DNA from: Vampirovibrio chlorellavorus
Lineage (GTDB): Bacteria > Cyanobacteriota > Vampirovibrionia > Vampirovibrionales > Vampirovibrionaceae
NCBI RefSeq assembly: GCF_003149375.1
Contig: NZ_QFWH01000004.1
Coordinates: 186,001-250,000, forward strand
DNA length: 64,000 bases
Direction of reading: 5' to 3'
Both the position numbers and the translations under genes were made by a program. Below are positions 1 to 64,000 of this stretch, piece by piece. How positions within the stretch are numbered: the stretch's first letter is position 1; every line of letters begins with the position of its first letter. The notes under the pieces are model-generated. The model had not been told where the DNA came from and did no database searches. It saw only the letters and a list, made by a program, of their open reading frames with translations.

Positions 1-1127
1 CTGAGCAGTGGGGTCATAAAAATGGCCAGACTGAGGGCCACCGTGGCCAGCGGGAAGGCAAACAGGGGAATATGACCAAAGGCCCCGGCTTCTTGCAGGT
101 TGAAGAACACGGTGGTCAGCAAAATCAGGGTGCTGATCAGTGCTGCATAAGAGGGGCGAAAGAACTGGTGATTCCGAAAGTTGTACAGGTAACTCCACAG
201 GGTAAACACAAACAGCAAGTTCAACAGGAACACGCCTAGTACGGCCACCCAGTTATTGCCGCCAGAGAGTTTTCCCATGCGCTGGAGGGCCGCTAATTGC
301 ACGGCTGAGGCTTTTTCTCCCTTGCTGATAATTTTTTCCTTGCTGCTGAAAACCTTGATTTCCGGTTGCTGGTTAACCTGGGCGCTGACCTCTTCCTGTT
401 TGCGCTTCATGGCAATTTCATCCAGAATCAGGTTTGGTTCCAGTGAGGCATCCAGTAGAAAGTAAACCAGCCCACGATAACGGGGGTTAAAGCCGGTTTC
501 CGGGATGCTGTACTGCAGGGTGGCCCCTCGTTTCAGTTGCTCATCCGCTTCCGTAAAGCCCGCTTTCAGGATGCGCTCCATACCAATGCGGCTGGCCTGA
601 GTGATTTCCTCCCAGTCCTGGGCCGGAATGGGGGCCTTGAAATATTCCGTGTAAATATTTTCCGCATTGGGCGCATCCGCGGTCAGTTGCTGATATCGGG
701 AATAACGTGCTTCGGCAGGAAGGGCCGTGTTGGTGACCACGGCACCCAGTTGGGCGGTCAGTTTGTCCAGCGCCCCGAGGATGTCCTGATTATGGGGTTC
801 ATCCGGCTGGTAAATGGGGGGAATGGTTTGCTTGGCCCGGTCGATTTTTCGCTGGGTGGCTTCGCGATCCACAATTTCCAGGCGGCTGGTGGCGTAGAAG
901 TCCGCCTGACTGATGCCGCTTTTATCAATGTTGCGGGAGCGCTGCAGGTAGTCTGCGCTGATCAGCCCAGTCATCAGCACAATGAGACCCAGTCCAATGA
1001 CCACGGTCAGACCGTTGGCTGAAAAAACAGTGTGAATCACCCTTTTGAGCACCTTAAGATACCAGGGCAAGCGTGCCTGCAACGAGTCTGGCAGGTGATT
1101 GTCGGTGTTATCCTGTAGCAGTTTCAA
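1..1127 (-). CDS. pgpH: 7TM-HD family c-di-AMP phosphodiesterase (PgpH/YqfF-like), N-terminal part only
   Basis: About 375 N-terminal residues are visible; the rest lies left of the window. One membrane segment (about residues 39-57) is followed by a large outside domain that contains the family's D-x-E-A-T stretch (VDREATQRKIDRAKQ, about 86-100) and then PPIY. This is the layout of the 7TMR-HDED sensor domain. At the far end the first helices of the multi-helix membrane bundle appear (AVLGVFLLNLLFVFTLW and two more). In this family a cytoplasmic HD domain hydrolyses c-di-AMP, but that domain is off the window, so enzyme activity is inferred. The start chosen is TTG at 1127, preceded by AAGGATATCGGCT with an AAGGA ribosome site; no ATG fits better. 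The upstream leader holds a short hairpin at 1145-1163. Confidence 0.78.
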   Translation of the reverse strand, partial: MKLLQDNTDNHLPDSLQARLPWYLKVLKRVIHTVFSANGLTVVIGLGLIVLMTGLISADYLQRSRNIDKSGISQADFYATSRLEIVDREATQRKIDRAKQTIPPIYQPDEPHNQDILGALDKLTAQLGAVVTNTALPAEARYSRYQQLTADAPNAENIYTEYFKAPIPAQDWEEITQASRIGMERILKAGFTEADEQLKRGATLQYSIPETGFNPRYRGLVYFLLDASLEPNLILDEIAMKRKQEEVSAQVNQQPEIKVFSSKEKIISKGEKASAVQLAALQRMGKLSGGNNWVAVLGVFLLNLLFVFTLWSYLYNFRNHQFFRPSYAALISTLILLTTVFFNLQEAGAFGHIPLFAFPLATVALSLAIFMTPLL

Positions 1128-1144
1128 AGCCGATATCCTTTTAG

Positions 1145-1163
1145 AATGCTCTTTTTGAGCATT
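1145..1163. other. Short hairpin in the leader of the PgpH-like gene
   Basis: AATGCTC-TTTTT-GAGCATT is a perfect 7-bp stem followed on the plus strand by further T residues. On that strand it looks like a small terminator. No plus-strand gene ends here, so it may instead fold in the 5' leader of the minus-strand gene that starts at 1127. Confidence 0.35.
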
Positions 1164-1395
1164 TTTGACTGAAAACGCACTCAGGGCATTTTACTTTGAA
1201 TCATTTTAGCGTGGGCAACCCAATTCGTGGAGAAAAATCATATATCCAGCTTATACAGAATTGCGCCCGGTGAGCGATATTCAGGAAAAACGATGGTAGA
1301 AAAACGGAATCATGCCATCACACTAAAATTAAATACGGTCTGTGGGTCTTTCTTGGTGAGTTATCACGATAATTGTAAGTGGGGTAATCTTGACG

Positions 1396-1614
1396 ATGGA
1401 CAATCCAATCATTCCGCCAATTCAAGCGGCTGAGTTGCCGCCGCAAATACAAGCGCACCTGACAACGCAAGGTCTACCCGGGCAGGATTATTTTGTGGCC
1501 CAGTTTGATACATCCGTGGACTTTGTAGCCGGGGATTTTTCAGCCATGAAGCGCTTACAAGATCCCGCTAAATTTAAAAAAGCCCGATTTAATACCCGAC
1601 TGTACCAAAAGTAG
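1396..1614 (+). CDS. Small hypothetical protein
   Basis: A 72-residue protein, or 74 if the in-frame TTG at 1390 is used. A GGGG stretch at 1381-1384 could serve either start as a weak ribosome site. The sequence is soluble, with no signal peptide or membrane helix, Pro/Gln-rich at the N-terminus (PIIPPIQAAELPPQIQ) and basic at the C-terminus (KFKKARFNTRLYQK). I recognise no family. It stands alone between the divergent PgpH-like gene and a convergent hypothetical gene. A small palindrome (TTATC-AC-GATAA, 1361-1372) lies just upstream and could be an operator. Existence as a gene is likely but not certain. Confidence 0.5.
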   Translation: MDNPIIPPIQAAELPPQIQAHLTTQGLPGQDYFVAQFDTSVDFVAGDFSAMKRLQDPAKFKKARFNTRLYQK

Positions 1615-1667
1615 GTAGGGCGTTTTCTCCGTTTCTATCGCTCGGGCGATGTTGAAACCCGAAGAGG

Positions 1668-2693
1668 TTAGGCCACCCACTGACGGGTTACAGTGTGGGT
1701 AACGGCTGGTTGCGCCAGAGTGGGTGAGGGTTGTAACAGTTGCTGAGTGACCAGTCTCAATAAATCGGGCCTGTGATAAATCTGCTCAATATAAGCCTGC
1801 TGCTGGCGGTAGGACTGCGTGAGAGCCTGGCTTTCCGGGCGGTGATACAGGTTTCGAAACACGGGCGCTTTAATCGGGCTTCGGTCGCGTTCGTTCTCAG
1901 GCGGCCAACCGGTAAAAACCTGAACCAGCTGATCCAGCTCCGCTTGCGCTGTATTGAATCCGGGGCCTGGTATAGCTCTGGGAGCGGCCAAGTAGCGTAC
2001 TTTTCTGTTGCCCTGCGTGATCCACACTTCATGGGAAGGGGTTGGAGTGTTCAGAGTCGCTTTGGGCAAAATATCGAAGCTGACCAGTTGGGTGAAACGC
2101 TTATAGGCTTGACTGTTGGCGGTGCCAAAACCGAATAAAATACCGTATAGCATGCAATCACCCAGTAGCTCCCGTGGGCTATCTGTTGCCTCAAGTAGTT
2201 TTAATATGGTTTGAGGCGTTGCGTTCGGCCCAAAGCGAGCCCGGAACAGGGGCAGGTTTTTACCGATGACGCCCAGACATGCGGTTCGATTGAGCATCAT
2301 GAGATCGCAGAGGGCAGGATCTTTTTCCAGTGTGTGGTAGAAGGGCTTTACTATTTTTTTGAATACAAAATTGGTATTACCAAACAGCGGTTGGTACTTC
2401 AGGAATGTCAAGGTGTTTTGAAGCAAGTCGGGCATTGGTTTCTCGGTGTTGGTGCCAGCATCGTATTGGTATAGAGCGTGAAGCGTCATGGGTTTATTGC
2501 CAAACAAGGTAAAGCCAAGAGGCTCTCCTCCAGACAATAGAAAATTCTTGAAAAAATGGGCCAATATAACCTGATCCGCCGGGGGGATTTGGGCCAAAAC
2601 CCGATCCGCCGGGCTGGCTTGAGACACGGAAAACACACTGCCCCTGAATAGTGGTTGAACGGGTGTAGACGGTGGGCGTTTTTGACTATTCAC
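1668..2693 (-). CDS. Hypothetical protein, 341 aa
   Basis: A soluble protein of unknown function with no signal peptide or clear membrane helix. The first 25 or so residues are basic and Pro/Ser-rich (MNSQKRPPSTPVQPLFRGSV) and look disordered. A folded, mainly helical part starts near residue 30, with FFKNFLLSGGEPLGFTLFG at about 47-65. The PLFRGSV end of the tail resembles the RFxG motif seen near the N-terminus of other proteins in this window (see findings). It is convergent with the small plus-strand gene ending at 1614. I recognise no domain, so no function is assigned. Confidence 0.75.
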   Translation of the reverse strand: MNSQKRPPSTPVQPLFRGSVFSVSQASPADRVLAQIPPADQVILAHFFKNFLLSGGEPLGFTLFGNKPMTLHALYQYDAGTNTEKPMPDLLQNTLTFLKYQPLFGNTNFVFKKIVKPFYHTLEKDPALCDLMMLNRTACLGVIGKNLPLFRARFGPNATPQTILKLLEATDSPRELLGDCMLYGILFGFGTANSQAYKRFTQLVSFDILPKATLNTPTPSHEVWITQGNRKVRYLAAPRAIPGPGFNTAQAELDQLVQVFTGWPPENERDRSPIKAPVFRNLYHRPESQALTQSYRQQQAYIEQIYHRPDLLRLVTQQLLQPSPTLAQPAVTHTVTRQWVA

Positions 2694-2799
2694 GCCAGTA
2701 TAACTGACGTTGAATGCCTTGGGCGATGTGACCGATATCTTTTTGGAAACCCTGAAAAATAAATAAAATCAGGAGTGGTGGGTAAAAACTGGAATGGAA

Positions 2800-2883
2800 T
2801 GGTGGGCGAGAAGGGACTCGAACCCCCACGGATTGCTCCACTAGTTCCTAAGACTAGCGCGTCTACCATTTCGCCACTCGCCC
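2800..2883 (-). tRNA. tRNA-Leu(UAG)
   Basis: Read on the minus strand, the acceptor stem GGGCGAG pairs perfectly with CTCGCCC, followed by discriminator A and an encoded CCA. The anticodon stem CTAGT/ACTAG closes a loop CTTAGGA with anticodon TAG, which reads CUA. The T-arm carries GGTTCGAGTCC. A long variable arm (GTGGAGCAATCCGTG region) marks a class II tRNA, as expected for leucine. It lies between the HNH gene (upstream on this strand) and the 341-aa hypothetical gene. Confidence 0.96.
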
Positions 2884-2955
2884 GGCGATGTGTACTGAGG
2901 TTGGTTTTCATTGTACGGGAGGCCATGCGTTTCGGCAACCAACACGGCGGAGCGA

Positions 2956-3345
2956 CTATTCCAAAGCGCCGTAAAAATGCTGGTAGAGATGCACCTGAGT
3001 TTGGCAGGCACGGCAACGGTACCAGCCGCAGTTCATTTCAACGCTTCGGCTCTCCAGGCGGCTCTGGCATTGCCAGCATAAAAAGGAGGCTGGCGGAGTG
3101 AGATCCAGAACGCACAAGCGCTCGCTGTGAGACGCTGGCGCCTTGTGCCCTACCTGATGACAGGCGTGGCAAAGTAGCACGATATTGTCCACTTCATCCG
3201 ATCCGCCCAGACTTCGGGGGAGTCGGTGATGGTACTCAAAGCCCTGATGATAGCCCTCTGGGCCTTGCGGCACCTTGTCGCATTGCCTGCAACGCAGGGC
3301 ATCCCGCAGGTTGACCAGAAAGCAGACCCGATTGGACAGGGGCAC
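2956..3345 (-). CDS. HNH endonuclease with C-terminal zinc ribbon
   Basis: A 129-residue protein starting at GTG 3345, with an AGGAGA ribosome site and only 12 nt after the stop of the HerA-like gene, so the two are very likely co-transcribed. The HNH fold is clear: Cys19/Cys22, then EYHHRLPRSLGGSDEVDN with catalytic His39/His40 and Asn54, then Cys59, Cys62, His63 and His67. A second pair of CxxC motifs near the C-terminus (CWQC and CRAC) forms a probable extra zinc ribbon. Such proteins cut DNA with a metal ion. Coupling to a HerA-type ATPase suggests a DNA-processing or defence role, which is inference. It could also be a housekeeping nuclease. Confidence 0.88.
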   Translation of the reverse strand: MPLSNRVCFLVNLRDALRCRQCDKVPQGPEGYHQGFEYHHRLPRSLGGSDEVDNIVLLCHACHQVGHKAPASHSERLCVLDLTPPASFLCWQCQSRLESRSVEMNCGWYRCRACQTQVHLYQHFYGALE

Positions 3346-3357
3346 GGGACAGGTCTC

Positions 3358-4515
3358 CTAGGAACTTTCCAGAATAATCTTTTCCGGGCCCGGTTTGTCC
3401 AGATCGGCCAGGCGGGATTTGCGCAGCGGTTTGGGACTGCTGGTAGCCGGGGTAGAGCCCAGACGTTCAATGACCTTGGTGGCCATGCGCTCTTCTTCTA
3501 AATCTTTGGCCAGCTTTTTGTTTTCCTGCTCCAGCTCTCGAATGACCTGCTTCAGGCGGGCAATTTCCGAATCTTCTTCCCGCTTTTGCACGGTGCGCTT
3601 GTTAATTTCCTGAATGAGGGCCTTCATGGTGTCTTCCATCTGCCCGTCGGCCATGGCGCTAAAGGTTTGCCCGGCTTCCGGGGTGGCCCCGGCGTGCTTG
3701 CAATGCCGCTTGCGAACTTTCAGGATGTGAGTCTCGCCCTTGGCGTAGTAGTAAAACTCGCCGGGTTTCAGGGCTTTAATGGCGGCAAAGGAAATACCCG
3801 CTTCATTCAAAAAGGGCTTGATGGCCTTATAATCCTGCTCGGACTGAATGCCCCCGAACCAGAAGCGGTTGCACTGGCTCAAAATGTCCTTACTCAGGCT
3901 GGCAGGGCGCTGGGTGGCCCACAGGCTATCGATGGCCCGTTTGCGGCCCCGCTTGGCAATTTTTTGGGAGGCCTGCACCGGGTCAATGCTTTTCTTTTTG
4001 CCCCGTTTGGCCGGAGAGCTGCCGCCCGCCATGCGCTGGGGGGCGTAAATCTGCGCTTCTTCCACCACCAGGCGAATTTTGGTGCGGTACTTTTGTTCCG
4101 CCTGAAACAGGCAGTCCACAATCAGGCCGTATAAATGCTGTTGCTCTTCATCCAGATACTCGGATAAATCGAACACCGCCGACAGTCGGTTTTGCAGCAT
4201 GGCTTCTATATAGAGATCGATACCCTCTTCATCCAGCGGCAAGCTGCCGTGTTCTCCGCCAATAATCAGCATGGGGTAGCGTTCAGCCAGGGTGAAATGC
4301 TCACCTTCCGGGTCAATGACCAGCACCAGACAGCCATTTTCCAGGGTTTCTTCCAGTAAAACCCCGGTTAAGTAGGATTTCCCCATGCCAGAGGAGGCCA
4401 GAATGGCGTCCCGCTCGCCGGTAGTGGCAAAGCTGTCCAGCGGGATGCTGAAGTTCTTGGAAACCTGTAACGCTCTCTGTCCGGGGATGATTTGATTTTT
4501 CAAAAATCGGAACAT
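3358..4515 (-). CDS. HerA/VirB4-like P-loop ATPase (DUF87 type)
   Basis: Numbered from ATG 4515, the 385-residue protein has Walker A ASSGMGKS (about 40-47), Walker B/DPEGEH (68-72), a second acidic strand LVVEEAQ (149-155) and the ATQRP motif (200-204), as in HerA/FtsK-superfamily DNA translocases. Only about 40 residues precede Walker A, so the usual HAS beta-barrel of HerA is missing. The C-terminal 100 residues are highly charged and predicted coiled coil, ending in a basic tail. An upstream in-frame TTG at 4533 exists, but a consensus -10 box lies between it and the ATG, so ATG 4515 is preferred and the message may be leaderless. It is followed 12 nt later by an HNH nuclease gene. Confidence 0.85.
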   Translation of the reverse strand: MFRFLKNQIIPGQRALQVSKNFSIPLDSFATTGERDAILASSGMGKSYLTGVLLEETLENGCLVLVIDPEGEHFTLAERYPMLIIGGEHGSLPLDEEGIDLYIEAMLQNRLSAVFDLSEYLDEEQQHLYGLIVDCLFQAEQKYRTKIRLVVEEAQIYAPQRMAGGSSPAKRGKKKSIDPVQASQKIAKRGRKRAIDSLWATQRPASLSKDILSQCNRFWFGGIQSEQDYKAIKPFLNEAGISFAAIKALKPGEFYYYAKGETHILKVRKRHCKHAGATPEAGQTFSAMADGQMEDTMKALIQEINKRTVQKREEDSEIARLKQVIRELEQENKKLAKDLEEERMATKVIERLGSTPATSSPKPLRKSRLADLDKPGPEKIILESS

Positions 4516-4521
4516 AGGGTC

Positions 4522-4550
4522 ATTATAGGTCAAACGGGTGTCACTGTGCA
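4522..4550 (-). promoter_or_regulatory. Promoter of the HerA-like/HNH pair, probably leaderless
   Basis: On the minus strand, TGCACA (4550-4545), a 17-nt spacer and a perfect TATAAT (4527-4522) stand just 6 nt before ATG 4515. Transcription would be expected to start at or within 1-2 nt of the A of the start codon. No Shine-Dalgarno sequence is present. Confidence 0.6.
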
Positions 4551-4654
4551 GTGTGTAATTTCAAGCTGCCGGGCGTAGATTGCTTGTTTTCTTTTCGGTA
4601 GGATAGGAGGAGTGTCTTGTGTACTTGATAAACAAGAGTAATAAGGAGGCTATT

Positions 4655-4921
4655 ATGGCGGAGCCAAGAAGTGGCAATTTACAGGTGGGTGGCATTGGCT
4701 GGCTGGCCCGGATGATTGACAAGGCCCGGCTGGAAGCCGCTGGCGAGATTGAGCAATACGACCTGGAGTACCCTTGCCCCATGGATCGTGGCCTGCTGCG
4801 GGAGATGAACGTGGATTCTGAGACGTTCCAGAAAATTGCTGTTTCGGCCACCACCGACGAGCAGGTGTTGTTTGAGCTGGAGCGCATTGGGGCCAATTTG
4901 CCTGGCAAGCCAGTTCAATAG
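4655..4921 (+). CDS. DUF5069 family protein
   Basis: An 88-residue protein starting at ATG 4655 with a near-perfect AAGGAGG site 7 nt upstream; an in-frame start at 4619 has no such site. The sequence GGIGWLARMIDKARL (about 9-23), then LEYPCPMDRGLL and a C-terminal TTDEQVLFEL, match what I know of DUF5069, a small cytoplasmic domain of unknown function found in many bacteria. It sits divergently from the HerA-like gene and about 150 nt before the succinate dehydrogenase operon. Nothing in the sequence ties it to either. Function unknown. Confidence 0.82.
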   Translation: MAEPRSGNLQVGGIGWLARMIDKARLEAAGEIEQYDLEYPCPMDRGLLREMNVDSETFQKIAVSATTDEQVLFELERIGANLPGKPVQ

Positions 4922-5016
4922 CTGTTTGTTTTCGAGTCTCTTTTCCAGCTTTCTTTGAGAGAAATCACAGAAGCCTGTTTAGTCTTCGCATAATATGGAG
5001 CTAAAGGTTGCATCCT

Positions 5017-5034
5017 GTGCGATTCTTCTCGCAC
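5017..5034. other. Perfect 6-bp hairpin upstream of the sdh operon
   Basis: GTGCGA-TTCTTC-TCGCAC lies 35 nt before the GTG start of the first sdh gene. No T-run follows, so it is not a terminator. It could be a leader structure or the binding site of a dimeric regulator. Confidence 0.4.
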
Positions 5035-5068
5035 TCAACTGATTATTAAATTATAGGAACTTTGAAGC

Positions 5069-5938
5069 GTGGCTACAACTGCAACGAGAAATCAGGGGAC
5101 CGATCGCGTCGATGGGTGGCAAGTTGAGCCCATACTGGCCGGTCTGGCTCTGGTCGTTTTTATTATTTACGCGACTTTCCGGGCATTGCAAAATGACCCC
5201 AGCCAATTCCCCGGCACTCACTATATCTCTCCCCTCTACACGCCGTATTTGCCGCATTGGGCTGAAATGTTCGGCTTGCACCTTCCCTTTCTGGAAAAAG
5301 TTCCTGGCAATGGCAATATGGGCTGGATTTTGTCTCCGGCCTTGTTCATTTTGTGGGTGCCTGCCGGTTTCCGGGCCACCTGCTATTTCTACCGCCGGGT
5401 CTACTACCGTTCCTTATTCACGGCCCCGGCTGCCTGCGCCGTGGATGTGAACCCCAAAAGTCCCCTGATTGCCCTGTTGGGCAGTGGCAAAAAGTACATG
5501 GGCGAAAAAGCGTTGCCCATGGTGCTGATGAACTTGCACCGCTACTTTTTCTATCTGGCGGCGGCTTTCATTGGCCTGCACTCCATTGACGTGATTTGCT
5601 CCTACTTCAGCCCCGGCTTTACTGGCCTGCGGCTGGGTGTGGGGAGTCTGATCATCACGCTGGATGTGGTCTTGCTGTCCCTGTACGTGTTTAGTTGCCA
5701 CTCCTGGCGGCATATTCTCGGTGGGCAGATCGACTGCTTCTCTTCTTGTCCCATCAACGAGGCCCGTGGCCACGCTTTCCAGCGCCAGAGCATCCTGAAC
5801 GCCAAGCACGGTCTGTTTGGCTGGATTAGCTTGGGCTTTGTGATTGTGGCGGACATTTATTTAACCGCATTGTCCCGTGGTATCATTCCGGCCAACTTTG
5901 ACCGGATTTTTGAATTTTCTTGGAAAGGTATGTTCTAG
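5069..5938 (+). CDS. sdhC: Succinate dehydrogenase/fumarate reductase membrane anchor subunit
   Basis: A 289-residue membrane protein starting at GTG 5069. About five hydrophobic helices are visible, starting with ILAGLALVVFIIYATF (about 22-37). Conserved stretches such as FRATCYFYRRVYYRS, NLHRYFFYLA and CHSWRHILGG provide several His residues that could ligate haem. The pattern resembles the single large anchor of the mycobacterial Sdh1 type rather than the split SdhC/SdhD of E. coli; this comparison is from memory. It anchors the flavoprotein and iron-sulfur subunits in the membrane and passes electrons to or from quinone. Its stop codon is immediately followed by the sdhA ATG. Confidence 0.85.
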   Translation: MATTATRNQGTDRVDGWQVEPILAGLALVVFIIYATFRALQNDPSQFPGTHYISPLYTPYLPHWAEMFGLHLPFLEKVPGNGNMGWILSPALFILWVPAGFRATCYFYRRVYYRSLFTAPAACAVDVNPKSPLIALLGSGKKYMGEKALPMVLMNLHRYFFYLAAAFIGLHSIDVICSYFSPGFTGLRLGVGSLIITLDVVLLSLYVFSCHSWRHILGGQIDCFSSCPINEARGHAFQRQSILNAKHGLFGWISLGFVIVADIYLTALSRGIIPANFDRIFEFSWKGMF

Positions 5939-7756
5939 ATGAGCGTGACTTATGAAACACACACGCACGACGTGCTGGTCATTGGGGCCGGTGGTGCCGG
6001 TCTGCGTGCCGCAATTGAAGTATCGGCCCAAGGCTTGTCCGTGGGACTGGTCTGCAAGTCCCTGTTGGGCAAAGCCCACACCGTAATGGCTGAAGGGGGT
6101 GCCGCCGCCGCACTGGGGAACGTTGATCCGCAAGATGGCTGGCAAACCCACTTCAAGGACACCATGAAGGGTGGCAAGTTCATGAACAATTGGCGTATGG
6201 CTGAGCTGCACGCCAAGCAAGCCCCCGATCGCATCAACGAGTTGCAGCAATGGGGCGCTGTGTTCGATCGTACCAAGGATGGCAAAATCAGCCAGCGGGC
6301 TTTTGGGGGACACACCTACAAGCGTCTGGCCCACGTGGGTGACCGTACCGGTTTGGAAATGATTCGCACCCTGCAAGACAAGGGCGTTCACTCCGGCATT
6401 GATGTGTACATGGAATGCACCGTCAGCCAGTTGCTAAAAGATGGCGATGGCCGGGTCAACGGTGCCTTTGGCTACTGGCGTGAAAGCGGCCGCTTTGTGG
6501 TGTTCAACGCCAAGGCGGTCATTCTGGCCACTGGCGGGACTGGCAAAGCCTGGAAAATCACTTCCAACTCCTGGGAATACACCGGCGACGGCCAGACACT
6601 GGCCTATGACGCCGGCGCCGATCTGCTGGATATGGAGTTCATTCAGTTCCACCCCACCGGGATGGTCTGGCCGCCTGGCGTCCGGGGTATTCTGGTCACC
6701 GAAGGGGTTCGCGGCGAAGGCGGTATTCTGCGGAACAAGGATGGCAAGCGCTTTATGTTTGACTACCTGCCTCCAGAGACCAAGCACACCTTTGCCGAAA
6801 CCGAGGAAGAGTGCGAGCGCTGGGTGAAGGCCACGTTGGCCAACGAGCAAACCGATGCCCGTCGTCCACCCGAACTGTCCACCCGGGATAACGTGGCCAA
6901 GGCCATTTACTACGAAGTACAGGCCGGTCGTGGAAGCCCACACGGTGGCGTGTTCCTGGATATCAGCTATCAGGACGCCGACCGCATCAAGCGTAAGTTG
7001 CCCAGCATGTACCACCAGTTCAAAGAGCTGGCCGATGTGGACATTACCAAGCAGCCCATGGAAGTGGGCCCCACCATGCACTACACCATGGGCGGCATTC
7101 GGGTGAATCCTGAAACCCAAATGACCGCTGTGCCCGGCTTGTTCGCCGCGGGCGAATGCGCCGCGGGTCTGCACGGGGCCAACCGGTTGGGTGGCAACTC
7201 CCTGTCGGATCTGGTGGTGTTTGGCCGTTTGGCCGGTCTCGGTGCCGTGGAGTTCGCTAAGTCCGTGGAAGGAACGCCCAAGGCTGATGAAGCGCAGGTG
7301 AAAGCCGCCGCTCAGGAATTGCTGGCGCCGTTTGAACGCACCGGTGAAGGCCCTTATGAAGTTCACCGTGATCTGCAAGAAGTGATGCAGCATAAGGTGG
7401 GCATTATGCGCACGGAAGAAGATCTACAGAAAGCCCTGGTAGAATTGGATGCCATTGAGCAGCGGGTGGCCAAGGTCTCCGTGGAAGGCTCGATTCAGTT
7501 CAACCCCGGCTGGCACTTGGCCCAGGATCTGAAGAACATGATCGTGGTTTCCAAAGCGGTGGCCAAATGCGCGCTGGAGCGTCGTGAAAGCCGTGGCGGC
7601 CACACCCGTGTGGATTTCCCCAATTACGATGAAAAACTGGCCAATGTTAACGCCCTCATCCGCAAGGGAGAGGACGGCAGCATGCAATATCGCACCGAGG
7701 CCACGCCGGAAATGCCCCCTGAACTGAAGAAGCTCTTTGAGGAGGAGAAAAAGTAA
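5939..7756 (+). CDS. sdhA: Succinate dehydrogenase/fumarate reductase flavoprotein subunit
   Basis: A 605-residue FAD protein of usual family length. The N-terminal dinucleotide fold is VIGAGGAGLRAA (14-25). KAHTVMAEGG (45-54) carries His47, the expected covalent FAD ligand. The active-site region shows QFHPTGMVWPPGVRG, then EGVRGEGGILRN, and the C-terminal FAD domain GLHGANRLGGNSLSDLVVFG. It oxidises succinate to fumarate or runs the reverse reaction; sequence alone does not decide the direction. It is the middle gene of the operon, starting directly after the anchor gene and overlapping the iron-sulfur subunit gene by 1 nt (TAATG). Confidence 0.96.
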   Translation: MSVTYETHTHDVLVIGAGGAGLRAAIEVSAQGLSVGLVCKSLLGKAHTVMAEGGAAAALGNVDPQDGWQTHFKDTMKGGKFMNNWRMAELHAKQAPDRINELQQWGAVFDRTKDGKISQRAFGGHTYKRLAHVGDRTGLEMIRTLQDKGVHSGIDVYMECTVSQLLKDGDGRVNGAFGYWRESGRFVVFNAKAVILATGGTGKAWKITSNSWEYTGDGQTLAYDAGADLLDMEFIQFHPTGMVWPPGVRGILVTEGVRGEGGILRNKDGKRFMFDYLPPETKHTFAETEEECERWVKATLANEQTDARRPPELSTRDNVAKAIYYEVQAGRGSPHGGVFLDISYQDADRIKRKLPSMYHQFKELADVDITKQPMEVGPTMHYTMGGIRVNPETQMTAVPGLFAAGECAAGLHGANRLGGNSLSDLVVFGRLAGLGAVEFAKSVEGTPKADEAQVKAAAQELLAPFERTGEGPYEVHRDLQEVMQHKVGIMRTEEDLQKALVELDAIEQRVAKVSVEGSIQFNPGWHLAQDLKNMIVVSKAVAKCALERRESRGGHTRVDFPNYDEKLANVNALIRKGEDGSMQYRTEATPEMPPELKKLFEEEKK

Positions 7757-8541
7757 TGGCCCAGTCAGCGACTCATCAGACGTCCACCAGTAATGGGCAG
7801 GCCAAAACGGCTACTTTTCGGGTCTTCCGAGGAGATGCTCAAGGTGGGCAGGTTCAGGACTATCAGGTGCCGGTAGAGTCCGGCATGGTGGTACTGGATG
7901 CCATGCACTACATTCAGGGCTTTCAAAGTCCTGATTTGGCCGTTCGCTGGAATTGCAAGGCGGCCAAATGTGGCTCTTGCAGCGCCGAAGTGAACGGGAA
8001 GCCCAGCCTGATGTGCAAAACCCGGCTGGATCACCTGGATCTCAGTCAGCCCATCATGGTACAGCCCCTGAAAACCTTCCCCCTGATTCGGGATTTGGTC
8101 ACCGACGTGTCCTGGAACTACGAGGTGAACAAGACCATTCAGCCCTTCACCCCCCCGGATGAAAACGCCAAGGATTGGCGCTACTTCCAGAACGATGTGG
8201 ATCGCCCGCAGGAGTTCCGCAAGTGTATCGAATGCTTCCTGTGTCAGGATGTTTGCCACGTACTGCGGAATCATAACCAGAAGGATCAGTTCTATGGGCC
8301 TCGCTGGATGATTCGTTTGGCCAGTCTGGAAATGCACCCCATGGATCGGGCCGATCGAATTCCCTTCATCAAGGAAAAGGCGGGCATTGGTCTGTGCAAC
8401 ATTACCAAGTGCTGTACGGAAGTCTGTCCGGAAGAGATCCGCATTACCGATAACGCCATTATTCCGCTGAAAGAACGGGTGGTGGATCGGTATTATGATC
8501 CCATGATGTGGTTCCTGCGGAAGTTGGGCTTCATCCGTTAA
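7756..8541 (+). CDS. sdhB: Succinate dehydrogenase/fumarate reductase iron-sulfur subunit
   Basis: A 261-residue protein with the three expected clusters. The [2Fe-2S] ligands are Cys67, Cys72, Cys75 and Cys87 (NCKAAKCGSCSAEV then MC). The ferredoxin domain has CIECFLCQDVC (Cys157, 160, 163, 167) and CNITKCCTEVCP (Cys214, 219/220, 224). It carries electrons from the flavin to the membrane anchor. About 15 residues rich in Ser, Thr and Gln extend the N-terminus. Translation is probably coupled to sdhA through the TAATG overlap. A strong hairpin terminator follows at 8562. Confidence 0.96.
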   Translation: MAQSATHQTSTSNGQAKTATFRVFRGDAQGGQVQDYQVPVESGMVVLDAMHYIQGFQSPDLAVRWNCKAAKCGSCSAEVNGKPSLMCKTRLDHLDLSQPIMVQPLKTFPLIRDLVTDVSWNYEVNKTIQPFTPPDENAKDWRYFQNDVDRPQEFRKCIECFLCQDVCHVLRNHNQKDQFYGPRWMIRLASLEMHPMDRADRIPFIKEKAGIGLCNITKCCTEVCPEEIRITDNAIIPLKERVVDRYYDPMMWFLRKLGFIR

Positions 8542-8561
8542 CTTGTAGAAAATTGCCAATG

Positions 8562-8597
8562 AAAAACGCTCAGGTGGTATGGCCTGAGCGTTTTTTT
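8562..8597 (+). terminator. Rho-independent terminator of the sdh operon, bidirectional
   Basis: AAAACGCTCAGG and CCTGAGCGTTTT form a perfect stem around TGGTATGG, followed by T7. An A-run on the left arm makes it usable in the other direction, where the minus-strand oxygenase gene ends at 8656. Confidence 0.9.
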
Positions 8598-8655
8598 AAG
8601 TGGTTGGTACCGGTTCTTATTCCCGTTTTTCAATTTTGAAAACAGTTGGATTCCG

Positions 8656-9996
8656 CTATTCCAGCGGACGGAGCATGGGGGCGACGTTTTGTCGGAAGTC
8701 GCCCAGTGAGGCGTTGCTGAGGCTACCGTGCCCGTTCAACCGTCGATACGAGAATTCCACGGTGGGAATTTCCTCGCCGGTTTTGAGATTGCGCAGGGGT
8801 TTATCATAATGCGGCGTCACAAAAAACGGAATGGAGTATCGTGGCTTGTCCAGCGTGCTTTCATCTCCCACCACCTGATGGCGAATGGACGGAATGGTCC
8901 CGTGTTTGACAATGCGTCCCTGCTCATTAATGCTGCCCCCGGTAATAAAGGACAACATATCGCCCACGTTCATAATCAGGGTGCCAGCCTGGCTGTGGAT
9001 GGGCAGCCATTGGCCGGTTTCCTGGCCATTTTCCCGGGGCATGATCTGTAATCCGGCCTCCGTAGCCTCCGGCAACAGGGTGAACAGGTTCATATCAAAG
9101 TGCTGACCGGCCCGAATGACCGGCTGCCCCGGCTGGGCGCTGCCTCGTTCTTTTTCGGGCACGGCGGGATAATGAATGCTGCGCATGAGGTGGTTGCCGA
9201 TGGGTCGTTGCCGATGATCCACCAGGGTGGACTTGAGATAGCCCCGATCGTTCAGTCCCATGCTGTCCAGATACTCGCCCAAAGCCTCTGCCAGTAGTAA
9301 AGCGGTTTTTTCCATATTGTTAAACAGGAGGGCGTTTTGCCGGGGGAAACTGCGAGGGCCTTCCGCTGGGAAAACATTCAGGGTGTCCGGCGCGCCGCTG
9401 TGCCAGTTTTCTTTTTTGTCGGCCATCCGGGGGCCACCCTCATAGACGGATTTGGTCTCTTGGCCCAACTCATAATACCCTCTGCTGCGACCCAGATCCG
9501 ACCGAACGTACTGCGTTTTCACCGGCATGGGCAAGCTGAAGACTTTGGGGATGGTGTGGTAGTAGTTTTTGACCAGGGTGGATGGGACGGAGTGGCCGCT
9601 GATGGATACAAAGCCAAAACGGGACAGGCTATCGCCCATTTTTTGTACAAAGGCGGCCCGCTTGGCCGCATTGCCGCCGGTAAAGTCTTCCAGGTTCACG
9701 ACCGGCAGTTCCTGTCCGGCTTTGCCCCAGCCCTGAAAACGTATGGACTGAACCGCTTTGCGGTTGAGCAGATGCCCGGCGAAGTGATGGGCGGTGGCGG
9801 GTTGTTTTGCAGGTGATTGCGGCGGTGTTTCTTGCAGGCGCTCGGCAGATGCGGACCGGCTTGGGGGAGACAGAAACGGGTTTCTCTCGGTCTGGTTTGC
9901 TTTGACATCTGGTGCATGTTTCGCTTTGGATTTGGCCGCCGGAAAGGTAATTGGCATGGCCATCCCCTGGGACGTGCGCACGTAAATGGTGGACAT
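8656..9996 (-). CDS. 2-oxoglutarate/Fe(II)-dependent dioxygenase, isopenicillin N synthase-like
   Basis: A 446-residue protein with an ATG and a GAGGAG site. The core from about residue 95 matches the plant/bacterial IPNS-like oxygenase fold: an N-terminal LPVVNLEDF strand, GFVSISGHSVP (about 129-138), iron ligands His299 and Asp301 (QHFDMNLFTLL) and distal His373 (SIRHQVVG), and the co-substrate clamp Arg386-x-Ser388 (RYSIPFF). Residues 1-90 are a basic, Ser/Pro/Gln-rich extension not found in typical members, ending in SIRFQG (84-89). The substrate cannot be read from sequence. It stands alone, sharing the terminator at 8562 with the convergent sdh operon. Confidence 0.88.
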   Translation of the reverse strand: MSTIYVRTSQGMAMPITFPAAKSKAKHAPDVKANQTERNPFLSPPSRSASAERLQETPPQSPAKQPATAHHFAGHLLNRKAVQSIRFQGWGKAGQELPVVNLEDFTGGNAAKRAAFVQKMGDSLSRFGFVSISGHSVPSTLVKNYYHTIPKVFSLPMPVKTQYVRSDLGRSRGYYELGQETKSVYEGGPRMADKKENWHSGAPDTLNVFPAEGPRSFPRQNALLFNNMEKTALLLAEALGEYLDSMGLNDRGYLKSTLVDHRQRPIGNHLMRSIHYPAVPEKERGSAQPGQPVIRAGQHFDMNLFTLLPEATEAGLQIMPRENGQETGQWLPIHSQAGTLIMNVGDMLSFITGGSINEQGRIVKHGTIPSIRHQVVGDESTLDKPRYSIPFFVTPHYDKPLRNLKTGEEIPTVEFSYRRLNGHGSLSNASLGDFRQNVAPMLRPLE

Positions 9997-10177
9997 TCAC
10001 TAGTCTCCTCTTTCCCTGTCTAAATTTTTTGTTTAAATTCCCACTTGAAATAGAGCCACTTGAAAAAAATAAAATTTAAAAACCCCTGCGAAAGGCACAA
10101 GGCGCATCGCCGGATGGTGTTTGTTTATGGTTCTGTTTTATTGTAAAGACAAGGAAGATGCAAGCGATTTCTGGGGC

Positions 10178-11446
10178 TTACAGGCTGCGTACTTCCACGG
10201 GTTCCGGTTGGGAAGAGAGAATGGCCCCTTTGGGCACCACGGTCACCCCGCCTTCGGATACGAAGAAGCCCCGGGCCTCGTCTTCGGCCCGGTCATAGCC
10301 AATGCGGCTGTGGGGGGGGATCTCTACCCCCTTATCAATAATGGCCCGGCGAATTTTGGCGTGCCTGCCCACATGCACCCCATGCATCAGGATGGACTCT
10401 TCCACCAGTGAGTAGCTGTTAATGCGGCAAAAGGGAGACAGTACACAGCGAATCAGGCGTCCCCCACTGATGATGCAGCCATCGGCCACAATGGAATCCG
10501 TGGCGAAGCCCCGTCGCTCTTCCTGATCGAACACGTACTTGGCCGGGGGCGCTTGGTAGGAGAAGGTTTTAATGGGCCACTCCCGGTTGTACAAATTGAA
10601 GATGGGAGATGGGGTGACCAAGTCCATGTTGGCTTCCCAGTAGGCGTCAATGGTGCCAACATCCCGCCAGTAGCCCTGTTCAATGGGGCTTTGAGCCGGC
10701 ACGGTATTGGTGGCAAAGTCGTACACAAAGACCCGACGCCCTTTTTGAATCATATCGGCAATCACGTTTTTGCCAAAGTCGTGGGCGGACTGCTCATTGG
10801 CGGCGTCCAGTAACAGTTCTTCCACCAGCACGGTGCGATTGAAGATGTAATTGCCCATGGAGGCCAAGGCCCAACCGGGCCGACCGGGAATTTCCCTGAT
10901 GTTGTGCCTGGGTTTCTCCTGCCAGCCGGTGACCCGAAACATGCTGTCCACTTCGATAATGCCAAACTCGCTGGCCTGGCTGATGGGTACTGGGATGGCG
11001 GCAATGCTGAGATCGGCGGCTTGCATTTTGTGGTAATCCACCATCTGGCTCACGTCCATCTTGTAGACGTGATCGCCGCCAAAGACGGCCACCAGCGAAG
11101 GATTTTCGTCTTCAATGATGTTCAGGTTCTGGTAGATGGCATCGGCGGTGCCCCGGTACCACTCCTGTCCCAGGCGCATTTGAGCCGGTACCAGATCCAC
11201 AAATTGGTTCAGAAAGGGGGGCATGGGCCAGCAGCGGGCCACGTGGCGGTTCAGGGAGTCAGACTTGAACTGGGTCAGGATCTTGATTTTGTAATATTCG
11301 GAGTTGATAAAGTTGTTCAGTACAAAGTCGATAATGCGGTACTTGCCGCCAAAGGGTACCGCCGGTTTGGCCCGATCCAGCGTCAACGGGTAAAGACGTT
11401 TGCCTTCTCCCCCGGCTAAAATCATGACCAGTACATTTTTTTTCAT
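10178..11446 (-). CDS. glgC: Glucose-1-phosphate adenylyltransferase (ADP-glucose pyrophosphorylase)
   Basis: A 422-residue enzyme of normal family length. The nucleotide-binding start is MILAGGEGKRLYPLT (8-22), followed by RAKPAVPFGGKYRIIDF, the FGGDHVYKMD catalytic loop and WYRGTADAI. The C-terminal left-handed beta-helix contains the ISGGRLIRC and GVHVGRHAKI repeats. It makes ADP-glucose from glucose-1-phosphate and ATP, the committed step of glycogen synthesis. No other glg gene is in the window. A perfect TATAAT on the minus strand at 11589-11584, inside the end of the preceding gene, is the best promoter candidate; it would give a leader of about 130 nt. Its -35 match is poor. Confidence 0.95.
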   Translation of the reverse strand: MKKNVLVMILAGGEGKRLYPLTLDRAKPAVPFGGKYRIIDFVLNNFINSEYYKIKILTQFKSDSLNRHVARCWPMPPFLNQFVDLVPAQMRLGQEWYRGTADAIYQNLNIIEDENPSLVAVFGGDHVYKMDVSQMVDYHKMQAADLSIAAIPVPISQASEFGIIEVDSMFRVTGWQEKPRHNIREIPGRPGWALASMGNYIFNRTVLVEELLLDAANEQSAHDFGKNVIADMIQKGRRVFVYDFATNTVPAQSPIEQGYWRDVGTIDAYWEANMDLVTPSPIFNLYNREWPIKTFSYQAPPAKYVFDQEERRGFATDSIVADGCIISGGRLIRCVLSPFCRINSYSLVEESILMHGVHVGRHAKIRRAIIDKGVEIPPHSRIGYDRAEDEARGFFVSEGGVTVVPKGAILSSQPEPVEVRSL

Positions 11447-11584
11447 TTGGAATGCCGCCCCTTCGTCTTATCAACCCCGGCCCTTGACTTATGGCCCTAA
11501 CCGAATCGCAATGCCGAGCCCACAAACAGTGTTTACGAACGCTTGCGTGTGACTGTCCTGATGTTTACCCGGCTACCACTTTTA

Positions 11585-12277
11585 TTATACCGGGTTGGGG
11601 CTGTCACTGAAACTATGGCTTCGGGCCTCATCCACGGTTTTTTGTAATTCCTGTTGCAGTCGGGCTGTCAATTGGTTAGCTTGCGTAATCAAAGACTGAC
11701 CCTGATTCAGCGCTGAGGGGCTCACCACGATAGGCTCCCCTACCTGCATTTGGGCTTTACAGTTGCGCACAATGCTTAAAATACTGGGACGTTTTCCGTG
11801 GATCAGGCAAAACAGCTTGATTAACGCTTCCATTTGCTGACTGATATCGTTTTCCAGTTGCGCCGGAGATTCAAGGCTCAGAAGGATTTCCAGGTCTCCA
11901 AGGGTTTGAATGTCTGACTGGGTTTCCTGTCGGGCTTGCTGATAAGTTTGACGAGCTTTGGACCATGGGTTGAGTCTGGCCCAGCCTGTTGGCGGCCTTA
12001 ATTCAATTTGTCCCTGATTGATGGCCTTGAACAAGTGACGCATCTGTTGGGTGGCATGTTTTTCTGGGGGGAAAGGCAGTTTATACTTCACACTCAGTTT
12101 TTGGATGGCCGCTTGCTGGATGTATCCCAACCGTTGATGCCAGGGCCGGTGGGCTTGCCAACCCAGCTGGTAGGTTTGTTCCTGGCTTTCCAGTACGGTG
12201 TTTAACAGGTGCGTAATCCGTCGCTCAATCGGTTGGTAGGTATTGGGGGGGCTGGCCCTTGAAGCATTTTTTCTCAT
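11585..12277 (-). CDS. C-terminal part of a plsC-like acyltransferase gene, separated by a frameshift
   Basis: This reading frame (230 codons) overlaps the end of the acyltransferase frame by 53 nt. From the C7 run at 12245-12251 onward it reads as a natural continuation (PPNTYQPIERRITHLL), soluble, helical and Gln-rich to its end. If the C run had six residues instead of seven, the two frames would form one protein of about 490 residues. No ribosome site stands before the apparent internal ATG, so independent translation is doubtful. It could be a sequencing error, a true frameshift mutation or slippage-controlled expression. No domain recognised. Confidence 0.55.
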   Translation of the reverse strand: MRKNASRASPPNTYQPIERRITHLLNTVLESQEQTYQLGWQAHRPWHQRLGYIQQAAIQKLSVKYKLPFPPEKHATQQMRHLFKAINQGQIELRPPTGWARLNPWSKARQTYQQARQETQSDIQTLGDLEILLSLESPAQLENDISQQMEALIKLFCLIHGKRPSILSIVRNCKAQMQVGEPIVVSPSALNQGQSLITQANQLTARLQQELQKTVDEARSHSFSDSPNPV

Positions 12278-13070
12278 TTTGGGTCAGCAGTTTGAGCACT
12301 TGACCCTTGGCTTGTGGCAAATAGCGGTAGCCAATCCCAACCGGGAGGATACGAACGGTTTGTCCTTTATTTTGGCTGGTTTGCAGGGCCAGTCGAAGGG
12401 CTCCAGTCTGGCAGGCGCCCACCTGATTATTTTGCCAGCTAATGCGCCCTTCCGGGAAGATAAGTAACGGGTTCTTGCCCTTGCCCAATATTTCTTGCAC
12501 ATGATCCGTGCTTTTCTGGATACTTTGGTTGCCTCGGTTGACGGAAAAGTACCCCAGACGTCTGGCAATGGGCCAAATAATTTGGTAGGGGATGTTGGCG
12601 ATTTTTCGATCGAAGTTTTTCAGGGCGGCCATGGTGACGGGAGTCAGTCTGGCCTGGTAAGCCAGTGCCTGAATGCTGAAAGAGTCCGCCAGACTGGAGT
12701 GATTGAGGGCCAGCATGGTAGCGCCCCCTTGCTGCTGGATGGCCTGCAGGCGATTGATTTCTGCCGCTGGGATGGCGCAGTGGAAATTCAGAAACCTTGC
12801 ACTCACGAATTGCATGCCCCCCTGAAAATTCAGAAACCTTGCACTCACGAATTGCATGCCCCCCTGAAAATACCGGGTCAGCCAGGGGATGGGTTTGGCG
12901 CTGTAGAAGTCGTTGCAGGTCTGAATGTCGCTGGCGTCTCGGGGGTGGCGGCCTTGGAAGCGCACTGACTGTGATATGGTATTTAAACCGGGCTGCCTGA
13001 ATCTTGCGACCGTTGGGCCGCTTGCGTACAATACCCTGTGGTGTGAGCCGGACGGCCCAATAACGCTCAT
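12225..13070 (-). CDS. 1-acylglycerol-3-phosphate acyltransferase-like protein (PlsC domain), apparently frameshifted
   Basis: The PlsC domain is plain: ALNHSSLADSF (the NHxxxxD catalytic motif, about residues 116-126), YFSVNRGNQ, and FPEGRISW. Such enzymes add an acyl chain to lysophosphatidate in membrane lipid synthesis, working at the inner membrane face. The first 95 residues are an unusual extension with SVRFQG at 35-40. A 42-bp tandem duplication (12785-12870) repeats 14 residues (FQGGMQFVSARFLN) in frame just before the catalytic domain. The frame ends soon after a C7 run, and the downstream frame continues the protein. Whether the enzyme is active in this strain is uncertain. Confidence 0.75.
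   Translation of the reverse strand: MSVIGPSGSHHRVLYASGPTVARFRQPGLNTISQSVRFQGRHPRDASDIQTCNDFYSAKPIPWLTRYFQGGMQFVSARFLNFQGGMQFVSARFLNFHCAIPAAEINRLQAIQQQGGATMLALNHSSLADSFSIQALAYQARLTPVTMAALKNFDRKIANIPYQIIWPIARRLGYFSVNRGNQSIQKSTDHVQEILGKGKNPLLIFPEGRISWQNNQVGACQTGALRLALQTSQNKGQTVRILPVGIGYRYLPQAKGQVLKLLTQNEKKCFKGQPPQYLPTD
12785..12870. repeat. 42-bp in-frame tandem duplication inside the plsC-like gene
   Basis: Two adjacent copies with period 42 bp, identical or nearly so, begin TTCAGAAACC at 12787 and 12829. They duplicate 14 codons without breaking the frame. High identity suggests a recent event. Confidence 0.9.
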
Positions 13071-13182
13071 AATAAACAGGCTAAATCGGGGAATGATTCT
13101 TTAAACGCCCCTGCCCATGAAATCTTGCGTCCGCTCAAACGACCACGTAACTGACCCCATAATCCGCCCATAATCCGTTTGG

Positions 13183-13752
13183 ATGATTGCAAACATGACC
13201 ACCCTCCCTGACCGTTCTGATACGTTGCGAGCGCAAGCCGGTCGCATTCGGCTGGTGGTGATGGATGTGGACGGCGTATTGACCGATGGCAAGATCAGCT
13301 ACACCTCCGCCGGGGATGAGATTAAAAGCTTTAACGTCAAAGACGGGCTGGGCATCTCTCTGGGGATCCGACACGGGCTGCAATTTGGCATCATCACCGC
13401 CCGGGAGTCGATCATGGTCACCCGTCGGGCCGAGGAGTTGGGCATTCAGCACCTCATTCAAAAGACCAAAACCAAGTTGCCCGCCTTGCAGCAACTGGTC
13501 AGCGATTTGGGCCTGGGTTTTGAACAGGTGGCCTACGTGGGAGACGACTTGCCGGATATGCCCTGTATGGAGCAGGTGGGTTTTGCCGCTTGCCCGGCGG
13601 ATGCCGCCCGGGAGGTGTTGGCAATGGCCCATTTTGTCTCCCGCTATAACGGGGGCGGCGGCGCGGTGCGGGAGATTCTGGAATTGATTCTGGACAGCCA
13701 GAAAAGCGAGAGTGGCGACAATTCACCAGACGTTGGTTCAGGCTGTCAGTAA
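13183..13752 (+). CDS. kdsC: 3-deoxy-D-manno-octulosonate 8-phosphate phosphatase (KdsC-like HAD phosphatase)
   Basis: A 189-residue HAD phosphatase. RLVVMDVDGVLTDGK (22-36) holds nucleophile Asp28 and Asp30. Other marks are KDGLGI, the ITARES motif (Thr and Arg of motif II) and VGDDLPDM (motif IV), with no cap domain, as in KdsC tetramers. It removes phosphate from Kdo-8-phosphate in lipid A core synthesis, which implies an LPS-bearing outer membrane. Close relatives act on N-acylneuraminate 9-phosphate, so the substrate is probable only. ATG 13183 has no ribosome site but a CATAAT 8 nt upstream, so the mRNA may be leaderless; ATG 13195 is the alternative. Confidence 0.87.
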   Translation: MIANMTTLPDRSDTLRAQAGRIRLVVMDVDGVLTDGKISYTSAGDEIKSFNVKDGLGISLGIRHGLQFGIITARESIMVTRRAEELGIQHLIQKTKTKLPALQQLVSDLGLGFEQVAYVGDDLPDMPCMEQVGFAACPADAAREVLAMAHFVSRYNGGGGAVREILELILDSQKSESGDNSPDVGSGCQ

Positions 13753-13902
13753 AGCATTTTGTTCAGTGGGATGGGGTACACTAGGAGGGAGTCATTTGGG
13801 TTGTGCCTTTTTGGGTTATGCCTTCAAGGGGCTTGGGTTGAAAGGCACAATTCGCTGAGATTTTGGCGGCATTTTCGTTTGTAACCTCTGGGAGTTCCGG
13901 CT

Positions 13903-14751
13903 TTGGGTCGTATCGTGCTGAACAATGAACCGTTTTACTTGCAACCGGCCCAAGGCAGTCCGGAGGCTTTTTTGTTTCTGCATGGGTTGGGCGGTGGGGT
14001 ATATGAAATGCGCCCGCTGGCCGAGCAGTTGCTGCAGCAAGGCTATGGGGTCGCCGGGTTTAACTATCCGGGCCACGATCAACCGGCCCCCCGCATGCCC
14101 GCTTCCACTTGGCAGCAGTGGTATCAGCGGTCGGAGGAACAGTATCAGCGCCTATTGCAAGCGCATGATCGGGTCTCCTTGGTGGGTTTTTCCACCGGAT
14201 GCCTGCTGGCCCTGCACTTGGCCGCCCGGTATCAGCAAACAGAGCGCATCCATCAGCTGGTCTTGCTCAGCCCCTTTCTCAAGGTACGAATGGAATGGTA
14301 CTATCTGCTTCAGCCGGAGCGCTACGTGCGGGCCCTGGGGGGGATCATCCGGCACGTGCCCCGCTGGCGGCTGCCCATCCGGGATCGGGAAATGCAGGCC
14401 TTGGCCCTGGAGGCCGCTTACTTCAAGACGTTTAATATCCCGGCGGTGCGCAGCGCCCTGGAGTTGATTCAGGTGGTGGACGGGGAGCTGGAGGCCGTGA
14501 ATCGGCCTACCCTGATTGTGCAATCCACCGGGGACCGGGTGGTGTGCGCCACGGGGGCCAAAATCCTGATGGAACGGCTGGCCTCTCCGCAAAAAGAGGT
14601 GCTGTGGCTGGAAAAATCGGATCACGTGATTTTGCTGGACAGTGAGCGGAAGCAGGTGGCCGAGCGGATTGTGAAATTTGCCACGGGGAATGAAACGCCG
14701 AAAGGCTTCCTCGGAGGGGCCAGTCTGGACGGTGCCGCGGGTAGCCCTTGA
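13903..14751 (+). CDS. Alpha/beta hydrolase, carboxylesterase/monoacylglycerol-lipase type
   Basis: A 282-residue serine hydrolase starting at TTG 13903 (weak CTGGGAG site). It shows the oxyanion stretch FLFLHGLGG (23-31), the nucleophile elbow GFSTG with Ser97, an acidic residue in VQSTGDRVV (near 205) and the His in SDHVILLDSE (near 236). The order and spacing resemble Est30-type carboxylesterases, which cleave short acyl esters. No signal peptide, so cytoplasmic. The C-terminal 20 residues are Gly/Ala-rich and probably disordered. It sits alone between kdsC and a parvulin gene. Confidence 0.85.
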   Translation: MGRIVLNNEPFYLQPAQGSPEAFLFLHGLGGGVYEMRPLAEQLLQQGYGVAGFNYPGHDQPAPRMPASTWQQWYQRSEEQYQRLLQAHDRVSLVGFSTGCLLALHLAARYQQTERIHQLVLLSPFLKVRMEWYYLLQPERYVRALGGIIRHVPRWRLPIRDREMQALALEAAYFKTFNIPAVRSALELIQVVDGELEAVNRPTLIVQSTGDRVVCATGAKILMERLASPQKEVLWLEKSDHVILLDSERKQVAERIVKFATGNETPKGFLGGASLDGAAGSP

Positions 14752-14866
14752 CTTGCGGGCGGGAGTAAGGAATAGTTTGGGGGAACCTGTTGAAAGGAAT
14801 CCCTGAATGTTCAACCTGTTCAATATTTTTATCAGAAAGCCCAAATCGGGAAAAAGGAATGCATCC

Positions 14867-15160
14867 ATGAGCAATACCTCTGCGTTGGAAGTTCGGGCCA
14901 GCCACTTGTTGGTGGGCACCCGGGAAGAAGCCGAACAGTGCCGTCAGGAAATTTTGGAAGGCAAGACCTTTGCCGAAGTGGCCAAGCGGGTCTCCAAGTG
15001 CCCCTCAGGCGCTCAAGGTGGAGATTTAGGCTTTTTTGGCCGGGGCCGCATGGTGCCTCAGTTCGATAAAGTGGCCTTTGAACTGCCGGTGGGTGAATTG
15101 TCCGAGCCGGTGCAAACCCAGTTTGGCTGGCACATTTTGACGGTAACCGAGACGAAGTAA
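14867..15160 (+). CDS. Parvulin-type peptidyl-prolyl cis-trans isomerase
   Basis: From ATG 14867 the protein is 97 residues, matching the single-domain parvulin PpiC. Motifs are ASHLLVGTREEAE, FAEVAKRVSKCPSGAQGGDLG, MVPQFDKVAF and QTQFGWHILTV, covering the whole domain. It catalyses proline isomerisation in folding proteins, here in the cytoplasm. Another in-frame ATG at 14807, with an equally good AAAGGA site, would add 20 residues (FNLFNIFIRKP...). I prefer the shorter form because it matches the family start. A strong terminator follows. Confidence 0.92.
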   Translation: MSNTSALEVRASHLLVGTREEAEQCRQEILEGKTFAEVAKRVSKCPSGAQGGDLGFFGRGRMVPQFDKVAFELPVGELSEPVQTQFGWHILTVTETK

Positions 15161-15193
15161 CCGCCCGTCTTTCGGTGACCCCTCATGACTTGT

Positions 15194-15232
15194 AAACGCT
15201 CCGGGTGTCAATCCGGGGCGTTTGCGTTTTTT
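15194..15232 (+). terminator. Rho-independent terminator after the parvulin gene
   Basis: AAACGCTCCGG and CCGGGGCGTTT form a stem with one bulge around GTGTCAAT, followed by GCGTTTTTT. The minus-strand permease operon ends just beyond it and may share it weakly. Confidence 0.8.
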
Positions 15233-15237
15233 ACGGG

Positions 15238-16149
15238 TCAGTTTTCCTTTTTGGGGTTGAAGTATTCCCGCAAGCCATCGCCCAGCAGGTTCAGGGCGAT
15301 CATGGTGGTAAAAATAAAGAGGGCCGGGAAAAACAGCATGTGCGGGGCCACCCGCACCAGTTGCCAGCCTTCTCCCGCCAAAGTCCCCCAGCTGCTTAAG
15401 GGGGGCTCCACGCCCAGGCCGATAAAACTCAGGGTGGACTCGGTGAGGACGGCCCGAGGCACGGTGATGGTGGCGGTCAAAATAATCAGGCCCAGGGTGT
15501 TGGGGATAAAATGCTTCCAGATGAGCAGCGGGGCACTGCCCCCAATGCTGTGAAAGGCCTCCACAAACTCTTCCCGCTTCAGGCTGAGAATTTGCCCCCG
15601 AATGATGCGGGCGGTATCCGGCCAACTGAACAGGGACAGGGCCAGCACCAGACTGACCAGCCCCCGGCCCAGAAACACGCTGAACAGGATGACCACCATC
15701 AGGGAGGGCAGGGCGTACAGAATATCAATGATGCGCATCATCAGCGTATCGGTTTTGCCTTCGCACAGGGCAGAAACCGTGCCGTACAGGGTGCCAATAA
15801 TGACGGCCACCACAGCGGTGGATAAGCCAATCAGCAGGGAAATGCGAGCCCCCACCGCCGTGCGGCTGAGCAAGTCCCGGCCCAGATCGTCGGTACCAAA
15901 CCAGTGGCCCATCACATTTCCAGCCAGCGGCCATGGCGGGGCCGTGGGCAAGTCCGGCATAATGGCCGTGGGATCGGGACCCAGCAGGGGGCCGAGTAAG
16001 GCCAGTAGTCCAATTAGTCCCAAAAATAAGCCACTCCAGAATGGTTTGGGCGCTTTGAGCCATGGCGGCTTTGCTTTTCTCCGGTTGGATGGGCTCGAAG
16101 CGTTCCGTTCTGGGACGTTCAGGCTTGCGGCGGTCAGGCTGTGGTTCAT
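15238..16149 (-). CDS. ABC transporter permease, OppC/DppC type
   Basis: A 303-residue inner-membrane permease. Typical OppC features are the FGTDDLGRD motif after the first helix (about 85-93), six hydrophobic helices, and the EAA loop near the C-terminal third (EEFVEAFHSIGGSAPLLIWKHFIPN), which docks the ATPase. The final IGLGVEPPLSSWG motif is also family-typical. It overlaps the OppB-type gene by 4 nt (ATGA), so the two are translationally coupled. Genes for the binding protein and ATPases of this importer are absent from the window. Substrate (oligopeptide, dipeptide or nickel) cannot be decided. Confidence 0.92.
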   Translation of the reverse strand: MNHSLTAASLNVPERNASSPSNRRKAKPPWLKAPKPFWSGLFLGLIGLLALLGPLLGPDPTAIMPDLPTAPPWPLAGNVMGHWFGTDDLGRDLLSRTAVGARISLLIGLSTAVVAVIIGTLYGTVSALCEGKTDTLMMRIIDILYALPSLMVVILFSVFLGRGLVSLVLALSLFSWPDTARIIRGQILSLKREEFVEAFHSIGGSAPLLIWKHFIPNTLGLIILTATITVPRAVLTESTLSFIGLGVEPPLSSWGTLAGEGWQLVRVAPHMLFFPALFIFTTMIALNLLGDGLREYFNPKKEN

Positions 16150-17072
16150 CGCTTGGCTTCCTCTCGCAGGCGGGGATCCAGAAGCCCGTAGACGATATCG
16201 GTCAGGGTGTTAAATAGAATGAGGGCCAGCCCGTAAATAATGGTAATGCCCATTACCAGTGTGTAATCCCGGTTGCTGACGGCGGTCACAAAGTGTTTGC
16301 CCAGCCCGGGAATGGCAAAAATGTATTCCACGGCAAAGGAGCCGGTGATAATGGCGGCGGCTATGGGGCCTAAAATGGACACCAGCGGGATAAGAGAATT
16401 TCTCAGGATGTGACGCAGGGCAATGGTGCTTTCTGCCAAGCCCTGACTGCGCTTGATGAGAACGTACTGCTGAGAGCGCACTTCTCGCACGGTGGTACGC
16501 ACCAGCAGAAAGGCATACGAGAAGGGGGTCAGGGACAACGTTAAGACCGGTAGCAGGTAATGCTTCGGGCTTTCCAGCGTGGCGGCCGGTAACCAGCCCA
16601 GCGATAGCGAGAAGAGCAGCACCAAAAAGCCCCCAAAGATGAACAAGGGGGTGGAAATACTGGCCACGCCCGTCAGGGTCAGCAGGCCATCCCAGAAGCG
16701 GCTGGTACTGAGTCCGGCCAGGGTGCCCAGGGTGGTTCCCAGCAAAACCCCCAGCGTCAGGGCCATCAGACCCAGTTTGGTGGAGGTCAGGGTGGCCTCG
16801 CCCACAATGTCCCGGACCGAGCGGGACTTGTATTTGAAGGAGGGGCCCAGATCTCCCCGCAGGATGCCGCCGATGTAAATGCCGTATTGCTGCCACAGCG
16901 GCTTATTCAGATGGTAGCGGGCCTCAATATTGGCCTGAATGGCCGGGGGCAGCTTGCGATCCTGATCAAAGGGGCCGCCCGGCATGAGTCGCAGCAGTAA
17001 AAAGGTCAGGCTAATCACCACAAACAGGGTGACGAAACCGGTCAGTAGTCGTCTTAAAATCAGGCTGGGCAT
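16146..17072 (-). CDS. ABC transporter permease, OppB/DppB type
   Basis: A 308-residue permease. It starts with ILRRLLTGFVTLFVVISLTF, the usual first helix, then MPGGPFD and a periplasmic loop with YHLNKPLWQQYGIYI. It has six helices and the EAA-like loop with RSQGLAESTIALRHILRNSLIPL near residues 205-230. The C-terminus FNTLTDIVYGLLDPRLR is characteristic of OppB. It forms the membrane channel with the downstream OppC-type subunit. The start ATG has only a weak ribosome site. It stands downstream of alr on the same strand, about 80 nt apart, and could be read through from it. Confidence 0.92.
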   Translation of the reverse strand: MPSLILRRLLTGFVTLFVVISLTFLLLRLMPGGPFDQDRKLPPAIQANIEARYHLNKPLWQQYGIYIGGILRGDLGPSFKYKSRSVRDIVGEATLTSTKLGLMALTLGVLLGTTLGTLAGLSTSRFWDGLLTLTGVASISTPLFIFGGFLVLLFSLSLGWLPAATLESPKHYLLPVLTLSLTPFSYAFLLVRTTVREVRSQQYVLIKRSQGLAESTIALRHILRNSLIPLVSILGPIAAAIITGSFAVEYIFAIPGLGKHFVTAVSNRDYTLVMGITIIYGLALILFNTLTDIVYGLLDPRLREEAKR

Positions 17073-17150
17073 ACCGATATCATAGACGAGAACGGGAAGA
17101 TTGTGTGAGGGACTCTGCGCAAGTCTTTTGCTAGTCTTACTAGAGAGCGC

Positions 17151-18308
17151 TTATCGGGTGTAGGTTTTGGGCAGGCGCACCCGCAGGGCGCACATTAATT
17201 CGTATTCAATGGTACTGGCTTTGCTTGCCCAATCGTCCAGCCAAATGGCTGTTTGGGGCTGGCGGGCATCGCTACGGCCAATGAGGGTGATGATATCGCC
17301 CACCTGTGCGTCGGGAATGGCGCTCACGTCAAACATCATCTGATCCATGGTGATGCGGCCCACCTGAGGCACTTGCTTGCCCCCAATCAGCCCATGAATT
17401 CGCCCGGACAAGATGCGGGGCACCCCGTCGGCGTAGCCCAAGGGCACTGTGGCAATGCGGGTTTCTCCTGCTGCTGGGGTGTGATAGGTGTGGCTGTAGC
17501 TGACCCCGGTATTAGGGCCAACGGTTTGCACGTGAATAATCCGGGCTTTCAGGCTCATGGCTGGTTGCAGTTTGATGCCCTCCTGCTGAGGGTGATTTCC
17601 GTACCCAAAAAAGGCAATGCCCAATCGGGCCAGAGTGTTGGGAGTCTGGGCTTCCCACGCGGCAGGGTTCAGGGCGTGTCCGGAGTTGGCGATATGCACA
17701 AAGCGGGGCAGGGGGTCGAGTTGCTGGCACAGGGTGTGCCAGCGTGCCAGTTGGGGCTGGGTCAAAGCCTCATCATGGCTGTCGGCCAGATGGGTAAAAA
17801 CGCCTTCCACTTGCAAAAAGGGCAGGGTCTGGCACTCCCGGATGAAGTTCAGGGCCTTTTCCCAGCCAATGCCAATGCGGTGCATGCCGGTATCCACCTT
17901 GATATGCACTTTAAAGGGCTTTTTATCCTGCTGATAGGCTTTGCGCAGGCTTTCCACGTGGTGCGGGGCGAAAATGGTGAGCTGGATATCGTAATCGCTG
18001 GCGTACTGCACCGACCAGTCCGGCACCACCCCAATCACCAGAATGGGCAGTTTAATACCGGATTCCCGGATGTGGATGGCCTCATCCATGGAGGCCACCC
18101 CGGCCATACTCACCCCGGAGGCCCCCAGTGTGTTTAACACCATGGCCGAGCCGTGGCCGTAGGCATCCGCCTTGACCACCGCCATCAGGGCCACTGACGG
18201 GGGCACCACTTTGCGGATGGCCCGGGCGTTGGCCTCAATAGCCCCCAGGTTGATTTCCACCCAGGCATCCCGGCGGGTTTGGACAGGTAAGGTTCTCAGG
18301 GATTTCAT
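17151..18308 (-). CDS. alr: Alanine racemase
   Basis: A 385-residue PLP enzyme of usual length. VVKADAYGHG holds Lys46, the PLP-binding lysine, near the N-terminus. The second catalytic base, a Tyr, is in GVSYSHTYHTP, and GYADGVPR and GRITMDQMMFDVS complete the C-terminal beta domain. It interconverts L- and D-alanine for peptidoglycan synthesis. A perfect TATAAT on the minus strand at 18410-18405 lies about 95 nt upstream in the divergent region shared with the oxidoreductase gene, though its -35 spacing (TTGTTT, 15 nt) is short. Confidence 0.96.
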   Translation of the reverse strand: MKSLRTLPVQTRRDAWVEINLGAIEANARAIRKVVPPSVALMAVVKADAYGHGSAMVLNTLGASGVSMAGVASMDEAIHIRESGIKLPILVIGVVPDWSVQYASDYDIQLTIFAPHHVESLRKAYQQDKKPFKVHIKVDTGMHRIGIGWEKALNFIRECQTLPFLQVEGVFTHLADSHDEALTQPQLARWHTLCQQLDPLPRFVHIANSGHALNPAAWEAQTPNTLARLGIAFFGYGNHPQQEGIKLQPAMSLKARIIHVQTVGPNTGVSYSHTYHTPAAGETRIATVPLGYADGVPRILSGRIHGLIGGKQVPQVGRITMDQMMFDVSAIPDAQVGDIITLIGRSDARQPQTAIWLDDWASKASTIEYELMCALRVRLPKTYTR

Positions 18309-18492
18309 CAGGTAATCCAGCGCTTTCGGATTCGGGGACGGGGCTTTGGATGGCGTGTTGACGCCTTTTGGTTTATTCTAATCTCAAACACTGCGTAAGC
18401 CCAAATTATAAAATGCCGTTATTAAAAACAATCTTAGGCAAACCATTCGTGTTTTATGACTGTCAATTAAGTCTTTGGAATACACGCCCCCT

Positions 18493-19473
18493 ATGACCCC
18501 ACTGTTTGATATGGACAATGCCCAGCAGGAAAAAATTGCCGTCATCGGTTGCGGCAATTGGGGTAAAAATCTGGTTCGTAATTTTGACAATCTGGGCTTT
18601 CTGTATCGGGTGTGTGACCTGAATCCGGAAACCCTCAACGCCTTGCAGAAGCAGTATAAGCACGTGCAGGCCAGCAATCGCTTTGATGACGTGTTCAACG
18701 ATCCGCAGGTCAATGGCGTGGTGATTGCCACCCCCAGCTTTACTCACTATGAACTGGCCAAGAAGGCCCTGCTGGCTGGCAAGCACGTGTACGTGGAAAA
18801 ACCGGTGGCCACCAGTTCCGAGCAAACTCTGGAACTGAACGCACTGGCCCGTGAGCTGGATAAGGTGTTGATGGTGGGCCATTTGTTGCTCTATCATCCG
18901 GCAGTCAACCGTCTGAGGCAGCTCATCCGGGAAGGTTATCTGGGGCAAATTAAGAATATTTCAAGCGATCGCCTGAATACGAATAAGTTTCGGCCCGATA
19001 AAAGCGTTATTTGGGACTTGGCCCCGCATGACGTGTCCATGATGTCTTACCTGATGGATCAGGAGCCTGAGGATATTGTCTCAGTCATTGGCTATCAGAA
19101 CCGGGAAGATGGTTTGGTGGACGATGCGCATATCGATATGGTTTTTCCCAATGATGTAGCCGGGCATATTCACATTAGCTGGGTGCATCCCATCAAGCAG
19201 GTCAAGCTGGTGGTTCGGGGCACCGAGCGCGCCGCCATGATTGATGATACGTTGGGCGAAAACAAGTTGCACATCTTTAACAAGGACGATGTCAGTAGTC
19301 CCATTGAGGAGTTTCCGGATTATCTGGATATTGAGCCCCTCAAGCTGGAGTGCCAGCACTTCATCAATTGCATTCGGCACGGCTACGACCCCAAAACCAA
19401 TGGTATGAACGGCTACCATGTGGTGCGGGTGCTGGAAATGGCCGAACGCAAGATGGAGATGATCTCCGTATAA
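18493..19473 (+). CDS. Gfo/Idh/MocA family NAD(P)-dependent oxidoreductase
   Basis: About 326 residues from ATG 18493; an in-frame TTG at 18475 is an alternative and neither has a good ribosome site. The Rossmann fold starts KIAVIGCGNWGKNLVRNF, followed by ATPSFTHYELAKKALLAGKHV and the signature EKP (VEKPVAT). The second domain contains WDLAPHDVSMM, with the usual His of this family. Its overall look is closest to nucleotide-sugar 3-dehydrogenases such as WlbA, which would suit surface polysaccharide synthesis, but the substrate is not proven. It is transcribed alone, divergently from alr. Confidence 0.87.
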   Translation: MTPLFDMDNAQQEKIAVIGCGNWGKNLVRNFDNLGFLYRVCDLNPETLNALQKQYKHVQASNRFDDVFNDPQVNGVVIATPSFTHYELAKKALLAGKHVYVEKPVATSSEQTLELNALARELDKVLMVGHLLLYHPAVNRLRQLIREGYLGQIKNISSDRLNTNKFRPDKSVIWDLAPHDVSMMSYLMDQEPEDIVSVIGYQNREDGLVDDAHIDMVFPNDVAGHIHISWVHPIKQVKLVVRGTERAAMIDDTLGENKLHIFNKDDVSSPIEEFPDYLDIEPLKLECQHFINCIRHGYDPKTNGMNGYHVVRVLEMAERKMEMISV

Positions 19474-19623
19474 CGAAACGGGGACGCTTTGCGGGTAATG
19501 GGTGGGAACAGGAGAGGGAAGGCTTGCTTTGCGGGTTGTTTCTTGTAAGCTGTAGCGCAAATAGACTTTAGTTTTTGCGAGTGTATCGGGTTTCAGGTTT
19601 TTAGATTTTGAGGAGGGTTTTCC

Positions 19624-20619
19624 GTGGGGATTAATATGCCTTATTTGAGTCCGGCTGTGCGTTCCGGGCAGGCTGTTCGCTCCATGGATAGGTCCAAACG
19701 GCCCGCGTTGTCGGTGGCGTCAGGATTGGCCCATCCGGGTTCGTTGCAGCGCAAGCCAGCCCTTCGCTTTGCCGGAAGTTTGGATATCCAGTTGCTTTTG
19801 CAGCAGGCCAAATTCCCCACCGTCCTCAGCGATCTGCCGGTGTTTGACCCTGCCAGTCCGGAGAGCGTCAAGACCTATCAATCCGGTTTGGCTTTGGCTC
19901 AAAAGCTGGCTCGCCCCGAGGTTTCCAAAATGCCGGTTGGGGCCATTGCCATTGGGAACAGCGGCAAGGCTTATCTGGGGGCCAACCTGGAATTGAAAGG
20001 CGGGCTGCCCAACGAGACGGTGCATGCGGAGGTTTTTGCGCTGCTGAATGCCAGGGCCCACGGAGAGTCTGGCATTCAGATGATGATTCAGAGCTTGCGA
20101 CCTTGCGGCTCCTGTCGACAGGCGCTGCTGGAGGCTGGAAATCCGGATCTGCCCATCCACGTGGTGGATATGAAGCGCGGGGAGGTCGATACCAAAACGG
20201 CTGGCGCGTACCTGCCCAATAGTTATCACTATGCTTCCGGGCAAAAAAACTGGTTTCAATCACCACGTCTGGATATTACGGAACCCGCCGATGCTCGCTT
20301 TCGGCCTGCGTGGCGGGCGGCTTTACAGTCATACCTCCCCAACCCCAACCGAAAAACCTGGGCCGGGTTATCGGTGCAAACCAGCGACAAAAAGCAGTTT
20401 GAGGGCTGTGTCCTGACGGTTCCGGCGCCCAATAACACCATTTCTCCGTTACAGGATGTCATGGTGCGAATGGCCGCAGCCCATGAGCCGGTGGCGGGTA
20501 TTCAAGCTGTCACCATGGTGGAGCCTGCCGCGCCAGACTATTCTTTCAGCGCCCTGATAGCCCAGACCTTGAAACGCCTGGCCCCCCAGGCCACCTTTTC
20601 GGTTTTGAGCCAATCCTAG
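19624..20619 (+). CDS. cdd: Cytidine deaminase, two-domain (E. coli type) with N-terminal extension
   Basis: A 331-residue protein from GTG 19624, preceded by a perfect GAGGAGG. The zinc site is plain: His134-Ala-Glu136 and Pro160-Cys161-Gly-Ser-Cys164, after YLGANLEL. Length and a second, ligand-free C-terminal domain fit the dimeric E. coli-type enzyme rather than the short tetrameric type. It converts cytidine or deoxycytidine to uridine forms in pyrimidine salvage. The first 50 residues are an extra basic, Ser/Pro-rich extension ending in ALRFAG (46-51), like those of other proteins in this window. An in-frame ATG at 19636 is a possible alternative start. Confidence 0.85.
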   Translation: MGINMPYLSPAVRSGQAVRSMDRSKRPALSVASGLAHPGSLQRKPALRFAGSLDIQLLLQQAKFPTVLSDLPVFDPASPESVKTYQSGLALAQKLARPEVSKMPVGAIAIGNSGKAYLGANLELKGGLPNETVHAEVFALLNARAHGESGIQMMIQSLRPCGSCRQALLEAGNPDLPIHVVDMKRGEVDTKTAGAYLPNSYHYASGQKNWFQSPRLDITEPADARFRPAWRAALQSYLPNPNRKTWAGLSVQTSDKKQFEGCVLTVPAPNNTISPLQDVMVRMAAAHEPVAGIQAVTMVEPAAPDYSFSALIAQTLKRLAPQATFSVLSQS

Positions 20620-20683
20620 CCCACGCTTCAGCTTGCGTTTGCGTGTTCCAAATATTTGAGGTAAAAAATTATCAAATCCCCTG

Positions 20684-20712
20684 TTGCAATTCTGGAGCGG
20701 TTTACCTAGAAT
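20684..20712 (+). promoter_or_regulatory. Promoter of tRNA-Gly
   Basis: TTGCAA, a 17-nt spacer and TAGAAT, ending 29 nt before the first base of the tRNA. Both boxes match the housekeeping consensus well (5/6 each). Confidence 0.75.
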
Positions 20713-20741
20713 CTATTTCATCCTCAAGTTTTCCGGTAAAT

Positions 20742-20813
<72 letters not shown>

Positions 20814-20993
20814 AATTTTTACCCCGGAAAACACAAGCAAGTTGCAGAATATCAAGTTGCTAGGTAAATTGAAAAGCTCCGCATCAGAGCGTTCCGTACA
20901 AGGGGTTGGTGCAAAATCGCTGAGAGAACTGAGTCTCTTTAGCGATTTAAATGCCGTTTACAGTATTTTGAAGGAATGGGCTAAGGCAGACGC

Positions 20994-22394
20994 ATGAAAG
21001 TAGAAGTCTTAAAAGAAGAACAAAACTTGGCGAAAATTAACCTGGAAATTCCCGCCGAGCAAGCCAACCAGGAATACAACAAGGCCTGGAAACGTCTGGG
21101 TCAGCGTCTGAATATCCCCGGTTTTCGCCGGGGCAAGGCTCCTCGTTCCATCGTGGAGAAAACCGTGGGCGTGGATCGCATTAAGCAAGAGGCCATGGAT
21201 CGCCTGTTCCCCCACTTGTTTGCCGACGCCATCAGCGAGCATCAGCTGGATATCGTGGCCCCGCCTCAAATTGAAAATCTGAAATTTGACCTGGGCGAAG
21301 GCATCGCTGTGAAGGCCACCGTGGAACTTCGTCCGGAAGCCCAGTTGCCTGATTTAACCGCTCTGAAGCTGGATGTGGCCGAGTACAAGTTGCCTGCCGA
21401 TGCTGAAGAAAAAGAGCTGGCCTCTATCGTAGAACGTTTGACCACGCTGGAATCTGTGGTGGATCGTCCCTCCGAGAAGACCGACATCGTAAACATCGAC
21501 TTTAACGGCTCGGTGAACGGTGAGGCCATCAAGGGTGGTTCCGCTAAAAATTACCGTCTGGATTTGGCCGATAACAACTTCATCGAAGGCTTTGCCGACC
21601 AGCTGGTGGGCCACAAAATCGCTGAAGAATTCAGCATTAACGTGACCTTCCCGGAAGGCTACCACGATGCCACCCTAGCTGGTAAACCGGCTGAGTTCAA
21701 GGTGAAAATCAACGATATTTCCAAAAAAGTGGTGCCTGACCTGACCGATGAAGTGGCCAAAAAAGTGGGTCCTTTTGAAACGGTTGAGCAGATGAAGGAA
21801 GAAGTTCGCAATCTGTTGAAGCAAAGTGAAGATCAGGAAAACACCTTCCGCAAGCAAAAAGCGGTGGTGGATTACCTGTTGGAGAAGTCCACGGTTGAGA
21901 TCCCCGACAGCATGGTCAATCGGGAAGCCAAGTTGCTGATGGACGAAGTGCAGCAGCGCCTGAAAAGCCAAGGCTTGTCCTGGGAAAAGTTTCTGGATTC
22001 CGAGGGGCATGAAAGCACCTGGCAGAATCTGCGCAACGAAGCCAGCAAGCGGATTAAAACCAGCCTGATCTTCGGGGCCATTGCCAAGCAGGAAGGCATG
22101 CAGGTTAATGAAGAGGAGTTCTCGGCGATGGTTAGCCAAATGGCCGCCATGCGGGGAATGGAAGAGAAGCAGGTGATGCGTCAGTTGGGCAACAACTTTG
22201 CCGCCGCTCAAGCCCTGTCCGATCAAATCCTCAGCCAGAAAATCGTGGATTATCTGGTGGAGCGGGCCGAGTTCAATTATGTCCCTGAAGAGCAGGTGGA
22301 GCAGCAGAAAGTCAGCTCTGACAAGCCTGAAGGTACTGAAGTGGCCGCCGCTATTGAAGGCGAAGAGTTTGACGTTTTAGACGCTGAAGTTTAG
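20994..22394 (+). CDS. tig: Trigger factor
   Basis: A 466-residue chaperone with all three domains: an N-terminal ribosome-binding domain with the signature GFRRGKAP (43-50), a central FKBP-like PPIase domain (DIVNIDFNGSVNGE through FPEGYHD), and a helical C-terminal domain. It binds near the ribosomal exit tunnel and shelters nascent chains. The last 25 residues are acidic, which is common. It comes first in a tig-clpP-clpX order conserved in many bacteria. A hairpin without T-run lies between it and clpP. Confidence 0.96.
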   Translation: MKVEVLKEEQNLAKINLEIPAEQANQEYNKAWKRLGQRLNIPGFRRGKAPRSIVEKTVGVDRIKQEAMDRLFPHLFADAISEHQLDIVAPPQIENLKFDLGEGIAVKATVELRPEAQLPDLTALKLDVAEYKLPADAEEKELASIVERLTTLESVVDRPSEKTDIVNIDFNGSVNGEAIKGGSAKNYRLDLADNNFIEGFADQLVGHKIAEEFSINVTFPEGYHDATLAGKPAEFKVKINDISKKVVPDLTDEVAKKVGPFETVEQMKEEVRNLLKQSEDQENTFRKQKAVVDYLLEKSTVEIPDSMVNREAKLLMDEVQQRLKSQGLSWEKFLDSEGHESTWQNLRNEASKRIKTSLIFGAIAKQEGMQVNEEEFSAMVSQMAAMRGMEEKQVMRQLGNNFAAAQALSDQILSQKIVDYLVERAEFNYVPEEQVEQQKVSSDKPEGTEVAAAIEGEEFDVLDAEV

Positions 22395-22407
22395 ACTTAT
22401 AAACCAT

Positions 22408-22440
22408 AGACGATCCTTCCATCCCTTGGGAGGATCGTCT
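22408..22440 (+). other. Stable hairpin between tig and clpP
   Basis: AGACGATCCTTCC and GGGAGGATCGTCT form a 13-bp stem with one mismatch around ATCCCTT. The sequence after it is AAAATAAACT, so it lacks the T-run of an intrinsic terminator. It may be an mRNA processing or stability element between the two genes, or a weak attenuator. Confidence 0.6.
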
Positions 22441-22505
22441 AAAATAAACTAAGGTCCAGAAAACCGAAATATCCTGTTTGTGCTGAAGTGAAAGAGGCAA
22501 CACAG

Positions 22506-23135
22506 ATGCTGTATGTACCGAACGGCGATCCTCAAGCGTATATGCCGGTTGTTATCGAGCAATCCAGTCGTGGAGAGCGTTCATTTGATATTTTTTCCCG
22601 CCTGCTGAGAGAGCGGATCATCTTCCTGGGTACGCCCATCGATGATATGGTCGCCAACCTCATTGTGGCGCAGCTGCTGTTGCTGGATTCCGAGAACCCT
22701 GAAAAAGATATTATGCTGTACATCAACAGCCCGGGCGGCTCAGTGACGGCCGGTTTTGCCATTTACGACACCATGAAGCACATTCGCGCTGATGTGGCCA
22801 CCATTTGCCTGGGTCAGGCCGCGAGCATGGGCGCATTCTTGCTGTCCTCTGGTACGCCCGGCAAACGGATGGCTCTGCCCAACTCTCGCATCCTGATTCA
22901 CCAGCCTTTGGGTGGCGCTCAGGGTCAGGCGACCGATATTGAAATTCAGGCTGCCGAAATCAACCGGATGAAGAAAAACCTGAACGAAATTCTGGCCAGC
23001 AATACAGGTCAGTCGATCAAGAAAATCGAACGGGATACCGACCGTGACTACATCATGTCCGCCGAAGAAGGGGTGGCTTACGGTATGGTAGACAAGGTTA
23101 TTACCAAGGCCGAGGAAGCCAGCAGCAATAAATAG
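22506..23135 (+). CDS. clpP: ATP-dependent Clp protease proteolytic subunit
   Basis: From ATG 22506, with AGAGG 8-9 nt upstream, the protein is 209 residues, the normal ClpP length. The catalytic triad is Ser107 (GQAASMGA), His132 (IHQPLGG) and Asp181 (RDTDRDY). [16 protein letters not shown] is also conserved. It forms the double-ring protease chamber fed by ClpX, encoded just downstream, in cytoplasmic protein turnover. An upstream in-frame GTG at 22488 is less likely. Confidence 0.96.
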
Positions 23136-23221
23136 TATTATAATGAAGATGGAATGGTGGACTTTCGCTTCCTGCTACCCACAGGAAGGGGTTCATGCAG
23201 ACTCAATCTGGAGGGCTAGAC

Positions 23222-24529
23222 ATGGCCAAGCATGAAGATAGCCGCTTAAAATGTTCTTTTTGCGGTAAAAGTCAGGATCAGGTTAAAAAACTCATTGCAG
23301 GGCCTGAAGTCTACATTTGTGATGAGTGCGTGGATCTCTGCAACGAGATTCTCGACGAGGAATTCTTTGAGGCCGAAGAGGGTGAAAAAAGCACCACTTT
23401 GCCGGAGATTTCGAAGGTGCCCAAGCCGCAGGAAATCAAGGGCTTCCTGGATGACCACATCGTGGGTCAGGAAGACGCCAAACGGGTTTTGTCCGTAGCG
23501 GTGTACAACCACTACAAGCGGGTCAACCACAACTTGTCCAACAAAGAGAAAGAGGACAAGAAGGATCTGGTGGAGATTCAGAAGAGCAATATCTTGCTGA
23601 TTGGCCCCACCGGTTCCGGGAAAACCCTGCTGGCCCAGACTTTGGCCAAGTTCCTGGAAGTGCCTTTCGCCGTGGCCGACGCTACCACCCTGACCGAGGC
23701 CGGTTACGTGGGCGATGACGTTGAGAACATTCTGTTGCGCTTGTACCAGGCCGCCGATTATGACGCGGCCAAGGCAGAGCGTGGCATTGTGTACATTGAC
23801 GAAATCGATAAAATTGCCCGCAAGTCCGAAAATCCCAGCATCACCCGTGATGTTTCCGGAGAAGGCGTGCAACAGGCGTTGTTGAAGATGATCGAAGGCA
23901 CGGTGGCCAATGTTCCCCCGCAGGGTGGACGGAAGCATCCGCACCAGGAGTTTATCCAGATCGACACCTCCAATATCCTGTTTATTTGCGGTGGTGCGTT
24001 TATCGGGCTTGAAAAAATCGTGGAAGGCCGGATTAACTCTGGCAAGTCCGTCGGTTTCGGGGCGAGCTCTCCCAAGTCCCAGTACGAGCGTGATTTGGAA
24101 GCGGCCCGCATGATGAAGCAGCTTCAGCCGGATGACCTGATCAAATTCGGGATGATTCCCGAGTTTATCGGTCGGGTACCGGTCACTGCCGTCCTGGATC
24201 CGCTGGATGAAGCCGCTTTGGTTCGCATCCTCACCGAGCCCAAGAACGCCGTGTTCAAGCAGTACAGAGAGCTGATGGCCATGGACGACGTGGAACTGGT
24301 GTTCGCTGAAGGGGTGGCCGAGGCTATCGCCAAAGAGGCCATCAAGCGCAAAACCGGCGCCCGGGCTCTGCGGAGCATTGTGGAAGAGTTGATGCTGCCC
24401 ATCATGTTTGAAGCGCCTTCCCGTGAGGATCTGAAGGTCTTTGAATTGACCACTGAAATGGTCGAGAAAAAGAACAGCGCCGAAGTGCTGATGCTTCCTG
24501 ATAAAAAGCCTAAAACGGAGATTGCCTGA
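23222..24529 (+). CDS. clpX: ATP-dependent Clp protease ATP-binding subunit ClpX
   Basis: From ATG 23222, with GGAGGG upstream, 435 residues starting [16 protein letters not shown], exactly the usual ClpX start; ATG 23195 would add 9 residues. The N-terminal zinc domain has CSFC and CDECVDLC. The AAA+ part has Walker A GPTGSGKT, the pore loop GYVGDD, Walker [11 protein letters not shown] and the sensor-2 stretch [11 protein letters not shown]. It unfolds tagged proteins and threads them into ClpP. It lies 86 nt after clpP and ends at a strong terminator. Confidence 0.97.
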
Positions 24530-24551
24530 TTCGTTCAGGTAAACCCAATCG

Positions 24552-24587
24552 AAAAGCGTCTGGCCCCTGTCAAGCCAGGCGCTTTTT
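24552..24587 (+). terminator. Rho-independent terminator after clpX
   Basis: AAAAGCGTCTGGC and GCCAGGCGCTTTT pair with one mismatch around CCCTGTCAA, ending in T5. Confidence 0.88.
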
Positions 24588-24598
24588 GTGTGCGGCTC

Positions 24599-24627
24599 TT
24601 TTCAGGCGGGGGGAAACCCCCTACAAT
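24599..24627 (+). promoter_or_regulatory. Promoter of the WecG/TagA gene with a hairpin in its spacer
   Basis: TTTTCA, a 17-nt spacer and TACAAT. The spacer itself is nearly filled by GGGGGG-AAA-CCCCC, a perfect inverted repeat that could bind a regulator or extrude under supercoiling. Confidence 0.5.
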
Positions 24628-24660
24628 GGGAGATATCAGGGTTTAAAAGGTCATTTTGGA

Positions 24661-25404
24661 GTGGATACTCATCTCAAGGAAGCCCGGTTGTTTGATTACC
24701 CGGTGCATTTGACGGAAACGGCGGAGGCGTTGGCCTTTGCCTCATCCCGGGTAGCCCATGGGCAGACGGTGCAGGTGGTCACCCTGAACCCGGAGATGAT
24801 CATGCAGGGGGAGCAAAACCCTGATCTCGGTCGCGTTCTGAAAAAGGCCGATTTGGTCTTGCCAGATGGGGCTGGTTTGGTGTGGGCCCTGCGCAAGAAG
24901 GGCTGTCAGGTCAAACGTTTGCCGGGGATTGAGTTCTCCGAGGCATTGCTGGCCTGGGCGGCGGAGACGGATCAACCGGTAGCCCTGGTGGGGGCTGCCG
25001 AGGGCGTTTTGACGCTGGCGGTTGAGAAGCTCACTGGGCGCTTTCCCGGTTTGCGCATTGTGTATCAGCACCATGGGTTTTTTAAAGCGGGTGAGGAAGA
25101 GGCGCAAATCGCCGAGCTCTGCGCTCAGGCCCAGCCCAAAGTGGTGCTGGTGGCTTTGGGAGTCCCTCGGCAGGAGTTGTGGATTGAACGCTACAAGTCC
25201 CTGTTTTCAGGGGCTATACTGGTGGGCGTGGGCGGCAGTCTGGATGTGTGGAGTGGTAAAACCCTGCGGGCCCCCGCCTGGATGCGGCGTGTGAATCTGG
25301 AGTGGCTGTACCGGATTACCAGCGAACCGTGGCGAATTCAGCGAATTTATAAAACTTTGCCAATGTTTGTAGTAAAAGTATGTTTAGCTGGGCCCAAGGC
25401 CTGA
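24661..25404 (+). CDS. WecG/TagA/CpsF family glycosyltransferase
   Basis: From GTG 24661 the protein is 247 residues, usual for the family; longer in-frame forms from 24586 would run back into the clpX terminator. Conserved stretches are TLNPEMIMQ, DLVLPDGAGLVWA, the PGIEF motif, and near the C-terminus GVPRQELWIERY, GVGGSLDVWSG and APAWMRRVNLEWLYRI. These enzymes transfer N-acetylmannosaminuronate or N-acetylmannosamine onto a polyprenyl-linked sugar at the inner membrane during teichoic acid, enterobacterial antigen or capsule synthesis. The exact sugar is not decided here. Transketolase genes follow 33 nt later. Confidence 0.88.
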   Translation: MDTHLKEARLFDYPVHLTETAEALAFASSRVAHGQTVQVVTLNPEMIMQGEQNPDLGRVLKKADLVLPDGAGLVWALRKKGCQVKRLPGIEFSEALLAWAAETDQPVALVGAAEGVLTLAVEKLTGRFPGLRIVYQHHGFFKAGEEEAQIAELCAQAQPKVVLVALGVPRQELWIERYKSLFSGAILVGVGGSLDVWSGKTLRAPAWMRRVNLEWLYRITSEPWRIQRIYKTLPMFVVKVCLAGPKA

Positions 25405-25437
25405 CGTCCCGGTTTTAGACGATGAAGGGGCTACACG

Positions 25438-26376
25438 ATGAGCGCTACGCTAAACCCAACACCCCCCAATGAAAGAACGGATTCCATGACTGTATCGACC
25501 AACCAAGCCCGTGTTTTACCGGCTGGCCTACCCCGCTTAACCATTCCCCAGCTGCAAAAGCTGGCCGCCAAGCTGCGAATTGACATTCTGGATATGATTT
25601 ACGAGCCGCAGTCCGGGCATCCGGGCAGCTCCCTGTCTTGCATCGATTTACTGGTCAACATCTGGTTTCACTACATGGTTTGGGATCCGGCCAATGCCGA
25701 CTGGAAAGAGCGGGATCGTTTCATCATGTCCAAAGGGCACGGAGCCCCTGCTTACTATGCCACGTTGATGGAGGCAGGCTACATTCCCTGGTCGGAGAAA
25801 AACACTCTGCGCAAGATTCACTCCAATCTGCAGGGCCACCCGGCTTCCAGGTACATTCAGGGCTGCGATATCTCCACCGGGTCCTTGGGACAGGGCTTGT
25901 CCTGCGGGGTGGGCATGGCCCTGGGTCTGCGGCTGGATCACATCGACAGCCGGGTCATTGTGCTGATGGGTGATGGCGAGTGTCAGGAAGGCAACGTGTG
26001 GGAGGCGGTCCTGAGTGCCGCACATCACAAAGTCAGCCGTGTCACGGCCATTGTGGATCGCAATCATCTGCAAATTGATGGCGACACCGAGAAGGTAAAG
26101 GCGCTGGGTCAGATGGCCCCCAAGTTTGCCGCCTTTGACTGGAATGTTATTGAGATTGACGGTCACGATTTCGCGCAGATTCAGGACGCTCTGGCGCAAG
26201 CGGATCGCTTTGCCGAGGAGACGGATCGGCCCACGGCCATTATTGCCAACACCGTGAAGGGCAAAGGGGTCAGCTTTATGGAAAATCAGGCGGGCTGGCA
26301 CGGAAAAGCCCCCAACAAAGAGCAGTACGAGGTCGCTCGTGCTGAATTGACCGCCGCTTACGATGCCCTGTCTTAA
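25438..26376 (+). CDS. Transketolase, N-terminal (TPP-binding) subunit
   Basis: A 312-residue protein from ATG 25438 (GAAGGGG 7 nt upstream). It carries SGHPGSSLSCIDLLV, MSKGHGAPAYYATL, the HPASRYIQGCDISTGSLGQGLS stretch and GDGECQEGNVWEA, the last being the start of the TPP/Mg-binding GDG motif that ends around IVDRNHLQIDG. It matches the N-terminal half of transketolase. Together with the next gene it moves two-carbon units in the non-oxidative pentose phosphate pathway. The split two-gene form is common in several bacterial and archaeal groups. About 30 N-terminal residues are extra. Confidence 0.93.
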   Translation: MSATLNPTPPNERTDSMTVSTNQARVLPAGLPRLTIPQLQKLAAKLRIDILDMIYEPQSGHPGSSLSCIDLLVNIWFHYMVWDPANADWKERDRFIMSKGHGAPAYYATLMEAGYIPWSEKNTLRKIHSNLQGHPASRYIQGCDISTGSLGQGLSCGVGMALGLRLDHIDSRVIVLMGDGECQEGNVWEAVLSAAHHKVSRVTAIVDRNHLQIDGDTEKVKALGQMAPKFAAFDWNVIEIDGHDFAQIQDALAQADRFAEETDRPTAIIANTVKGKGVSFMENQAGWHGKAPNKEQYEVARAELTAAYDALS

Positions 26377-26408
26377 CGGGCGCTGTGATTTTAAAGGAAC
26401 CATTTTCC

Positions 26409-27380
26409 ATGACTGCCATTAATCTTGAAAAGCCGGAACTCAAGGCCCTCAGAAACCAATACGGCGAAACGTTGGCCGCTTTGGGCGCTGAAAACCCCAA
26501 CATCGTGGTGCTGGACGCTGATTTGGCCTGCTCCACCCAAACCCAGAAGTTTGCCGACAAATTCCCGGAACGCTTTTTTAATCAGGGGATTTCCGAGCAG
26601 GATCTGATCAACACGGCAGCGGGGCTGTCCACCGCTGGCAAAATTCCGTTTTGCAGCACCTTTGCCCTGTTTGCCGCTGGCAAGGGCTGGGATCAAATTC
26701 GCAATACGGTTTGTTATTCGGGCTTGAACGTGAAAATTTGTCCCACCCATAGCGGGTTAAGTCTGGGCGAAGACGGGGCCAGCCACCAGTCCATTGAGGA
26801 TATTGCCCTGATGCGGGTCATTCCCGGGATGACCGTCATTGTGCCATCCGACGCGGTAGAAACGGATCGGGTCATTCGCTGGGCGGCTGAGTATTATGGG
26901 CCGGTGTACGTGCGTCTGGTGCGTCCCAACTGCCCGGTGATTCATGATGACGCTTCGTACCAGCTGGATGCGGCTATGCCCCATCGCATTCGCATTGAGC
27001 GGGGAGGCGATGACATTACTCTGGTAGCCACCGGGGAAACCGTGTATCACGCCCTGCTGGCTGCCGAGCGCCTGCACAAGGATCATGGCATTCAGGTTGA
27101 AGTGCTGAACTGCCTGTTTATCAAGCCGTTTGATTCGGAAACCCTGGCCAAGAGCGCCCGCAAGACCGGCAAGGTCATTACCGTGGAAAGCCATCAGGTG
27201 ATGGGTGGTTTGGCCGGTGTGGTCTGCGAAGAGTTAAGTACGCATCAGCCCACCCCGGTGCGTCGCTTGGGCACGCAGGATCGCTTTGGCCAAAGTGGCA
27301 CTGGCGATGCCCTGTTTAAAGAGTACGGCATCGATTGGGAAGCCATCTACAACGAAGCAGTTTGCTGGCTGAAAAGTTAG
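26409..27380 (+). CDS. Transketolase, C-terminal (pyrimidine-binding) subunit
   Basis: About 323 residues from ATG 26409, following AAAGGA. It begins LRNQYGETLAALG and has the DADLACSTQTQKF, GISEQDLINTAAGLS (with the catalytic Glu that activates TPP) and HSGLSLGEDGASHQ regions of the transketolase pyrimidine domain, then a C-terminal domain with the VESHQVMGG stretch. It pairs with the N-terminal subunit 32 nt upstream to form the active enzyme. An upstream in-frame GTG at 26385 is unlikely. A terminator follows at 27402. Confidence 0.93.
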   Translation: MTAINLEKPELKALRNQYGETLAALGAENPNIVVLDADLACSTQTQKFADKFPERFFNQGISEQDLINTAAGLSTAGKIPFCSTFALFAAGKGWDQIRNTVCYSGLNVKICPTHSGLSLGEDGASHQSIEDIALMRVIPGMTVIVPSDAVETDRVIRWAAEYYGPVYVRLVRPNCPVIHDDASYQLDAAMPHRIRIERGGDDITLVATGETVYHALLAAERLHKDHGIQVEVLNCLFIKPFDSETLAKSARKTGKVITVESHQVMGGLAGVVCEELSTHQPTPVRRLGTQDRFGQSGTGDALFKEYGIDWEAIYNEAVCWLKS

Positions 27381-27401
27381 GGTTTGCTTTTTTCCTGTTC
27401 T

Positions 27402-27440
27402 AAAAGCCCTTTTCTCATTAAAGAAGAGGGCTTTTATTTC
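27402..27440 (+). terminator. Rho-independent terminator after the transketolase genes
   Basis: AAAAGCCCTTTTCT and AGAAGAGGGCTTTT pair with one mismatch around CATTAA, then ATTTCATTTC. Confidence 0.82.
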
Positions 27441-27479
27441 ATTTCAAGAGTCCGTCTTGATTGAAGAGGCCTCTGTTTT

Positions 27480-27932
27480 TCAGTCAATACTACCTAATCC
27501 AGAGGAAAACAGGATGAAGTTGCAATAGGTGTAGATAAACAAAGCACTTCCTATGAAAAATAAAATGGAGCTCATTATACCTTTTATAAAATACGTTTTT
27601 GGCTTGTTGAACCGGGGTAAAATCCCATGCTTTAATTTGACTCTAAGCATTATCAGGATGACAACCAAGTTTAGGATTAGAATCACTGGAACTGCAATAG
27701 GTAAGAGCGTGAGGAACAGCAGAATGCATATTGGGGGAATTAATGGAAATAGAGTTGATAAGATGCCTATTTGCATCTGCTGAATTAACGAGATGATGAT
27801 GAGCGATGTAATGAGTGATAAGAGGCTTCCCCAGCCTAGGTAATTACCGATCATATTCCAGAAAAAGGCAGTATCGATCGCTTTAACAAGCAAAATTTGT
27901 TCTTTGTGGTTTGAAGAATTGTTTATGCTCAT
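27480..27932 (-). CDS. Small AT-rich multi-pass membrane protein, unknown function
   Basis: A 150-residue protein, mostly hydrophobic, with about four membrane segments: LGWGSLLSLITSLIIISLI, a long ILLFLTLLPIAVPVILILNLVVILIML stretch read as two helices, and SILFFIGSALFIYTYCNFIL. A basic loop (KLKHGILPRFNKPK) sits between the third and fourth. Base use is visibly more AT-rich than its neighbours, with many ATA and AAT codons, which suggests recent acquisition. It lies just past the 3' end of tRNA-Leu(GAG), a typical insertion point. No clear ribosome site. No family recognised. Confidence 0.65.
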   Translation of the reverse strand: MSINNSSNHKEQILLVKAIDTAFFWNMIGNYLGWGSLLSLITSLIIISLIQQMQIGILSTLFPLIPPICILLFLTLLPIAVPVILILNLVVILIMLRVKLKHGILPRFNKPKTYFIKGIMSSILFFIGSALFIYTYCNFILFSSGLGSID

Positions 27933-27953
27933 TCACTGGAGTGACCATAACAT

Positions 27954-28007
27954 AAAAGACAAACCTAAAATCAATTCGTATACGGGTCGATTATAGGTTT
28001 GTCTTTT
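27954..28007 (-). terminator. Large hairpin terminator after tRNA-Leu(GAG)
   Basis: AAAAGACAAACCTA and TAGGTTTGTCTTTT form a perfect 14-bp stem with a 26-nt loop that can itself fold partly. It ends in T4 on either strand. The tRNA on the minus strand ends about 27 nt before it. Confidence 0.75.
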
Positions 28008-28033
28008 AACTGGGATAGGATCTGTGAATTAAA

Positions 28034-28117
28034 TGGTGTCGAGAGAGGGACTTGAACCCTCACGGATTGCTCCACACGCCCCTCAAACGTGCGCGTCTAC
28101 CATTCCGCCACCCCGAC
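28034..28117 (-). tRNA. tRNA-Leu(GAG)
   Basis: On the minus strand the acceptor stem GTCGGGG pairs with TCTCGAC (two G-U pairs), followed by discriminator A and encoded CCA. The anticodon stem CACGT/GCGTG closes loop TTGAGGG with anticodon GAG, reading CUC and CUU. It has a long variable arm and a T-arm with GGTTCAAGTCC. It shares the GTGGAGCAATCCGTG variable-arm region with the other leucine tRNA at 2800. Confidence 0.95.
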
Positions 28118-28215
28118 ACACCGGGTAGATAAACATCATAGTGACAAGGCAATGGCATTGTCAAATGAATACTACAAACGGGCCCCTGAAAAATGAAATT
28201 TGTACGCTTTGTGCT

Positions 28216-28401
28216 TTAAGGTGTGGTTTTGGTATCGGCAATGGTTTGGGCAAAGGAGATCAGCCGGTCCCGAATGCTTTCACCCAGGCCGGTAATGGCG
28301 GCAATGCAGAACAGGGTAACTAACGCCAGTATCAGGGCATACTCTGGCAACGCTTGCCCCATTTTCGCGCTATGTCGGCGTTTAAGATTCAAGCTATTCA
28401 T
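28216..28401 (-). CDS. Flp/Fap-type pilin
   Basis: A 61-residue type IVb pilin precursor. A short basic leader (MNSLNLKRRHSAKMG) is followed by QALPEYALILALVTLFCIAAI, one hydrophobic helix with Glu at position 5 and Tyr at 6 after the Gly cleavage site, the hallmark of Flp pilins. A prepilin peptidase such as TadV would cut after the Gly. The mature protein would polymerise into adhesive fibres. It lies 120 nt downstream of a second Flp pilin gene, with a terminator between them, so it is transcribed separately or by read-through. Confidence 0.85.
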   Translation of the reverse strand: MNSLNLKRRHSAKMGQALPEYALILALVTLFCIAAITGLGESIRDRLISFAQTIADTKTTP

Positions 28402-28463
28402 AGTTTCATCAACTTTATATTTCTGGTTCCACAGTCTGGATTCAACCGGTTGGGCTCAATCGG

Positions 28464-28496
28464 GTAAAAATCAGGCCAGATTGACCAGCCTGATTT
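28464..28496 (-). terminator. Rho-independent terminator between the two pilin genes
   Basis: On the minus strand AAATCAGGC and GCCTGATTT form a perfect stem, followed by TTACC. It ends the upstream pilin transcript. Confidence 0.65.
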
Positions 28497-28521
28497 CTGA
28501 GACCCGGAAGCGCGCTATTTT

Positions 28522-28728
28522 TTACCCGCCTGTGTTTACGTTACCGATTGTAGCGCCCAATTCTGTGAGCATTTTGGAAATACTGCCGCCCAGGGTGGTC
28601 AGGGCCATGATACAAAATACTGCAATCAGGGCCAGAATCAGACCATATTCCGCCAGGGACTGGCCTTTGCTTTTGCCATTTTTGTGGGTTGCCAGCCAAA
28701 CTTGGAAAGAAATGTAATGCTTCAACAT
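28522..28728 (-). CDS. Flp/Fap-type pilin
   Basis: A 68-residue type IVb pilin precursor from ATG 28728 with AAAGGATG about 8 nt upstream. The leader ends KNGKSKG, then QSLAEYGLILALIAVFCIMAL, again with Glu5-Tyr6 after the Gly. The mature protein is about 45 residues, short as in Flp1. It is paralogous to the next gene, and the two helices share the pattern AEY/PEY-x-L-ILAL. A TATACT lies about 60 nt upstream (28795-28790). No tad assembly gene is in the window, so the secretion machine must be elsewhere. Confidence 0.88.
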   Translation of the reverse strand: MLKHYISFQVWLATHKNGKSKGQSLAEYGLILALIAVFCIMALTTLGGSISKMLTELGATIGNVNTGG

Positions 28729-28959
28729 AGGCCATCATCCTTTTCTAGTGCGTGGTACCGATTACCGATTTCAGTGCTTGTATATTCATAGTATATTTTA
28801 TTTATTTTGTTTTTATCACTCTGCGGGGTGATATTTTGAAATGCCTTCAGTCGTCCTTCCTGACACTACGGAGAATACCCCTGCGCAGGCAGTCAGGGTG
28901 TTTGCCGACCTGCCCACATGCTTGGTAACGGCATCACTGGGGAAAACTTTAATGTTTTT

Positions 28960-28998
28960 GAAGAAATTCGCCCACTTTCTTAACGAAAATGGGCGAAT
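28960..28998 (-). terminator. Terminator of the gene at 29027
   Basis: On the minus strand ATTCGCCCA and TGGGCGAAT pair perfectly around a 15-nt loop, followed by TTCTTC. Confidence 0.7.
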
Positions 28999-29026
28999 GT
29001 GGCTGTGGAGTGTGTGTGGTGGAATC

Positions 29027-29500
29027 TTATTGAATTTTTTTCAATCCGGCCTGCAGTACCCGTGCTGGCGTGGTCAGGCAGTCCGTAAATCCTTTGACCA
29101 GGGTCTTGCGGCAATCGTGAAAGACCACCCAGCTTTGTTGCACGAGTTGCTGGTTACGAGCCCGCTTAAAGGTCACAATAGCCAGACTGGCGGTCAGCAT
29201 TCCCACCACGCCGATGCAAATTTGCAGCGGGCCACGAATGAGGGCTTCCAGCATCCGGGATTGCCGGGTGGCCTGGGCCGGTTTGGCAGCCGGTTGGACG
29301 CCAGCCGCCGGGTGCGGGGTCAGGTTTAAAGGCGCCGTAAAGCCATGGCTGACGGGGCTCATCACGTTTCCCTGAGGGTTATATAGTTTGTTCATGTTGG
29401 CGGTTTCAATGGCCCGAATCAGTTCGGCTTCGTTGCCACCATCAAAACGGCGTTTTGCGTACTTTAAAACCAAAGCGGATTTTTGCTGACGTTGTTCCAT
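29027..29500 (-). CDS. Hypothetical single-pass membrane protein
   Basis: A 157-residue protein from ATG 29500 with AGGAG 10 nt upstream. The N-terminal 80 residues are soluble, then one likely membrane helix (GPLQICIGVVGMLTASLAIV, about 91-110) and a basic C-terminal part (KRARNQQ, LVKGFTDCL). Several Pro/Ala/Gln-rich stretches around 58-80 look flexible. No recognised domain. It lies between the divergent-looking pilin region and holB on the same strand, with its own terminator, so it is probably a single-gene unit. Confidence 0.65.
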   Translation of the reverse strand: MEQRQQKSALVLKYAKRRFDGGNEAELIRAIETANMNKLYNPQGNVMSPVSHGFTAPLNLTPHPAAGVQPAAKPAQATRQSRMLEALIRGPLQICIGVVGMLTASLAIVTFKRARNQQLVQQSWVVFHDCRKTLVKGFTDCLTTPARVLQAGLKKIQ

Positions 29501-29665
29501 CCCTAAACACTCCTATTGTCGATCCCTATGCCAAACGATGTTTGTGTCCCTATCCCATATAAGACGATTGTTTGTTCACCCAACCGATGCCTTCCACTTG
29601 CATAAACGAATTTGATTGTTTTTTTGTGTCAGAAGTGTAAACGATTTTTAAAATTAACCTGCTTG

Positions 29666-30742
29666 TCAGGGGAGGGGGGCTGATTTCAGCTGCTTGCTCA
29701 GTTCAATAAACAGGTTTAACAGGCTGGCGTTTTCATTGGCTTTGGCTTCCACAAGGCCAATGGTCTTTTCCAGCGTTTGCTGCAGGATGCGGTAGCTGGC
29801 AAAACGGGCCGTATCCACCGGAGCGGTGACAAACCTTTGTCGTAAAAACTGCTGAAATCCGCTGAGGGCTTGAGAGGTGCTAAGGCCTTGCTCTTCTATA
29901 AAAACAGCCTGAAATTCGGCCATCAGCTGATAAATGTCGCCTTTGCGTTGCAGATGCTTGCCCAGTTTCTCATAAAAATCCGCAAAGGCCGCAAGGCTGA
30001 TGTCTTCCTGAACGGGGTCTTGCGGGGCTTGGCAGGGTACCACTTGGCAACGGGACACAATGGTGTCCAATAGTTGTTCCTCGGTTTCCGTCAAAAACAG
30101 AAACAGGGTCTTGGGCGGCGGTTCTTCCAGCGTTTTCAGGAACTTGTTGATGGCATAGGGATGGAAAGCTGAGTGGTCCAGCGGGCGCACGTGGAAGCTT
30201 TTTTCGGCGTTGGCCTCGATACACTGCCATTCATAGGGCGGCGGCACCGGGCTGGGCTGGCTGGCCGGGCGTTCTTCCACATCGGTAAAAATAACCACCC
30301 GACAGGCTTCCGATGACACCCCCAAGTGATGAATCAGCTGCCCGATTTGAGCGGTCTTGATCTGGGTGGGGGCACTGGCTTTTTTGGCTTGTTTTTCCAG
30401 CTCCTCAGGGGGCATTAACTCCCCTTTTTCATTGACCTGATAGGTCAACCGGGACACCGTCACGACTGTTGGATGAGCGTTTTGGCTGATCCAGCGGCAA
30501 TCCTTGCACTGTCCGCAGGAAAGCGATGGCAGGGTTGACGGGGCTTCAGTGCCGACCGGCTGCTGAGGCGGATTGCTGCAGTTGAGGGCCTGCGCGATGC
30601 TGAGGGCCAGCTGGTACAGGGTGCTGGTGTTTTTTCCTTTGAGGACGTAGCCGTGGGCCAGCGTTCCGCCGGTAATGGCCGCCGTAAAAAATTGCTCGGC
30701 GATATTAGAGACTGGTGCGGTGGCGTGCATGGCGGTCAGCAT
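29666..30742 (-). CDS. holB: DNA polymerase III subunit delta' (HolB-like)
   Basis: A 358-residue clamp-loader protein. The zinc module has CGQCKDC in the first third, and the core shows INKFLKTLEEPPPKTLFLFLT followed by the SRCQVVP arginine-finger motif, as in DnaX/HolB AAA+ proteins. The P-loop region (HGYVLKGKNTST) has no intact GxxGxGKT, as expected for delta', which does not bind ATP. An insertion of about 60 residues (around 90-165, Pro/Glu-rich) is longer than in E. coli HolB. It works with delta and tau to load the sliding clamp. Its start overlaps the end of holA by 7 nt. Confidence 0.87.
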   Translation of the reverse strand: MLTAMHATAPVSNIAEQFFTAAITGGTLAHGYVLKGKNTSTLYQLALSIAQALNCSNPPQQPVGTEAPSTLPSLSCGQCKDCRWISQNAHPTVVTVSRLTYQVNEKGELMPPEELEKQAKKASAPTQIKTAQIGQLIHHLGVSSEACRVVIFTDVEERPASQPSPVPPPYEWQCIEANAEKSFHVRPLDHSAFHPYAINKFLKTLEEPPPKTLFLFLTETEEQLLDTIVSRCQVVPCQAPQDPVQEDISLAAFADFYEKLGKHLQRKGDIYQLMAEFQAVFIEEQGLSTSQALSGFQQFLRQRFVTAPVDTARFASYRILQQTLEKTIGLVEAKANENASLLNLFIELSKQLKSAPLP

Positions 30743-31701
30743 CCCATTAACAGTTCAAGGGCCAGCTTTGGATTGAGCCCCCCGGTCTTGGCCTGAGCTT
30801 CTAGTTCCAGCAGCTTGCCGCGCAGAGTTTCCATTCGGCTGAAGGGCACTTGCCGGTACTCCTGCAAATCCTTCTGGATTTTGTAGGGGTGCTTCTTGGT
30901 GATTTCGGCAATCTGGTTCTCACTCAGGCCTTTTTGCTGCCAGTATCGCAACTGAAAGAGGTTCCCCAGCCAGGTGTGAATGTGCCCGAACAACTGTACC
31001 GGATGCTGTCTCAGCAACAGTTCATCCAGGGTGTGAAAAACCTCGGCCCGGTTGCGCCCTTTGAGCCAATCGGCCAGCATGCGGAACGTGTTTTCGTTGT
31101 GGCTGGACAGCAAGGCCACGTCCTGCGTGGTAATGGCCCGGTTGGCCGCGTAGACGGACAGCTTTTGCACCTCGGTCATCAAGGGCTGCATACTCACCCC
31201 CATGTGTTCCACCAGCAGGGCCGCCGCTTTGGGTTCAATTATTATGCCCTGCCGCTTGGCCTCTTGCACCACCCGCTGGATGGCTTCGTCCGTTTGGTAA
31301 AAGGCCAGGATTTTGTATTCTTTCCAATCCACCTTGAGGGTCTTGTGACCCGTCAGCCACTTGGGAAATTTAATGCTGCGGTTGATTTTGCCGCTAACAA
31401 ACAGGATGTGCTTGCTTTCATCGTGATTCTCCAGCAGGGCCATCAGTTCGGCCAGTTGCTTTTCATCGGGGCCACTGGCGGCCTTGCTCAGAAAGGCGAA
31501 ATCCCGGATTTCGATGAGGGTTTGCCCGCCCAGATTAAAGCAGACCGCCCCCACGGCCTCCAGAACCGCTCCAATGGAGGGGTTCTCCAGCAGCTTGTGT
31601 CCGAGACTTCCCATTTGCGGATTAATGACCCGGGCACGCAAGGCCTTGACCGCCTGGGCCATTAAATATTCCTCATCACCGTAATACAGGGAAATGCTCA
31701 T
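30736..31701 (-). CDS. holA: DNA polymerase III subunit delta (HolA)
   Basis: About 321 residues from ATG 31701, where SISLYYGDEEYLMAQAV gives the usual HolA start; an in-frame TTG at 31737 would add 12 residues, and neither has a ribosome site. Typical features are the early YGDEEYL, a strand IEIRDFAFLS, the sentence HILFVSGKINRSIKFPKWL, and a C-terminal all-helical collar domain (LFGHIHTWLGNLFQLRYW). The protein opens the beta clamp ring during loading. It overlaps holB by 7 nt, making a two-gene clamp-loader operon. Confidence 0.87.
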   Translation of the reverse strand: MSISLYYGDEEYLMAQAVKALRARVINPQMGSLGHKLLENPSIGAVLEAVGAVCFNLGGQTLIEIRDFAFLSKAASGPDEKQLAELMALLENHDESKHILFVSGKINRSIKFPKWLTGHKTLKVDWKEYKILAFYQTDEAIQRVVQEAKRQGIIIEPKAAALLVEHMGVSMQPLMTEVQKLSVYAANRAITTQDVALLSSHNENTFRMLADWLKGRNRAEVFHTLDELLLRQHPVQLFGHIHTWLGNLFQLRYWQQKGLSENQIAEITKKHPYKIQKDLQEYRQVPFSRMETLRGKLLELEAQAKTGGLNPKLALELLMGC

Positions 31702-31737
31702 AAGAGAAGAATGACGACTCTGGGTCAGGGTGTCCAA

Positions 31738-32126
31738 TACGGCACCGGGGGAACCACAGGCTAAAGATGGCCTGTTACCTGTCCATCTTAGTCTTGTTGC
31801 TGTCCGCTTTCAAATGGAATTTTGCGGTTGTTGGCGGAGTCATCGAGCGGTTCGGTGATTTGGGGTAAACGAGGCCCCTGTACAGATAAAGAACATGTAA
31901 AGAATCTCTAAAAAAACCGTTAAGGATATGTCAGGCTTTTATGGCCCTGGACGTAAAGATTTCATTCAGTCTGAAGGTTTGTAAAGGACGGGTGGCGACT
32001 TAAAAGCCTTTGGTTTCAGGGTTTTTCAGAATAGGGGCGTACCCCGTTCTTTATTTGGGTTTAACCTCAGGTAAAGAAAATATTTTTTTTGCCTCTAAAT
32101 AGGGTGTGGATCGACTCTGGGTGAAA
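31738..32126. other. Intergenic stretch with no convincing gene
   Basis: This stretch holds no supported gene. It is relatively AT-rich with several A- and T-runs. An 18-codon open frame at 31928-31984 has a mis-spaced ribosome site and is not called. The promoter for the HEAT-repeat gene begins at its right edge. Confidence 0.6.
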
Positions 32127-32155
32127 TTGCCCCCCCTTGGAAAATCGGTTATAAA
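32127..32155 (+). promoter_or_regulatory. Promoter of the HEAT-repeat gene
   Basis: TTGCCC, a 17-nt spacer and TATAAA, placing the transcript start near 32162. That argues against the upstream GTG at 32106 as the translation start. Confidence 0.6.
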
Positions 32156-32174
32156 TCTGTTAATCCGAAACGCG

Positions 32175-32663
32175 ATGGACGTGGAGAGTAGCCAGCCAAT
32201 GACAACGTCACCAATCAGCCTTGAAACCATCAAATTCCACCTGATCTGGAATAAGGATTTCAGTTTTAACCGTGAAAACCAGACCGTCTCTCTGGAAGAG
32301 CTGGTTGAGTTTTTGATTGAGTCCCTAGAGGACGCTGACAAGCAAACCGCCAACAAGGCCGAAAATTTACTGACCCGCATTGGCAAGCCTGCCATTCCTT
32401 TTCTGGTTCGCGGGCTCCGCTCCGGGCACAACCGGGTGCGCTCCACTTGCGCCATGGTGCTGGTGCGCATTGGTCAGCCTGCCGTGGCCAGTGTTCAGGA
32501 TTTCTATGTGCGCAACGCGTCCCGTCCCAAGTTGCGCTGGATTGCCGAATTCATTCTGAGTGAGCTGGGCAGACAGATTCCCCCGGTGGATGCCCGGGAA
32601 CTGGAAGCCAATCGCCAGGATATGGGTCGTAAAGTGCTTCAGTTCGCCAAAGCGGCTGGTTAA
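32175..32663 (+). CDS. Small HEAT-repeat protein
   Basis: About 162 residues from ATG 32175; ATG 32199, with a distant GGAGAG, is the other option. After a strand-like start (ISLETIKFHLIWNKDFSFN) come two or three HEAT-type helical pairs: VEFLIESLEDADKQTANKAENLLTRIG, KPAIPFLVRGLRSGHNRVRSTCAMVLVRIG and QPAVASVQDFYVRN. The Ala/Gly-Pro-Ala pattern between helices is typical of phycobilisome-lyase-like and other HEAT proteins that mediate protein contacts. No catalytic motif. It is a single-gene unit with its own promoter and terminator. Confidence 0.78.
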   Translation: MDVESSQPMTTSPISLETIKFHLIWNKDFSFNRENQTVSLEELVEFLIESLEDADKQTANKAENLLTRIGKPAIPFLVRGLRSGHNRVRSTCAMVLVRIGQPAVASVQDFYVRNASRPKLRWIAEFILSELGRQIPPVDARELEANRQDMGRKVLQFAKAAG

Positions 32664-32702
32664 GGTTTCAAAAAATTTCTCTAACAATAACGACTTTCTA
32701 GC

Positions 32703-32739
32703 AAAAATTCCCCTTTTCAATCAAAAGGGGCTTTTTTTT
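32703..32739 (+). terminator. Rho-independent terminator after the HEAT-repeat gene
   Basis: CCCCTTTT and AAAAGGGG form a perfect stem around CAATC, followed by C and T8. An A-run on the left could add pairs with the T-run. Confidence 0.88.
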
Positions 32740-32816
32740 AGGGAAAGCCTCTTTTACAAGGGCATCGGGAAGCGGGCGTTTTTGGAAGGGGCTGTAAGGC
32801 GGCTGGGCGAGTCCTG

Positions 32817-32846
32817 CTGACTCGGCGGCGCTCTTTCGTTTATAAT
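32817..32846 (+). promoter_or_regulatory. Promoter of asd (and probably dapA)
   Basis: CTGACT, an 18-nt spacer and a perfect TATAAT, placing transcription start near 32853, about 45 nt before the asd start. Confidence 0.6.
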
Positions 32847-32897
32847 GAGACCGTCTTAACTCACGCAGCGCGTGTGCTGCCCACAGGAGATTACCCC

Positions 32898-33989
32898 ATG
32901 ACTGCCCCCGCGCAATCCACCGGTTACACTGTTGCCATTTTGGGAGCCACCGGCCTGGTGGGAACACAACTGATGCAAATTCTGGAGGAGCGGCAGTTCC
33001 CGGTAAAGACCCTGAAGCCTTTGGCCAGTCAGCGTACCGCAGGCACCACAGTGACTTTTCAGGGGCAGGACTGGCTGGTGGAAGAAGCCACCCCGGAAGC
33101 CTTTGAAGGGGTGGATATCGTACTGGCCTCCGCCGGCGGTTCGGTCAGCCAGGCGCTGGTGCCGGAAGCGGTGAAGCGGGGCTGTGTGGTGATTGATAAC
33201 ACCAGTTGCTTCCGGTTGACCGAGGGGGTGCCCTTGGTGGTGGCAGGGGTGAACGATGCCGATATTGAGCATCACCAAGGCATTATAGCCAATCCCAATT
33301 GCTCCACGGCCCAGTTAATGCCCGTATTTAAAGCGCTGGATGACGCCTTTGGACTGGAGCGGGTCATTGTCAGTACCTATCAATCCGTCAGTGGCGCTGG
33401 CAAAGAGGGTATGGACGAGCTGCTTAACACCACCCGCAGCGTGTTCAAAATGATGGGAGAGTCTGAGATTCCGGCTCCCACGGAGACTGAGTTTAAGGTG
33501 TTCGCCCGGCCCATTGCCTTTAATCTGGTGGCCCAGATTGATCAGTTCGTGGAAGGCGGCGTGGAAGACGGCTACACCAAGGAAGAGACCAAGGTCATTC
33601 ATGAGAGCCGCAAGATTTTACACAAACCCGATCTCAAGGTGACTTGCACGGCGGTGCGGGTGCCGGTTATGGTCGGTCACAGCGAGTCCGTGACGCTGGA
33701 GTTCAAGAAGCCGGTGTCTCCCGATGCGGCCATGGCTATTCTGGAGGGGACTCCCGATGTGGTGGTGGCCCGCGATCCCAAGGCGTTTCCCACCCCGGTG
33801 GAGGCCACGGGTCAAGATCCCGTCTATGTGGGTCGCATCCGTCGGGACACTTCCAATCCGGAAAACGGACTGAACCTGTGGATTGTGGCTGATAACCTGC
33901 GCATTGGGGCGGCCCTGAACGCCGTGCGTCTGGCGGAAGTATTGGTGAAACATAACTGGTTGAAGCCCAGGCAGCCTGCCGGGGTGTAA
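32898..33989 (+). CDS. asd: Aspartate-semialdehyde dehydrogenase
   Basis: From ATG 32898 (AGGAG 8-9 nt upstream) the protein is 363 residues. The NADP fold starts VAILGATGLVGTQLMQIL (12-29). Active-site Cys135 lies in NPNCSTAQL, and STYQSVSGAGKEGMDEL is the conserved substrate-binding part. It reduces aspartyl phosphate to the semialdehyde for lysine/diaminopimelate, threonine and methionine synthesis. The next gene is dapA, which uses its product, 57 nt downstream with no terminator between, so an operon is likely. The C-terminus is slightly extended. Confidence 0.96.
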   Translation: MTAPAQSTGYTVAILGATGLVGTQLMQILEERQFPVKTLKPLASQRTAGTTVTFQGQDWLVEEATPEAFEGVDIVLASAGGSVSQALVPEAVKRGCVVIDNTSCFRLTEGVPLVVAGVNDADIEHHQGIIANPNCSTAQLMPVFKALDDAFGLERVIVSTYQSVSGAGKEGMDELLNTTRSVFKMMGESEIPAPTETEFKVFARPIAFNLVAQIDQFVEGGVEDGYTKEETKVIHESRKILHKPDLKVTCTAVRVPVMVGHSESVTLEFKKPVSPDAAMAILEGTPDVVVARDPKAFPTPVEATGQDPVYVGRIRRDTSNPENGLNLWIVADNLRIGAALNAVRLAEVLVKHNWLKPRQPAGV

Positions 33990-34046
33990 TCTATCCCGGT
34001 TTCTGGTTGAGATTCTTCTGTCGCGTTTAATAGAAAGGTCATTGCC

Positions 34047-34955
34047 ATGCCCCACTTACAGGCCGAGTTGATTCCCGCCATGGTCACTCCCTTCCACCGG
34101 GATGAGTCCATTGACTTTGAAAAAGCCGAGCAATTGGCCGTGTATCTGGCCGAGAATGGCTGCGATGGCATTCTGGTAAACGGCACCACCGGGGAATCTC
34201 CCACCCTCAGCTTTGAAGAGAAACTGGAACTGCTGAAGGTGGTAAAAAGCGCCGTGCGGGGACGCAACGTGCAAATTGTGGCCGGGGTGGGCTCCAACGA
34301 TACGGCCAAAAGCGTGGAAGAGGCTCGTAAGGTAGCCGCGTTGGGCGTCGATGCCCTGCTGGTGGTGGTGCCGTACTACAATAAGCCCTCTCAGGCGGGC
34401 ATGATTGAGCATTTTCGCCGGGTGGCCCAGGCCGTGGACACCGAAGTGGTGGTTTACAACATCCCCAGCCGTTCCGTGGTGCTGATGAGTCCGGATACCA
34501 TGGCCACCTTGCACCAGCAATGCCCCAACATTATGGGGGTCAAACAAAGCCACCCGGACATGGATCAGGTCAGTGAGATTACGGCCAAGTTACCTGCCGA
34601 TACCTGGCGTACCTGGTGTGGCGATGATACCCTGACCCTGCCCATGATGGCCTGCGGGGCCCATGGCACCTTCAGTGTGCTGGCCCACCTGACCGGGCCC
34701 CTGCTGCGGGAGATGATTCAGGCGGTGAAGGCTCAGGAGATGTCCCGGGCCCTGAAATTGCACTTGAAGCAGCTCAATCTGGGGCGGGAAATCTTCTTTT
34801 TGCCCAATCCCACCGTCATTAAAACCTGTCTGGCCCGCTTGGGAATGCTGGAGCCGGTGTTGCGGGCGCCCATGGTTTTGCCGGATGAAGCGGAAATGGC
34901 CCGCATCGAACAATTGCTGGCCGAGTACAAAAGCCTGATGCCCCAGTCGGTTTGA
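34047..34955 (+). CDS. dapA: 4-hydroxy-tetrahydrodipicolinate synthase
   Basis: A 302-residue TIM-barrel aldolase. NGTTGESPTLSFEEK (45-59) holds the catalytic threonines 47-48, Tyr111 is in VVPYYNKPSQ, Tyr137 in VVYNIPSRS, and Lys166, the Schiff-base lysine, in GVKQSHP. It condenses pyruvate with aspartate semialdehyde, the first committed step to diaminopimelate and lysine. It follows asd, which makes its substrate. Confidence 0.96.
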   Translation: MPHLQAELIPAMVTPFHRDESIDFEKAEQLAVYLAENGCDGILVNGTTGESPTLSFEEKLELLKVVKSAVRGRNVQIVAGVGSNDTAKSVEEARKVAALGVDALLVVVPYYNKPSQAGMIEHFRRVAQAVDTEVVVYNIPSRSVVLMSPDTMATLHQQCPNIMGVKQSHPDMDQVSEITAKLPADTWRTWCGDDTLTLPMMACGAHGTFSVLAHLTGPLLREMIQAVKAQEMSRALKLHLKQLNLGREIFFLPNPTVIKTCLARLGMLEPVLRAPMVLPDEAEMARIEQLLAEYKSLMPQSV

Positions 34956-35039
34956 GACGGACTGGTTGAAATAAAAAGCGGCACAGCCCGTGGAGGGCAT
35001 AAACTGGGGGTGCTGTCTGCCATTCGGTATGCGGGTGGT

Positions 35040-35936
35040 TTAACCGGCTTGGGAAGGAAGCTGCTGGTAAACCGGCGGCGCCAGTTCCATTAAATGTGTT
35101 TCCAGACTGGGTGCCTCATTCAGCAGAAAGACGTTCACGATGTCCCGCTTTTCCAGCATTTCATACAAAACGGCCTGCAGGTTGGGCCACAGTTCCTGTT
35201 CCCACAGAAGGGCCTGCTCCGGTGGCATTTGAATGGCCAGCGCCGGTTGCAGGGGGCCCTGATGAAAGGCGATGCTGAACAGGTAAACCCGTTCAATCAG
35301 GCTATCATGGTGCTTGAACAATTCTTGCAGGCGGCTTAGCAGGGGTACGGAAAAGTCCGGGCACAATCCCAGGCGCATGGGGGTTTGCTGGGCAATGACC
35401 ACTTCTCCGGGTTTCTTGTTGCCCACGGGATCGCCCTGACCGGGGCCGGGTGGGGGAATCAGGCCTTCGGCCAGATAGCTGAAGGTGTGGAAGGGGATTT
35501 CGCAGCCATAGGGCCCACCCACATTGATGACCACATAATCCAGCTGGGCTTGCAGGGCAAAGCCGCATAGGGTTTCAAACGGCAGCACCAGGTAGTTGAT
35601 TGGTTCATCCGTCCACAGGCTGATATGATCCTCATGGGTAAACAGGGGGAGACACCGCTCTCCCGATGGGTTTTCCAGACTCATCAGGGGGAGTTGATGG
35701 TTCGCGCTGAGGTGGCTGGGGACTGGCAGCAAGAGATCGCAATTCAGCAGGGTTTCATAGAAGCTGGCCTGGATGGGGTAGCAGGCCGACTCGGGCAGGT
35801 GTTCCATCTGTTTGACCAGCCTGGCCAGTTGAGAGTCATCCAGCAGTTTGGGCGGGCCACTGGCTTGTGGCAGGCCCGCGGGCGGGGCGACCCGTTGTGC
35901 CCGGTTGGGAAAGGGAAAGTCGGGTTGATTTTGCAT
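35040..35936 (-). CDS. SseB-like protein
   Basis: About 298 residues from ATG 35936; an in-frame TTG at 36008 would add 24. The middle matches the SseB domain as I know it: FYETLLNCDLLLPVP, then LPLFTHEDHISLW, LPFETLCGFA, VVINVGGPYGCEI and YLAEGL. The C-terminal third (VYLFSIAFHQG, PALAIQMP, LWPNLQAVLYEML) resembles the SseB C-terminal domain. SseB-type domains occur in enhanced serine-sensitivity proteins and some secretion contexts; their biochemical role is unclear. Soluble. It is convergent with dapA. Confidence 0.75.
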   Translation of the reverse strand: MQNQPDFPFPNRAQRVAPPAGLPQASGPPKLLDDSQLARLVKQMEHLPESACYPIQASFYETLLNCDLLLPVPSHLSANHQLPLMSLENPSGERCLPLFTHEDHISLWTDEPINYLVLPFETLCGFALQAQLDYVVINVGGPYGCEIPFHTFSYLAEGLIPPPGPGQGDPVGNKKPGEVVIAQQTPMRLGLCPDFSVPLLSRLQELFKHHDSLIERVYLFSIAFHQGPLQPALAIQMPPEQALLWEQELWPNLQAVLYEMLEKRDIVNVFLLNEAPSLETHLMELAPPVYQQLPSQAG

Positions 35937-36031
35937 TGAATAAAGTCCCGAGTTAATAGGCGGCGTATAATCGGGATCTTCGGCCAAAGCGCGGAATACT
36001 TTAAACAAATTCCGCCTGAATTCGTAAAACC

Positions 36032-36064
36032 AAAAAGAAACCCCGCAGGATAGGACTTGCGGGG
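36032..36064 (-). terminator. Rho-independent terminator of the glycine-zipper gene
   Basis: On the minus strand CCCCGCA and TGCGGGG pair around AGTCCTATCC, followed by TTTCTTTTTGG. Confidence 0.8.
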
Positions 36065-36125
36065 ATGATTATTGTGTATTGCGAAAGTTAGTACTTCAGG
36101 AAGGCATTATCAGGTTAAATTTAAA

Positions 36126-36575
36126 TTAAAAATGGTTCAGGACGCCCAACCCGGTGCCAATGGCGCCACCGACCAGAGCCCCCTGGCCCAGTCTTTTGCC
36201 GGTGGCCGCGGAAACACCGGTTCCGGCCAAGGCCCCGTAGGCCGCGGTTTTAGCAATGGGGTGTCTCTGCATGGTACGGCTGTAGCGAACCGCTTGCGTG
36301 CCTGCGCCAATCCCAGCACCCACCAGGGCCGTTTTGCCCACCGGACGATCCATCAACAGGCCTGCGCCCGCTCCGATTCCGGCGCCAACGACACCCCCTT
36401 TGATAATTTTTCCGGTTTGATAGTCCACCCAGCCATTCCGGCGGGCGTCGTAATAACCGTGGTGCCGGCCATGATTGTGATGACGCTTGGCTTCAGCGCT
36501 GGAAAAAGGCGCTACCACACCGGATAGCAGCAAGGCACAACCAAGAAAAACGCTTAGGGCGCCATATCGTTTCAT
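36126..36575 (-). CDS. Exported glycine-zipper protein
   Basis: From ATG 36575 (AAAGGA 8 nt upstream) the protein is 149 residues, with a clear signal peptide (MKRYGALSVFLGCALLLSG, cleavage near AEA at about 29). A His/Arg/Tyr-rich patch (KRHHNHGRHHGYYDARR) follows, then two glycine-zipper hairpins (GGVVGAGIGAGAGLLMD and ALVGAGIGAGTQAV) and a third Gly-rich stretch. Such proteins insert in or coat the outer membrane or periplasm. The His-rich patch might bind metal. Single-gene unit with its own terminator. The function is not known. Confidence 0.82.
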   Translation of the reverse strand: MKRYGALSVFLGCALLLSGVVAPFSSAEAKRHHNHGRHHGYYDARRNGWVDYQTGKIIKGGVVGAGIGAGAGLLMDRPVGKTALVGAGIGAGTQAVRYSRTMQRHPIAKTAAYGALAGTGVSAATGKRLGQGALVGGAIGTGLGVLNHF

Positions 36576-36750
36576 GCTCAACGTCCTTTCCAAGTCATCG
36601 GTTTGATTAGCTAGCATCTTACCAATGGCGGCTGGGGTCAGGCATCAGACTGTGGACTCATTTTCAGTCCCCCTCCGTGGAGGGATTGACAGAAGGGCTT
36701 CGGTAACCGCAGTGCAGGCTGGTTGTTCTCGCTGCTGGGTGACCCCGCTT

Positions 36751-37185
36751 TTAATGGCCGTCCACGATTTTTAACGTGCCATCGGGCAGTTCCACAATCA
36801 TTTTTTCCTTGAACAGGCTGGCAAAATTGTTGGTGGTATTGCGCAGGCGGCTGTTGAAGGCTCTTAGCATCTCCCGCACTTCCGAAGGGGTACTCAGTAG
36901 TTCTGACTGGATTTCTTCCTCAAAATAAACTTCTACCCGTATGTCGGTGGCGGCCACCACGGTGGCCGAGCGGGAGCCTTTGCCGTCAAACAGGTACATT
37001 TCCCCAAAAATTTCCCCTGTGCCCAGCTTGGCAATGGGGATGGTTTTGCCTTGCTCGCTTCGTTTGCAAATCAGGACTTCACCGGAAACGATTCGGTAAA
37101 TCCGATCGCCCTTGGTGCCTTCGGGGAAAATGACTTCCCCCCTGCCAAAATGTTGAACGACTTTGTCCATGGGTCTGCTCGCCAT
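36751..37185 (-). CDS. Cyclic-nucleotide-binding domain protein without output domain
   Basis: A 144-residue protein made almost only of one cNMP-binding beta-roll: GEVIFPEGTKGDRIYRIVSGEVLI (16-39), IAKLGTGEIFGEMYLFDGKGSRSATVVA (51-78) with the GEM/L and SRSA parts of the phosphate cassette, then a C-terminal helix. No helix-turn-helix follows, so it is not a complete Crp-type regulator. The phosphate cassette is close to the consensus GE-x6-RSA, so it may bind cAMP or c-di-nucleotides. A TATAAT on the minus strand lies about 45 nt upstream (near 37230). Confidence 0.86.
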   Translation of the reverse strand: MASRPMDKVVQHFGRGEVIFPEGTKGDRIYRIVSGEVLICKRSEQGKTIPIAKLGTGEIFGEMYLFDGKGSRSATVVAATDIRVEVYFEEEIQSELLSTPSEVREMLRAFNSRLRNTTNNFASLFKEKMIVELPDGTLKIVDGH

Positions 37186-37373
37186 CTGAATATGGGTTAG
37201 TGCTGATGCGTTTTTGGACTCACTTTATTATACGGGTCATTGTTCAGCGGATATGGTTTTTGTCTTCGGAAAAGCCGGGCATTCCTGAAGGCTGACGGTA
37301 GCAGAACGTGATAAAAGTTAACGATCCGGGGAAGGGGAATCAGCGTTTGACAATCGGGCTTTGAAATGGGTGA

Positions 37374-37401
37374 TTGACACTGCGGGCTTGGCCTGTATTA
37401 A
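37374..37401 (+). promoter_or_regulatory. Strong promoter candidate upstream of a terminator hairpin
   Basis: A perfect TTGACA (37374-37379), a 16-nt spacer and TATTAA (37396-37401); ATTAAT at 17 nt is equivalent. It would start transcription near 37408. Confidence 0.55.
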
Positions 37402-37407
37402 TTGTGT

Positions 37408-37487
37408 TTGGAAATATACTTTTTCGAGTGAGGAAACGCTAAAAATCGGGTTAGAAAGTAAAGCTATGTAACTATTCTTTACTTTTT
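37408..37487 (+). ncRNA. Candidate small RNA or attenuated leader
   Basis: A transcript from the promoter at 37374 would run about 48 nt and then meet AAAGTAAAG and CTTTACTTT, a perfect 9-bp stem followed by T residues at 37483-37487. That gives an RNA of about 80 nt. It could be a free small RNA or a transcription-attenuation leader for the HNH gene starting at 37567. No known RNA family is recognised. Confidence 0.4.
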
Positions 37488-37566
37488 GAAGCGAAAAAAT
37501 CTGGACATTTCCGCAGATGAGGCATAAGATTGTTTATATAAGGGTGATAGCTGAGGGTCTACTTGA

Positions 37567-38073
37567 GTGAGCAAGGTGCTGCTTTTGAACTCATCCTATG
37601 AGCCGCTGCACGTGTGCAGTTGGAAGCGAGCCATCATTCTCCTGATTAAAGGCAAAGCGGAAGCCGTGGAACGAAATGGCAAAACCGTGGGGAACGGTAT
37701 GGCCTTGCCGCTGGTGATTCGGTTGCTGTATTACGTTAAAATTCCGCACAAGGACATTCCCCTGACCCGCCGCAACATTATGCACCGGGACAATTACACC
37801 TGCCAGTACTGCGGTAAAAAGAACGATTTGACCATTGATCACGTGATTCCCCGTTCCCGAGGGGGGAAAGACACCTGGGACAATGTGACCGTAGCTTGCC
37901 TGCGCTGTAACGTCAGCAAGGGCAGCCGTACCCCCAAAGAAGCCGGATACGAGTTGGCCAGCAAGCCCTGTCGACCCTTTAATTTCATCCACTTTGAGCT
38001 GTCCAAGCAGAACAACCACGTGAGCCGACGGGATTACGAGCGTTGGCGCAAGTATTTATACGAATACGATTAG
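37567..38073 (+). CDS. HNH endonuclease family protein
   Basis: A 168-residue protein from GTG 37567. The HNH motif is Cys79/Cys82 (CQYC), Asp91-His92 (LTIDHVIPRSRGGKDTWDN) with Asn106, and Cys111/Cys114-Asn115 (CLRCN). The N-terminal 60 residues (VLLLNSSYEPLHVCSWKRAIILLIKGKAE) are a conserved domain found with this motif in a widespread family common in cyanobacteria and actinobacteria. The role is presumed DNA cleavage; physiological function unknown to me. It is a single-gene unit convergent with a hypothetical gene. Confidence 0.9.
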   Translation: MSKVLLLNSSYEPLHVCSWKRAIILLIKGKAEAVERNGKTVGNGMALPLVIRLLYYVKIPHKDIPLTRRNIMHRDNYTCQYCGKKNDLTIDHVIPRSRGGKDTWDNVTVACLRCNVSKGSRTPKEAGYELASKPCRPFNFIHFELSKQNNHVSRRDYERWRKYLYEYD

Positions 38074-38126
38074 GCGCTGCGGGCGAGTGTCAATGCCGCC
38101 CGGTTCAATGGCTTTACCGACTGGTT

Positions 38127-38552
38127 TTAAATCCGGGCGTTCAGGCGATAATCCTGAGTGGGCAGCCCGTTGCGGAAGTAGGTGTTTTTGGGGCGTTGGG
38201 CATGGCCTTGCTCCGTGCTGTTCCTGGTGATCTGGCGAATGCCGATGGGGCGATCGGGCGGGGCTTCCTCGCTGATCAGGAACCACAGCTTCTGGGTCAG
38301 TTGGCCGAAAAAGCCGGGCTTTTTCTGAAAATCCGAATCGGACAAGGGCTCCAAAGGGGGAGGGGCCATCAGCACCGGGGTGTAATACATCGGCTGCCCT
38401 GCGGGCGCATGGGGAGGGGCCACTTGTGATTGCGGTTGATCTGCCATATTCGGATCTGACGCAGGTGCTTTGGATTGCTGACTGCTCCGCTTTGGGGGGA
38501 GTTGACCACCAGCACCCAGAAACCGATTGTTGAACGAGTTATTGGTCTGCAT
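38127..38552 (-). CDS. Hypothetical proline-rich protein
   Basis: A 141-residue protein, mostly low complexity. The N-terminal half is rich in Pro, Gln and Ser (SSQQSKAPASDPNMADQPQS, APPHAPAG), and RFLG appears at residues 10-13 (FNNRFLGAGG). A short more ordered stretch PGFFGQLTQKLWFLISEEAPP lies near 80-100. No signal peptide or membrane helix. It is divergent from tadA. No family recognised. The unusual base order could also be non-coding, but the frame is long and has an in-frame ATG with a purine-rich region upstream. Confidence 0.6.
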   Translation of the reverse strand: MQTNNSFNNRFLGAGGQLPPKRSSQQSKAPASDPNMADQPQSQVAPPHAPAGQPMYYTPVLMAPPPLEPLSDSDFQKKPGFFGQLTQKLWFLISEEAPPDRPIGIRQITRNSTEQGHAQRPKNTYFRNGLPTQDYRLNARI

Positions 38553-38669
38553 CCTGGCCTTACCTCACTAATTCCGTTACTCACTCACGGGGAACCCATC
38601 TATACCAATGGTAATGATTGTGGTCATTTTGGCAAGCCAAGCCGGGTTATTCGGCGTAAAATCATCTAT

Positions 38670-39137
38670 ATGAACGAGACCCGAGCAAATCACCAGACCT
38701 GGATGCGGCAAGCCTTGACCGTGGCTGAACAGGCCTTGCCACTGGATGTGCCGGTGGGGGCGGTGTTGTTGCATCAGGGGCAAGTGTTGGCCCAGGCCTA
38801 TAATCGCCGAGAATTAGATTGTGACCCGGTGGGCCATGCCGAAATACTGGCCTTGCGAGCGGCGGCTCAAAGGCTGGAACGCTGGCGGCTGACGGAAACC
38901 ATTCTGTATGTGACCTTGGAGCCCTGCCCCATGTGCGCGGCGGCCATTCAGCAGGCCCGGGTGCAGCAGGTCATTTTTGGGGCCTACGATCCCCTCATGG
39001 GCGCTTGTGGCTCCCGCTACGATATTCTTCCCCCCACAGGCCCGTTGCCGGTGCTGGGAGGCATTCTGGAGCAGGAATGCTCAGGCTTGCTCAAGGCTTT
39101 TTTTCAGGAAAAGCGAGAAAAGCCGGAGCCGCTGTGA
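38670..39137 (+). CDS. tadA: tRNA-specific adenosine deaminase
   Basis: From ATG 38670 the protein is 155 residues, the usual TadA size; longer in-frame forms would overlap the divergent gene. The zinc site is His56-Ala-Glu58 (GHAEILALRAAA) and Pro85-Cys86-x-x-Cys89 (TLEPCPMCA). AYDPLMGACGS is typical of TadA. It converts A34 to inosine in tRNA-Arg(ACG). No ribosome site is seen; a TAAAAT box ends 7 nt before the ATG, so the mRNA may be leaderless. Confidence 0.93.
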   Translation: MNETRANHQTWMRQALTVAEQALPLDVPVGAVLLHQGQVLAQAYNRRELDCDPVGHAEILALRAAAQRLERWRLTETILYVTLEPCPMCAAAIQQARVQQVIFGAYDPLMGACGSRYDILPPTGPLPVLGGILEQECSGLLKAFFQEKREKPEPL

Positions 39138-39234
39138 GAGTGGTTTTATCGCACCAAAAGGCAGTGGGACTCGGCCAGCGACAGTCTGCTGGGGCGCTGG
39201 CCGGTTTGGGTGCTTTCCAGTCAATTTCTCGGCC

Positions 39235-40434
39235 TTAAAACAGGCTGGAGAAGAACTTCTTCTTGTCGGGGGAGGGATCCCGAACCACTTTGTCCAGATC
39301 GACCAGACGAATGCCGTAGAGCATGTTGTCTTTTTCAATCTTGTCCAGTACGTCCATCCCGGCAATGACTTTGCCAAAAATGGCGTACTTGCCATCCAGC
39401 GTGGTTTGAGGAGCCAGTGTAATGTAGAACTGGCTGGTAGCGCTGTTGGGATCAGCGCCCCGGGCCATGGCCACCATGCCTTTGGCGTTATGCGATAGCT
39501 TGTTTTTGGCTTCCAGCGGAACCCGCTCCTTGGAGCCTCCCGCCCCGGTGCCGGTGGGATCGCCGGTTTGAATGACAAAACCCGGCACCACCCGGTGAAA
39601 TTTCATGTTGAAGCGATTATAAAAGCCTTCCTGAACCAGCTTGGCAAAGTTTTGCACGGTCAAAGGCGCTTCGTCCGGGAACAGTTCAAACACAATGTTG
39701 CCCTTTTCCGTTTCCAGAATGGCCGCCTTGGTTTTTAAATCGGGAATTTGCCGCACCTCCGAAGCGGTTTCCACCACGGCGGACAGGGCCTGAGGGGCCG
39801 TATTGGTGGCGGCGCTACTGTCCGTGGGTTTGGAGAACCAGCTCAGCGGGTTCCAGGGAGTGCCGGTGGTGGTAGCGGCTTGCTCGGTGTTGTTTGACTG
39901 GGTACTGCTGGTGGCGCTTTCCTCAGGCTGGCTTGTTTGGCTCTGGCCCGCTTCGGTCTGGCTGGCGGATGTCTGCTTTTTATTAGAAGAAAGACCCAGT
40001 TTGTACCAGGCTTTGCTGGGGCTGTTGCTCTGGCTATCGGCGGTATTTTCTTCCGTTGCCTGGTTGTCGCTCTGCTGACTGGTTTCTGCCGGATCTTGCA
40101 CCACTGGCTTTTGAATGCCTTCGGCCTGAATCTTCAATGCCTCTGCTTTGCGTTTGGCTTCCTGCGCTTTTTGCAGGGCTTCCTGGGCGGCTCGCAACGC
40201 CTGATCTGCCTGGGCGCTGGCGGCATCCGCCTCTTGCTTCAGACTTTGCTGTTGGCTGGCGGTTGACTGGTTAACTTCATTGGTCTGACTGTCAGTCTCT
40301 TTTGCCGGTATCCACTTCATCGGATTCATTTTCTGCATCCAGTCGGCATGCGCCAGGCTGGTGCTACCCAGGGCCAGCGAGACGGCCAAGGTGAGCGCCG
40401 CAGTACGAGAAGAACTCTGGAAAACTCGTTTCAT
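39235..40434 (-). CDS. Secreted cyclophilin-type peptidyl-prolyl isomerase with coiled-coil linker
   Basis: From ATG 40434 (GGAG 9 nt upstream) 399 residues. A signal peptide (MKRVFQSSSRTAALTLAVSL, cleavage near AHA at about 30) is followed by a Gln/Ala/Lys coiled-coil stretch (about 60-120), a Ser/Thr/Gln-rich linker with WFSKP, and a C-terminal cyclophilin domain (from about 235): EKGNIVFELFPDEAP, FHRVVPGFVIQTGDPTGTG, SQFYITLA and AIFGKVIAGMDV. The Arg of FHRVVPGF is kept, so it is probably active. It likely folds proteins in the periplasm or at the cell surface. Confidence 0.9.
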   Translation of the reverse strand: MKRVFQSSSRTAALTLAVSLALGSTSLAHADWMQKMNPMKWIPAKETDSQTNEVNQSTASQQQSLKQEADAASAQADQALRAAQEALQKAQEAKRKAEALKIQAEGIQKPVVQDPAETSQQSDNQATEENTADSQSNSPSKAWYKLGLSSNKKQTSASQTEAGQSQTSQPEESATSSTQSNNTEQAATTTGTPWNPLSWFSKPTDSSAATNTAPQALSAVVETASEVRQIPDLKTKAAILETEKGNIVFELFPDEAPLTVQNFAKLVQEGFYNRFNMKFHRVVPGFVIQTGDPTGTGAGGSKERVPLEAKNKLSHNAKGMVAMARGADPNSATSQFYITLAPQTTLDGKYAIFGKVIAGMDVLDKIEKDNMLYGIRLVDLDKVVRDPSPDKKKFFSSLF

Positions 40435-40662
40435 TGCCTTTTCTCCAACTAAGTGAATCACCGTTGATTCTGATTGAAAGGATTTTGACTGAAAACCAAG
40501 TGCCACGCCGGATCGGATCTCGACGTTATGCTGATTGTAGCGGGAATGTCGGTTCTGGACAAATATTCTGTTAAGCCAGCTCATCTGTTCTGTTCTCTGT
40601 TCTGTTTCAGGATGGCCCCAATCTTGCTCACGCCCGGGAACATTAATAGTTCCTTAACAAAC

Positions 40663-40692
40663 TTGGGGACGCTGGACGGACGGTTCTATAAT
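40663..40692 (+). promoter_or_regulatory. Promoter of the dnaJ-like gene
   Basis: TTGGGG, an 18-nt spacer and a perfect TATAAT, placing the transcript start near 40700, 38 nt before the chosen ATG. Confidence 0.55.
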
Positions 40693-40737
40693 GGTCACTA
40701 CCATGATGTCGGTGTTGTAGAGGTTCGGCCAGTCGCT

Positions 40738-41712
40738 ATGGGTGTTGAATACAAAGATTATTACAAGATACTGGGTGTGCCCCGCACCGCTTCGGACAAG
40801 GAAATCAAGTCCGCATACCGTAAACTGGCCCGGGAGTATCATCCCGATGTCAATCAAGGCTCTGAGGACAAGTTCAAGGAATTGAATGAGGCTTATGAAG
40901 CGCTGAAAGATCCCGAAAAGCGGCGCTTGTACGATAGTCTGGGCTCCAATTGGCGGCAAGGGCAAAATTTTAAACCGCCGCCGGGTTTTGATGGCTGGCA
41001 AACGGTGAATATGGGCGATATGGGGGGCATGGGTGGATTCTCCAGCTTTTTTGACGCCTTGTTTGGGGGGGGCATGGGCGCTAGTGGATTTGGGGCTCAG
41101 GGCTTTCCCGGCGGCGGTGCTGCTGGCTACGAGGATTTATTTTCCGGCATGGGCGCGGGCCGTGGTCAGCGGGCCGGTACCCGGGCTCATTCCCATCCGC
41201 CGGAGCAGTTGAACATCGAGCAGGAGCTTTTGCTGGATCTGGAAGAAGGGGCCAAGGGCGTATCGAAAGAGCTGCTAACCCCCAACCGCAAGCGTCTCAG
41301 CGTGAACATTCCCAAAGGGGTTCGGGCCGGGGCGAAAATCCGGTTAGCCGGGGAAGGCCAGCAGGGGCAGCGGGGCCGGGGCGATTTGCTGCTGGTGGTT
41401 AAGTACCGCAAGCACCCCAGGTTCCAGCTGGAAGAGGATGTTCTGGTGTATGAGGCCCCCGTTCCGGTGCCGGACTTGGTGTTGGGCGGCGAGATTAAAA
41501 TCCCGACCCTTAGTGGTTCCGAGTTGAGCATGAAAATCCCGGCGGGCAGCCAGCCGGGCCGCATGATGCGCCTGAAGGGGCAGGGCTTTCCTGCCAAGGA
41601 CGGCAAATCCAGCGGAGATCTGCTGGTACGCATCAAGGCCCTCATCCCAGAGCATCCCAGTGAGCGGGAGATTGTCCTGTATCAGGAATTGCAGGCCCTG
41701 CACGCACGCTAG
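40738..41712 (+). CDS. DnaJ-family co-chaperone (CbpA type, without zinc domain)
   Basis: From ATG 40738 the protein is 324 residues. The J domain (about 5-70) has KDYYKILGVPRTAS and the essential HPD in REYHPDVNQG. A long Gly/Met/Phe-rich region (about 85-150) follows, then two C-terminal substrate-binding domains (LLLDLEEGAKGVSKE and VPVPDLVLGGEIKIPTL). No CxxCxGxG zinc repeats are present, so it is type II, like CbpA. It stimulates DnaK. A long in-frame extension back to 40528 is rejected because the promoter lies inside it. mutL starts 43 nt after its end. Confidence 0.9.
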   Translation: MGVEYKDYYKILGVPRTASDKEIKSAYRKLAREYHPDVNQGSEDKFKELNEAYEALKDPEKRRLYDSLGSNWRQGQNFKPPPGFDGWQTVNMGDMGGMGGFSSFFDALFGGGMGASGFGAQGFPGGGAAGYEDLFSGMGAGRGQRAGTRAHSHPPEQLNIEQELLLDLEEGAKGVSKELLTPNRKRLSVNIPKGVRAGAKIRLAGEGQQGQRGRGDLLLVVKYRKHPRFQLEEDVLVYEAPVPVPDLVLGGEIKIPTLSGSELSMKIPAGSQPGRMMRLKGQGFPAKDGKSSGDLLVRIKALIPEHPSEREIVLYQELQALHAR

Positions 41713-41755
41713 GGCCATCGTTGTATCAGTATTCAGGAAAGTTTGAGGCGGTCCC

Positions 41756-43783
41756 ATGACTTCCACTCCCCCTTCACAGTCCACCCCGGAACGGCCGATT
41801 CGGGTGTTGCCGCCGCATTTAATCAACCGCATTGCCGCCGGTGAAGTGGTGGAGCGTCCCGCCTCGGTCATTAAGGAACTGGTGGAAAACGCCCTGGATG
41901 CAGGCGCCACCCGCATTGAGATTTCCGCCAGTAACGGGGGACGCAATTTACGGGTGGCCGACAACGGCCATGGCATGACCCCGGAAAACGCGGCGCTGGC
42001 TTTTTACAATCACGCCACCAGCAAAATCCAGGATGAGGCCGATCTGGATCGCATTACCACTCTGGGCTTTCGGGGAGAGGCTCTGGCCAGTATCGGGGCT
42101 ATTTCCAGACTCACTTGCTGGACCCGTCGGGCGGATGCCCCGGTGGGCACCAAAATCACGGTGTCCGAGACCGGGGAGCCGGTGCTGAGCGAGGCCGGTT
42201 GCGCCACGGGTACGGTCATGGAGGTGGAGGAGCTGTTCTACAATACGCCTGCCCGATTGAAATTTTTGAAGCGGGCCCAGACCGAGCTGGGGCATATTGA
42301 GGAAATCGTGCAGTTTTTGGCCCTGTCTCACCCGGAAGTACGCTTTAGCTTGACCGTTAATGACAAGGTGGTGCTGAAAACCTCTGGGACCAACGCCTTA
42401 AAACGGGCCATGGAAGAGGTGCTGGGCCTGAAGGATGAAAAAATCCCGTTGCTGCCCATTGCCGCCGAAGACGCCGAATTGGGCCTCAGTGTGGCCGGTT
42501 TTGCCTCCGAGCCGGGGGTGATGAAAAGTAGCAAACGCTGGATCATGACTTATCTCAACGGGCGGCACGTGCGCTGCGCCATTTTGCAAAAGGCCATTGA
42601 GGCTGCCTATGAATCCCTGTTGCCGCAGGGGCGCTACCCGGTTTGCGTCATTTTTGTGAGTATGCCCACCAGCGAAGTGGATGTGAACGTGCATCCGGCC
42701 AAGCGAGAGGTGCGTTATGCGGCCTCCAGTACTATTTTTGGTTTTGTGCGCAGTGGCATTCGCAATTCGCTTTCGGCTCAGGGTATTCGGCTGGATGTGT
42801 CGCTAAATAGCCCGGCTTCGGAACCCTCAGCGTTTCCGGTTTCCCATTGGATCTCGGCACCGGGGGATTTTTTGGATCAGCCCTTCCCCGCCAACCGCCT
42901 GCCAGACGCTTCCCGAACCCCATGGTCTATGCCATCTTCAGGGGCTGCGGGGCCAAGCTATAACCCATCTAATTACAACCAGCCTAGCGATCGGCTGCCC
43001 GCTTATCGACAGGCCGCTTATGCCGATCCCCAGCCGGTGCAGGCCGCTCTGGGTTTTTACGCCCCCGCACATGGATCACACGCCATTTCTGAATCTTCCC
43101 AAGCGGATTCGGCTGTGGGCGCCGAGGATCTGTCTGTGGCCAAGCCGGCCTTTGCCAACGGGAAGTTCAAGGTGATTGGGCAGCTGTTTAACACCTATAT
43201 ATTGCTAGAGACCGTGCAAGGCCTGTTGGTGGTGGATCAGCATATTGCCAGCGAGCGGGATTTTTTCGAATCCCTCACCCTGAATTTAACCACGGAAACC
43301 CCGGACATTCAGCGCCTGGTGACCGCTCTGCCCTTGACGGTCAGCCCGGTGCAGCGGGACTTGCTGGCCCAGTATCAAGGCGAGTTTGCCAAGCTGGGCT
43401 TTTTATACGACCTGAACCCGGAACTTGAAGAGAACGCCGCGGGTGGGCTTTCCGTGCAGTTGACCGGCTATCCGCTGGTTTACGCCGGTCGGGATGGCAT
43501 GTTTGAGGCCGGTGGGCTGTTTGAAAATTTACTGGCCCAGTTGGAAGAGACGGGTCATATGAAGCTGGATCTGGATCACCTGATTGCAACGCTTGCCTGT
43601 CATAGTGCGGTGCGGGCCGGGGACAGCCTGACCCATGCCGAAATGGATCAGGTTATTGAACGCTGGCTGGCTTGCCGCTTGCCCTGGACCTGTCCGCACG
43701 GGCGGCCCATTGCCCACACCATTTCCACCACGGAACTTAATCAATTTTTCCATCGACCCAGCCTGCCGGTTAACGCCATTTAG
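41756..43783 (+). CDS. mutL: DNA mismatch repair protein MutL
   Basis: A 675-residue protein. The GHKL ATPase carries IAAGEVVERPASVIKELVENALDAGA (26-51), DNGHGM and TLGFRGEALASI. A low-complexity linker of about 130 residues (Ser/Pro/Gln-rich) separates it from the C-terminal dimer domain, with DQHIASERDFFE (about 493-505, the DQHxx2Ex4E endonuclease motif, with Ile for the usual Ala), ACHSAVRAGD, CPHGRPI and FFHRP. These suggest a nicking MutL, as in bacteria without MutH. It follows the dnaJ-like gene by 43 nt. MutS is not in the window. Confidence 0.95.
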   Translation: MTSTPPSQSTPERPIRVLPPHLINRIAAGEVVERPASVIKELVENALDAGATRIEISASNGGRNLRVADNGHGMTPENAALAFYNHATSKIQDEADLDRITTLGFRGEALASIGAISRLTCWTRRADAPVGTKITVSETGEPVLSEAGCATGTVMEVEELFYNTPARLKFLKRAQTELGHIEEIVQFLALSHPEVRFSLTVNDKVVLKTSGTNALKRAMEEVLGLKDEKIPLLPIAAEDAELGLSVAGFASEPGVMKSSKRWIMTYLNGRHVRCAILQKAIEAAYESLLPQGRYPVCVIFVSMPTSEVDVNVHPAKREVRYAASSTIFGFVRSGIRNSLSAQGIRLDVSLNSPASEPSAFPVSHWISAPGDFLDQPFPANRLPDASRTPWSMPSSGAAGPSYNPSNYNQPSDRLPAYRQAAYADPQPVQAALGFYAPAHGSHAISESSQADSAVGAEDLSVAKPAFANGKFKVIGQLFNTYILLETVQGLLVVDQHIASERDFFESLTLNLTTETPDIQRLVTALPLTVSPVQRDLLAQYQGEFAKLGFLYDLNPELEENAAGGLSVQLTGYPLVYAGRDGMFEAGGLFENLLAQLEETGHMKLDLDHLIATLACHSAVRAGDSLTHAEMDQVIERWLACRLPWTCPHGRPIAHTISTTELNQFFHRPSLPVNAI

Positions 43784-43835
43784 CGGATGATTGATAGAAA
43801 AATCCGCCGGTAAGCTCAATAGCCGAATGCTGAAC

Positions 43836-43872
43836 AGGGCCAGTTTTGGCGGCCCTTTGGTGTTTCCTTTGC
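43836..43872 (+). terminator. Weak terminator after mutL
   Basis: AGGGCC and GGCCCT pair around AGTTTTGGC... with a broken T-rich tail (TTGGTGTTTCCTTT). Confidence 0.4.
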
Positions 43873-43904
43873 GGGGGTTAATTGTTACGAAGTGATAAGC
43901 AAAA

Positions 43905-43934
43905 GCAATTCGGTCCTAATAAATGTTTTTATTT
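43905..43934 (+). promoter_or_regulatory. Shared bipartite upstream element, copy 1
   Basis: GCAATT, exactly 13 nt, then TGTTTTTATTT. Located 212 nt upstream of the gene at 44147. See finding on the shared element. Confidence 0.6.
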
Positions 43935-44146
43935 CCGTGTGAGATGTTAAGTGACTTGTGAGTGTGTTTGGATCATAGACTGCTGCGAAACGGGCTGTGC
44001 GTGTTTTATAAGCATTCTGTACAACCGGGAGAGATGATTGAGATAGGCATTATTTGGTAAATCGGATCGCTCCTGAATGTAGCAAGAGCGAGTAACCGTT
44101 ACAGAGCTGGTTAAAGAGAGATTAGGCTAGGAGGAGAATACAGGTT

Positions 44147-45091
44147 ATGACAATTCCAATGTGTGGTTCATCGTGGCAAACACAAAATCCTTATTACAAT
44201 GGGATGGGTTCCCAATGGGGCGCTCCCGTCGGTGGTATTTATCCCCCTCAATACGCCCAGCAGGCTGGTGCTGCCGGAGGGCCGGATGCTTATTCTATCC
44301 TGGCCGCCATTATGCAGCCTTTACTGGGTTTGATGGTTTCGCTTCTGACTGGTGAATCCGCCGCAGGTGGTTCAAGCAGCGGATCTTCGGGTTCCAGTTC
44401 TTCCGGTTCCCGTCAGTCCGACAATACATTGGGGCCGGATAGCGACGCCAGTGATTACCTGGATGTACTCAGTGAAAATGACAGTGAGCTGAAGGCGCTT
44501 GAGAAGAAGTTCGGAGATCGTGATGGCAAGCTGAGCGAGAAGGAACTCAAGAAAATTCTGCGGAAAATTGAAAAAGGCGATACCAAGGGTATCGAGGTCT
44601 CTGCGGATCTACAGGCTGCCCTGACCTGGTTGGCCAAGGACGAGCAAGGGCAAAGCGTGTTTACTAACCTGGCCAATGAGGTTGGTAAGGATGAGCGTGC
44701 CGCAGTTGATATCAGAAAAGGCTTTGATGAGTCCGCCTGGGATGATGTGGATGGCGACATCACAGAAGAGTCCGGTCCATACGACGCCGAAGAAGCGGTT
44801 CAATACCTGGTTGACAACAAGAAGTTTGCCGAAAAAGTTGCGGGCGCGGATGGCCAGATGACCAAAGAGGAAATTAATCAGGCTCTGGCAAGTAATGACT
44901 ATAGTCTGGAAGAAAAGGCACAACTCCGATTCCTGCGGGAGCATTATGAGGACATCACGGATGCCTTGTATGTGCAATATGATCAGCCAATCTCCTTGAA
45001 GGATCTGGCAGATAAACTGAAACCGGATACTGAAGTTGATGGCCAAAATGTTTTGGACGAATTACAGAATATTGAAGCCAAGAAAAAGTAA
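44147..45091 (+). CDS. EF-hand-like repeat protein with low-complexity N-terminus
   Basis: A 314-residue protein from ATG 44147 with AGGAGG upstream. The first 45 residues are Gly/Tyr/Gln/Pro-rich (PYYNGMGSQWGAPVGG). A hydrophobic segment (SILAAIMQPLLGLMVSLL, about 50-67) and a Ser/Gly linker follow. The rest is acidic and helical with calcium-loop-like motifs: DRDGKLSEKEL (about 123-133), DDVDGDITEES and GADGQMTKEEI. There is no classical signal peptide. Related in plan to the next gene and to that at 49761. The plan recalls type III translocator repeats of the HrpF/NolX kind, but I cannot confirm homology. Probably exported or at the surface. Confidence 0.7.
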   Translation: MTIPMCGSSWQTQNPYYNGMGSQWGAPVGGIYPPQYAQQAGAAGGPDAYSILAAIMQPLLGLMVSLLTGESAAGGSSSGSSGSSSSGSRQSDNTLGPDSDASDYLDVLSENDSELKALEKKFGDRDGKLSEKELKKILRKIEKGDTKGIEVSADLQAALTWLAKDEQGQSVFTNLANEVGKDERAAVDIRKGFDESAWDDVDGDITEESGPYDAEEAVQYLVDNKKFAEKVAGADGQMTKEEINQALASNDYSLEEKAQLRFLREHYEDITDALYVQYDQPISLKDLADKLKPDTEVDGQNVLDELQNIEAKKK

Positions 45092-45110
45092 TTACGGCTC
45101 ATAAAACATC

Positions 45111-45143
45111 AGGCTTGTCCAACTCCGGTTGGGCAGGCCTTTT
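45111..45143 (+). terminator. Terminator after the EF-hand-like gene at 44147
   Basis: AGGCTTGTCCAAC and GTTGGGCAGGCCT form a stem with two mismatches around TCCG, ending TTTTG. Confidence 0.65.
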
Positions 45144-45167
45144 GCATTGGCAGGTCTGGCCACAAAA

Positions 45168-45203
45168 GCAATTTTAAACATAAGACTGTTTTTATTTTTA
45201 TAT
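45168..45203 (+). promoter_or_regulatory. Shared bipartite upstream element, copy 2
   Basis: GCAATT, exactly 13 nt, then TGTTTTTATTTTTATAT, 140 nt upstream of ATG 45343. The 17-nt right half is identical to copy 3. Confidence 0.65.
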
Positions 45204-45342
45204 GCTTGGTATTGGCAAAGCATACGCGTTGCCAATCCGGCGAAAACGATTTTGATCCAGAGCGAGAGTGAAACAAAGCCATACTGATACCGCTGAAGAC
45301 CGGGCGATAACGGTGGCGGCGTTGGCAGCAGGAGAGCGACGC

Positions 45343-47742
45343 ATGGTTTTTCCATTCAATACGATGGGTATGCCCGGAATGATGTCCGGTCCGCCCATGC
45401 CAGTGCCCAGACCACCTTTTCCCCCGCTAATGCCGCCCATGTTCGCCGGCATTCCCGGAGTGAATCCCTTTGCGGGGCCCTCTATGGCTATGCCCGTTCC
45501 CGGATTGCCTTATGGTATGGGACCCCGACCGGGGCCGGTTGGCGCCCCCATGCCCATTGATCCACTGACGGGCCTACCTTTGAACTTGGGCATGGGCCCC
45601 GTCCCGATGCCTCCACCGATGCCCTTGCCGATGCCGATGGGAAATGTGTATCCTCCCGTTGGGGCAGGTGCATCCATGCCTGGCTTTTTGAGCGCCCTGC
45701 TCGGTGGCTTGCTGCCATCTCAGGCGCCCGCCCCGCAGGAAAATCCGATGGTGTCCATATTCAACACCCTGATAGGGACTCTGTCGGGCATTTTAGGGTT
45801 CCCTACAGGCGGAAAGAACTCGAAGGGTGGCGGTGACTCGGCTATCTCCGATCCGGCGACCGCCTTGAGTGTGGTGCTGGGCGAGTCTAACGAGATTGCC
45901 AGTGCGGACGGTAATTCGGGCAGCGTGAGTACCGCTGATTTGGCCATGGTGGCCCGTAACAAGGATGGAAAATATTCCGCGGACGCCCAGGCCGCCGCCC
46001 AATTCCTGATGGCCAATCAGGCCATATGGGCAGCCATTGATAAAATGGATAACAATGCGGATACCAAGGCCTCCATCCAGAATTTAAGCAAAGCCCTGAG
46101 CGATCCCAAGATCCTGAATGCCTCGGCGGAGGACTCCCCCGGTGAGGATAAGAGCAGTGATACGGCTGAACCGGTGGATGATCCGGCCACCGCCCTGACG
46201 GATCTGATCAGTGAGGGTGAGGATGTTGCCGACGCCGATGGGGACTCCGACTCTATCAGCGTGCAAGACCTGGTGATTGTTTCTCGAAACAAGGATGGCG
46301 ATTTTTCTCCGGAAGCCCAGGCGGCAGCCAAGTACCTGTTGGCGCATCAGGCCATCTGGAACCAAATTGATGCCATGGATGAAACCAAAGACACCAAGGC
46401 AAGCCTTGAGAATGTGAGTAAGGCTTTGAGCGATCCTGATATTCTGGGGGCGACATCGGATGAGTCTTCTGGCAGTGGAGAAGACTTGACGGTCACGGAC
46501 AATGCGACGGCCTTTGATTTACTGGACGCGCATTATGATGATATTGCCAAGCTGGATGGGGATGCGAGCAGCGTGAGCCTGCTGGATCTGTCCCGTGCCG
46601 CCCGACAATCCAAAAATAAGGAATTGCTGGCCGTGGTGAAATACCTGCAAGGCAACCCAGAAATTTTCAAACAGCTGGCGGGTAAAGACGGTACCAAAAA
46701 TGTATCCCAGGGCGATATTGCCAGCGCTCTGGAGGACCCCGACTTCATGTCCATGACGCAGGATCAGGCGGATGCTCAGAGCCCCAGCAACTTGTCTCTT
46801 AAGGATGTTCTAATCGCCCTGAATGATAATAAAACCATTCTGGACACTGCGGCTGAAGGCAGTGAAGCGGATGAAAAGTTTACCAAAGCGGATTTGCAGG
46901 CCATTGCCGAAAACAAGGACGGCAAGTACAACAACAAGCCCAAGTTGCTCGCCGCAGTTAGAGCGGCTCTGAAAAACGAGGATCTGATGGCTGCTCTGGA
47001 TGTCCGCGAGACATTCTCTTTTGAAGATCTGCAGACTTTTGCGGATGGGGCTCGGGCGGATGAAAATTATGTGCTGCCCATCAAGCCCAAATTTAAAAAC
47101 GCTCAGGACGCTTATGCCGTTCTGGCAAAGGCCATTCAAAACGGAACGCTGGAGACAGGGAACTGGAGCAAGGATGGCGTCTGGACGGGAGGCCTCAAGG
47201 ATGGCTCTGGAAAGTTTGTGGATACCAAAATCATTAAAGCCATTGCCGAAGGTAAACTGGACGCGCCTTATGAGCTGAAGGAAGCTTGCAAGTGGATTGT
47301 GAATACTCCGGCAGAGCTGCAAAAGCTGGAAATGTATGAAAACATGGATGGCTTTGATGATGACGCCTTGCAAGTGGACTTGATTAAAGCCTTGACCAAT
47401 GGGCCGGTTGAGGAGAATTTCGGGCTTGATGTGGGCAATCAGTCCGTGATTTCAGGCGAGGATAAACGGAAGGCCAAGGAAATTTTTGCCCGCAACGATA
47501 ACGCCTTGCTCAGGAAAATTGATGCTATTCAAGGCGGTAATCCGGATGGCGTGATCAGCAACTACGATATGTGGGCTGCCGTTAAGGATCGCACCGGCAT
47601 GTTCACGGTGGAAGAGAAGCGGGCCATTCTGACCGTCATTGGCGGTGATGATGGAAACCTGGATGGCAGTATTTGGGACAACATTAATGACGGTGATGAA
47701 ATAGCTACTTATGGTGAATTTTTCCGGGATATTGAGCAGTAG
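45343..47742 (+). CDS. Large EF-hand-like repeat protein with Pro/Met/Gly-rich N-terminus
   Basis: From ATG 45343 (AGGAGAG 6 nt upstream), 799 residues. Residues 1-112 are Pro/Met/Gly-rich, then two hydrophobic segments (MPGFLSALLGGLLP, 112-125; SIFNTLIGTLSGILGF, 138-153). At least four repeats of about 85-90 residues follow (171-260, 281-370, 387-470, 484-565). Each has an ATAL/ATAF-type helix start, an acidic loop such as ASADGNSGSVSTADL or DADGDSDSISVQDL, an NKDGKYS turn and an IQNLSKALSDP end. The first two repeats are the most alike. The C-terminus has further DG-type loops. Acidic, no Cys. Probably secreted or on the surface and calcium-binding; function unknown. Confidence 0.75.
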   Translation: MVFPFNTMGMPGMMSGPPMPVPRPPFPPLMPPMFAGIPGVNPFAGPSMAMPVPGLPYGMGPRPGPVGAPMPIDPLTGLPLNLGMGPVPMPPPMPLPMPMGNVYPPVGAGASMPGFLSALLGGLLPSQAPAPQENPMVSIFNTLIGTLSGILGFPTGGKNSKGGGDSAISDPATALSVVLGESNEIASADGNSGSVSTADLAMVARNKDGKYSADAQAAAQFLMANQAIWAAIDKMDNNADTKASIQNLSKALSDPKILNASAEDSPGEDKSSDTAEPVDDPATALTDLISEGEDVADADGDSDSISVQDLVIVSRNKDGDFSPEAQAAAKYLLAHQAIWNQIDAMDETKDTKASLENVSKALSDPDILGATSDESSGSGEDLTVTDNATAFDLLDAHYDDIAKLDGDASSVSLLDLSRAARQSKNKELLAVVKYLQGNPEIFKQLAGKDGTKNVSQGDIASALEDPDFMSMTQDQADAQSPSNLSLKDVLIALNDNKTILDTAAEGSEADEKFTKADLQAIAENKDGKYNNKPKLLAAVRAALKNEDLMAALDVRETFSFEDLQTFADGARADENYVLPIKPKFKNAQDAYAVLAKAIQNGTLETGNWSKDGVWTGGLKDGSGKFVDTKIIKAIAEGKLDAPYELKEACKWIVNTPAELQKLEMYENMDGFDDDALQVDLIKALTNGPVEENFGLDVGNQSVISGEDKRKAKEIFARNDNALLRKIDAIQGGNPDGVISNYDMWAAVKDRTGMFTVEEKRAILTVIGGDDGNLDGSIWDNINDGDEIATYGEFFRDIEQ

Positions 47743-48050
47743 CTGTCATCCGTCGTCTAATCACTTTAAACGCAATGCGCCGGTGCAAGTCATCGGTGCT
47801 TTTGCATTGGGGGCAGGTAGGGTCATGGCGGTCAGTGGCCGGTGTCCGCACTGGGGGCGACTGACAGGCGCGGGCATCGCGGCCGGGGTTCATAATAGAA
47901 ATGGTCTGAAAACAGGGTAAGCAGGCAATTTTGTTGTTTTGGCTGTTTTTATTTTTATATTGGGAATGTTTCTATCGGGATGGAAGTGATACACGTCAGT
48001 GTTAGTCCGCATTAGGGCTGCACAGGTCGTTGAATGGGAGATGGCTGTTT
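47743..48050. other. Intergenic region carrying the third copy of the shared element
   Basis: No gene is supported. Several short inverted sequences (for example GTCAGT...ACTGAC near 47830-47870) could fold. The shared element lies at 47925-47960. Confidence 0.55.
47925..47960 (+). promoter_or_regulatory. Shared bipartite upstream element, copy 3
   Basis: GCAATT, exactly 13 nt, then TGTTTTTATTTTTATAT, about 90 nt upstream of ATG 48051. Confidence 0.65.
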
Positions 48051-48437
48051 ATGAGTTATGCAATGAGTGGGTTTAATCCGATGGCCGCTAGCAGTTTGCC
48101 GCAATTGTTGGGCGTGGCCCAATCCATTGTGCCGGGCCTGTTCAATGGATCTGCTGGCGCTTATGGCATGTCGCCCGGGTATGAATATGGCGCGATGCCA
48201 GGCACTGTTTATGGAATGCCTCCCGGCTATGGAGCAATGCCTGCCAGCTATATGGTGACCCAGCAGACCAGCTATCAGCAAACCTATTACGGCATGAGCG
48301 GAGGGAGTCCGTATGGGATGGGCTGTCCTTCCGGTATGTGTGGTCCCATGATCATGCACACGCAGGTGATGCAAACCCAGACCCTGCCATACCCGCAGGC
48401 TGGCTGGGGCGGCAGTTACTACCCCGCCTATTATTAG
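48051..48437 (+). CDS. Gly/Tyr/Met/Pro-rich low-complexity protein
   Basis: 128 residues from ATG 48051, with GGGAGAT about 9 nt upstream; ATG 48030 would add 7. After a short start, a moderately hydrophobic segment (SSLPQLLGVAQSIVPGLF, about 15-32) leads into Gly/Tyr/Met/Pro repeats (YGMSPGYEYGAMPGTVYGMP, YGAMPASYM, YGMSGGSPYGMGCPSGMCG). The composition recalls adhesive or fibre-forming proteins. Two Cys occur in CPSGMC. It shares its upstream element with the EF-hand-like genes on either side but has no EF-hand-like loop itself. It is convergent with glpX. Function unknown. Confidence 0.65.
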   Translation: MSYAMSGFNPMAASSLPQLLGVAQSIVPGLFNGSAGAYGMSPGYEYGAMPGTVYGMPPGYGAMPASYMVTQQTSYQQTYYGMSGGSPYGMGCPSGMCGPMIMHTQVMQTQTLPYPQAGWGGSYYPAYY

Positions 48438-48489
48438 GTTTCACAAAAAATCAGTTGGCAGCGGATGCGCTTTCCTCCGGGGGATGGGC

Positions 48490-49560
48490 TTACAGCTTCA
48501 CCCGACCGCCTTTTTCCCGACTCAGGTGGATGGTGTCCACAAAGCGCACCAAGCCCGATTGATAGGCCATAATCAGGCTATGGGTGCGGGCCCCGTTGCC
48601 AAAGTAATTCACGCCCTTCAGGGTATCGCCGGTGGTAATGCCACAGGCGGCAAACACCAGTTCGTTGGCCGGAGCCAGGTCATCGGTGCGATAAATCCTG
48701 TCTTCGGACAAATCAATATTCATGCGGGTGGCCCGGTTTTTTTCCTCCTCGTTTCGCCAGCGCAGGCGGGCCTGAATTTCTCCGCCCAGACACTTCACGG
48801 CGGCGGCGGTTAAAACCGCTTCCGGGGCTCCCCCGGTGCCCATGACCGCATGGATGCCGCTACCAATCAGGGCGGCGGAAACCGCGGGCATCAAATCCCC
48901 ATCGCTAATCAGTTTAATACGGGCTCCGGCCTCTCGCACTTCCTGGATTAATTGGGTGTGGCGGGGCCGATCCAGAATGACGATTGTTAAGTCCTGAACC
49001 TCTCGTTGCAGGGACATGGCCAGGATGCTGAGGTTGTATTTCACGGGTGCGGTGATATCCACTTTTCCCTTGGCGTCCGGGCCCACCACCAGTTTTTCCA
49101 TGTAAGTGTCCGGGGCGTGGAATAACCCGCCTTTGGGGGCCAGGGCCAAGGTGGCCACCGCGCCCGGCAGGCCATGGGCCACCAGATTGGTGCCTTCCAG
49201 CGGATCGACCGCAATATCCACTTCCGGCAGGCCCGGTTGGGTTTTACCCACTTTCTCTCCGATGTACAACATGGGGGCCTCATCCCGCTCCCCTTCCCCG
49301 ATGACAATGGTGCCATTCACCGGAATTTCACTGAGGGTTTGCCGCATGGCGGTCACCGCGGCCTGATCGGCGGCGTCCCGCTTGCCGGTACCCATGAGCC
49401 GTCCGGCGGCCAGCGCGGCGGCTTCCACCACGCCCAACACTTCTCGGGACAGGGTGCGCTCCGAGCTGAACAGATTTTCAGTCGGGTTCATCGTTCTGGG
49501 TTGCTCAAATTCCGGATTCACGTCAGCACTCCGCTCCAATACAGTCGTTGATGTCATCAT
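48490..49560 (-). CDS. glpX: Class II fructose-1,6-bisphosphatase / sedoheptulose-1,7-bisphosphatase (GlpX family)
   Basis: A 356-residue enzyme. Motifs are GKRDAADQAAVTAMR, IVIGEGERDEAPMLYIGE (metal-binding Glu), DIAVDPLEGTNLVAHG (the DPxEGT metal site) and SDGDLMPAVSAAL with GTGGAPEAVL. This GlpX form is the one cyanobacteria use for both fructose and sedoheptulose bisphosphates. It serves gluconeogenesis or the pentose phosphate cycle and would fit with the transketolase genes at 25-27 kb. A leading ATG-ATG gives two equal starts (49560 or 49557). The GGGGGAG site is rather far upstream. Confidence 0.94.
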   Translation of the reverse strand: MMTSTTVLERSADVNPEFEQPRTMNPTENLFSSERTLSREVLGVVEAAALAAGRLMGTGKRDAADQAAVTAMRQTLSEIPVNGTIVIGEGERDEAPMLYIGEKVGKTQPGLPEVDIAVDPLEGTNLVAHGLPGAVATLALAPKGGLFHAPDTYMEKLVVGPDAKGKVDITAPVKYNLSILAMSLQREVQDLTIVILDRPRHTQLIQEVREAGARIKLISDGDLMPAVSAALIGSGIHAVMGTGGAPEAVLTAAAVKCLGGEIQARLRWRNEEEKNRATRMNIDLSEDRIYRTDDLAPANELVFAACGITTGDTLKGVNYFGNGARTHSLIMAYQSGLVRFVDTIHLSREKGGRVKL

Positions 49561-49662
49561 AAATGATACTCCCCCTCTTATGATTGATTCGTTTTTTTGA
49601 TCCCCTCACTGAACTGTCATCCTATCAGAAGGAGGATGTCTTGTCTGTGATCCGTGTACAGT

Positions 49663-49696
49663 AAAACACCGGCATTCATTTTGAACGCCGGTGTTT
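49663..49696 (-). terminator. Terminator of the EF-hand-like gene at 49761
   Basis: AAACACCGGC and GCCGGTGTTT form a perfect 10-bp stem with a 13-nt loop; on the minus strand it ends TTTTAC. Confidence 0.75.
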
Positions 49697-49760
49697 CGGG
49701 TTGTGCAGGAGGAGGGGAAGGCAAGGCAGGAGAATGAATTGGCGTTAAAACGCAACGGAA

Positions 49761-50174
49761 TTAGAGGGAGGCACCCATATTTCTGCCCAGAAACAGTTGC
49801 AGCATTTGGGCAAACAACAGTAAAAGAATTTGATTGATATTATTCACGGGCGGCTGAGTGACGGGCGGATTTGTGACAGGAGGCGAGGTGGGCAAGCCAT
49901 TGCGGAGTTGCACCAGATCATCCACGCTGATGCCGTTGGCGTTGCCATCCAGTTTGGCGATGGCCGCAAAATTTGTGCGTAAGTAGCCCGCAATGTTGCT
50001 GCTGGGATCGGCCGCCAAAAAGTTTTTGGTGCTGTAGCTATCCAGATTGGCCTTGGTCAGTTGCCCGTTGCTCACGTTTTCCACGGCTTGAATATTCAAG
50101 AAGCCTTGCAGCAGCTCTGCCGGTTTATTGGCTTTCAGGGTGTAGCCAAAGGGAGTGGGAAATAAAACAGCCAT
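49761..50174 (-). CDS. Small EF-hand-like protein with hydrophobic C-terminus
   Basis: 137 residues from ATG 50174, with a perfect AGGAGG just upstream; longer in-frame forms would run through the promoter region. After AVLFPTPFGYTLKANKPAELL come two EF-hand-like parts: VSNGQLTKANLDSY (about 34-47) and IAKLDGNANGISVDDL (about 71-86). A Pro/Thr/Asn linker (TSPPVTNPPVTQPPVNN) precedes a C-terminal hydrophobic stretch (QILLLLFAQMLQLFLG). It uses the same modules as the genes at 44147 and 45343, but with the hydrophobic segment at the other end. It has a partial copy of their upstream element. Confidence 0.7.
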   Translation of the reverse strand: MAVLFPTPFGYTLKANKPAELLQGFLNIQAVENVSNGQLTKANLDSYSTKNFLAADPSSNIAGYLRTNFAAIAKLDGNANGISVDDLVQLRNGLPTSPPVTNPPVTQPPVNNINQILLLLFAQMLQLFLGRNMGASL

Positions 50175-50224
50175 AGAGCCTCCTGATGACGGATTATGAA
50201 ATGCAACCCGGAGATGATATAGCT

Positions 50225-50254
50225 CAATAAAAACAAATATATACGGATTATTTC
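50225..50254 (-). promoter_or_regulatory. Shared bipartite upstream element, copy 4 (partial)
   Basis: On the minus strand GAAATA (4 of 6 bases of GCAATT), 13 nt, then TGTTTTTATTG, about 50 nt upstream of ATG 50174. Confidence 0.45.
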
Positions 50255-50272
50255 TTTTATTTTGGAAAATCG

Positions 50273-50305
50273 AAAAAAATCCCCACCCATGAGGGCGGGG
50301 ATTTT
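50273..50305 (-). terminator. Terminator of the nucleoside transporter gene
   Basis: On the minus strand AAAATCCCCGCCC and GGGTGGGGATTTT pair with one mismatch around TCAT, followed by more T residues. Confidence 0.88.
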
Positions 50306-50331
50306 GTGTTTCGGATTTTATTCCGGGCAAC

Positions 50332-51867
50332 TCAACGCGGTATCGTTGGTACGTGGGTTTCGGAATGGGGATCCGTCACCCCAATGGGTTGTCCTTGCTT
50401 GTTGTAAACCGGCAGGCCGCTGGGTGGGGCGGGCTTGGGGGCGACTGTGGCCACCGGCTGAATGACCGGAGCCTGAGATATGGCGGGCTCTCCGTTGGGC
50501 AGGCGCTTGGCGATTACAATCAGTAAAATGGCCGCCAGCATAATACTGCCCGCCACCCAGGTATCGCTGCCCGCCCCATCCAGACCCACCAGAATACCGG
50601 CCAGAGCGCTGGAGACATAGGAGGCCATGGTGCCGCACAAAAGGGCTTTAAAGCCCAGTTCGGCCAAATCTTTTTTGCGGGAGGGGGCCATTTGCCCGAT
50701 GCCCCCAATTTGCATGGCAATGGAACTGAAGTTGGCAAAGCCGCACAGGGCCACACTGGCAATGGCCAGAGACTTGGGGTTGAGAGTCTGGTTGGCAATG
50801 GCCGGGGCCAGGCTGGCGTAGGCCACAAATTCGTTGATCACCATTTTGGTGCCCATCAGTCCGCCCACAAACTTGGCATCCTGCATGGGGACGCCCAGGG
50901 CCATGGCTACCAATGAAAAGACAGAGCCCAGCAGGCCGTTCAGGGATAAATGGGTCAGATCCAGCCCCACCGCTTGCAAACTCAATCCGGCGGCGGCCAA
51001 AGTCAGGCCGATTTTACCCACTACAAAGTCCATCAGGTTAATCAGGGCAATAAAGCCAATCAGCATGGCGCACACGTTCAGACCAATTTTCAGGCCTTCG
51101 CTGGCTCCGCGGGAGGCGGCGTCAATCAGGTTGACGCTTTCCTTCTTGATTTCCAGGGCCACCTGGCCTCGGGTCACCGATTGTTCCGATTCCGGGTAAA
51201 CCAGCTTGGCGATGACCAATGCCCCCGGCACGGACATCAGGCTGGCGGTGAGCAAAAATTCCGCCGGAATGCCCATTTGAATGTACACGGCCATCACCCC
51301 GCCAGCGATGCAGGCCATACTTCCGGCCATCACCGCCAGTAATTCGGATCGGGTCATGGTGGCTAAATAGGGTTTTACCAGCAATTGGGCTTCAATTTGC
51401 CCTACAAAAATACTGGCCGCATTGGAGAGGGCTTCTGAGCCGCTGGCGCCCATGATCTTGTAGACCGCCCAGGCCACCCACTTGACCACTCGTTGCATCA
51501 GGCCCAAGTGATAGGAAATACTGACCAGCGTGGCCACAAAAATAATGGTGGGCACCAGTTTAAAGGCAAAAATAAAGCTGCCCCCCGGCCCGAAGAGTTG
51601 ATTGAGCTTGTCCGGCTGAGAAACGAGAAATCCGAAGACAAAGCCGGCCCCGGCATCGGAGAAACTGAGCAGTTTTTCAATCCCTTGCCCGATATTGTGG
51701 AACAGGACTTGTCCTACCTTGACCTTGAGGCAAAACACGGCCAAAAAGACCTGAAGGGCCAGCCCGCTGATAATCAGACGCCAATTGATGGCCTTGCGGT
51801 TATTGCTCATCAGGTAGGCCAGGGCCAACAGGGCGAAAATACCAATCAGGCCAGTAAATTGGCTCAT
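50332..51867 (-). CDS. Concentrative nucleoside transporter (NupC/CNT family)
   Basis: About 511 residues from ATG 51867 (GAGGA 11 nt upstream); 51915 is a less likely start. Family marks are the GAGFVFGFLV region, FIFAFKLVPTIIFVATLVSISYHLGLMQ, GASGSEALSNAASIFVGQIEAQLLVKPYL, EFVAYASLA and a region ALCGFANFSSIAMQIGGIG. It imports nucleosides with Na+ or H+ at the inner membrane. About 60 extra C-terminal residues are Pro-rich and cytoplasmic. The presence of a nucleoside importer agrees with the cytidine deaminase at 19.6 kb. It ends at the terminator at 50273. Confidence 0.92.
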   Translation of the reverse strand: MSQFTGLIGIFALLALAYLMSNNRKAINWRLIISGLALQVFLAVFCLKVKVGQVLFHNIGQGIEKLLSFSDAGAGFVFGFLVSQPDKLNQLFGPGGSFIFAFKLVPTIIFVATLVSISYHLGLMQRVVKWVAWAVYKIMGASGSEALSNAASIFVGQIEAQLLVKPYLATMTRSELLAVMAGSMACIAGGVMAVYIQMGIPAEFLLTASLMSVPGALVIAKLVYPESEQSVTRGQVALEIKKESVNLIDAASRGASEGLKIGLNVCAMLIGFIALINLMDFVVGKIGLTLAAAGLSLQAVGLDLTHLSLNGLLGSVFSLVAMALGVPMQDAKFVGGLMGTKMVINEFVAYASLAPAIANQTLNPKSLAIASVALCGFANFSSIAMQIGGIGQMAPSRKKDLAELGFKALLCGTMASYVSSALAGILVGLDGAGSDTWVAGSIMLAAILLIVIAKRLPNGEPAISQAPVIQPVATVAPKPAPPSGLPVYNKQGQPIGVTDPHSETHVPTIPR

Positions 51868-52054
51868 AACAACGAGGGTCCTCTTAAATCGGTACTCATC
51901 TAAAAACCGGGCCATGAAATTTGTTGCAGCCTGTTCAGTTGCAGTTTATTTTACTTAGGCCCAAGGCCAAGCCCGCCTCATAAAATACCAAAAACACGGC
52001 CAGCGGTTGAGGGGTGGGCCTGTTTCCAGAAATAGTGTGTTCGACGCCTGTGAT

Positions 52055-52082
52055 TTGCGGTTATCTGCGCTTTCAGTAGAAT
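52055..52082 (+). promoter_or_regulatory. Promoter of folC
   Basis: TTGCGG, a 16-nt spacer and TAGAAT, about 36 nt before the folC start. Confidence 0.5.
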
Positions 52083-52118
52083 AAGGCCTGTCAGCCTTGT
52101 TTAGCAGGACGTTCTTTT

Positions 52119-53489
52119 ATGAGCCAAGCCCAACCCACCCGCTCTGTTTCCAGTGAATCCGGAGCCATTGAAACGCTGGCCGAGGCCGTTCAGTTTCTGG
52201 ACAGTTTAGATGTCTCCGCTATGAAACTGGGGCTGGATCGGGTGCGGGATTTGCTGGCCACCCTGGATAATCCGCAGGATCATTTGCCCATGGTGCATAT
52301 CGCCGGAACCAATGGCAAAGGCTCGGTGACGGCCATGCTGACGGCCATCCTCAAGGCGGCGGGCCTGAAAGTGGGCTCTTTTACCAGTCCACACCTCATT
52401 CAGGTGCGAGAGCGCATTGGTATCAACGGCAACCCCATTCTGCCGGATGACTTTCAGCACGAAGTGCAGTCCCTGAAGCAGCATCTGGAAACCCTGGGTT
52501 GGCCTCGGGATCAGTGGCCCACCTACTTTGAGTTTTTGAATGTGATGGCCTACCAGTTTTTCCGGCAAAAGCGGGTGGATATTACCGTGTTTGAAACCGG
52601 TCTGGGCGGGCGGCTGGATTCCACCAACGTGGTACGTCAACCCAATTTAACGGCCATTACCACCATTGGCATGGATCACATGCAGCACCTGGGCAACACC
52701 TTGGCGGCCATCGCCGGGGAAAAGGCCGGAATCATCAAGCCGGGAGTGCCGGTGGTGGTGGGTGCCCATATCCCGGAAGAAGCCCTGACGGTCATTCTGG
52801 AGAAGGCTGCCCAGCTGGAAGCCCCGGTTATTCTGGCCAGTGACCAGTCTTTGGTGGTCAGTCCACGATCGAACGCTACCGAAGGCCTGCTGATTGAGGA
52901 CACCCAAACCGGGGCCGCATACCGACTGTCTCTGCTAGGGCCGTACCAGAAGCAAAACCTGAGCATTGTGCTGGCCTGTGTGGAGCAGTTACGTCAGCAG
53001 GGCTTTGCTATCTCTCAGCAAGCAGTTTTAGATGGCTTGCAGCGGGCCTACTGGCCGGTCCGGTTTCAGTACTTTCCCCAGCAGCATGTGGTGCTGGATG
53101 GTTCCCACAACCCGGATGGCTTTGCCTCTCTTCGGGAAACTTTGCAGCTGTATTTCCCGCAGGAGCCCAAGCTGTGGCTGGTCAGTTTGCGCAGCAACCG
53201 GGACCCGCAGGCGCTGGTGGAAGTCTTGCGGTCCGCCGGGCAACCCGTGGGCATTATGGTCACGCAAGCGAGTCCCAATCACCTGTATCATCCCCCAGAG
53301 GCCTTGGCTGAGCAGTTGCGGACGGCTTTCCCTGAAGCGGCTTGCTGGATAGAAACCGCCCAAACGCCCACGGAAGCCTATACCAGCCTATTAGAGAAAC
53401 GGGAGGGCATTTCGGGAGAAAAGCCGCTGATTTTGGTCACGGGCTCACTCTATACCGCCGGTGAGATTTTGAGTTTGACCCAATTCTAG
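52119..53489 (+). CDS. folC: Bifunctional folylpolyglutamate synthase / dihydrofolate synthase
   Basis: A 456-residue Mur-ligase-type enzyme. The P-loop is HIAGTNGKGSVTAML (60-74), followed by GSFTSPHLIQVRERI, TVFETGLGGRLDSTN, the TTIGMDHMQHLG stretch and, in the C-terminal domain, LDGSHNPDGFASL. It adds glutamate to dihydropteroate and then to folates in the cytoplasm. The first 30 residues are an extra Ser/Gln-rich start. It begins after its own promoter; the next gene has a separate promoter. Confidence 0.95.
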   Translation: MSQAQPTRSVSSESGAIETLAEAVQFLDSLDVSAMKLGLDRVRDLLATLDNPQDHLPMVHIAGTNGKGSVTAMLTAILKAAGLKVGSFTSPHLIQVRERIGINGNPILPDDFQHEVQSLKQHLETLGWPRDQWPTYFEFLNVMAYQFFRQKRVDITVFETGLGGRLDSTNVVRQPNLTAITTIGMDHMQHLGNTLAAIAGEKAGIIKPGVPVVVGAHIPEEALTVILEKAAQLEAPVILASDQSLVVSPRSNATEGLLIEDTQTGAAYRLSLLGPYQKQNLSIVLACVEQLRQQGFAISQQAVLDGLQRAYWPVRFQYFPQQHVVLDGSHNPDGFASLRETLQLYFPQEPKLWLVSLRSNRDPQALVEVLRSAGQPVGIMVTQASPNHLYHPPEALAEQLRTAFPEAACWIETAQTPTEAYTSLLEKREGISGEKPLILVTGSLYTAGEILSLTQF

Positions 53490-53540
53490 GCTGCTGGCTG
53501 GCTCGATTATATTCTTTACATAATATTTTGTTGTAGTCGG

Positions 53541-53570
53541 TTGTTTGTCATCCTGCCAGCCTCCTATACT
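53541..53570 (+). promoter_or_regulatory. Promoter candidate for the 53689-56541 gene group
   Basis: TTGTTT, an 18-nt spacer and TATACT. It would give a leader of about 110 nt. Confidence 0.45.
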
Positions 53571-53688
53571 ATAGTTGCCTGCGTCAGAAAAAACGTGCCT
53601 TTCATCTTCTGGCTCACGCGACAGTCGTTATTGAGAGACGCTACCCATCATTAGGCCGGAAACCCATTAGGCAGGAAGAGAGACAGCC

Positions 53689-54966
53689 ATGCAGAAAACC
53701 TTTCTCAAATTTATGATGTTTGAACTGGTGGAGCGGATGGTCCGTTTTCGGCTCATTCTGAGCGAGTGCGCCAATAGCCTGCTGGAAAGCGCCCCGGGTC
53801 TTTATTACAGCCTCAGTGCCGAGTGTGAGGCTTTGGAAGCCCTGTTGCTGGAGCAGAAAAACGCGCTGAATAGTCTTTTTTCCGAGTCGGCTGCCGGAAG
53901 CAAACAATCGGCTGCCGCCTGCGAAACCCTGTTGGAAACGCTGTACAGTCGCTTAAAGGCCTTGAGCCAGTTGCTCTGTCGCCTTAGCGCGCTTCAAATC
54001 GCTTCTGAGACCCATTTGTTTTTAAAAGATGTACTGCCGGACAGCCTGCTGAAGCAGGCGGGTGAGCATTCGGTGTTTTTGGGCGCCGAAGGGGCCCATG
54101 ATCTGGCCTTCCCGAGTTTGAACCGGGTTTTGGTGGATCGGCTTTCCGTGTTGCAAAAGAATAACCCGCTGGCCTGGGTGGGACTGTGCCAGTCCTATGC
54201 CCAGCACCTCTTGCAATCCTCCTCCGCTTTGGAGGCTTTGAAACTGGATTTGTTAAAAGGCCAAAAAAAGCTGGCGGGTGGTTTGAGCGAAACGCATTTG
54301 GATGCGCTGCTGAGTCACGCCATTGGCTTGCGACTCTTGGGGCCCGCCTATTATTTTCAGGCCCTGTCCGAGGCTTTTTTGAATGGGGACGAGGCTTTCT
54401 TACAAGTGGTGGAACCGGCTCTATTCTTCGGGTTGCATCATCAGAACTTTAGCCACAAGAATCTGGTGATTCTGCATGAGGCCTGTGAGCGCTCCAAGCC
54501 AGAGCAGGTGGCGGCGTTGCAGCCCTTGTCCGAAGAGGCCTTGGCCAGTCTTTTTCGGGCCGTGGAAAAAGCCATTCCGGGCAAATATGCCTTTAACGAA
54601 AAAAATATGCAGCGGGCCATTCAGTTGCAGGAGCGCTTGAGTGAGGGCATTTTGCTCAGCAGCACCCCGCTGTTCCCGGTGGAAGCGGTGGCGGAGAATC
54701 TGCGTCAAAACCGGGAAAAGGCGGATTTTTCCATTTACGAGCCGTTGTCCATGCTGACCGAGTATCCCCACAGCCCCAAAGAAATTGTGAACGCTGGGTG
54801 GCTGCATAAAATGGAGCGCGGCCCCATTTGGTTGTACACCATTTTTAACGAAGGGCAACGCACCGGTCTGGAGACCGTGCAGAGTCTCCTGGAGTATCAG
54901 GATCATTTACTGCGCAAATCGATCGAAACCTCGGAAATTCACCGGGTTTTGGTGTGCGGTCAGTAA
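53689..54966 (+). CDS. Hypothetical Leu-rich helical protein, 425 aa
   Basis: A soluble, almost entirely helical protein from ATG 53689 with AGGAAGAGAG upstream. Leu, Ala, Ser, Glu and Gln dominate, with heptad-like stretches (ECANSLLESAPGLYYSLS, LLEQKNALNSLFSE, SRLKALSQLLCRLS). No signal peptide, membrane helix or catalytic motif is visible. dcd starts 24 nt after its stop and tyrA 21 nt after that, so the three are very likely one operon, although the neighbours' jobs give no clue. No family recognised. Confidence 0.8.
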   Translation: MQKTFLKFMMFELVERMVRFRLILSECANSLLESAPGLYYSLSAECEALEALLLEQKNALNSLFSESAAGSKQSAAACETLLETLYSRLKALSQLLCRLSALQIASETHLFLKDVLPDSLLKQAGEHSVFLGAEGAHDLAFPSLNRVLVDRLSVLQKNNPLAWVGLCQSYAQHLLQSSSALEALKLDLLKGQKKLAGGLSETHLDALLSHAIGLRLLGPAYYFQALSEAFLNGDEAFLQVVEPALFFGLHHQNFSHKNLVILHEACERSKPEQVAALQPLSEEALASLFRAVEKAIPGKYAFNEKNMQRAIQLQERLSEGILLSSTPLFPVEAVAENLRQNREKADFSIYEPLSMLTEYPHSPKEIVNAGWLHKMERGPIWLYTIFNEGQRTGLETVQSLLEYQDHLLRKSIETSEIHRVLVCGQ

Positions 54967-54990
54967 GAGCGGAAAGAGCGAGGTTTTCCC

Positions 54991-55629
54991 ATGATTTTAA
55001 ATGAAGCGCAAATTCTGGAGCGACTGGTAGATCCTGATCCCGAGCGGCGCATTATTATTACCCCCCTGCTCAAGCCGGAGGAACAGTTCGGGCCCACTTC
55101 CGTGGACTTGCGTCTGGGGACTGATTTTCAGGTGATGGCCCGCACCAACATCACTCACATGGATCTCATGAAAGATCCCGATGCCTTGAGCCGGGACGTG
55201 CAAAAGCACATGCAGCACGTGAAAGTGAAACCCACCGAGCCCTTTATTCTCCACCCGGGAGAATTTGCCTTGGCTTCCACGCTGGAATTCGTGAAGGTGC
55301 CCCTGGATTTGGCCGCTCGCCTGGAAGGCCGTAGCACCTGGGGGCGCTTGGGCTTGCAGATTCACGCCACGGCGGGTTTTGTGGACCCCGGCTTTCGGGG
55401 GGCGCTGACCTTTGAGTTGTCCAATGTCAGTAATATTCCCTTGCCCTTGTATCCCGGCGTACGGATTTCCCAAATCTGCTTTTTCTTGAGTTCCACGACG
55501 CACCTGCCTTACGGCAAAAAGCGCTTTACCAAATACAGCGGCAAAACCAGCACGGCTTCTTCGGCGTTCTTTAAAGATCCGGAGTACAGTCGCATTCGGG
55601 AAGCCCAAAAACAGCACAGCTACCGATAG
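54991..55629 (+). CDS. dcd: dCTP deaminase
   Basis: A 212-residue protein. The start GPTSVDLRLGTDF and core EGRSTWGRLGLQIHATAGFV (112-131) with DPGFRGALTFELSN are the Dcd signature; the Arg/Ser pair and the Glu of FEL take part in catalysis. A C-terminal GKTSTASSAFFKDPE matches the NTP-closing tail. It deaminates dCTP to dUTP for thymidylate synthesis. It is about 20 residues longer than E. coli Dcd, with an insert near 55-80. It sits between the 425-aa unknown gene and tyrA in a close-packed group. Confidence 0.94.
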   Translation: MILNEAQILERLVDPDPERRIIITPLLKPEEQFGPTSVDLRLGTDFQVMARTNITHMDLMKDPDALSRDVQKHMQHVKVKPTEPFILHPGEFALASTLEFVKVPLDLAARLEGRSTWGRLGLQIHATAGFVDPGFRGALTFELSNVSNIPLPLYPGVRISQICFFLSSTTHLPYGKKRFTKYSGKTSTASSAFFKDPEYSRIREAQKQHSYR

Positions 55630-55650
55630 AAACGAGCCCGCTTTTCGGCC

Positions 55651-56541
55651 ATGGCAGCAACAGAACTTCCTTTTCAGCGGTTAACGGTCATTGGGCTGGG
55701 GCTCATTGGCGGGTCGCTGGCCATGGCGGCCAAGGAGCGCTTTCCCCATTGGCACATCACCGGGGTGGACCCCAATGCGGAGACCCTTCAGTATGCCCTC
55801 AGGCATGGGGTCATCGATCAAGCCGCCCTCGAACTGCCAGAGATGTTTGAAGACAATCAGCTCATTGTGATTGCCTGCCACTTGGCGCCCAGTTTATCCG
55901 TGTTGGAAGCGCTGGCCCCTAAAGTGCGCAGTAAAAACATCTGGGTCAGCGATATTGGCAGTTGCAAGCAAAAAATCGCCGACTTGGGGCAGGCGCTGCT
56001 GCCGGATCAATTTATCGCCGGGCATCCTATGGCGGGCAAAGAGCATTGCGGCATTCAGCACGCTACCCCCCTGTTGTTTGCGGGCAAATCCTATTTGTTG
56101 TGTCCGCATGCCCAAACTCCAGCGGAGCGGCTGGAGCCCTTGCAAGCGTTTATTCAGGCTTTGGGGGCCTCGGTCAAGTTGATTGACGCCGCCAAGCACG
56201 ATCGCTATATGGCTTATGTCAGTCACTTGCCCCAGTTGTATGTCATCATGCTGACCCAACTGTTGTACAAGAACGAGCCGGGCCATTTGGTGGCCTATCA
56301 CGGGGCCGGTCTGGATGATCAGCTGCGGCTGGCGGCCAGTTCCTACAGTATGTGGGGCGATATTTTATTGCAGAACGCTGATAATCTGGAAGAGGCCTTG
56401 CTGGGCCTGCAGGACACTTTGGTTGAGGCTTTGGCCTTGCTGCGGCATCAGGATTCCGAGGGGTTAGCGGCCTGGTTTCAGCGGGCTAATGAGATGCACG
56501 CCCATTTTGTGGGTTTTAAAGCCCCATCGCTGAATCGCTAG
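55651..56541 (+). CDS. tyrA: Prephenate dehydrogenase
   Basis: A 296-residue protein. The NAD fold starts LTVIGLGLIGGSLAMA (11-26), followed by VSDIGSCKQKI, AGHPMAGKEHCGIQHA (with the catalytic His in HPMAGKE) and AYVSHLPQLYV. It oxidises prephenate to 4-hydroxyphenylpyruvate on the way to tyrosine. A distinct C-terminal ACT domain is missing. The ribosome site is weak, but it lies 21 nt after dcd and is probably translated from the same message. Confidence 0.92.
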   Translation: MAATELPFQRLTVIGLGLIGGSLAMAAKERFPHWHITGVDPNAETLQYALRHGVIDQAALELPEMFEDNQLIVIACHLAPSLSVLEALAPKVRSKNIWVSDIGSCKQKIADLGQALLPDQFIAGHPMAGKEHCGIQHATPLLFAGKSYLLCPHAQTPAERLEPLQAFIQALGASVKLIDAAKHDRYMAYVSHLPQLYVIMLTQLLYKNEPGHLVAYHGAGLDDQLRLAASSYSMWGDILLQNADNLEEALLGLQDTLVEALALLRHQDSEGLAAWFQRANEMHAHFVGFKAPSLNR

Positions 56542-56557
56542 GGCGGATATTCCTGTC

Positions 56558-56577
56558 ATTCCCGCGAAGGCGGGAAT
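56558..56577. repeat. dRS3/REP-like palindrome
   Basis: ATTCCC-GCGAAGGC-GGGAAT, the ATTCCC-N8-GGGAAT plan of dRS3-like intergenic repeats known from Neisseria and other bacteria. It lies between the ends of the convergent genes tyrA and the TPR gene. Only this copy is seen in the window. Confidence 0.6.
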
Positions 56578-56604
56578 CCATGCTACGGCTGGCCTTTTCT
56601 GCCT

Positions 56605-58434
56605 TCAGCGGATATTCAAAATAATATTGGGCGGGCGGTTGTAGAGTTCCCGTAAGGTGGTTAAGTCCCTTACCGTGGGCGTTTGAGCCACATCGGAGCG
56701 CAATTCCGGATAAAGCAGATCCCCTGCTCTCGAACTGCTTCCCTTCAGGCCCAATGCGTGTCCAAATTCTTTAGCGGCCATGTTTTGAATCAGTAACTGA
56801 GCGGCTTCTGGATTCAGCGTCTTGGTGGGACTCAACCCCAGCGCGATTTTGGACTCATCCTGTAAAATGGCCAGCTTGCGATACTGCTGGTACTGCAACC
56901 CGGCGGCCGCCGCTTGGGGCACCAGCGAGAAATAACCCGGCGTAAAGGCGGAGGCCATTTGCACCACGGTGAGTAAAGGACTGCGCTTGGGGGGGGAGTA
57001 ATGTTTGTACACATCCGGCACCTTCTCCGGGTCGGCAAAGCGATCGGTGTAGGCCTCCGTCCAGTTCACAATAATATCGGCGGCTTGCGGGTTCTTGATT
57101 TCCAAAAACTGCACGTAACCGTCCGTCCGCTCTTTCCAGATTTCAAAGCCCTTCAGGGCGGCGGCTTTGTACTCGGCCTTATAAAGCGTGCTGGCTGTGC
57201 TGTCCTTGGCGGGCTCCTCAAAGTAAACCCGCAGGGGAAAGCGTCCCCAGCGAACCACTTTGCCATCGGTCACCTTGAAAATCTCGTCCAGATAACTGTT
57301 TTCCGGATCGCTGGCCGGGGCCTGAATGAGGTTGGGATCGACCGCCGTGCCCGATTGCAGGGCATCGCTGCTGCCCATCAGGGCGGTATAGACGGTCTTG
57401 GTACGAACGGCCAGCGGGCCGGTCTGGTTTTGGCCCAGTACCTGTTGTTCCAGGGTTTCCAGTCGTTGATTCAGGGTGGCTTTGTCTGGCGGGGTGATTT
57501 GCAATTGCCCTTCCATGTCCCGGATCATCTCGTTCACCGAGAGTTTGGCGATACTGGCGGGTGCTTTGCTTTTGGCCTCGTTTGGGCTGCTGGCAAAGCC
57601 AACGGGCTTCCCCGAACTGGCCGTATTTTGCCCAGCGGCCAGCAAGCGGTTGGCCACCTGCTGAATTTGCGGAGAGTTGTCCACGGCCAGGGCTTTGTCC
57701 ACCCAGCTTTTTCGGTTGGGCAGATCGTTTTTACCCTGCCCTAGGTATACATTGGCCAGCGATTGCTTGACCGCCTTGTTGGCCGGGTCATGGGTCAGGG
57801 CCTTTTCCAGCAGGGGAATGGCCTCGGCATAACGCTCCTGAATGGCCAACTGGTAAGCCTCATCCAGATACAACCCGGCCATGGCTTTTTGAAAGGCCAC
57901 TTCCTGCGGGCTGAGCGTGATGGCCTGCTCCAGCAAGGCCCGCATTTTCTGGTAATCGGCGGCGGTGGGTTGGGTGGTGCTTTCTTTCAGGGCCATGGCC
58001 TGAGCGAAATAGACACTGGCCCGGCTGGCCTGGATGCTTTGGGCCGCACTGCTGCCCGGTGTAATCAGGGCCTGGGCTTTGTTCAGGTACTGAAAGGCGG
58101 CTTCAAACTGCTGTTTTTCCTGCAGGCCCACGGCGTGGTTGGCGTAAATAACCGCCAGATTGTTGCGCAGGGTCTTATCAGTGGGGGCTAGCGGCAGGGC
58201 TTTTTCGTAGGCGGCCATGGCGCTGGGGTAATCCTGTTTGCCAGCGGCGATATTCCCCTGATTAACCAGCGCTTCCAGCGGCTCTGCAACCCATCCGGGT
58301 GTCTGCCCCACTGTAAAAGTGAATAAGCCTGCCCATAGCAATCCGGCCAAAACGGGTCGGAAGCGCAAATGGCTGAAACCGGGATGCCGGATAATGAGCT
58401 GCCTAAAACTGGGATGCAATGCGGGCTCCTTCAC
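56605..58434 (-). CDS. TPR protein with degenerate metalloprotease-like C-terminal domain
   Basis: A 609-residue protein. A membrane segment or signal anchor (FRPVLAGLLWAGLFTFTVG, about 26-44) is followed by TPR repeats (about 55-235; GNIAAGKQDYPSAMAAYEKAL, ERYAEAIPLLEKALTHDP). A Gln-rich middle part links to a C-terminal domain with WGRFPLRVYFEEP, ALKGFEIWKERTDGYVQF, ADIIVNW and KEFGHALGL (555-563). This is the plan of metzincin-like peptidases with HExxHxxGxxH. Here the first His is Lys555, and the last expected ligand position is Ser-rich, so zinc binding is doubtful. Exported or membrane-anchored, probably a binding rather than a cutting protein. Confidence 0.8.
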   Translation of the reverse strand: MKEPALHPSFRQLIIRHPGFSHLRFRPVLAGLLWAGLFTFTVGQTPGWVAEPLEALVNQGNIAAGKQDYPSAMAAYEKALPLAPTDKTLRNNLAVIYANHAVGLQEKQQFEAAFQYLNKAQALITPGSSAAQSIQASRASVYFAQAMALKESTTQPTAADYQKMRALLEQAITLSPQEVAFQKAMAGLYLDEAYQLAIQERYAEAIPLLEKALTHDPANKAVKQSLANVYLGQGKNDLPNRKSWVDKALAVDNSPQIQQVANRLLAAGQNTASSGKPVGFASSPNEAKSKAPASIAKLSVNEMIRDMEGQLQITPPDKATLNQRLETLEQQVLGQNQTGPLAVRTKTVYTALMGSSDALQSGTAVDPNLIQAPASDPENSYLDEIFKVTDGKVVRWGRFPLRVYFEEPAKDSTASTLYKAEYKAAALKGFEIWKERTDGYVQFLEIKNPQAADIIVNWTEAYTDRFADPEKVPDVYKHYSPPKRSPLLTVVQMASAFTPGYFSLVPQAAAAGLQYQQYRKLAILQDESKIALGLSPTKTLNPEAAQLLIQNMAAKEFGHALGLKGSSSRAGDLLYPELRSDVAQTPTVRDLTTLRELYNRPPNIILNIR

Positions 58435-58584
58435 GGGGCTGGCGTTTGAGGGCGACCATTCGATTTTAGCAGGATTCTTGTTGGGGCAGTGTTTTTCTGG
58501 CTGGGCTTTGCGATTCGGGCTCGGCTATGAGGGTCGGTTGCCTTTGGTTATAATGGACTCAATTGAATCAATACGGATGAGATT

Positions 58585-61092
58585 ATGGAAACCTCCACTG
58601 AGAAGTCTATTTTACAGATTGACAGCTACCAGCCGCAAGTCATTGAAGCCAAGTGGCAACGCCAATGGGACGAAACCGGCCTCTACAAGACCGATACCGA
58701 AGAATCCCATATGCCCAAGTACTATGCGCTGTCCATGTTTCCCTATCCGTCCGGGCGTCTGCACATGGGACACGTGCGCAACTACACCATCACCGATGTG
58801 ATTGCCCGCTTCAAGCGTATGCACGGCTTTAACGTGCTGCATCCTATGGGCTGGGACAGCTTTGGCCTGCCCGCCGAGAACGCCGCCATCCAGAACAACA
58901 TCCCGCCCGCGGATTGGACTTTTAGCAACATCGACTACATGCGTAAACAGCTCAAGCAGTTGGGGCTTGCCGTGGACTGGGATCGGGAAGTGACCACCTG
59001 CAAGGAAGATTACTACAAGTGGACCCAATGGATGTTCCTGTACCTGTATCAGCGGGGCTTGGCCTACAAAAAAGAAGCGCCGGTCAACTGGTGCGAGCAA
59101 TGCCATACCGTACTGGCCAACGAGCAGGTGATTGACGGTCGTTGCTGGCGGGATGATTCGCTGGTGACAAAGAAAAAGCTGAACCAGTGGTTCTTCAAGA
59201 CCACCGAATACGCCGATCGCCTGCTGAAAAATCTGGATAGTCTGAAGGGCTGGCCGGAACGGGTCTTGTTGATGCAGAAAAACTGGATTAACAAGTCCAT
59301 TGGGGCCGAAGTGGAATTTGCCGTGGAAGGCCGGGATATTAAAATCCCCATTTTTACCACCCGCCCCGATACCATTTTTGGGGTCACCTACATGGTGCTG
59401 GCCCCGGAACACCCGCTGGTGGAGCTGCTGGTCAGTGAAGACTATCGGGAATCCGTGCAGCAATACATCGAAACCACCAAGCTGAAGAGCGAAATGGATC
59501 GCACCGCCACGGACAAGGAAAAAACCGGGTTGCCCTTGGGCGTGAACGCCATCAACCCCTATACGGGAGAGGCGGTTCCCATCTGGATTTCCGATTACGT
59601 GCTGGTGGAGTACGGTACTGGGGCGGTCATGGCCGTGCCTGCCCACGATGAGCGTGACTTTGTCTTTGCCCAAAAGTTCCAGTTGCCCATTCGGCGGGTC
59701 ATTGAGCCGTCTGGTCAGTCAAGCCAGCCCGGTCAGCCGCTCACTGCCGCTTACACTGAGCCCGGCGTCTTGATTGAATCCGGTGAATTTACCGGGCTGG
59801 ACAGCGAAACGGCCAAGGAGAAAATCACCCGATTGGCCCAGGACAAGGGCTTCGGGAAAGAAAAAATCCAGTACCGCCTCCGGGATTGGCTGGTTTCCCG
59901 GCAACGTTACTGGGGCACCCCCATTCCCATTATCTATTGCGATCATTGCGGGACGGTGCCAGTACCGGATGAGGATTTGCCGGTGCGCTTGCCCAAGGAT
60001 GTCGACTTCACGGTGAAGGGCGTCTCCCCGGTGGCCACTTCGCCTTCGTTTAAAAACGCCCCCTGTCCCAAGTGCGGCAAAATGGCCAAGCGGGAAACCG
60101 ATACCATGGACACCTTTGTGGATAGCTCCTGGTACTACCTGCGCTACATCGATCCGCACAATGAGACCAAGCCCTTTGAGCCACAGCTCATTCACCAGTG
60201 GATGCCGGTGGATCAGTATGTGGGTGGCATTGAGCATGCCATTTTGCACCTCATGTACAGCCGGTTCTTTATGATGGCCCTGAGTGACAGCGGCTGGACG
60301 GAGCAGGACGAGCCGTTCAAGAACCTGCTGACCCAGGGCATGGTGCTGAAAGACGGCGCCAAAATGAGCAAGTCCAAGGGCAATATTGTCGATCCCGATG
60401 CTATTTTTAAGGAATTCGGGGCCGATACAGCCCGCTTCTTCATCCTCAGCGATTCGCCACCCCAAGCGGACTTTGACTGGAAGGAATCCGCCGTGGAAGG
60501 CTGCTTCAAGTTCCTGTGCCGGGTGTGGCGTTGTGTCACCGAGCATCAGAACGCCATTAGCTTCAGCCTGCCCTTGCCCGCTTATGAGGAGATGTCCGGC
60601 GAGACCCGGGAACTGTTCCAGTGGACGAACCGCACCATTGGCGGCATTACCACCGATATTGAGACCCAGTTTCAGTTCAACACGGTCATCAGCAAAATTC
60701 GGGAATTTGTAAATTACCTGAGCAAGTTTGAGCCTGGCGAGGAGCCCAACGCGGTTTACAGCCACGCCATTGCCGCTTTGTTGAAGCTGATGGCCCCCAT
60801 CACTCCGCATTTGGCCCAGGAACTGTGGGTCATCTCCGGTGGGGATGGTGCCTTGTACACCCAAAGCTGGCCCAAGTGGGACCCGGTGGCCACCCAGGCC
60901 GACACGGTGGAAATTGTGGTACAGGTGAACGGCAAGGTGCGGGATAAGTTCACCGTGGCCAGTGGTTTGCCCCAAGCAACGCTGGAAGAAATGGCCCGTG
61001 AGCGTCCCAAGGTCATTCAGCAACTGGGCAATCAGCAAGTGGTCAAGGTCATTGTGGTGCCCAACAAGCTGGTCAATCTGGTGGTCAAGTAA
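58585..61092 (+). CDS. leuS: Leucyl-tRNA synthetase
   Basis: An 835-residue class I synthetase. The HIGH motif is HMGH (60-63) in MFPYPSGRLHMGHVRNY, followed by MGWDSFGLPAENAA, the CP1 editing domain with TTRPDTIFGVTYMVLAPEHPL, and KMSKSKGN (593-600). A TATAAT at 58549-58554 lies about 30 nt upstream. It charges tRNA-Leu; two leucine tRNAs (UAG and GAG) are in this window at 2.8 and 28 kb. It is not in an operon with other genes here. Confidence 0.97.
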   Translation: METSTEKSILQIDSYQPQVIEAKWQRQWDETGLYKTDTEESHMPKYYALSMFPYPSGRLHMGHVRNYTITDVIARFKRMHGFNVLHPMGWDSFGLPAENAAIQNNIPPADWTFSNIDYMRKQLKQLGLAVDWDREVTTCKEDYYKWTQWMFLYLYQRGLAYKKEAPVNWCEQCHTVLANEQVIDGRCWRDDSLVTKKKLNQWFFKTTEYADRLLKNLDSLKGWPERVLLMQKNWINKSIGAEVEFAVEGRDIKIPIFTTRPDTIFGVTYMVLAPEHPLVELLVSEDYRESVQQYIETTKLKSEMDRTATDKEKTGLPLGVNAINPYTGEAVPIWISDYVLVEYGTGAVMAVPAHDERDFVFAQKFQLPIRRVIEPSGQSSQPGQPLTAAYTEPGVLIESGEFTGLDSETAKEKITRLAQDKGFGKEKIQYRLRDWLVSRQRYWGTPIPIIYCDHCGTVPVPDEDLPVRLPKDVDFTVKGVSPVATSPSFKNAPCPKCGKMAKRETDTMDTFVDSSWYYLRYIDPHNETKPFEPQLIHQWMPVDQYVGGIEHAILHLMYSRFFMMALSDSGWTEQDEPFKNLLTQGMVLKDGAKMSKSKGNIVDPDAIFKEFGADTARFFILSDSPPQADFDWKESAVEGCFKFLCRVWRCVTEHQNAISFSLPLPAYEEMSGETRELFQWTNRTIGGITTDIETQFQFNTVISKIREFVNYLSKFEPGEEPNAVYSHAIAALLKLMAPITPHLAQELWVISGGDGALYTQSWPKWDPVATQADTVEIVVQVNGKVRDKFTVASGLPQATLEEMARERPKVIQQLGNQQVVKVIVVPNKLVNLVVK

Positions 61093-61381
61093 TCCGCTTA
61101 AACTTCTTCTGACAGGAAGCAATTCGTTTGCTGAAGGCGGGCTTTCACCGCTGAAAATCCCGCTTGGGGTAACCCCGTGGGCTGGCGGCTGATCACACTG
61201 CACCACGCTCAGCACAGCGTCCACACTCAAGCGTTTCCTGCGTCTGCCGATGGGGTTGTCTAAAATATGGGCCATGCAAGCGGACTCTTTCTTTGGACTC
61301 TTTCTTTTCATTCGGTGCCGGTCTATAGTGGACGATAGCCCGTTTCAGCGCTGACCCCCATCCTGAATCCGGTGGAGTATT

Positions 61382-62362
61382 GTGCCTCAAGAGGTAAATG
61401 GTTTGTCTCCCCAACGTCCCCCACACATCCCGGTTTTGCTCGATTCGGTCTTGGAATGCCTGCAGCCGGAGCCGGGGAAAACTTACGTGGATGCCACGCT
61501 GGGCGCAGGCGGCCATGCGGAGGCCATACTGCAACACATTCAACCGGGCGGGCGCTTGTTCGGGATTGATCAGGACCCCAGCGCCTTAAAACTGGCCGTC
61601 GATCGCCTGTCTCCCTTTGGCAGTGCTTTCCAGCCGCTGGCCGGTAACTTTTCAGAGATTGCCAAGCTGATGCCGTCTGAGGCATTGCCCATTACCGGTG
61701 GCATTCTGGCCGATATCGGGGTGTCATCCATGCAGCTGGATCAAGCGGAACGGGGCTTCAGCTTCAATAAGCAGGCCCCGCTGGATATGCGCATGAACCC
61801 ACAGGGGGCCTTAACCGCTGCCACGGTGGTCAATACTTACAGCGAAGCCGATTTGGTGCGGCTTTTCTCCGAATACGGGGAAGAGCACATGTCCAAAACC
61901 CTGGCCCGGGAGATGGTGAGCTACCGCAAGACCAGCCCGTTTGAAACCACGCTGGACTTGGCCAATTTTATTGCTGAGCAATACAAGCGGGTGGGCAAGC
62001 ACGAGAAGAACCATCCGGCCACTCGGGTGTTTCAGGCTTTGCGCATTGAAGTGAACGATGAACTGGGGAGTCTGCGACGCTTTTTGGAAAGCGCGCCGTC
62101 TTTGCTGGCCCCCGGGGCGACGCTGCTGGTGATCAGTTTTCACTCGCTGGAAGATCGCATTGTGAAAGACTTTTTCAAAACCCAGAGCCGGGATTGCATT
62201 TGCCCGCCCCGCCTGCCCATTTGTCAATGCGGTCACCGGGCTACCTTCAAGCTCCCCAAAGGCAAGCTCCCCAAAGGGCAGCCTTTTGTGGCCAGCCCCG
62301 AGGAGCTGAAACTCAATCCCCGCGCTCGCAGCGCCAAGTTGCGGGTGGCCGTGCGGATTTGA
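61382..62362 (+). CDS. rsmH: 16S rRNA (cytosine(1402)-N(4))-methyltransferase
   Basis: A 326-residue protein from GTG 61382, with GGTGGAG just upstream. HIPVLLDSVLECL (15-27), motif I TYVDATLGAGGHAEAIL (34-50), ILADIGVSSMQLDQAERGFSF, RMNPQGALTAATVVN and VFQALRIEVNDELG are typical RsmH stretches, ending with the CPPRLPICQCG and FVASPEELKLNPRARSAKLR tail. It adds the N4-methyl group to C1402 in the ribosomal decoding site. It is convergent with a secreted hydrolase gene (19-nt gap). The usual division-cluster genes (ftsL, ftsI, mur) do not follow here. Confidence 0.95.
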   Translation: MPQEVNGLSPQRPPHIPVLLDSVLECLQPEPGKTYVDATLGAGGHAEAILQHIQPGGRLFGIDQDPSALKLAVDRLSPFGSAFQPLAGNFSEIAKLMPSEALPITGGILADIGVSSMQLDQAERGFSFNKQAPLDMRMNPQGALTAATVVNTYSEADLVRLFSEYGEEHMSKTLAREMVSYRKTSPFETTLDLANFIAEQYKRVGKHEKNHPATRVFQALRIEVNDELGSLRRFLESAPSLLAPGATLLVISFHSLEDRIVKDFFKTQSRDCICPPRLPICQCGHRATFKLPKGKLPKGQPFVASPEELKLNPRARSAKLRVAVRI

Positions 62363-62380
62363 CAGGCGGCTTGCTGCTTG

Positions 62381-63919
62381 TCAGCTCATCAAATCGTAGA
62401 TGATCCAGCCGAAGATGGTGCGGGGCGGCTCATTGGGATTCAACAAATCCTGAATTTCCGCTTGCCCGGTACGGGTGGTGCCATCCATCCAGTTGCGATG
62501 ATCCATGCCGGCAAACAGGCGGGTGTTACTGTTTCCCTTCAGTTTTTTGAGGGTTTCCCATAATTTTTCCGTGGAAATGGCCACCCCTTGCTGGGTAGAG
62601 ACGTATCGGCCCAGCCACAGGGTACTGCTAATGGGGCTGATCCCGTCGTTGAACATCATCATGGAGATTCTGGCAGGGGTTTGCGCTGTCTGGGCAGAAG
62701 CCTGACTTTCGGACGGATTTACGGCGGGTATGAGTGGGGCGGATTTGCGGTTTTTGTCCGCGATGGCCAGCATGGCGTGATTGGCAGGCGGATCGTGGAC
62801 TACCTGATTGACCGTATTTACGGGGTCGGCCTTGGCGGGCGCTGCCTCGGGGAGGGGGCGCCCCGTGGCCAGCGGCAGTTTGGCAATGGTGTGGCGCACC
62901 ACGGAAAACAGGACATTCCGCCGGAAGAGGTTACCCACCAGCACTTTTTCCTTTGGCGTCTGGGCGGTGTTATCCAGCTTTTCAGCGATCAGGGCAGGGT
63001 CCACTTCCAGCCCAAAGTAGCTGCCGTATGTGACGAATCGTTTTTTATTGGCCAGCGCGTAGTCCTTGCTGCTGATTGCGGTGGCGCTTTGGGCCAGTTG
63101 CTCCGCTGGAAGGGCCCCATCAAAATTATCCCAGTGGAAGTCCTCCTTGAAGCTGGGGTACAGCTTTTTGGTGATGCCATAGGCCAGCCGCTGCCCCATG
63201 CGCACCAGGGACAGGCGAGACTCTGTTTTGACCTGCCGCCGCACCCAGTCCGGGTTGGCCAGCGGCGACCCGTGAAATGGCGTGGCAATGGTAATGACTT
63301 CATCGGTGTGATGATCCAGGTAGGGATCCTGCATGGCGTTGCGGGTTAGTAAGCCGCCTTCGCTGTAAGCCAGTATCTTGATGGGTTTTTCCTGATGGCT
63401 CTCGATAAAATGCCGCAGGGTCAGCTTCAGGTTGTTGCTGATGTCTGGCACGCTACGGCTGCTATCGTAGTGGTACAGGTAGATTTTATAGCGCTTCATC
63501 AGGGCGGCGTCCCGGTTGGCCACATCCAGAAAGCGTTCCCAGTTAAATTCCGTTCCGGCGGAGGCCCCAATCCCGTGGATTAAAATGAGGGGGGTTCGAT
63601 TCCCCAGTGGGGAGGTGTCATAGGCATTCAGGCCGCTGCGAACCTCTTTCTGAAGTACCTGGGCGTTTACCTGTGCCTCTTGCAGCTTAATACCAGCCCC
63701 AGTCGGTTGATAAGTCCGTTGGGCTGCGGCCTGCGGCGGCGCAACCAGACCGGTCAATAGCGCTCCCAGGCACAGCAGGGACAGGCAGCAGTGAACAGCG
63801 GCGCGTTTACGCCTTAAAACATAACAATCCAAGCGAAAAACACCTATCGTTTCTGGAGGAACCTGACAAAAACCGGTCGCAGGAAACGGAGAGAGACCCT
63901 CACTCAATGAATCTGTCAA
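62381..63919 (-). CDS. Secreted or membrane-anchored lipase-like alpha/beta hydrolase
   Basis: Up to 512 residues from TTG 63919. A long N-terminal part precedes a hydrophobic stretch (CCLSLLCLGALLTGLVAPP, about 44-62) with AQA-type cleavage, so the mature protein starts near 67. The fold shows LILIHGIGASAG (111-122, oxyanion), LAYSEGGLL with nucleophile Ser186, TPFHGSPLAN, and a C-terminal MDHRNWMDG whose His probably completes the triad. It resembles LipA/triacylglycerol-lipase-type enzymes with an AxSxGG elbow. It would act outside the cytoplasm. The true start may lie further in, since no ATG stands upstream of the signal. Confidence 0.75.
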   Translation of the reverse strand: MTDSLSEGLSPFPATGFCQVPPETIGVFRLDCYVLRRKRAAVHCCLSLLCLGALLTGLVAPPQAAAQRTYQPTGAGIKLQEAQVNAQVLQKEVRSGLNAYDTSPLGNRTPLILIHGIGASAGTEFNWERFLDVANRDAALMKRYKIYLYHYDSSRSVPDISNNLKLTLRHFIESHQEKPIKILAYSEGGLLTRNAMQDPYLDHHTDEVITIATPFHGSPLANPDWVRRQVKTESRLSLVRMGQRLAYGITKKLYPSFKEDFHWDNFDGALPAEQLAQSATAISSKDYALANKKRFVTYGSYFGLEVDPALIAEKLDNTAQTPKEKVLVGNLFRRNVLFSVVRHTIAKLPLATGRPLPEAAPAKADPVNTVNQVVHDPPANHAMLAIADKNRKSAPLIPAVNPSESQASAQTAQTPARISMMMFNDGISPISSTLWLGRYVSTQQGVAISTEKLWETLKKLKGNSNTRLFAGMDHRNWMDGTTRTGQAEIQDLLNPNEPPRTIFGWIIYDLMS

Positions 63920-64000
63920 CCAAATCCGTTTGTTCTCTAAGTATAGTCGAGATTTTACGACGTCGCCCCGGTTAAATAACCGAGGTATTAAGATTATATT

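Follow-up and report, generated by a model that had tools for sequence, protein, structure and literature searches.

HerA-type motors have been studied mostly as partners of nucleases that dock on their HAS barrel. Canonical representatives, which are NurA-associated or anti-phage proteins (NCBIfam NF042943 and NF040819), combine this barrel with a RecA-like DUF87 motor core and a helix-bundle insertion. The docking surface is described in passages of two reports, one in which NurA docks on the HAS barrel of HerA (PMC9960219) and one in which DUF4297 docks on the HAS of HerA (PMC11291478).

The stretch of DNA analysed here (termed the window) comprises 64,000 nucleotides of Vampirovibrio chlorellavorus, positions 186,001 to 250,000 of contig NZ_QFWH01000004.1. 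The species belongs to the Vampirovibrionales, an order of non-photosynthetic relatives of cyanobacteria. A preliminary description of the window had pointed to a HerA-like ATPase gene without a HAS barrel that is followed by an HNH nuclease gene, and had proposed that the two form an uncharacterised DNA-processing or anti-phage module. A HAS-less HerA of the Vampirovibrionales goes unmentioned in the titles, abstracts and selected passages of the literature searched on HerA, FtsK, DUF87, MADS and Vampirovibrio. The features of the locus are as follows.

4516-4527, minus strand: candidate leaderless promoter, a -10 box TATAAT located six bases upstream of the ATPase start codon (ortholog comparison)
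3358-4515, minus strand: HerA/DUF87 ATPase gene without HAS barrel or helix bundle; ATG at 4515, 385 aa (Pfam, predicted model, motif spacing, order-wide alignment)
ATPase residues 40-47: Walker A, ASSGMGKS
ATPase residues 149-155: Walker B, LVVEEAQ
ATPase residues 200-204: ATQRP motif
ATPase residues 291-352: C-terminal helix/coiled coil (a single 62-residue helix in the predicted model)
2956-3345, minus strand: HNH endonuclease gene with a C-terminal four-Cys zinc ribbon; GTG start, 129 aa (Pfam)
2800-2883, minus strand: tRNA-Leu (tag) gene (ARAGORN)

A HerA-type motor core without the HAS barrel

The ATPase gene is present in a single copy in the window's genome. Residues 26-179 of its product match DUF87, the HerA central domain, in Pfam (E 3.3e-14; 54 bits compared with a cut-off of 23.2). 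The protein has the ASCE P-loop core, Walker A, Walker B and QRP motif of the HerA/FtsK (DUF87) superfamily, and the Walker A, Walker B and ATQRPAS-K-ILSQCN motifs are invariant across a 13-row ATPase alignment. Three features of canonical HerA are absent, namely the HAS barrel, the helix-bundle insertion and, from the 18 order genomes, the partner NurA. Specifically, only 39 residues lie ahead of Walker A (38-50 among the 16 core orthologues), compared with 158-179 in five canonical HerAs from sister families. In 16/16 core orthologues, 109 residues separate the two Walker motifs; the canonical HerA spacings of 235 and 271 come from the two of the five HerAs in which the pattern caught both motifs.

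The AlphaFold model of the ATPase (pLDDT 78.9) contains no helices matching the HerA helix bundle. Residues 10-287 of the model superpose on HerA structures (best Z 27.6 over 246 residues, rmsd 2.5), and the structural alignment starts only at HerA residue ~108-152, where the HAS barrel ends. These results bear out the preliminary description, which had placed the start of the motor core about 40 residues in, without a HAS barrel, and had read a coiled coil at the C terminus.

We rejected the TTG at 4533, the mechanically assigned start of the open reading frame, because homology and the -10 box favour the ATG at 4515. Eleven of the 16 core orthologues carry an exact TATAAT 6-8 nt upstream of the start codon, and two more carry TATACT there (13/16); as background, TATAAT is found 4-8 nt upstream of 6 of the 6375 NTG triplets in the whole window. 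The box is retained across three families within the order and is missing in three family-f1 genera. Since a -10 box located 6-8 nt before the ATG predicts a message without a leader, this arrangement suggests that the ATPase mRNA is leaderless.

Comparison with described systems indicates that the ATPase is a variant within the HerA/FtsK superfamily. Its motor core with Walker A/B and QRP aligns with that of canonical HerA (VIA-align Z 24-27.6 over ~245-256 residues), but the C-terminal coiled coil sets it apart, as do the missing parts described above, and it scores 35-42 bits against the NCBIfam HerA equivalogs, whose cut-offs are 800-970. In PADLOC, several HerA profiles and the MADS profile mad8 (PDLC04140) match the ATPase, with a best E of 8.3e-18. 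Mad8 is a HAS-less DUF87 protein of similar size, and its profile spans nearly the whole motor (E 3e-14); however, other HerA profiles outscore it. Membership of MADS was rejected on finding no other mad gene among 12 neighbouring window proteins. The DNA-packaging ATPase B204 of STIV/STIV2 likewise has a compact core without a HAS barrel (Z 19-21), but is only 14-16% identical to the ATPase and has a virus packaging role.

The HAS barrel is also lacking in small DUF87 ATPases of phages, of halophilic-archaeal and actinobacterial plasmids and of Micrarchaeota, which are 24-31% identical to the ATPase. Walker A is preceded by 24-62 residues in six plasmid or phage rows, three Micrarchaeota rows and a paralogue described below. 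The plasmid, phage and Micrarchaeota proteins are 516-622 aa in length and have a long C-terminal region, whereas the Vampirovibrionales ATPases are 367-452 aa and end in the coiled coil.

Distribution and ancestry of the ATPase gene

A search of 58 genomes of relatives gave matches in 23 of them at E <= 0.001. The ATPase is present in 16 of the 18 Vampirovibrionales genomes (E 2.6e-142 or better), including all 12 with completeness of 90% or more and contamination of no more than 5%; completeness is 78% and 81% in the two order genomes without a match. Seven members of the class outside the order yielded weak matches only (E 1e-7 to 1e-5), and the open frames behind these are mostly canonical HerAs (557-577 aa where read). 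When 292 genomes were drawn evenly from the phylum, a single one matched at E <= 1e-20, namely the window's own. A scan of genome contigs with two short peptide patterns, which says nothing on absence elsewhere, again recovered these 15 order relatives, along with the G001 paralogue and four loci from Micrarchaeota. The ATPase gene belongs to the core set of the order and evolves under purifying selection, with dN/dS values of 0.005-0.009 in the closest trio of genomes and 0.06-0.09 across the genus.

In a tree of 32 ATPase rows, the core clade splits along families f1, f2 and f3, as expected under vertical descent. Closest to it on the outside are a gene on a viral contig (L077, IMGVR_UViG_3300017605_000781, 5884-6873) and a second gene of genome G001 (the paralogue, L072). 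Proteins from phages, plasmids and Micrarchaeota branch further out, between canonical HerA and the core clade. Support is only moderate for the branches linking the viral contig to the core (88/99, 80/75), and long-branch joins were flagged. Over the motor, the viral protein (330 aa) is 56% identical to the ATPase and the paralogue (336 aa) 50-53%; both resemble it in this part, but neither has the coiled coil. Judged by sequence, the ATPase is related to mobile-element DUF87 ATPases and looks like a DNA pump of mobile-element type turned core gene of the order; transfer may have run from phage to host or from host to phage.

The viral gene is surrounded by an early-type region with RecT-like and integrase genes, in which one further gene reads, by eye, like a DNA cytosine methylase. 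The second, coiled-coil-less ATPase copy of G001, on contig C20 (L052, 897-1904), lies near the contig end with phage-type genes close by.

The HNH gene as a lineage-specific neighbour

The ATPase and HNH genes are on the same strand and are separated by 12 nt (3346-3357). The start codon of the HNH gene is preceded by the Shine-Dalgarno-like sequence AGGAG, and the gene is probably transcribed by read-through from the ATPase gene. The tRNA-Leu gene lies 72 nt beyond its stop codon. The HNH protein matches the HNH domain PF01844 (E 1.4e-7, Pfam) and, below the curated cut-off, the double zinc ribbon PF12773 (E 8e-4). Thus, a nuclease with an extra zinc ribbon and an adjacent tRNA gene, both noted previously, are indeed present. 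A predicted model of the HNH protein, built from three sequences, has a pLDDT of 44, which is too low for use.

The close spacing of the two genes is what would be expected if their products formed a two-gene module for DNA processing or phage defence, and nuclease pairing of HerA ATPases in defence systems is described in passages of PMC11291478. Moreover, three genomes preserve the pair, and the catalytic residues and zinc-ribbon cysteines are retained in all three HNH copies, whose dN/dS of 0.19-0.24 across the trio indicates that the HNH gene itself is under selection. The neighbourhood survey that the preliminary description had called for nevertheless speaks against a module. The HNH gene adjoins the ATPase gene only in G000, G002 and G004, or 3 of the 15 loci whose 3' side is visible; the ATPase of G016, located at a contig end with its downstream neighbour out of view, is left out of the 15 and counted in the 16 carriers. 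The congeneric genomes G001 and G003 have no HNH gene at this locus, and tRNA-Leu comes next after the ATPase gene, at distances of 76 and ~90 nt. In G014, an HNH gene with 52% identity is found at the end of another contig, away from the ATPase of that genome. Furthermore, the dN/dS values of the ATPase and HNH genes are 20- to 40-fold apart.

The suggested association with defence genes likewise failed to appear. None of the 12 neighbouring window proteins matches PADLOC, whether at E <= 0.001 (the ten on the succinate/fumarate-oxidoreductase side) or at E <= 0.1 (the two nearer the ATPase). By Pfam, the neighbours in the window are metabolic enzymes, transporters and alanine racemase. A defence system should exhibit conserved pairing of ATPase and nuclease, and a patchy distribution together with a defence island; what we observed is pairing in 3 of 15 loci, presence in 16 of 18 genomes and a vertical tree. 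A two-gene system of the proposed kind is therefore very unlikely, and the candidate defence module can be struck off. The preliminary description had also considered that the pair might prove universal in the phylum. Universality holds for the ATPase within the order, but it extends neither to the pair nor, given the single match among the sampled genomes, to the phylum.

Because the HNH gene occupies so few of the loci, is absent from two congeners and differs from the ATPase gene in dN/dS, it appears to be a selected yet recent, separately evolving and lineage-specific neighbour. In one sub-lineage of this genus, it was probably inserted later between the ATPase and tRNA-Leu genes; it is probably not the partner of the ATPase. 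No match to the HNH protein was found among plasmids; 26 phage records match, through a homing-endonuclease-type HNH core only, at 33% coverage among the matches listed.

The tRNA gene was also considered as the integration site of a mobile island carrying both genes. This possibility was rejected since tRNA-Leu flanks the ATPase in 5/5 genomes of the genus, with HNH between them or not, and the ATPase is therefore not an island gene. The far side of tRNA-Leu is a variable flank with fast-evolving genes. Two genes located there, 1668-2693 (minus strand) and 1390-1614 (plus strand), occur among the compared loci only in the three HNH genomes, and the former has no Pfam match and a dN/dS of 0.35-0.44.

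Possible roles of the motor in the cell

The reading that we favour, with a probability of about 0.6, is that the ATPase is a minimal, stand-alone hexameric dsDNA translocase of the HerA/FtsK superfamily, which was recruited before the order diversified, is inherited vertically as a single-copy housekeeping gene and does not have the HNH protein as its partner. From what is known of the family, the bare motor core would most likely assemble into a hexameric ring and, using ATP, would move dsDNA through the pore. Because the HAS barrel that serves NurA and DUF4297 as a docking surface is missing, the ATPase should be unable to recruit a nuclease as HerA does; the conserved C-terminal coiled coil probably replaces the barrel as a docking or oligomerisation arm. 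The gene was probably taken from the phage and plasmid DUF87 radiation and would now be transcribed independently. Leading options for the process it serves would be the processing of recombination intermediates or chromosome handling. That a motor without barrel, helix bundle and NurA is yet a core gene of an order implies that the bare core can be retained for a housekeeping job, and the locus would exemplify the apparent recruitment of a mobile-element-type DNA pump by cells.

A role closer to that of HerA, in which the ATPase drives DNA-end resection with an unlinked nuclease in place of NurA, is possible but unlikely. The nearest solved folds to the ATPase are HerA motors, and AddB/RecB-type PDDEXK_1 nuclease domains are found in 18/18 order genomes. 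However, the ATPase lacks the barrel that holds NurA, NurA itself was detected in 0/18 order genomes (control genomes were positive), and the large open reading frames with PDDEXK_1 suggest that an ordinary AddAB-type resection machine is already in place.

A role in chromosome segregation in bacteria without FtsK is retained only as a rival reading that we consider improbable. Consistent with such a role, FtsK_gamma is found in 0/18 order genomes, the set to which this search was confined, and FtsK_SpoIIIE is unmatched in the window's genome. In 10 of the 16 carrier genomes, moreover, the ATPase is the sole match above cut-off to DUF87, T4SS-DNA_transf or FtsK_SpoIIIE. In contrast, sister families such as f6 and f8 have neither an FtsK_SpoIIIE match at E <= 0.001 nor this ATPase, so that the absence of FtsK predates the ATPase gene and does not require it. 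The protein also carries no membrane anchor and no gamma domain. FtsK_SpoIIIE has no convincing match in most sister families, and the bacteria of the order and of most of these families may, on such profile searches, be without any FtsK.

A bolder form of the favoured reading, speculative and rather unlikely, holds that a single recruitment of a mobile-element pump took place at the root of the order and that this pump, having gained a coiled-coil arm where HerA has its HAS barrel, would have become the general dsDNA translocase of cells with neither FtsK nor HerA-NurA, with a role in segregating chromosomes or in the clearance of DNA intermediates.

The ATPase might instead belong to the conjugation or secretion machinery proposed for Vampirovibrio predation, since use of a conjugative type IV secretion system (T4SS) by V. 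chlorellavorus is reported in passages of PMC4451040, and the ATPase has a fold similar to those of VirB4 and TrwB (Z 18-24). This reading was rejected on co-occurrence: a VirD4-type coupling protein exceeds the cut-off in 3/18 order genomes, the window's own not among them, compared with 16/18 for the ATPase. It is largely refuted and scarcely tenable.

In other families, the genes flanking the ATPase vary from genome to genome, and no gene neighbour is conserved where genes were called mechanically as the longest non-overlapping open reading frames. Twenty such flanking genes were sampled; they include an Mrr_cat gene beside the ATPase of L043 and a D12 adenine methylase gene beside that of L046, which are weak evidence for a link of the ATPase to DNA modification. 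In G007, a tmRNA gene (L041, 7741-8160) lies ~0.7 kb from the ATPase gene.
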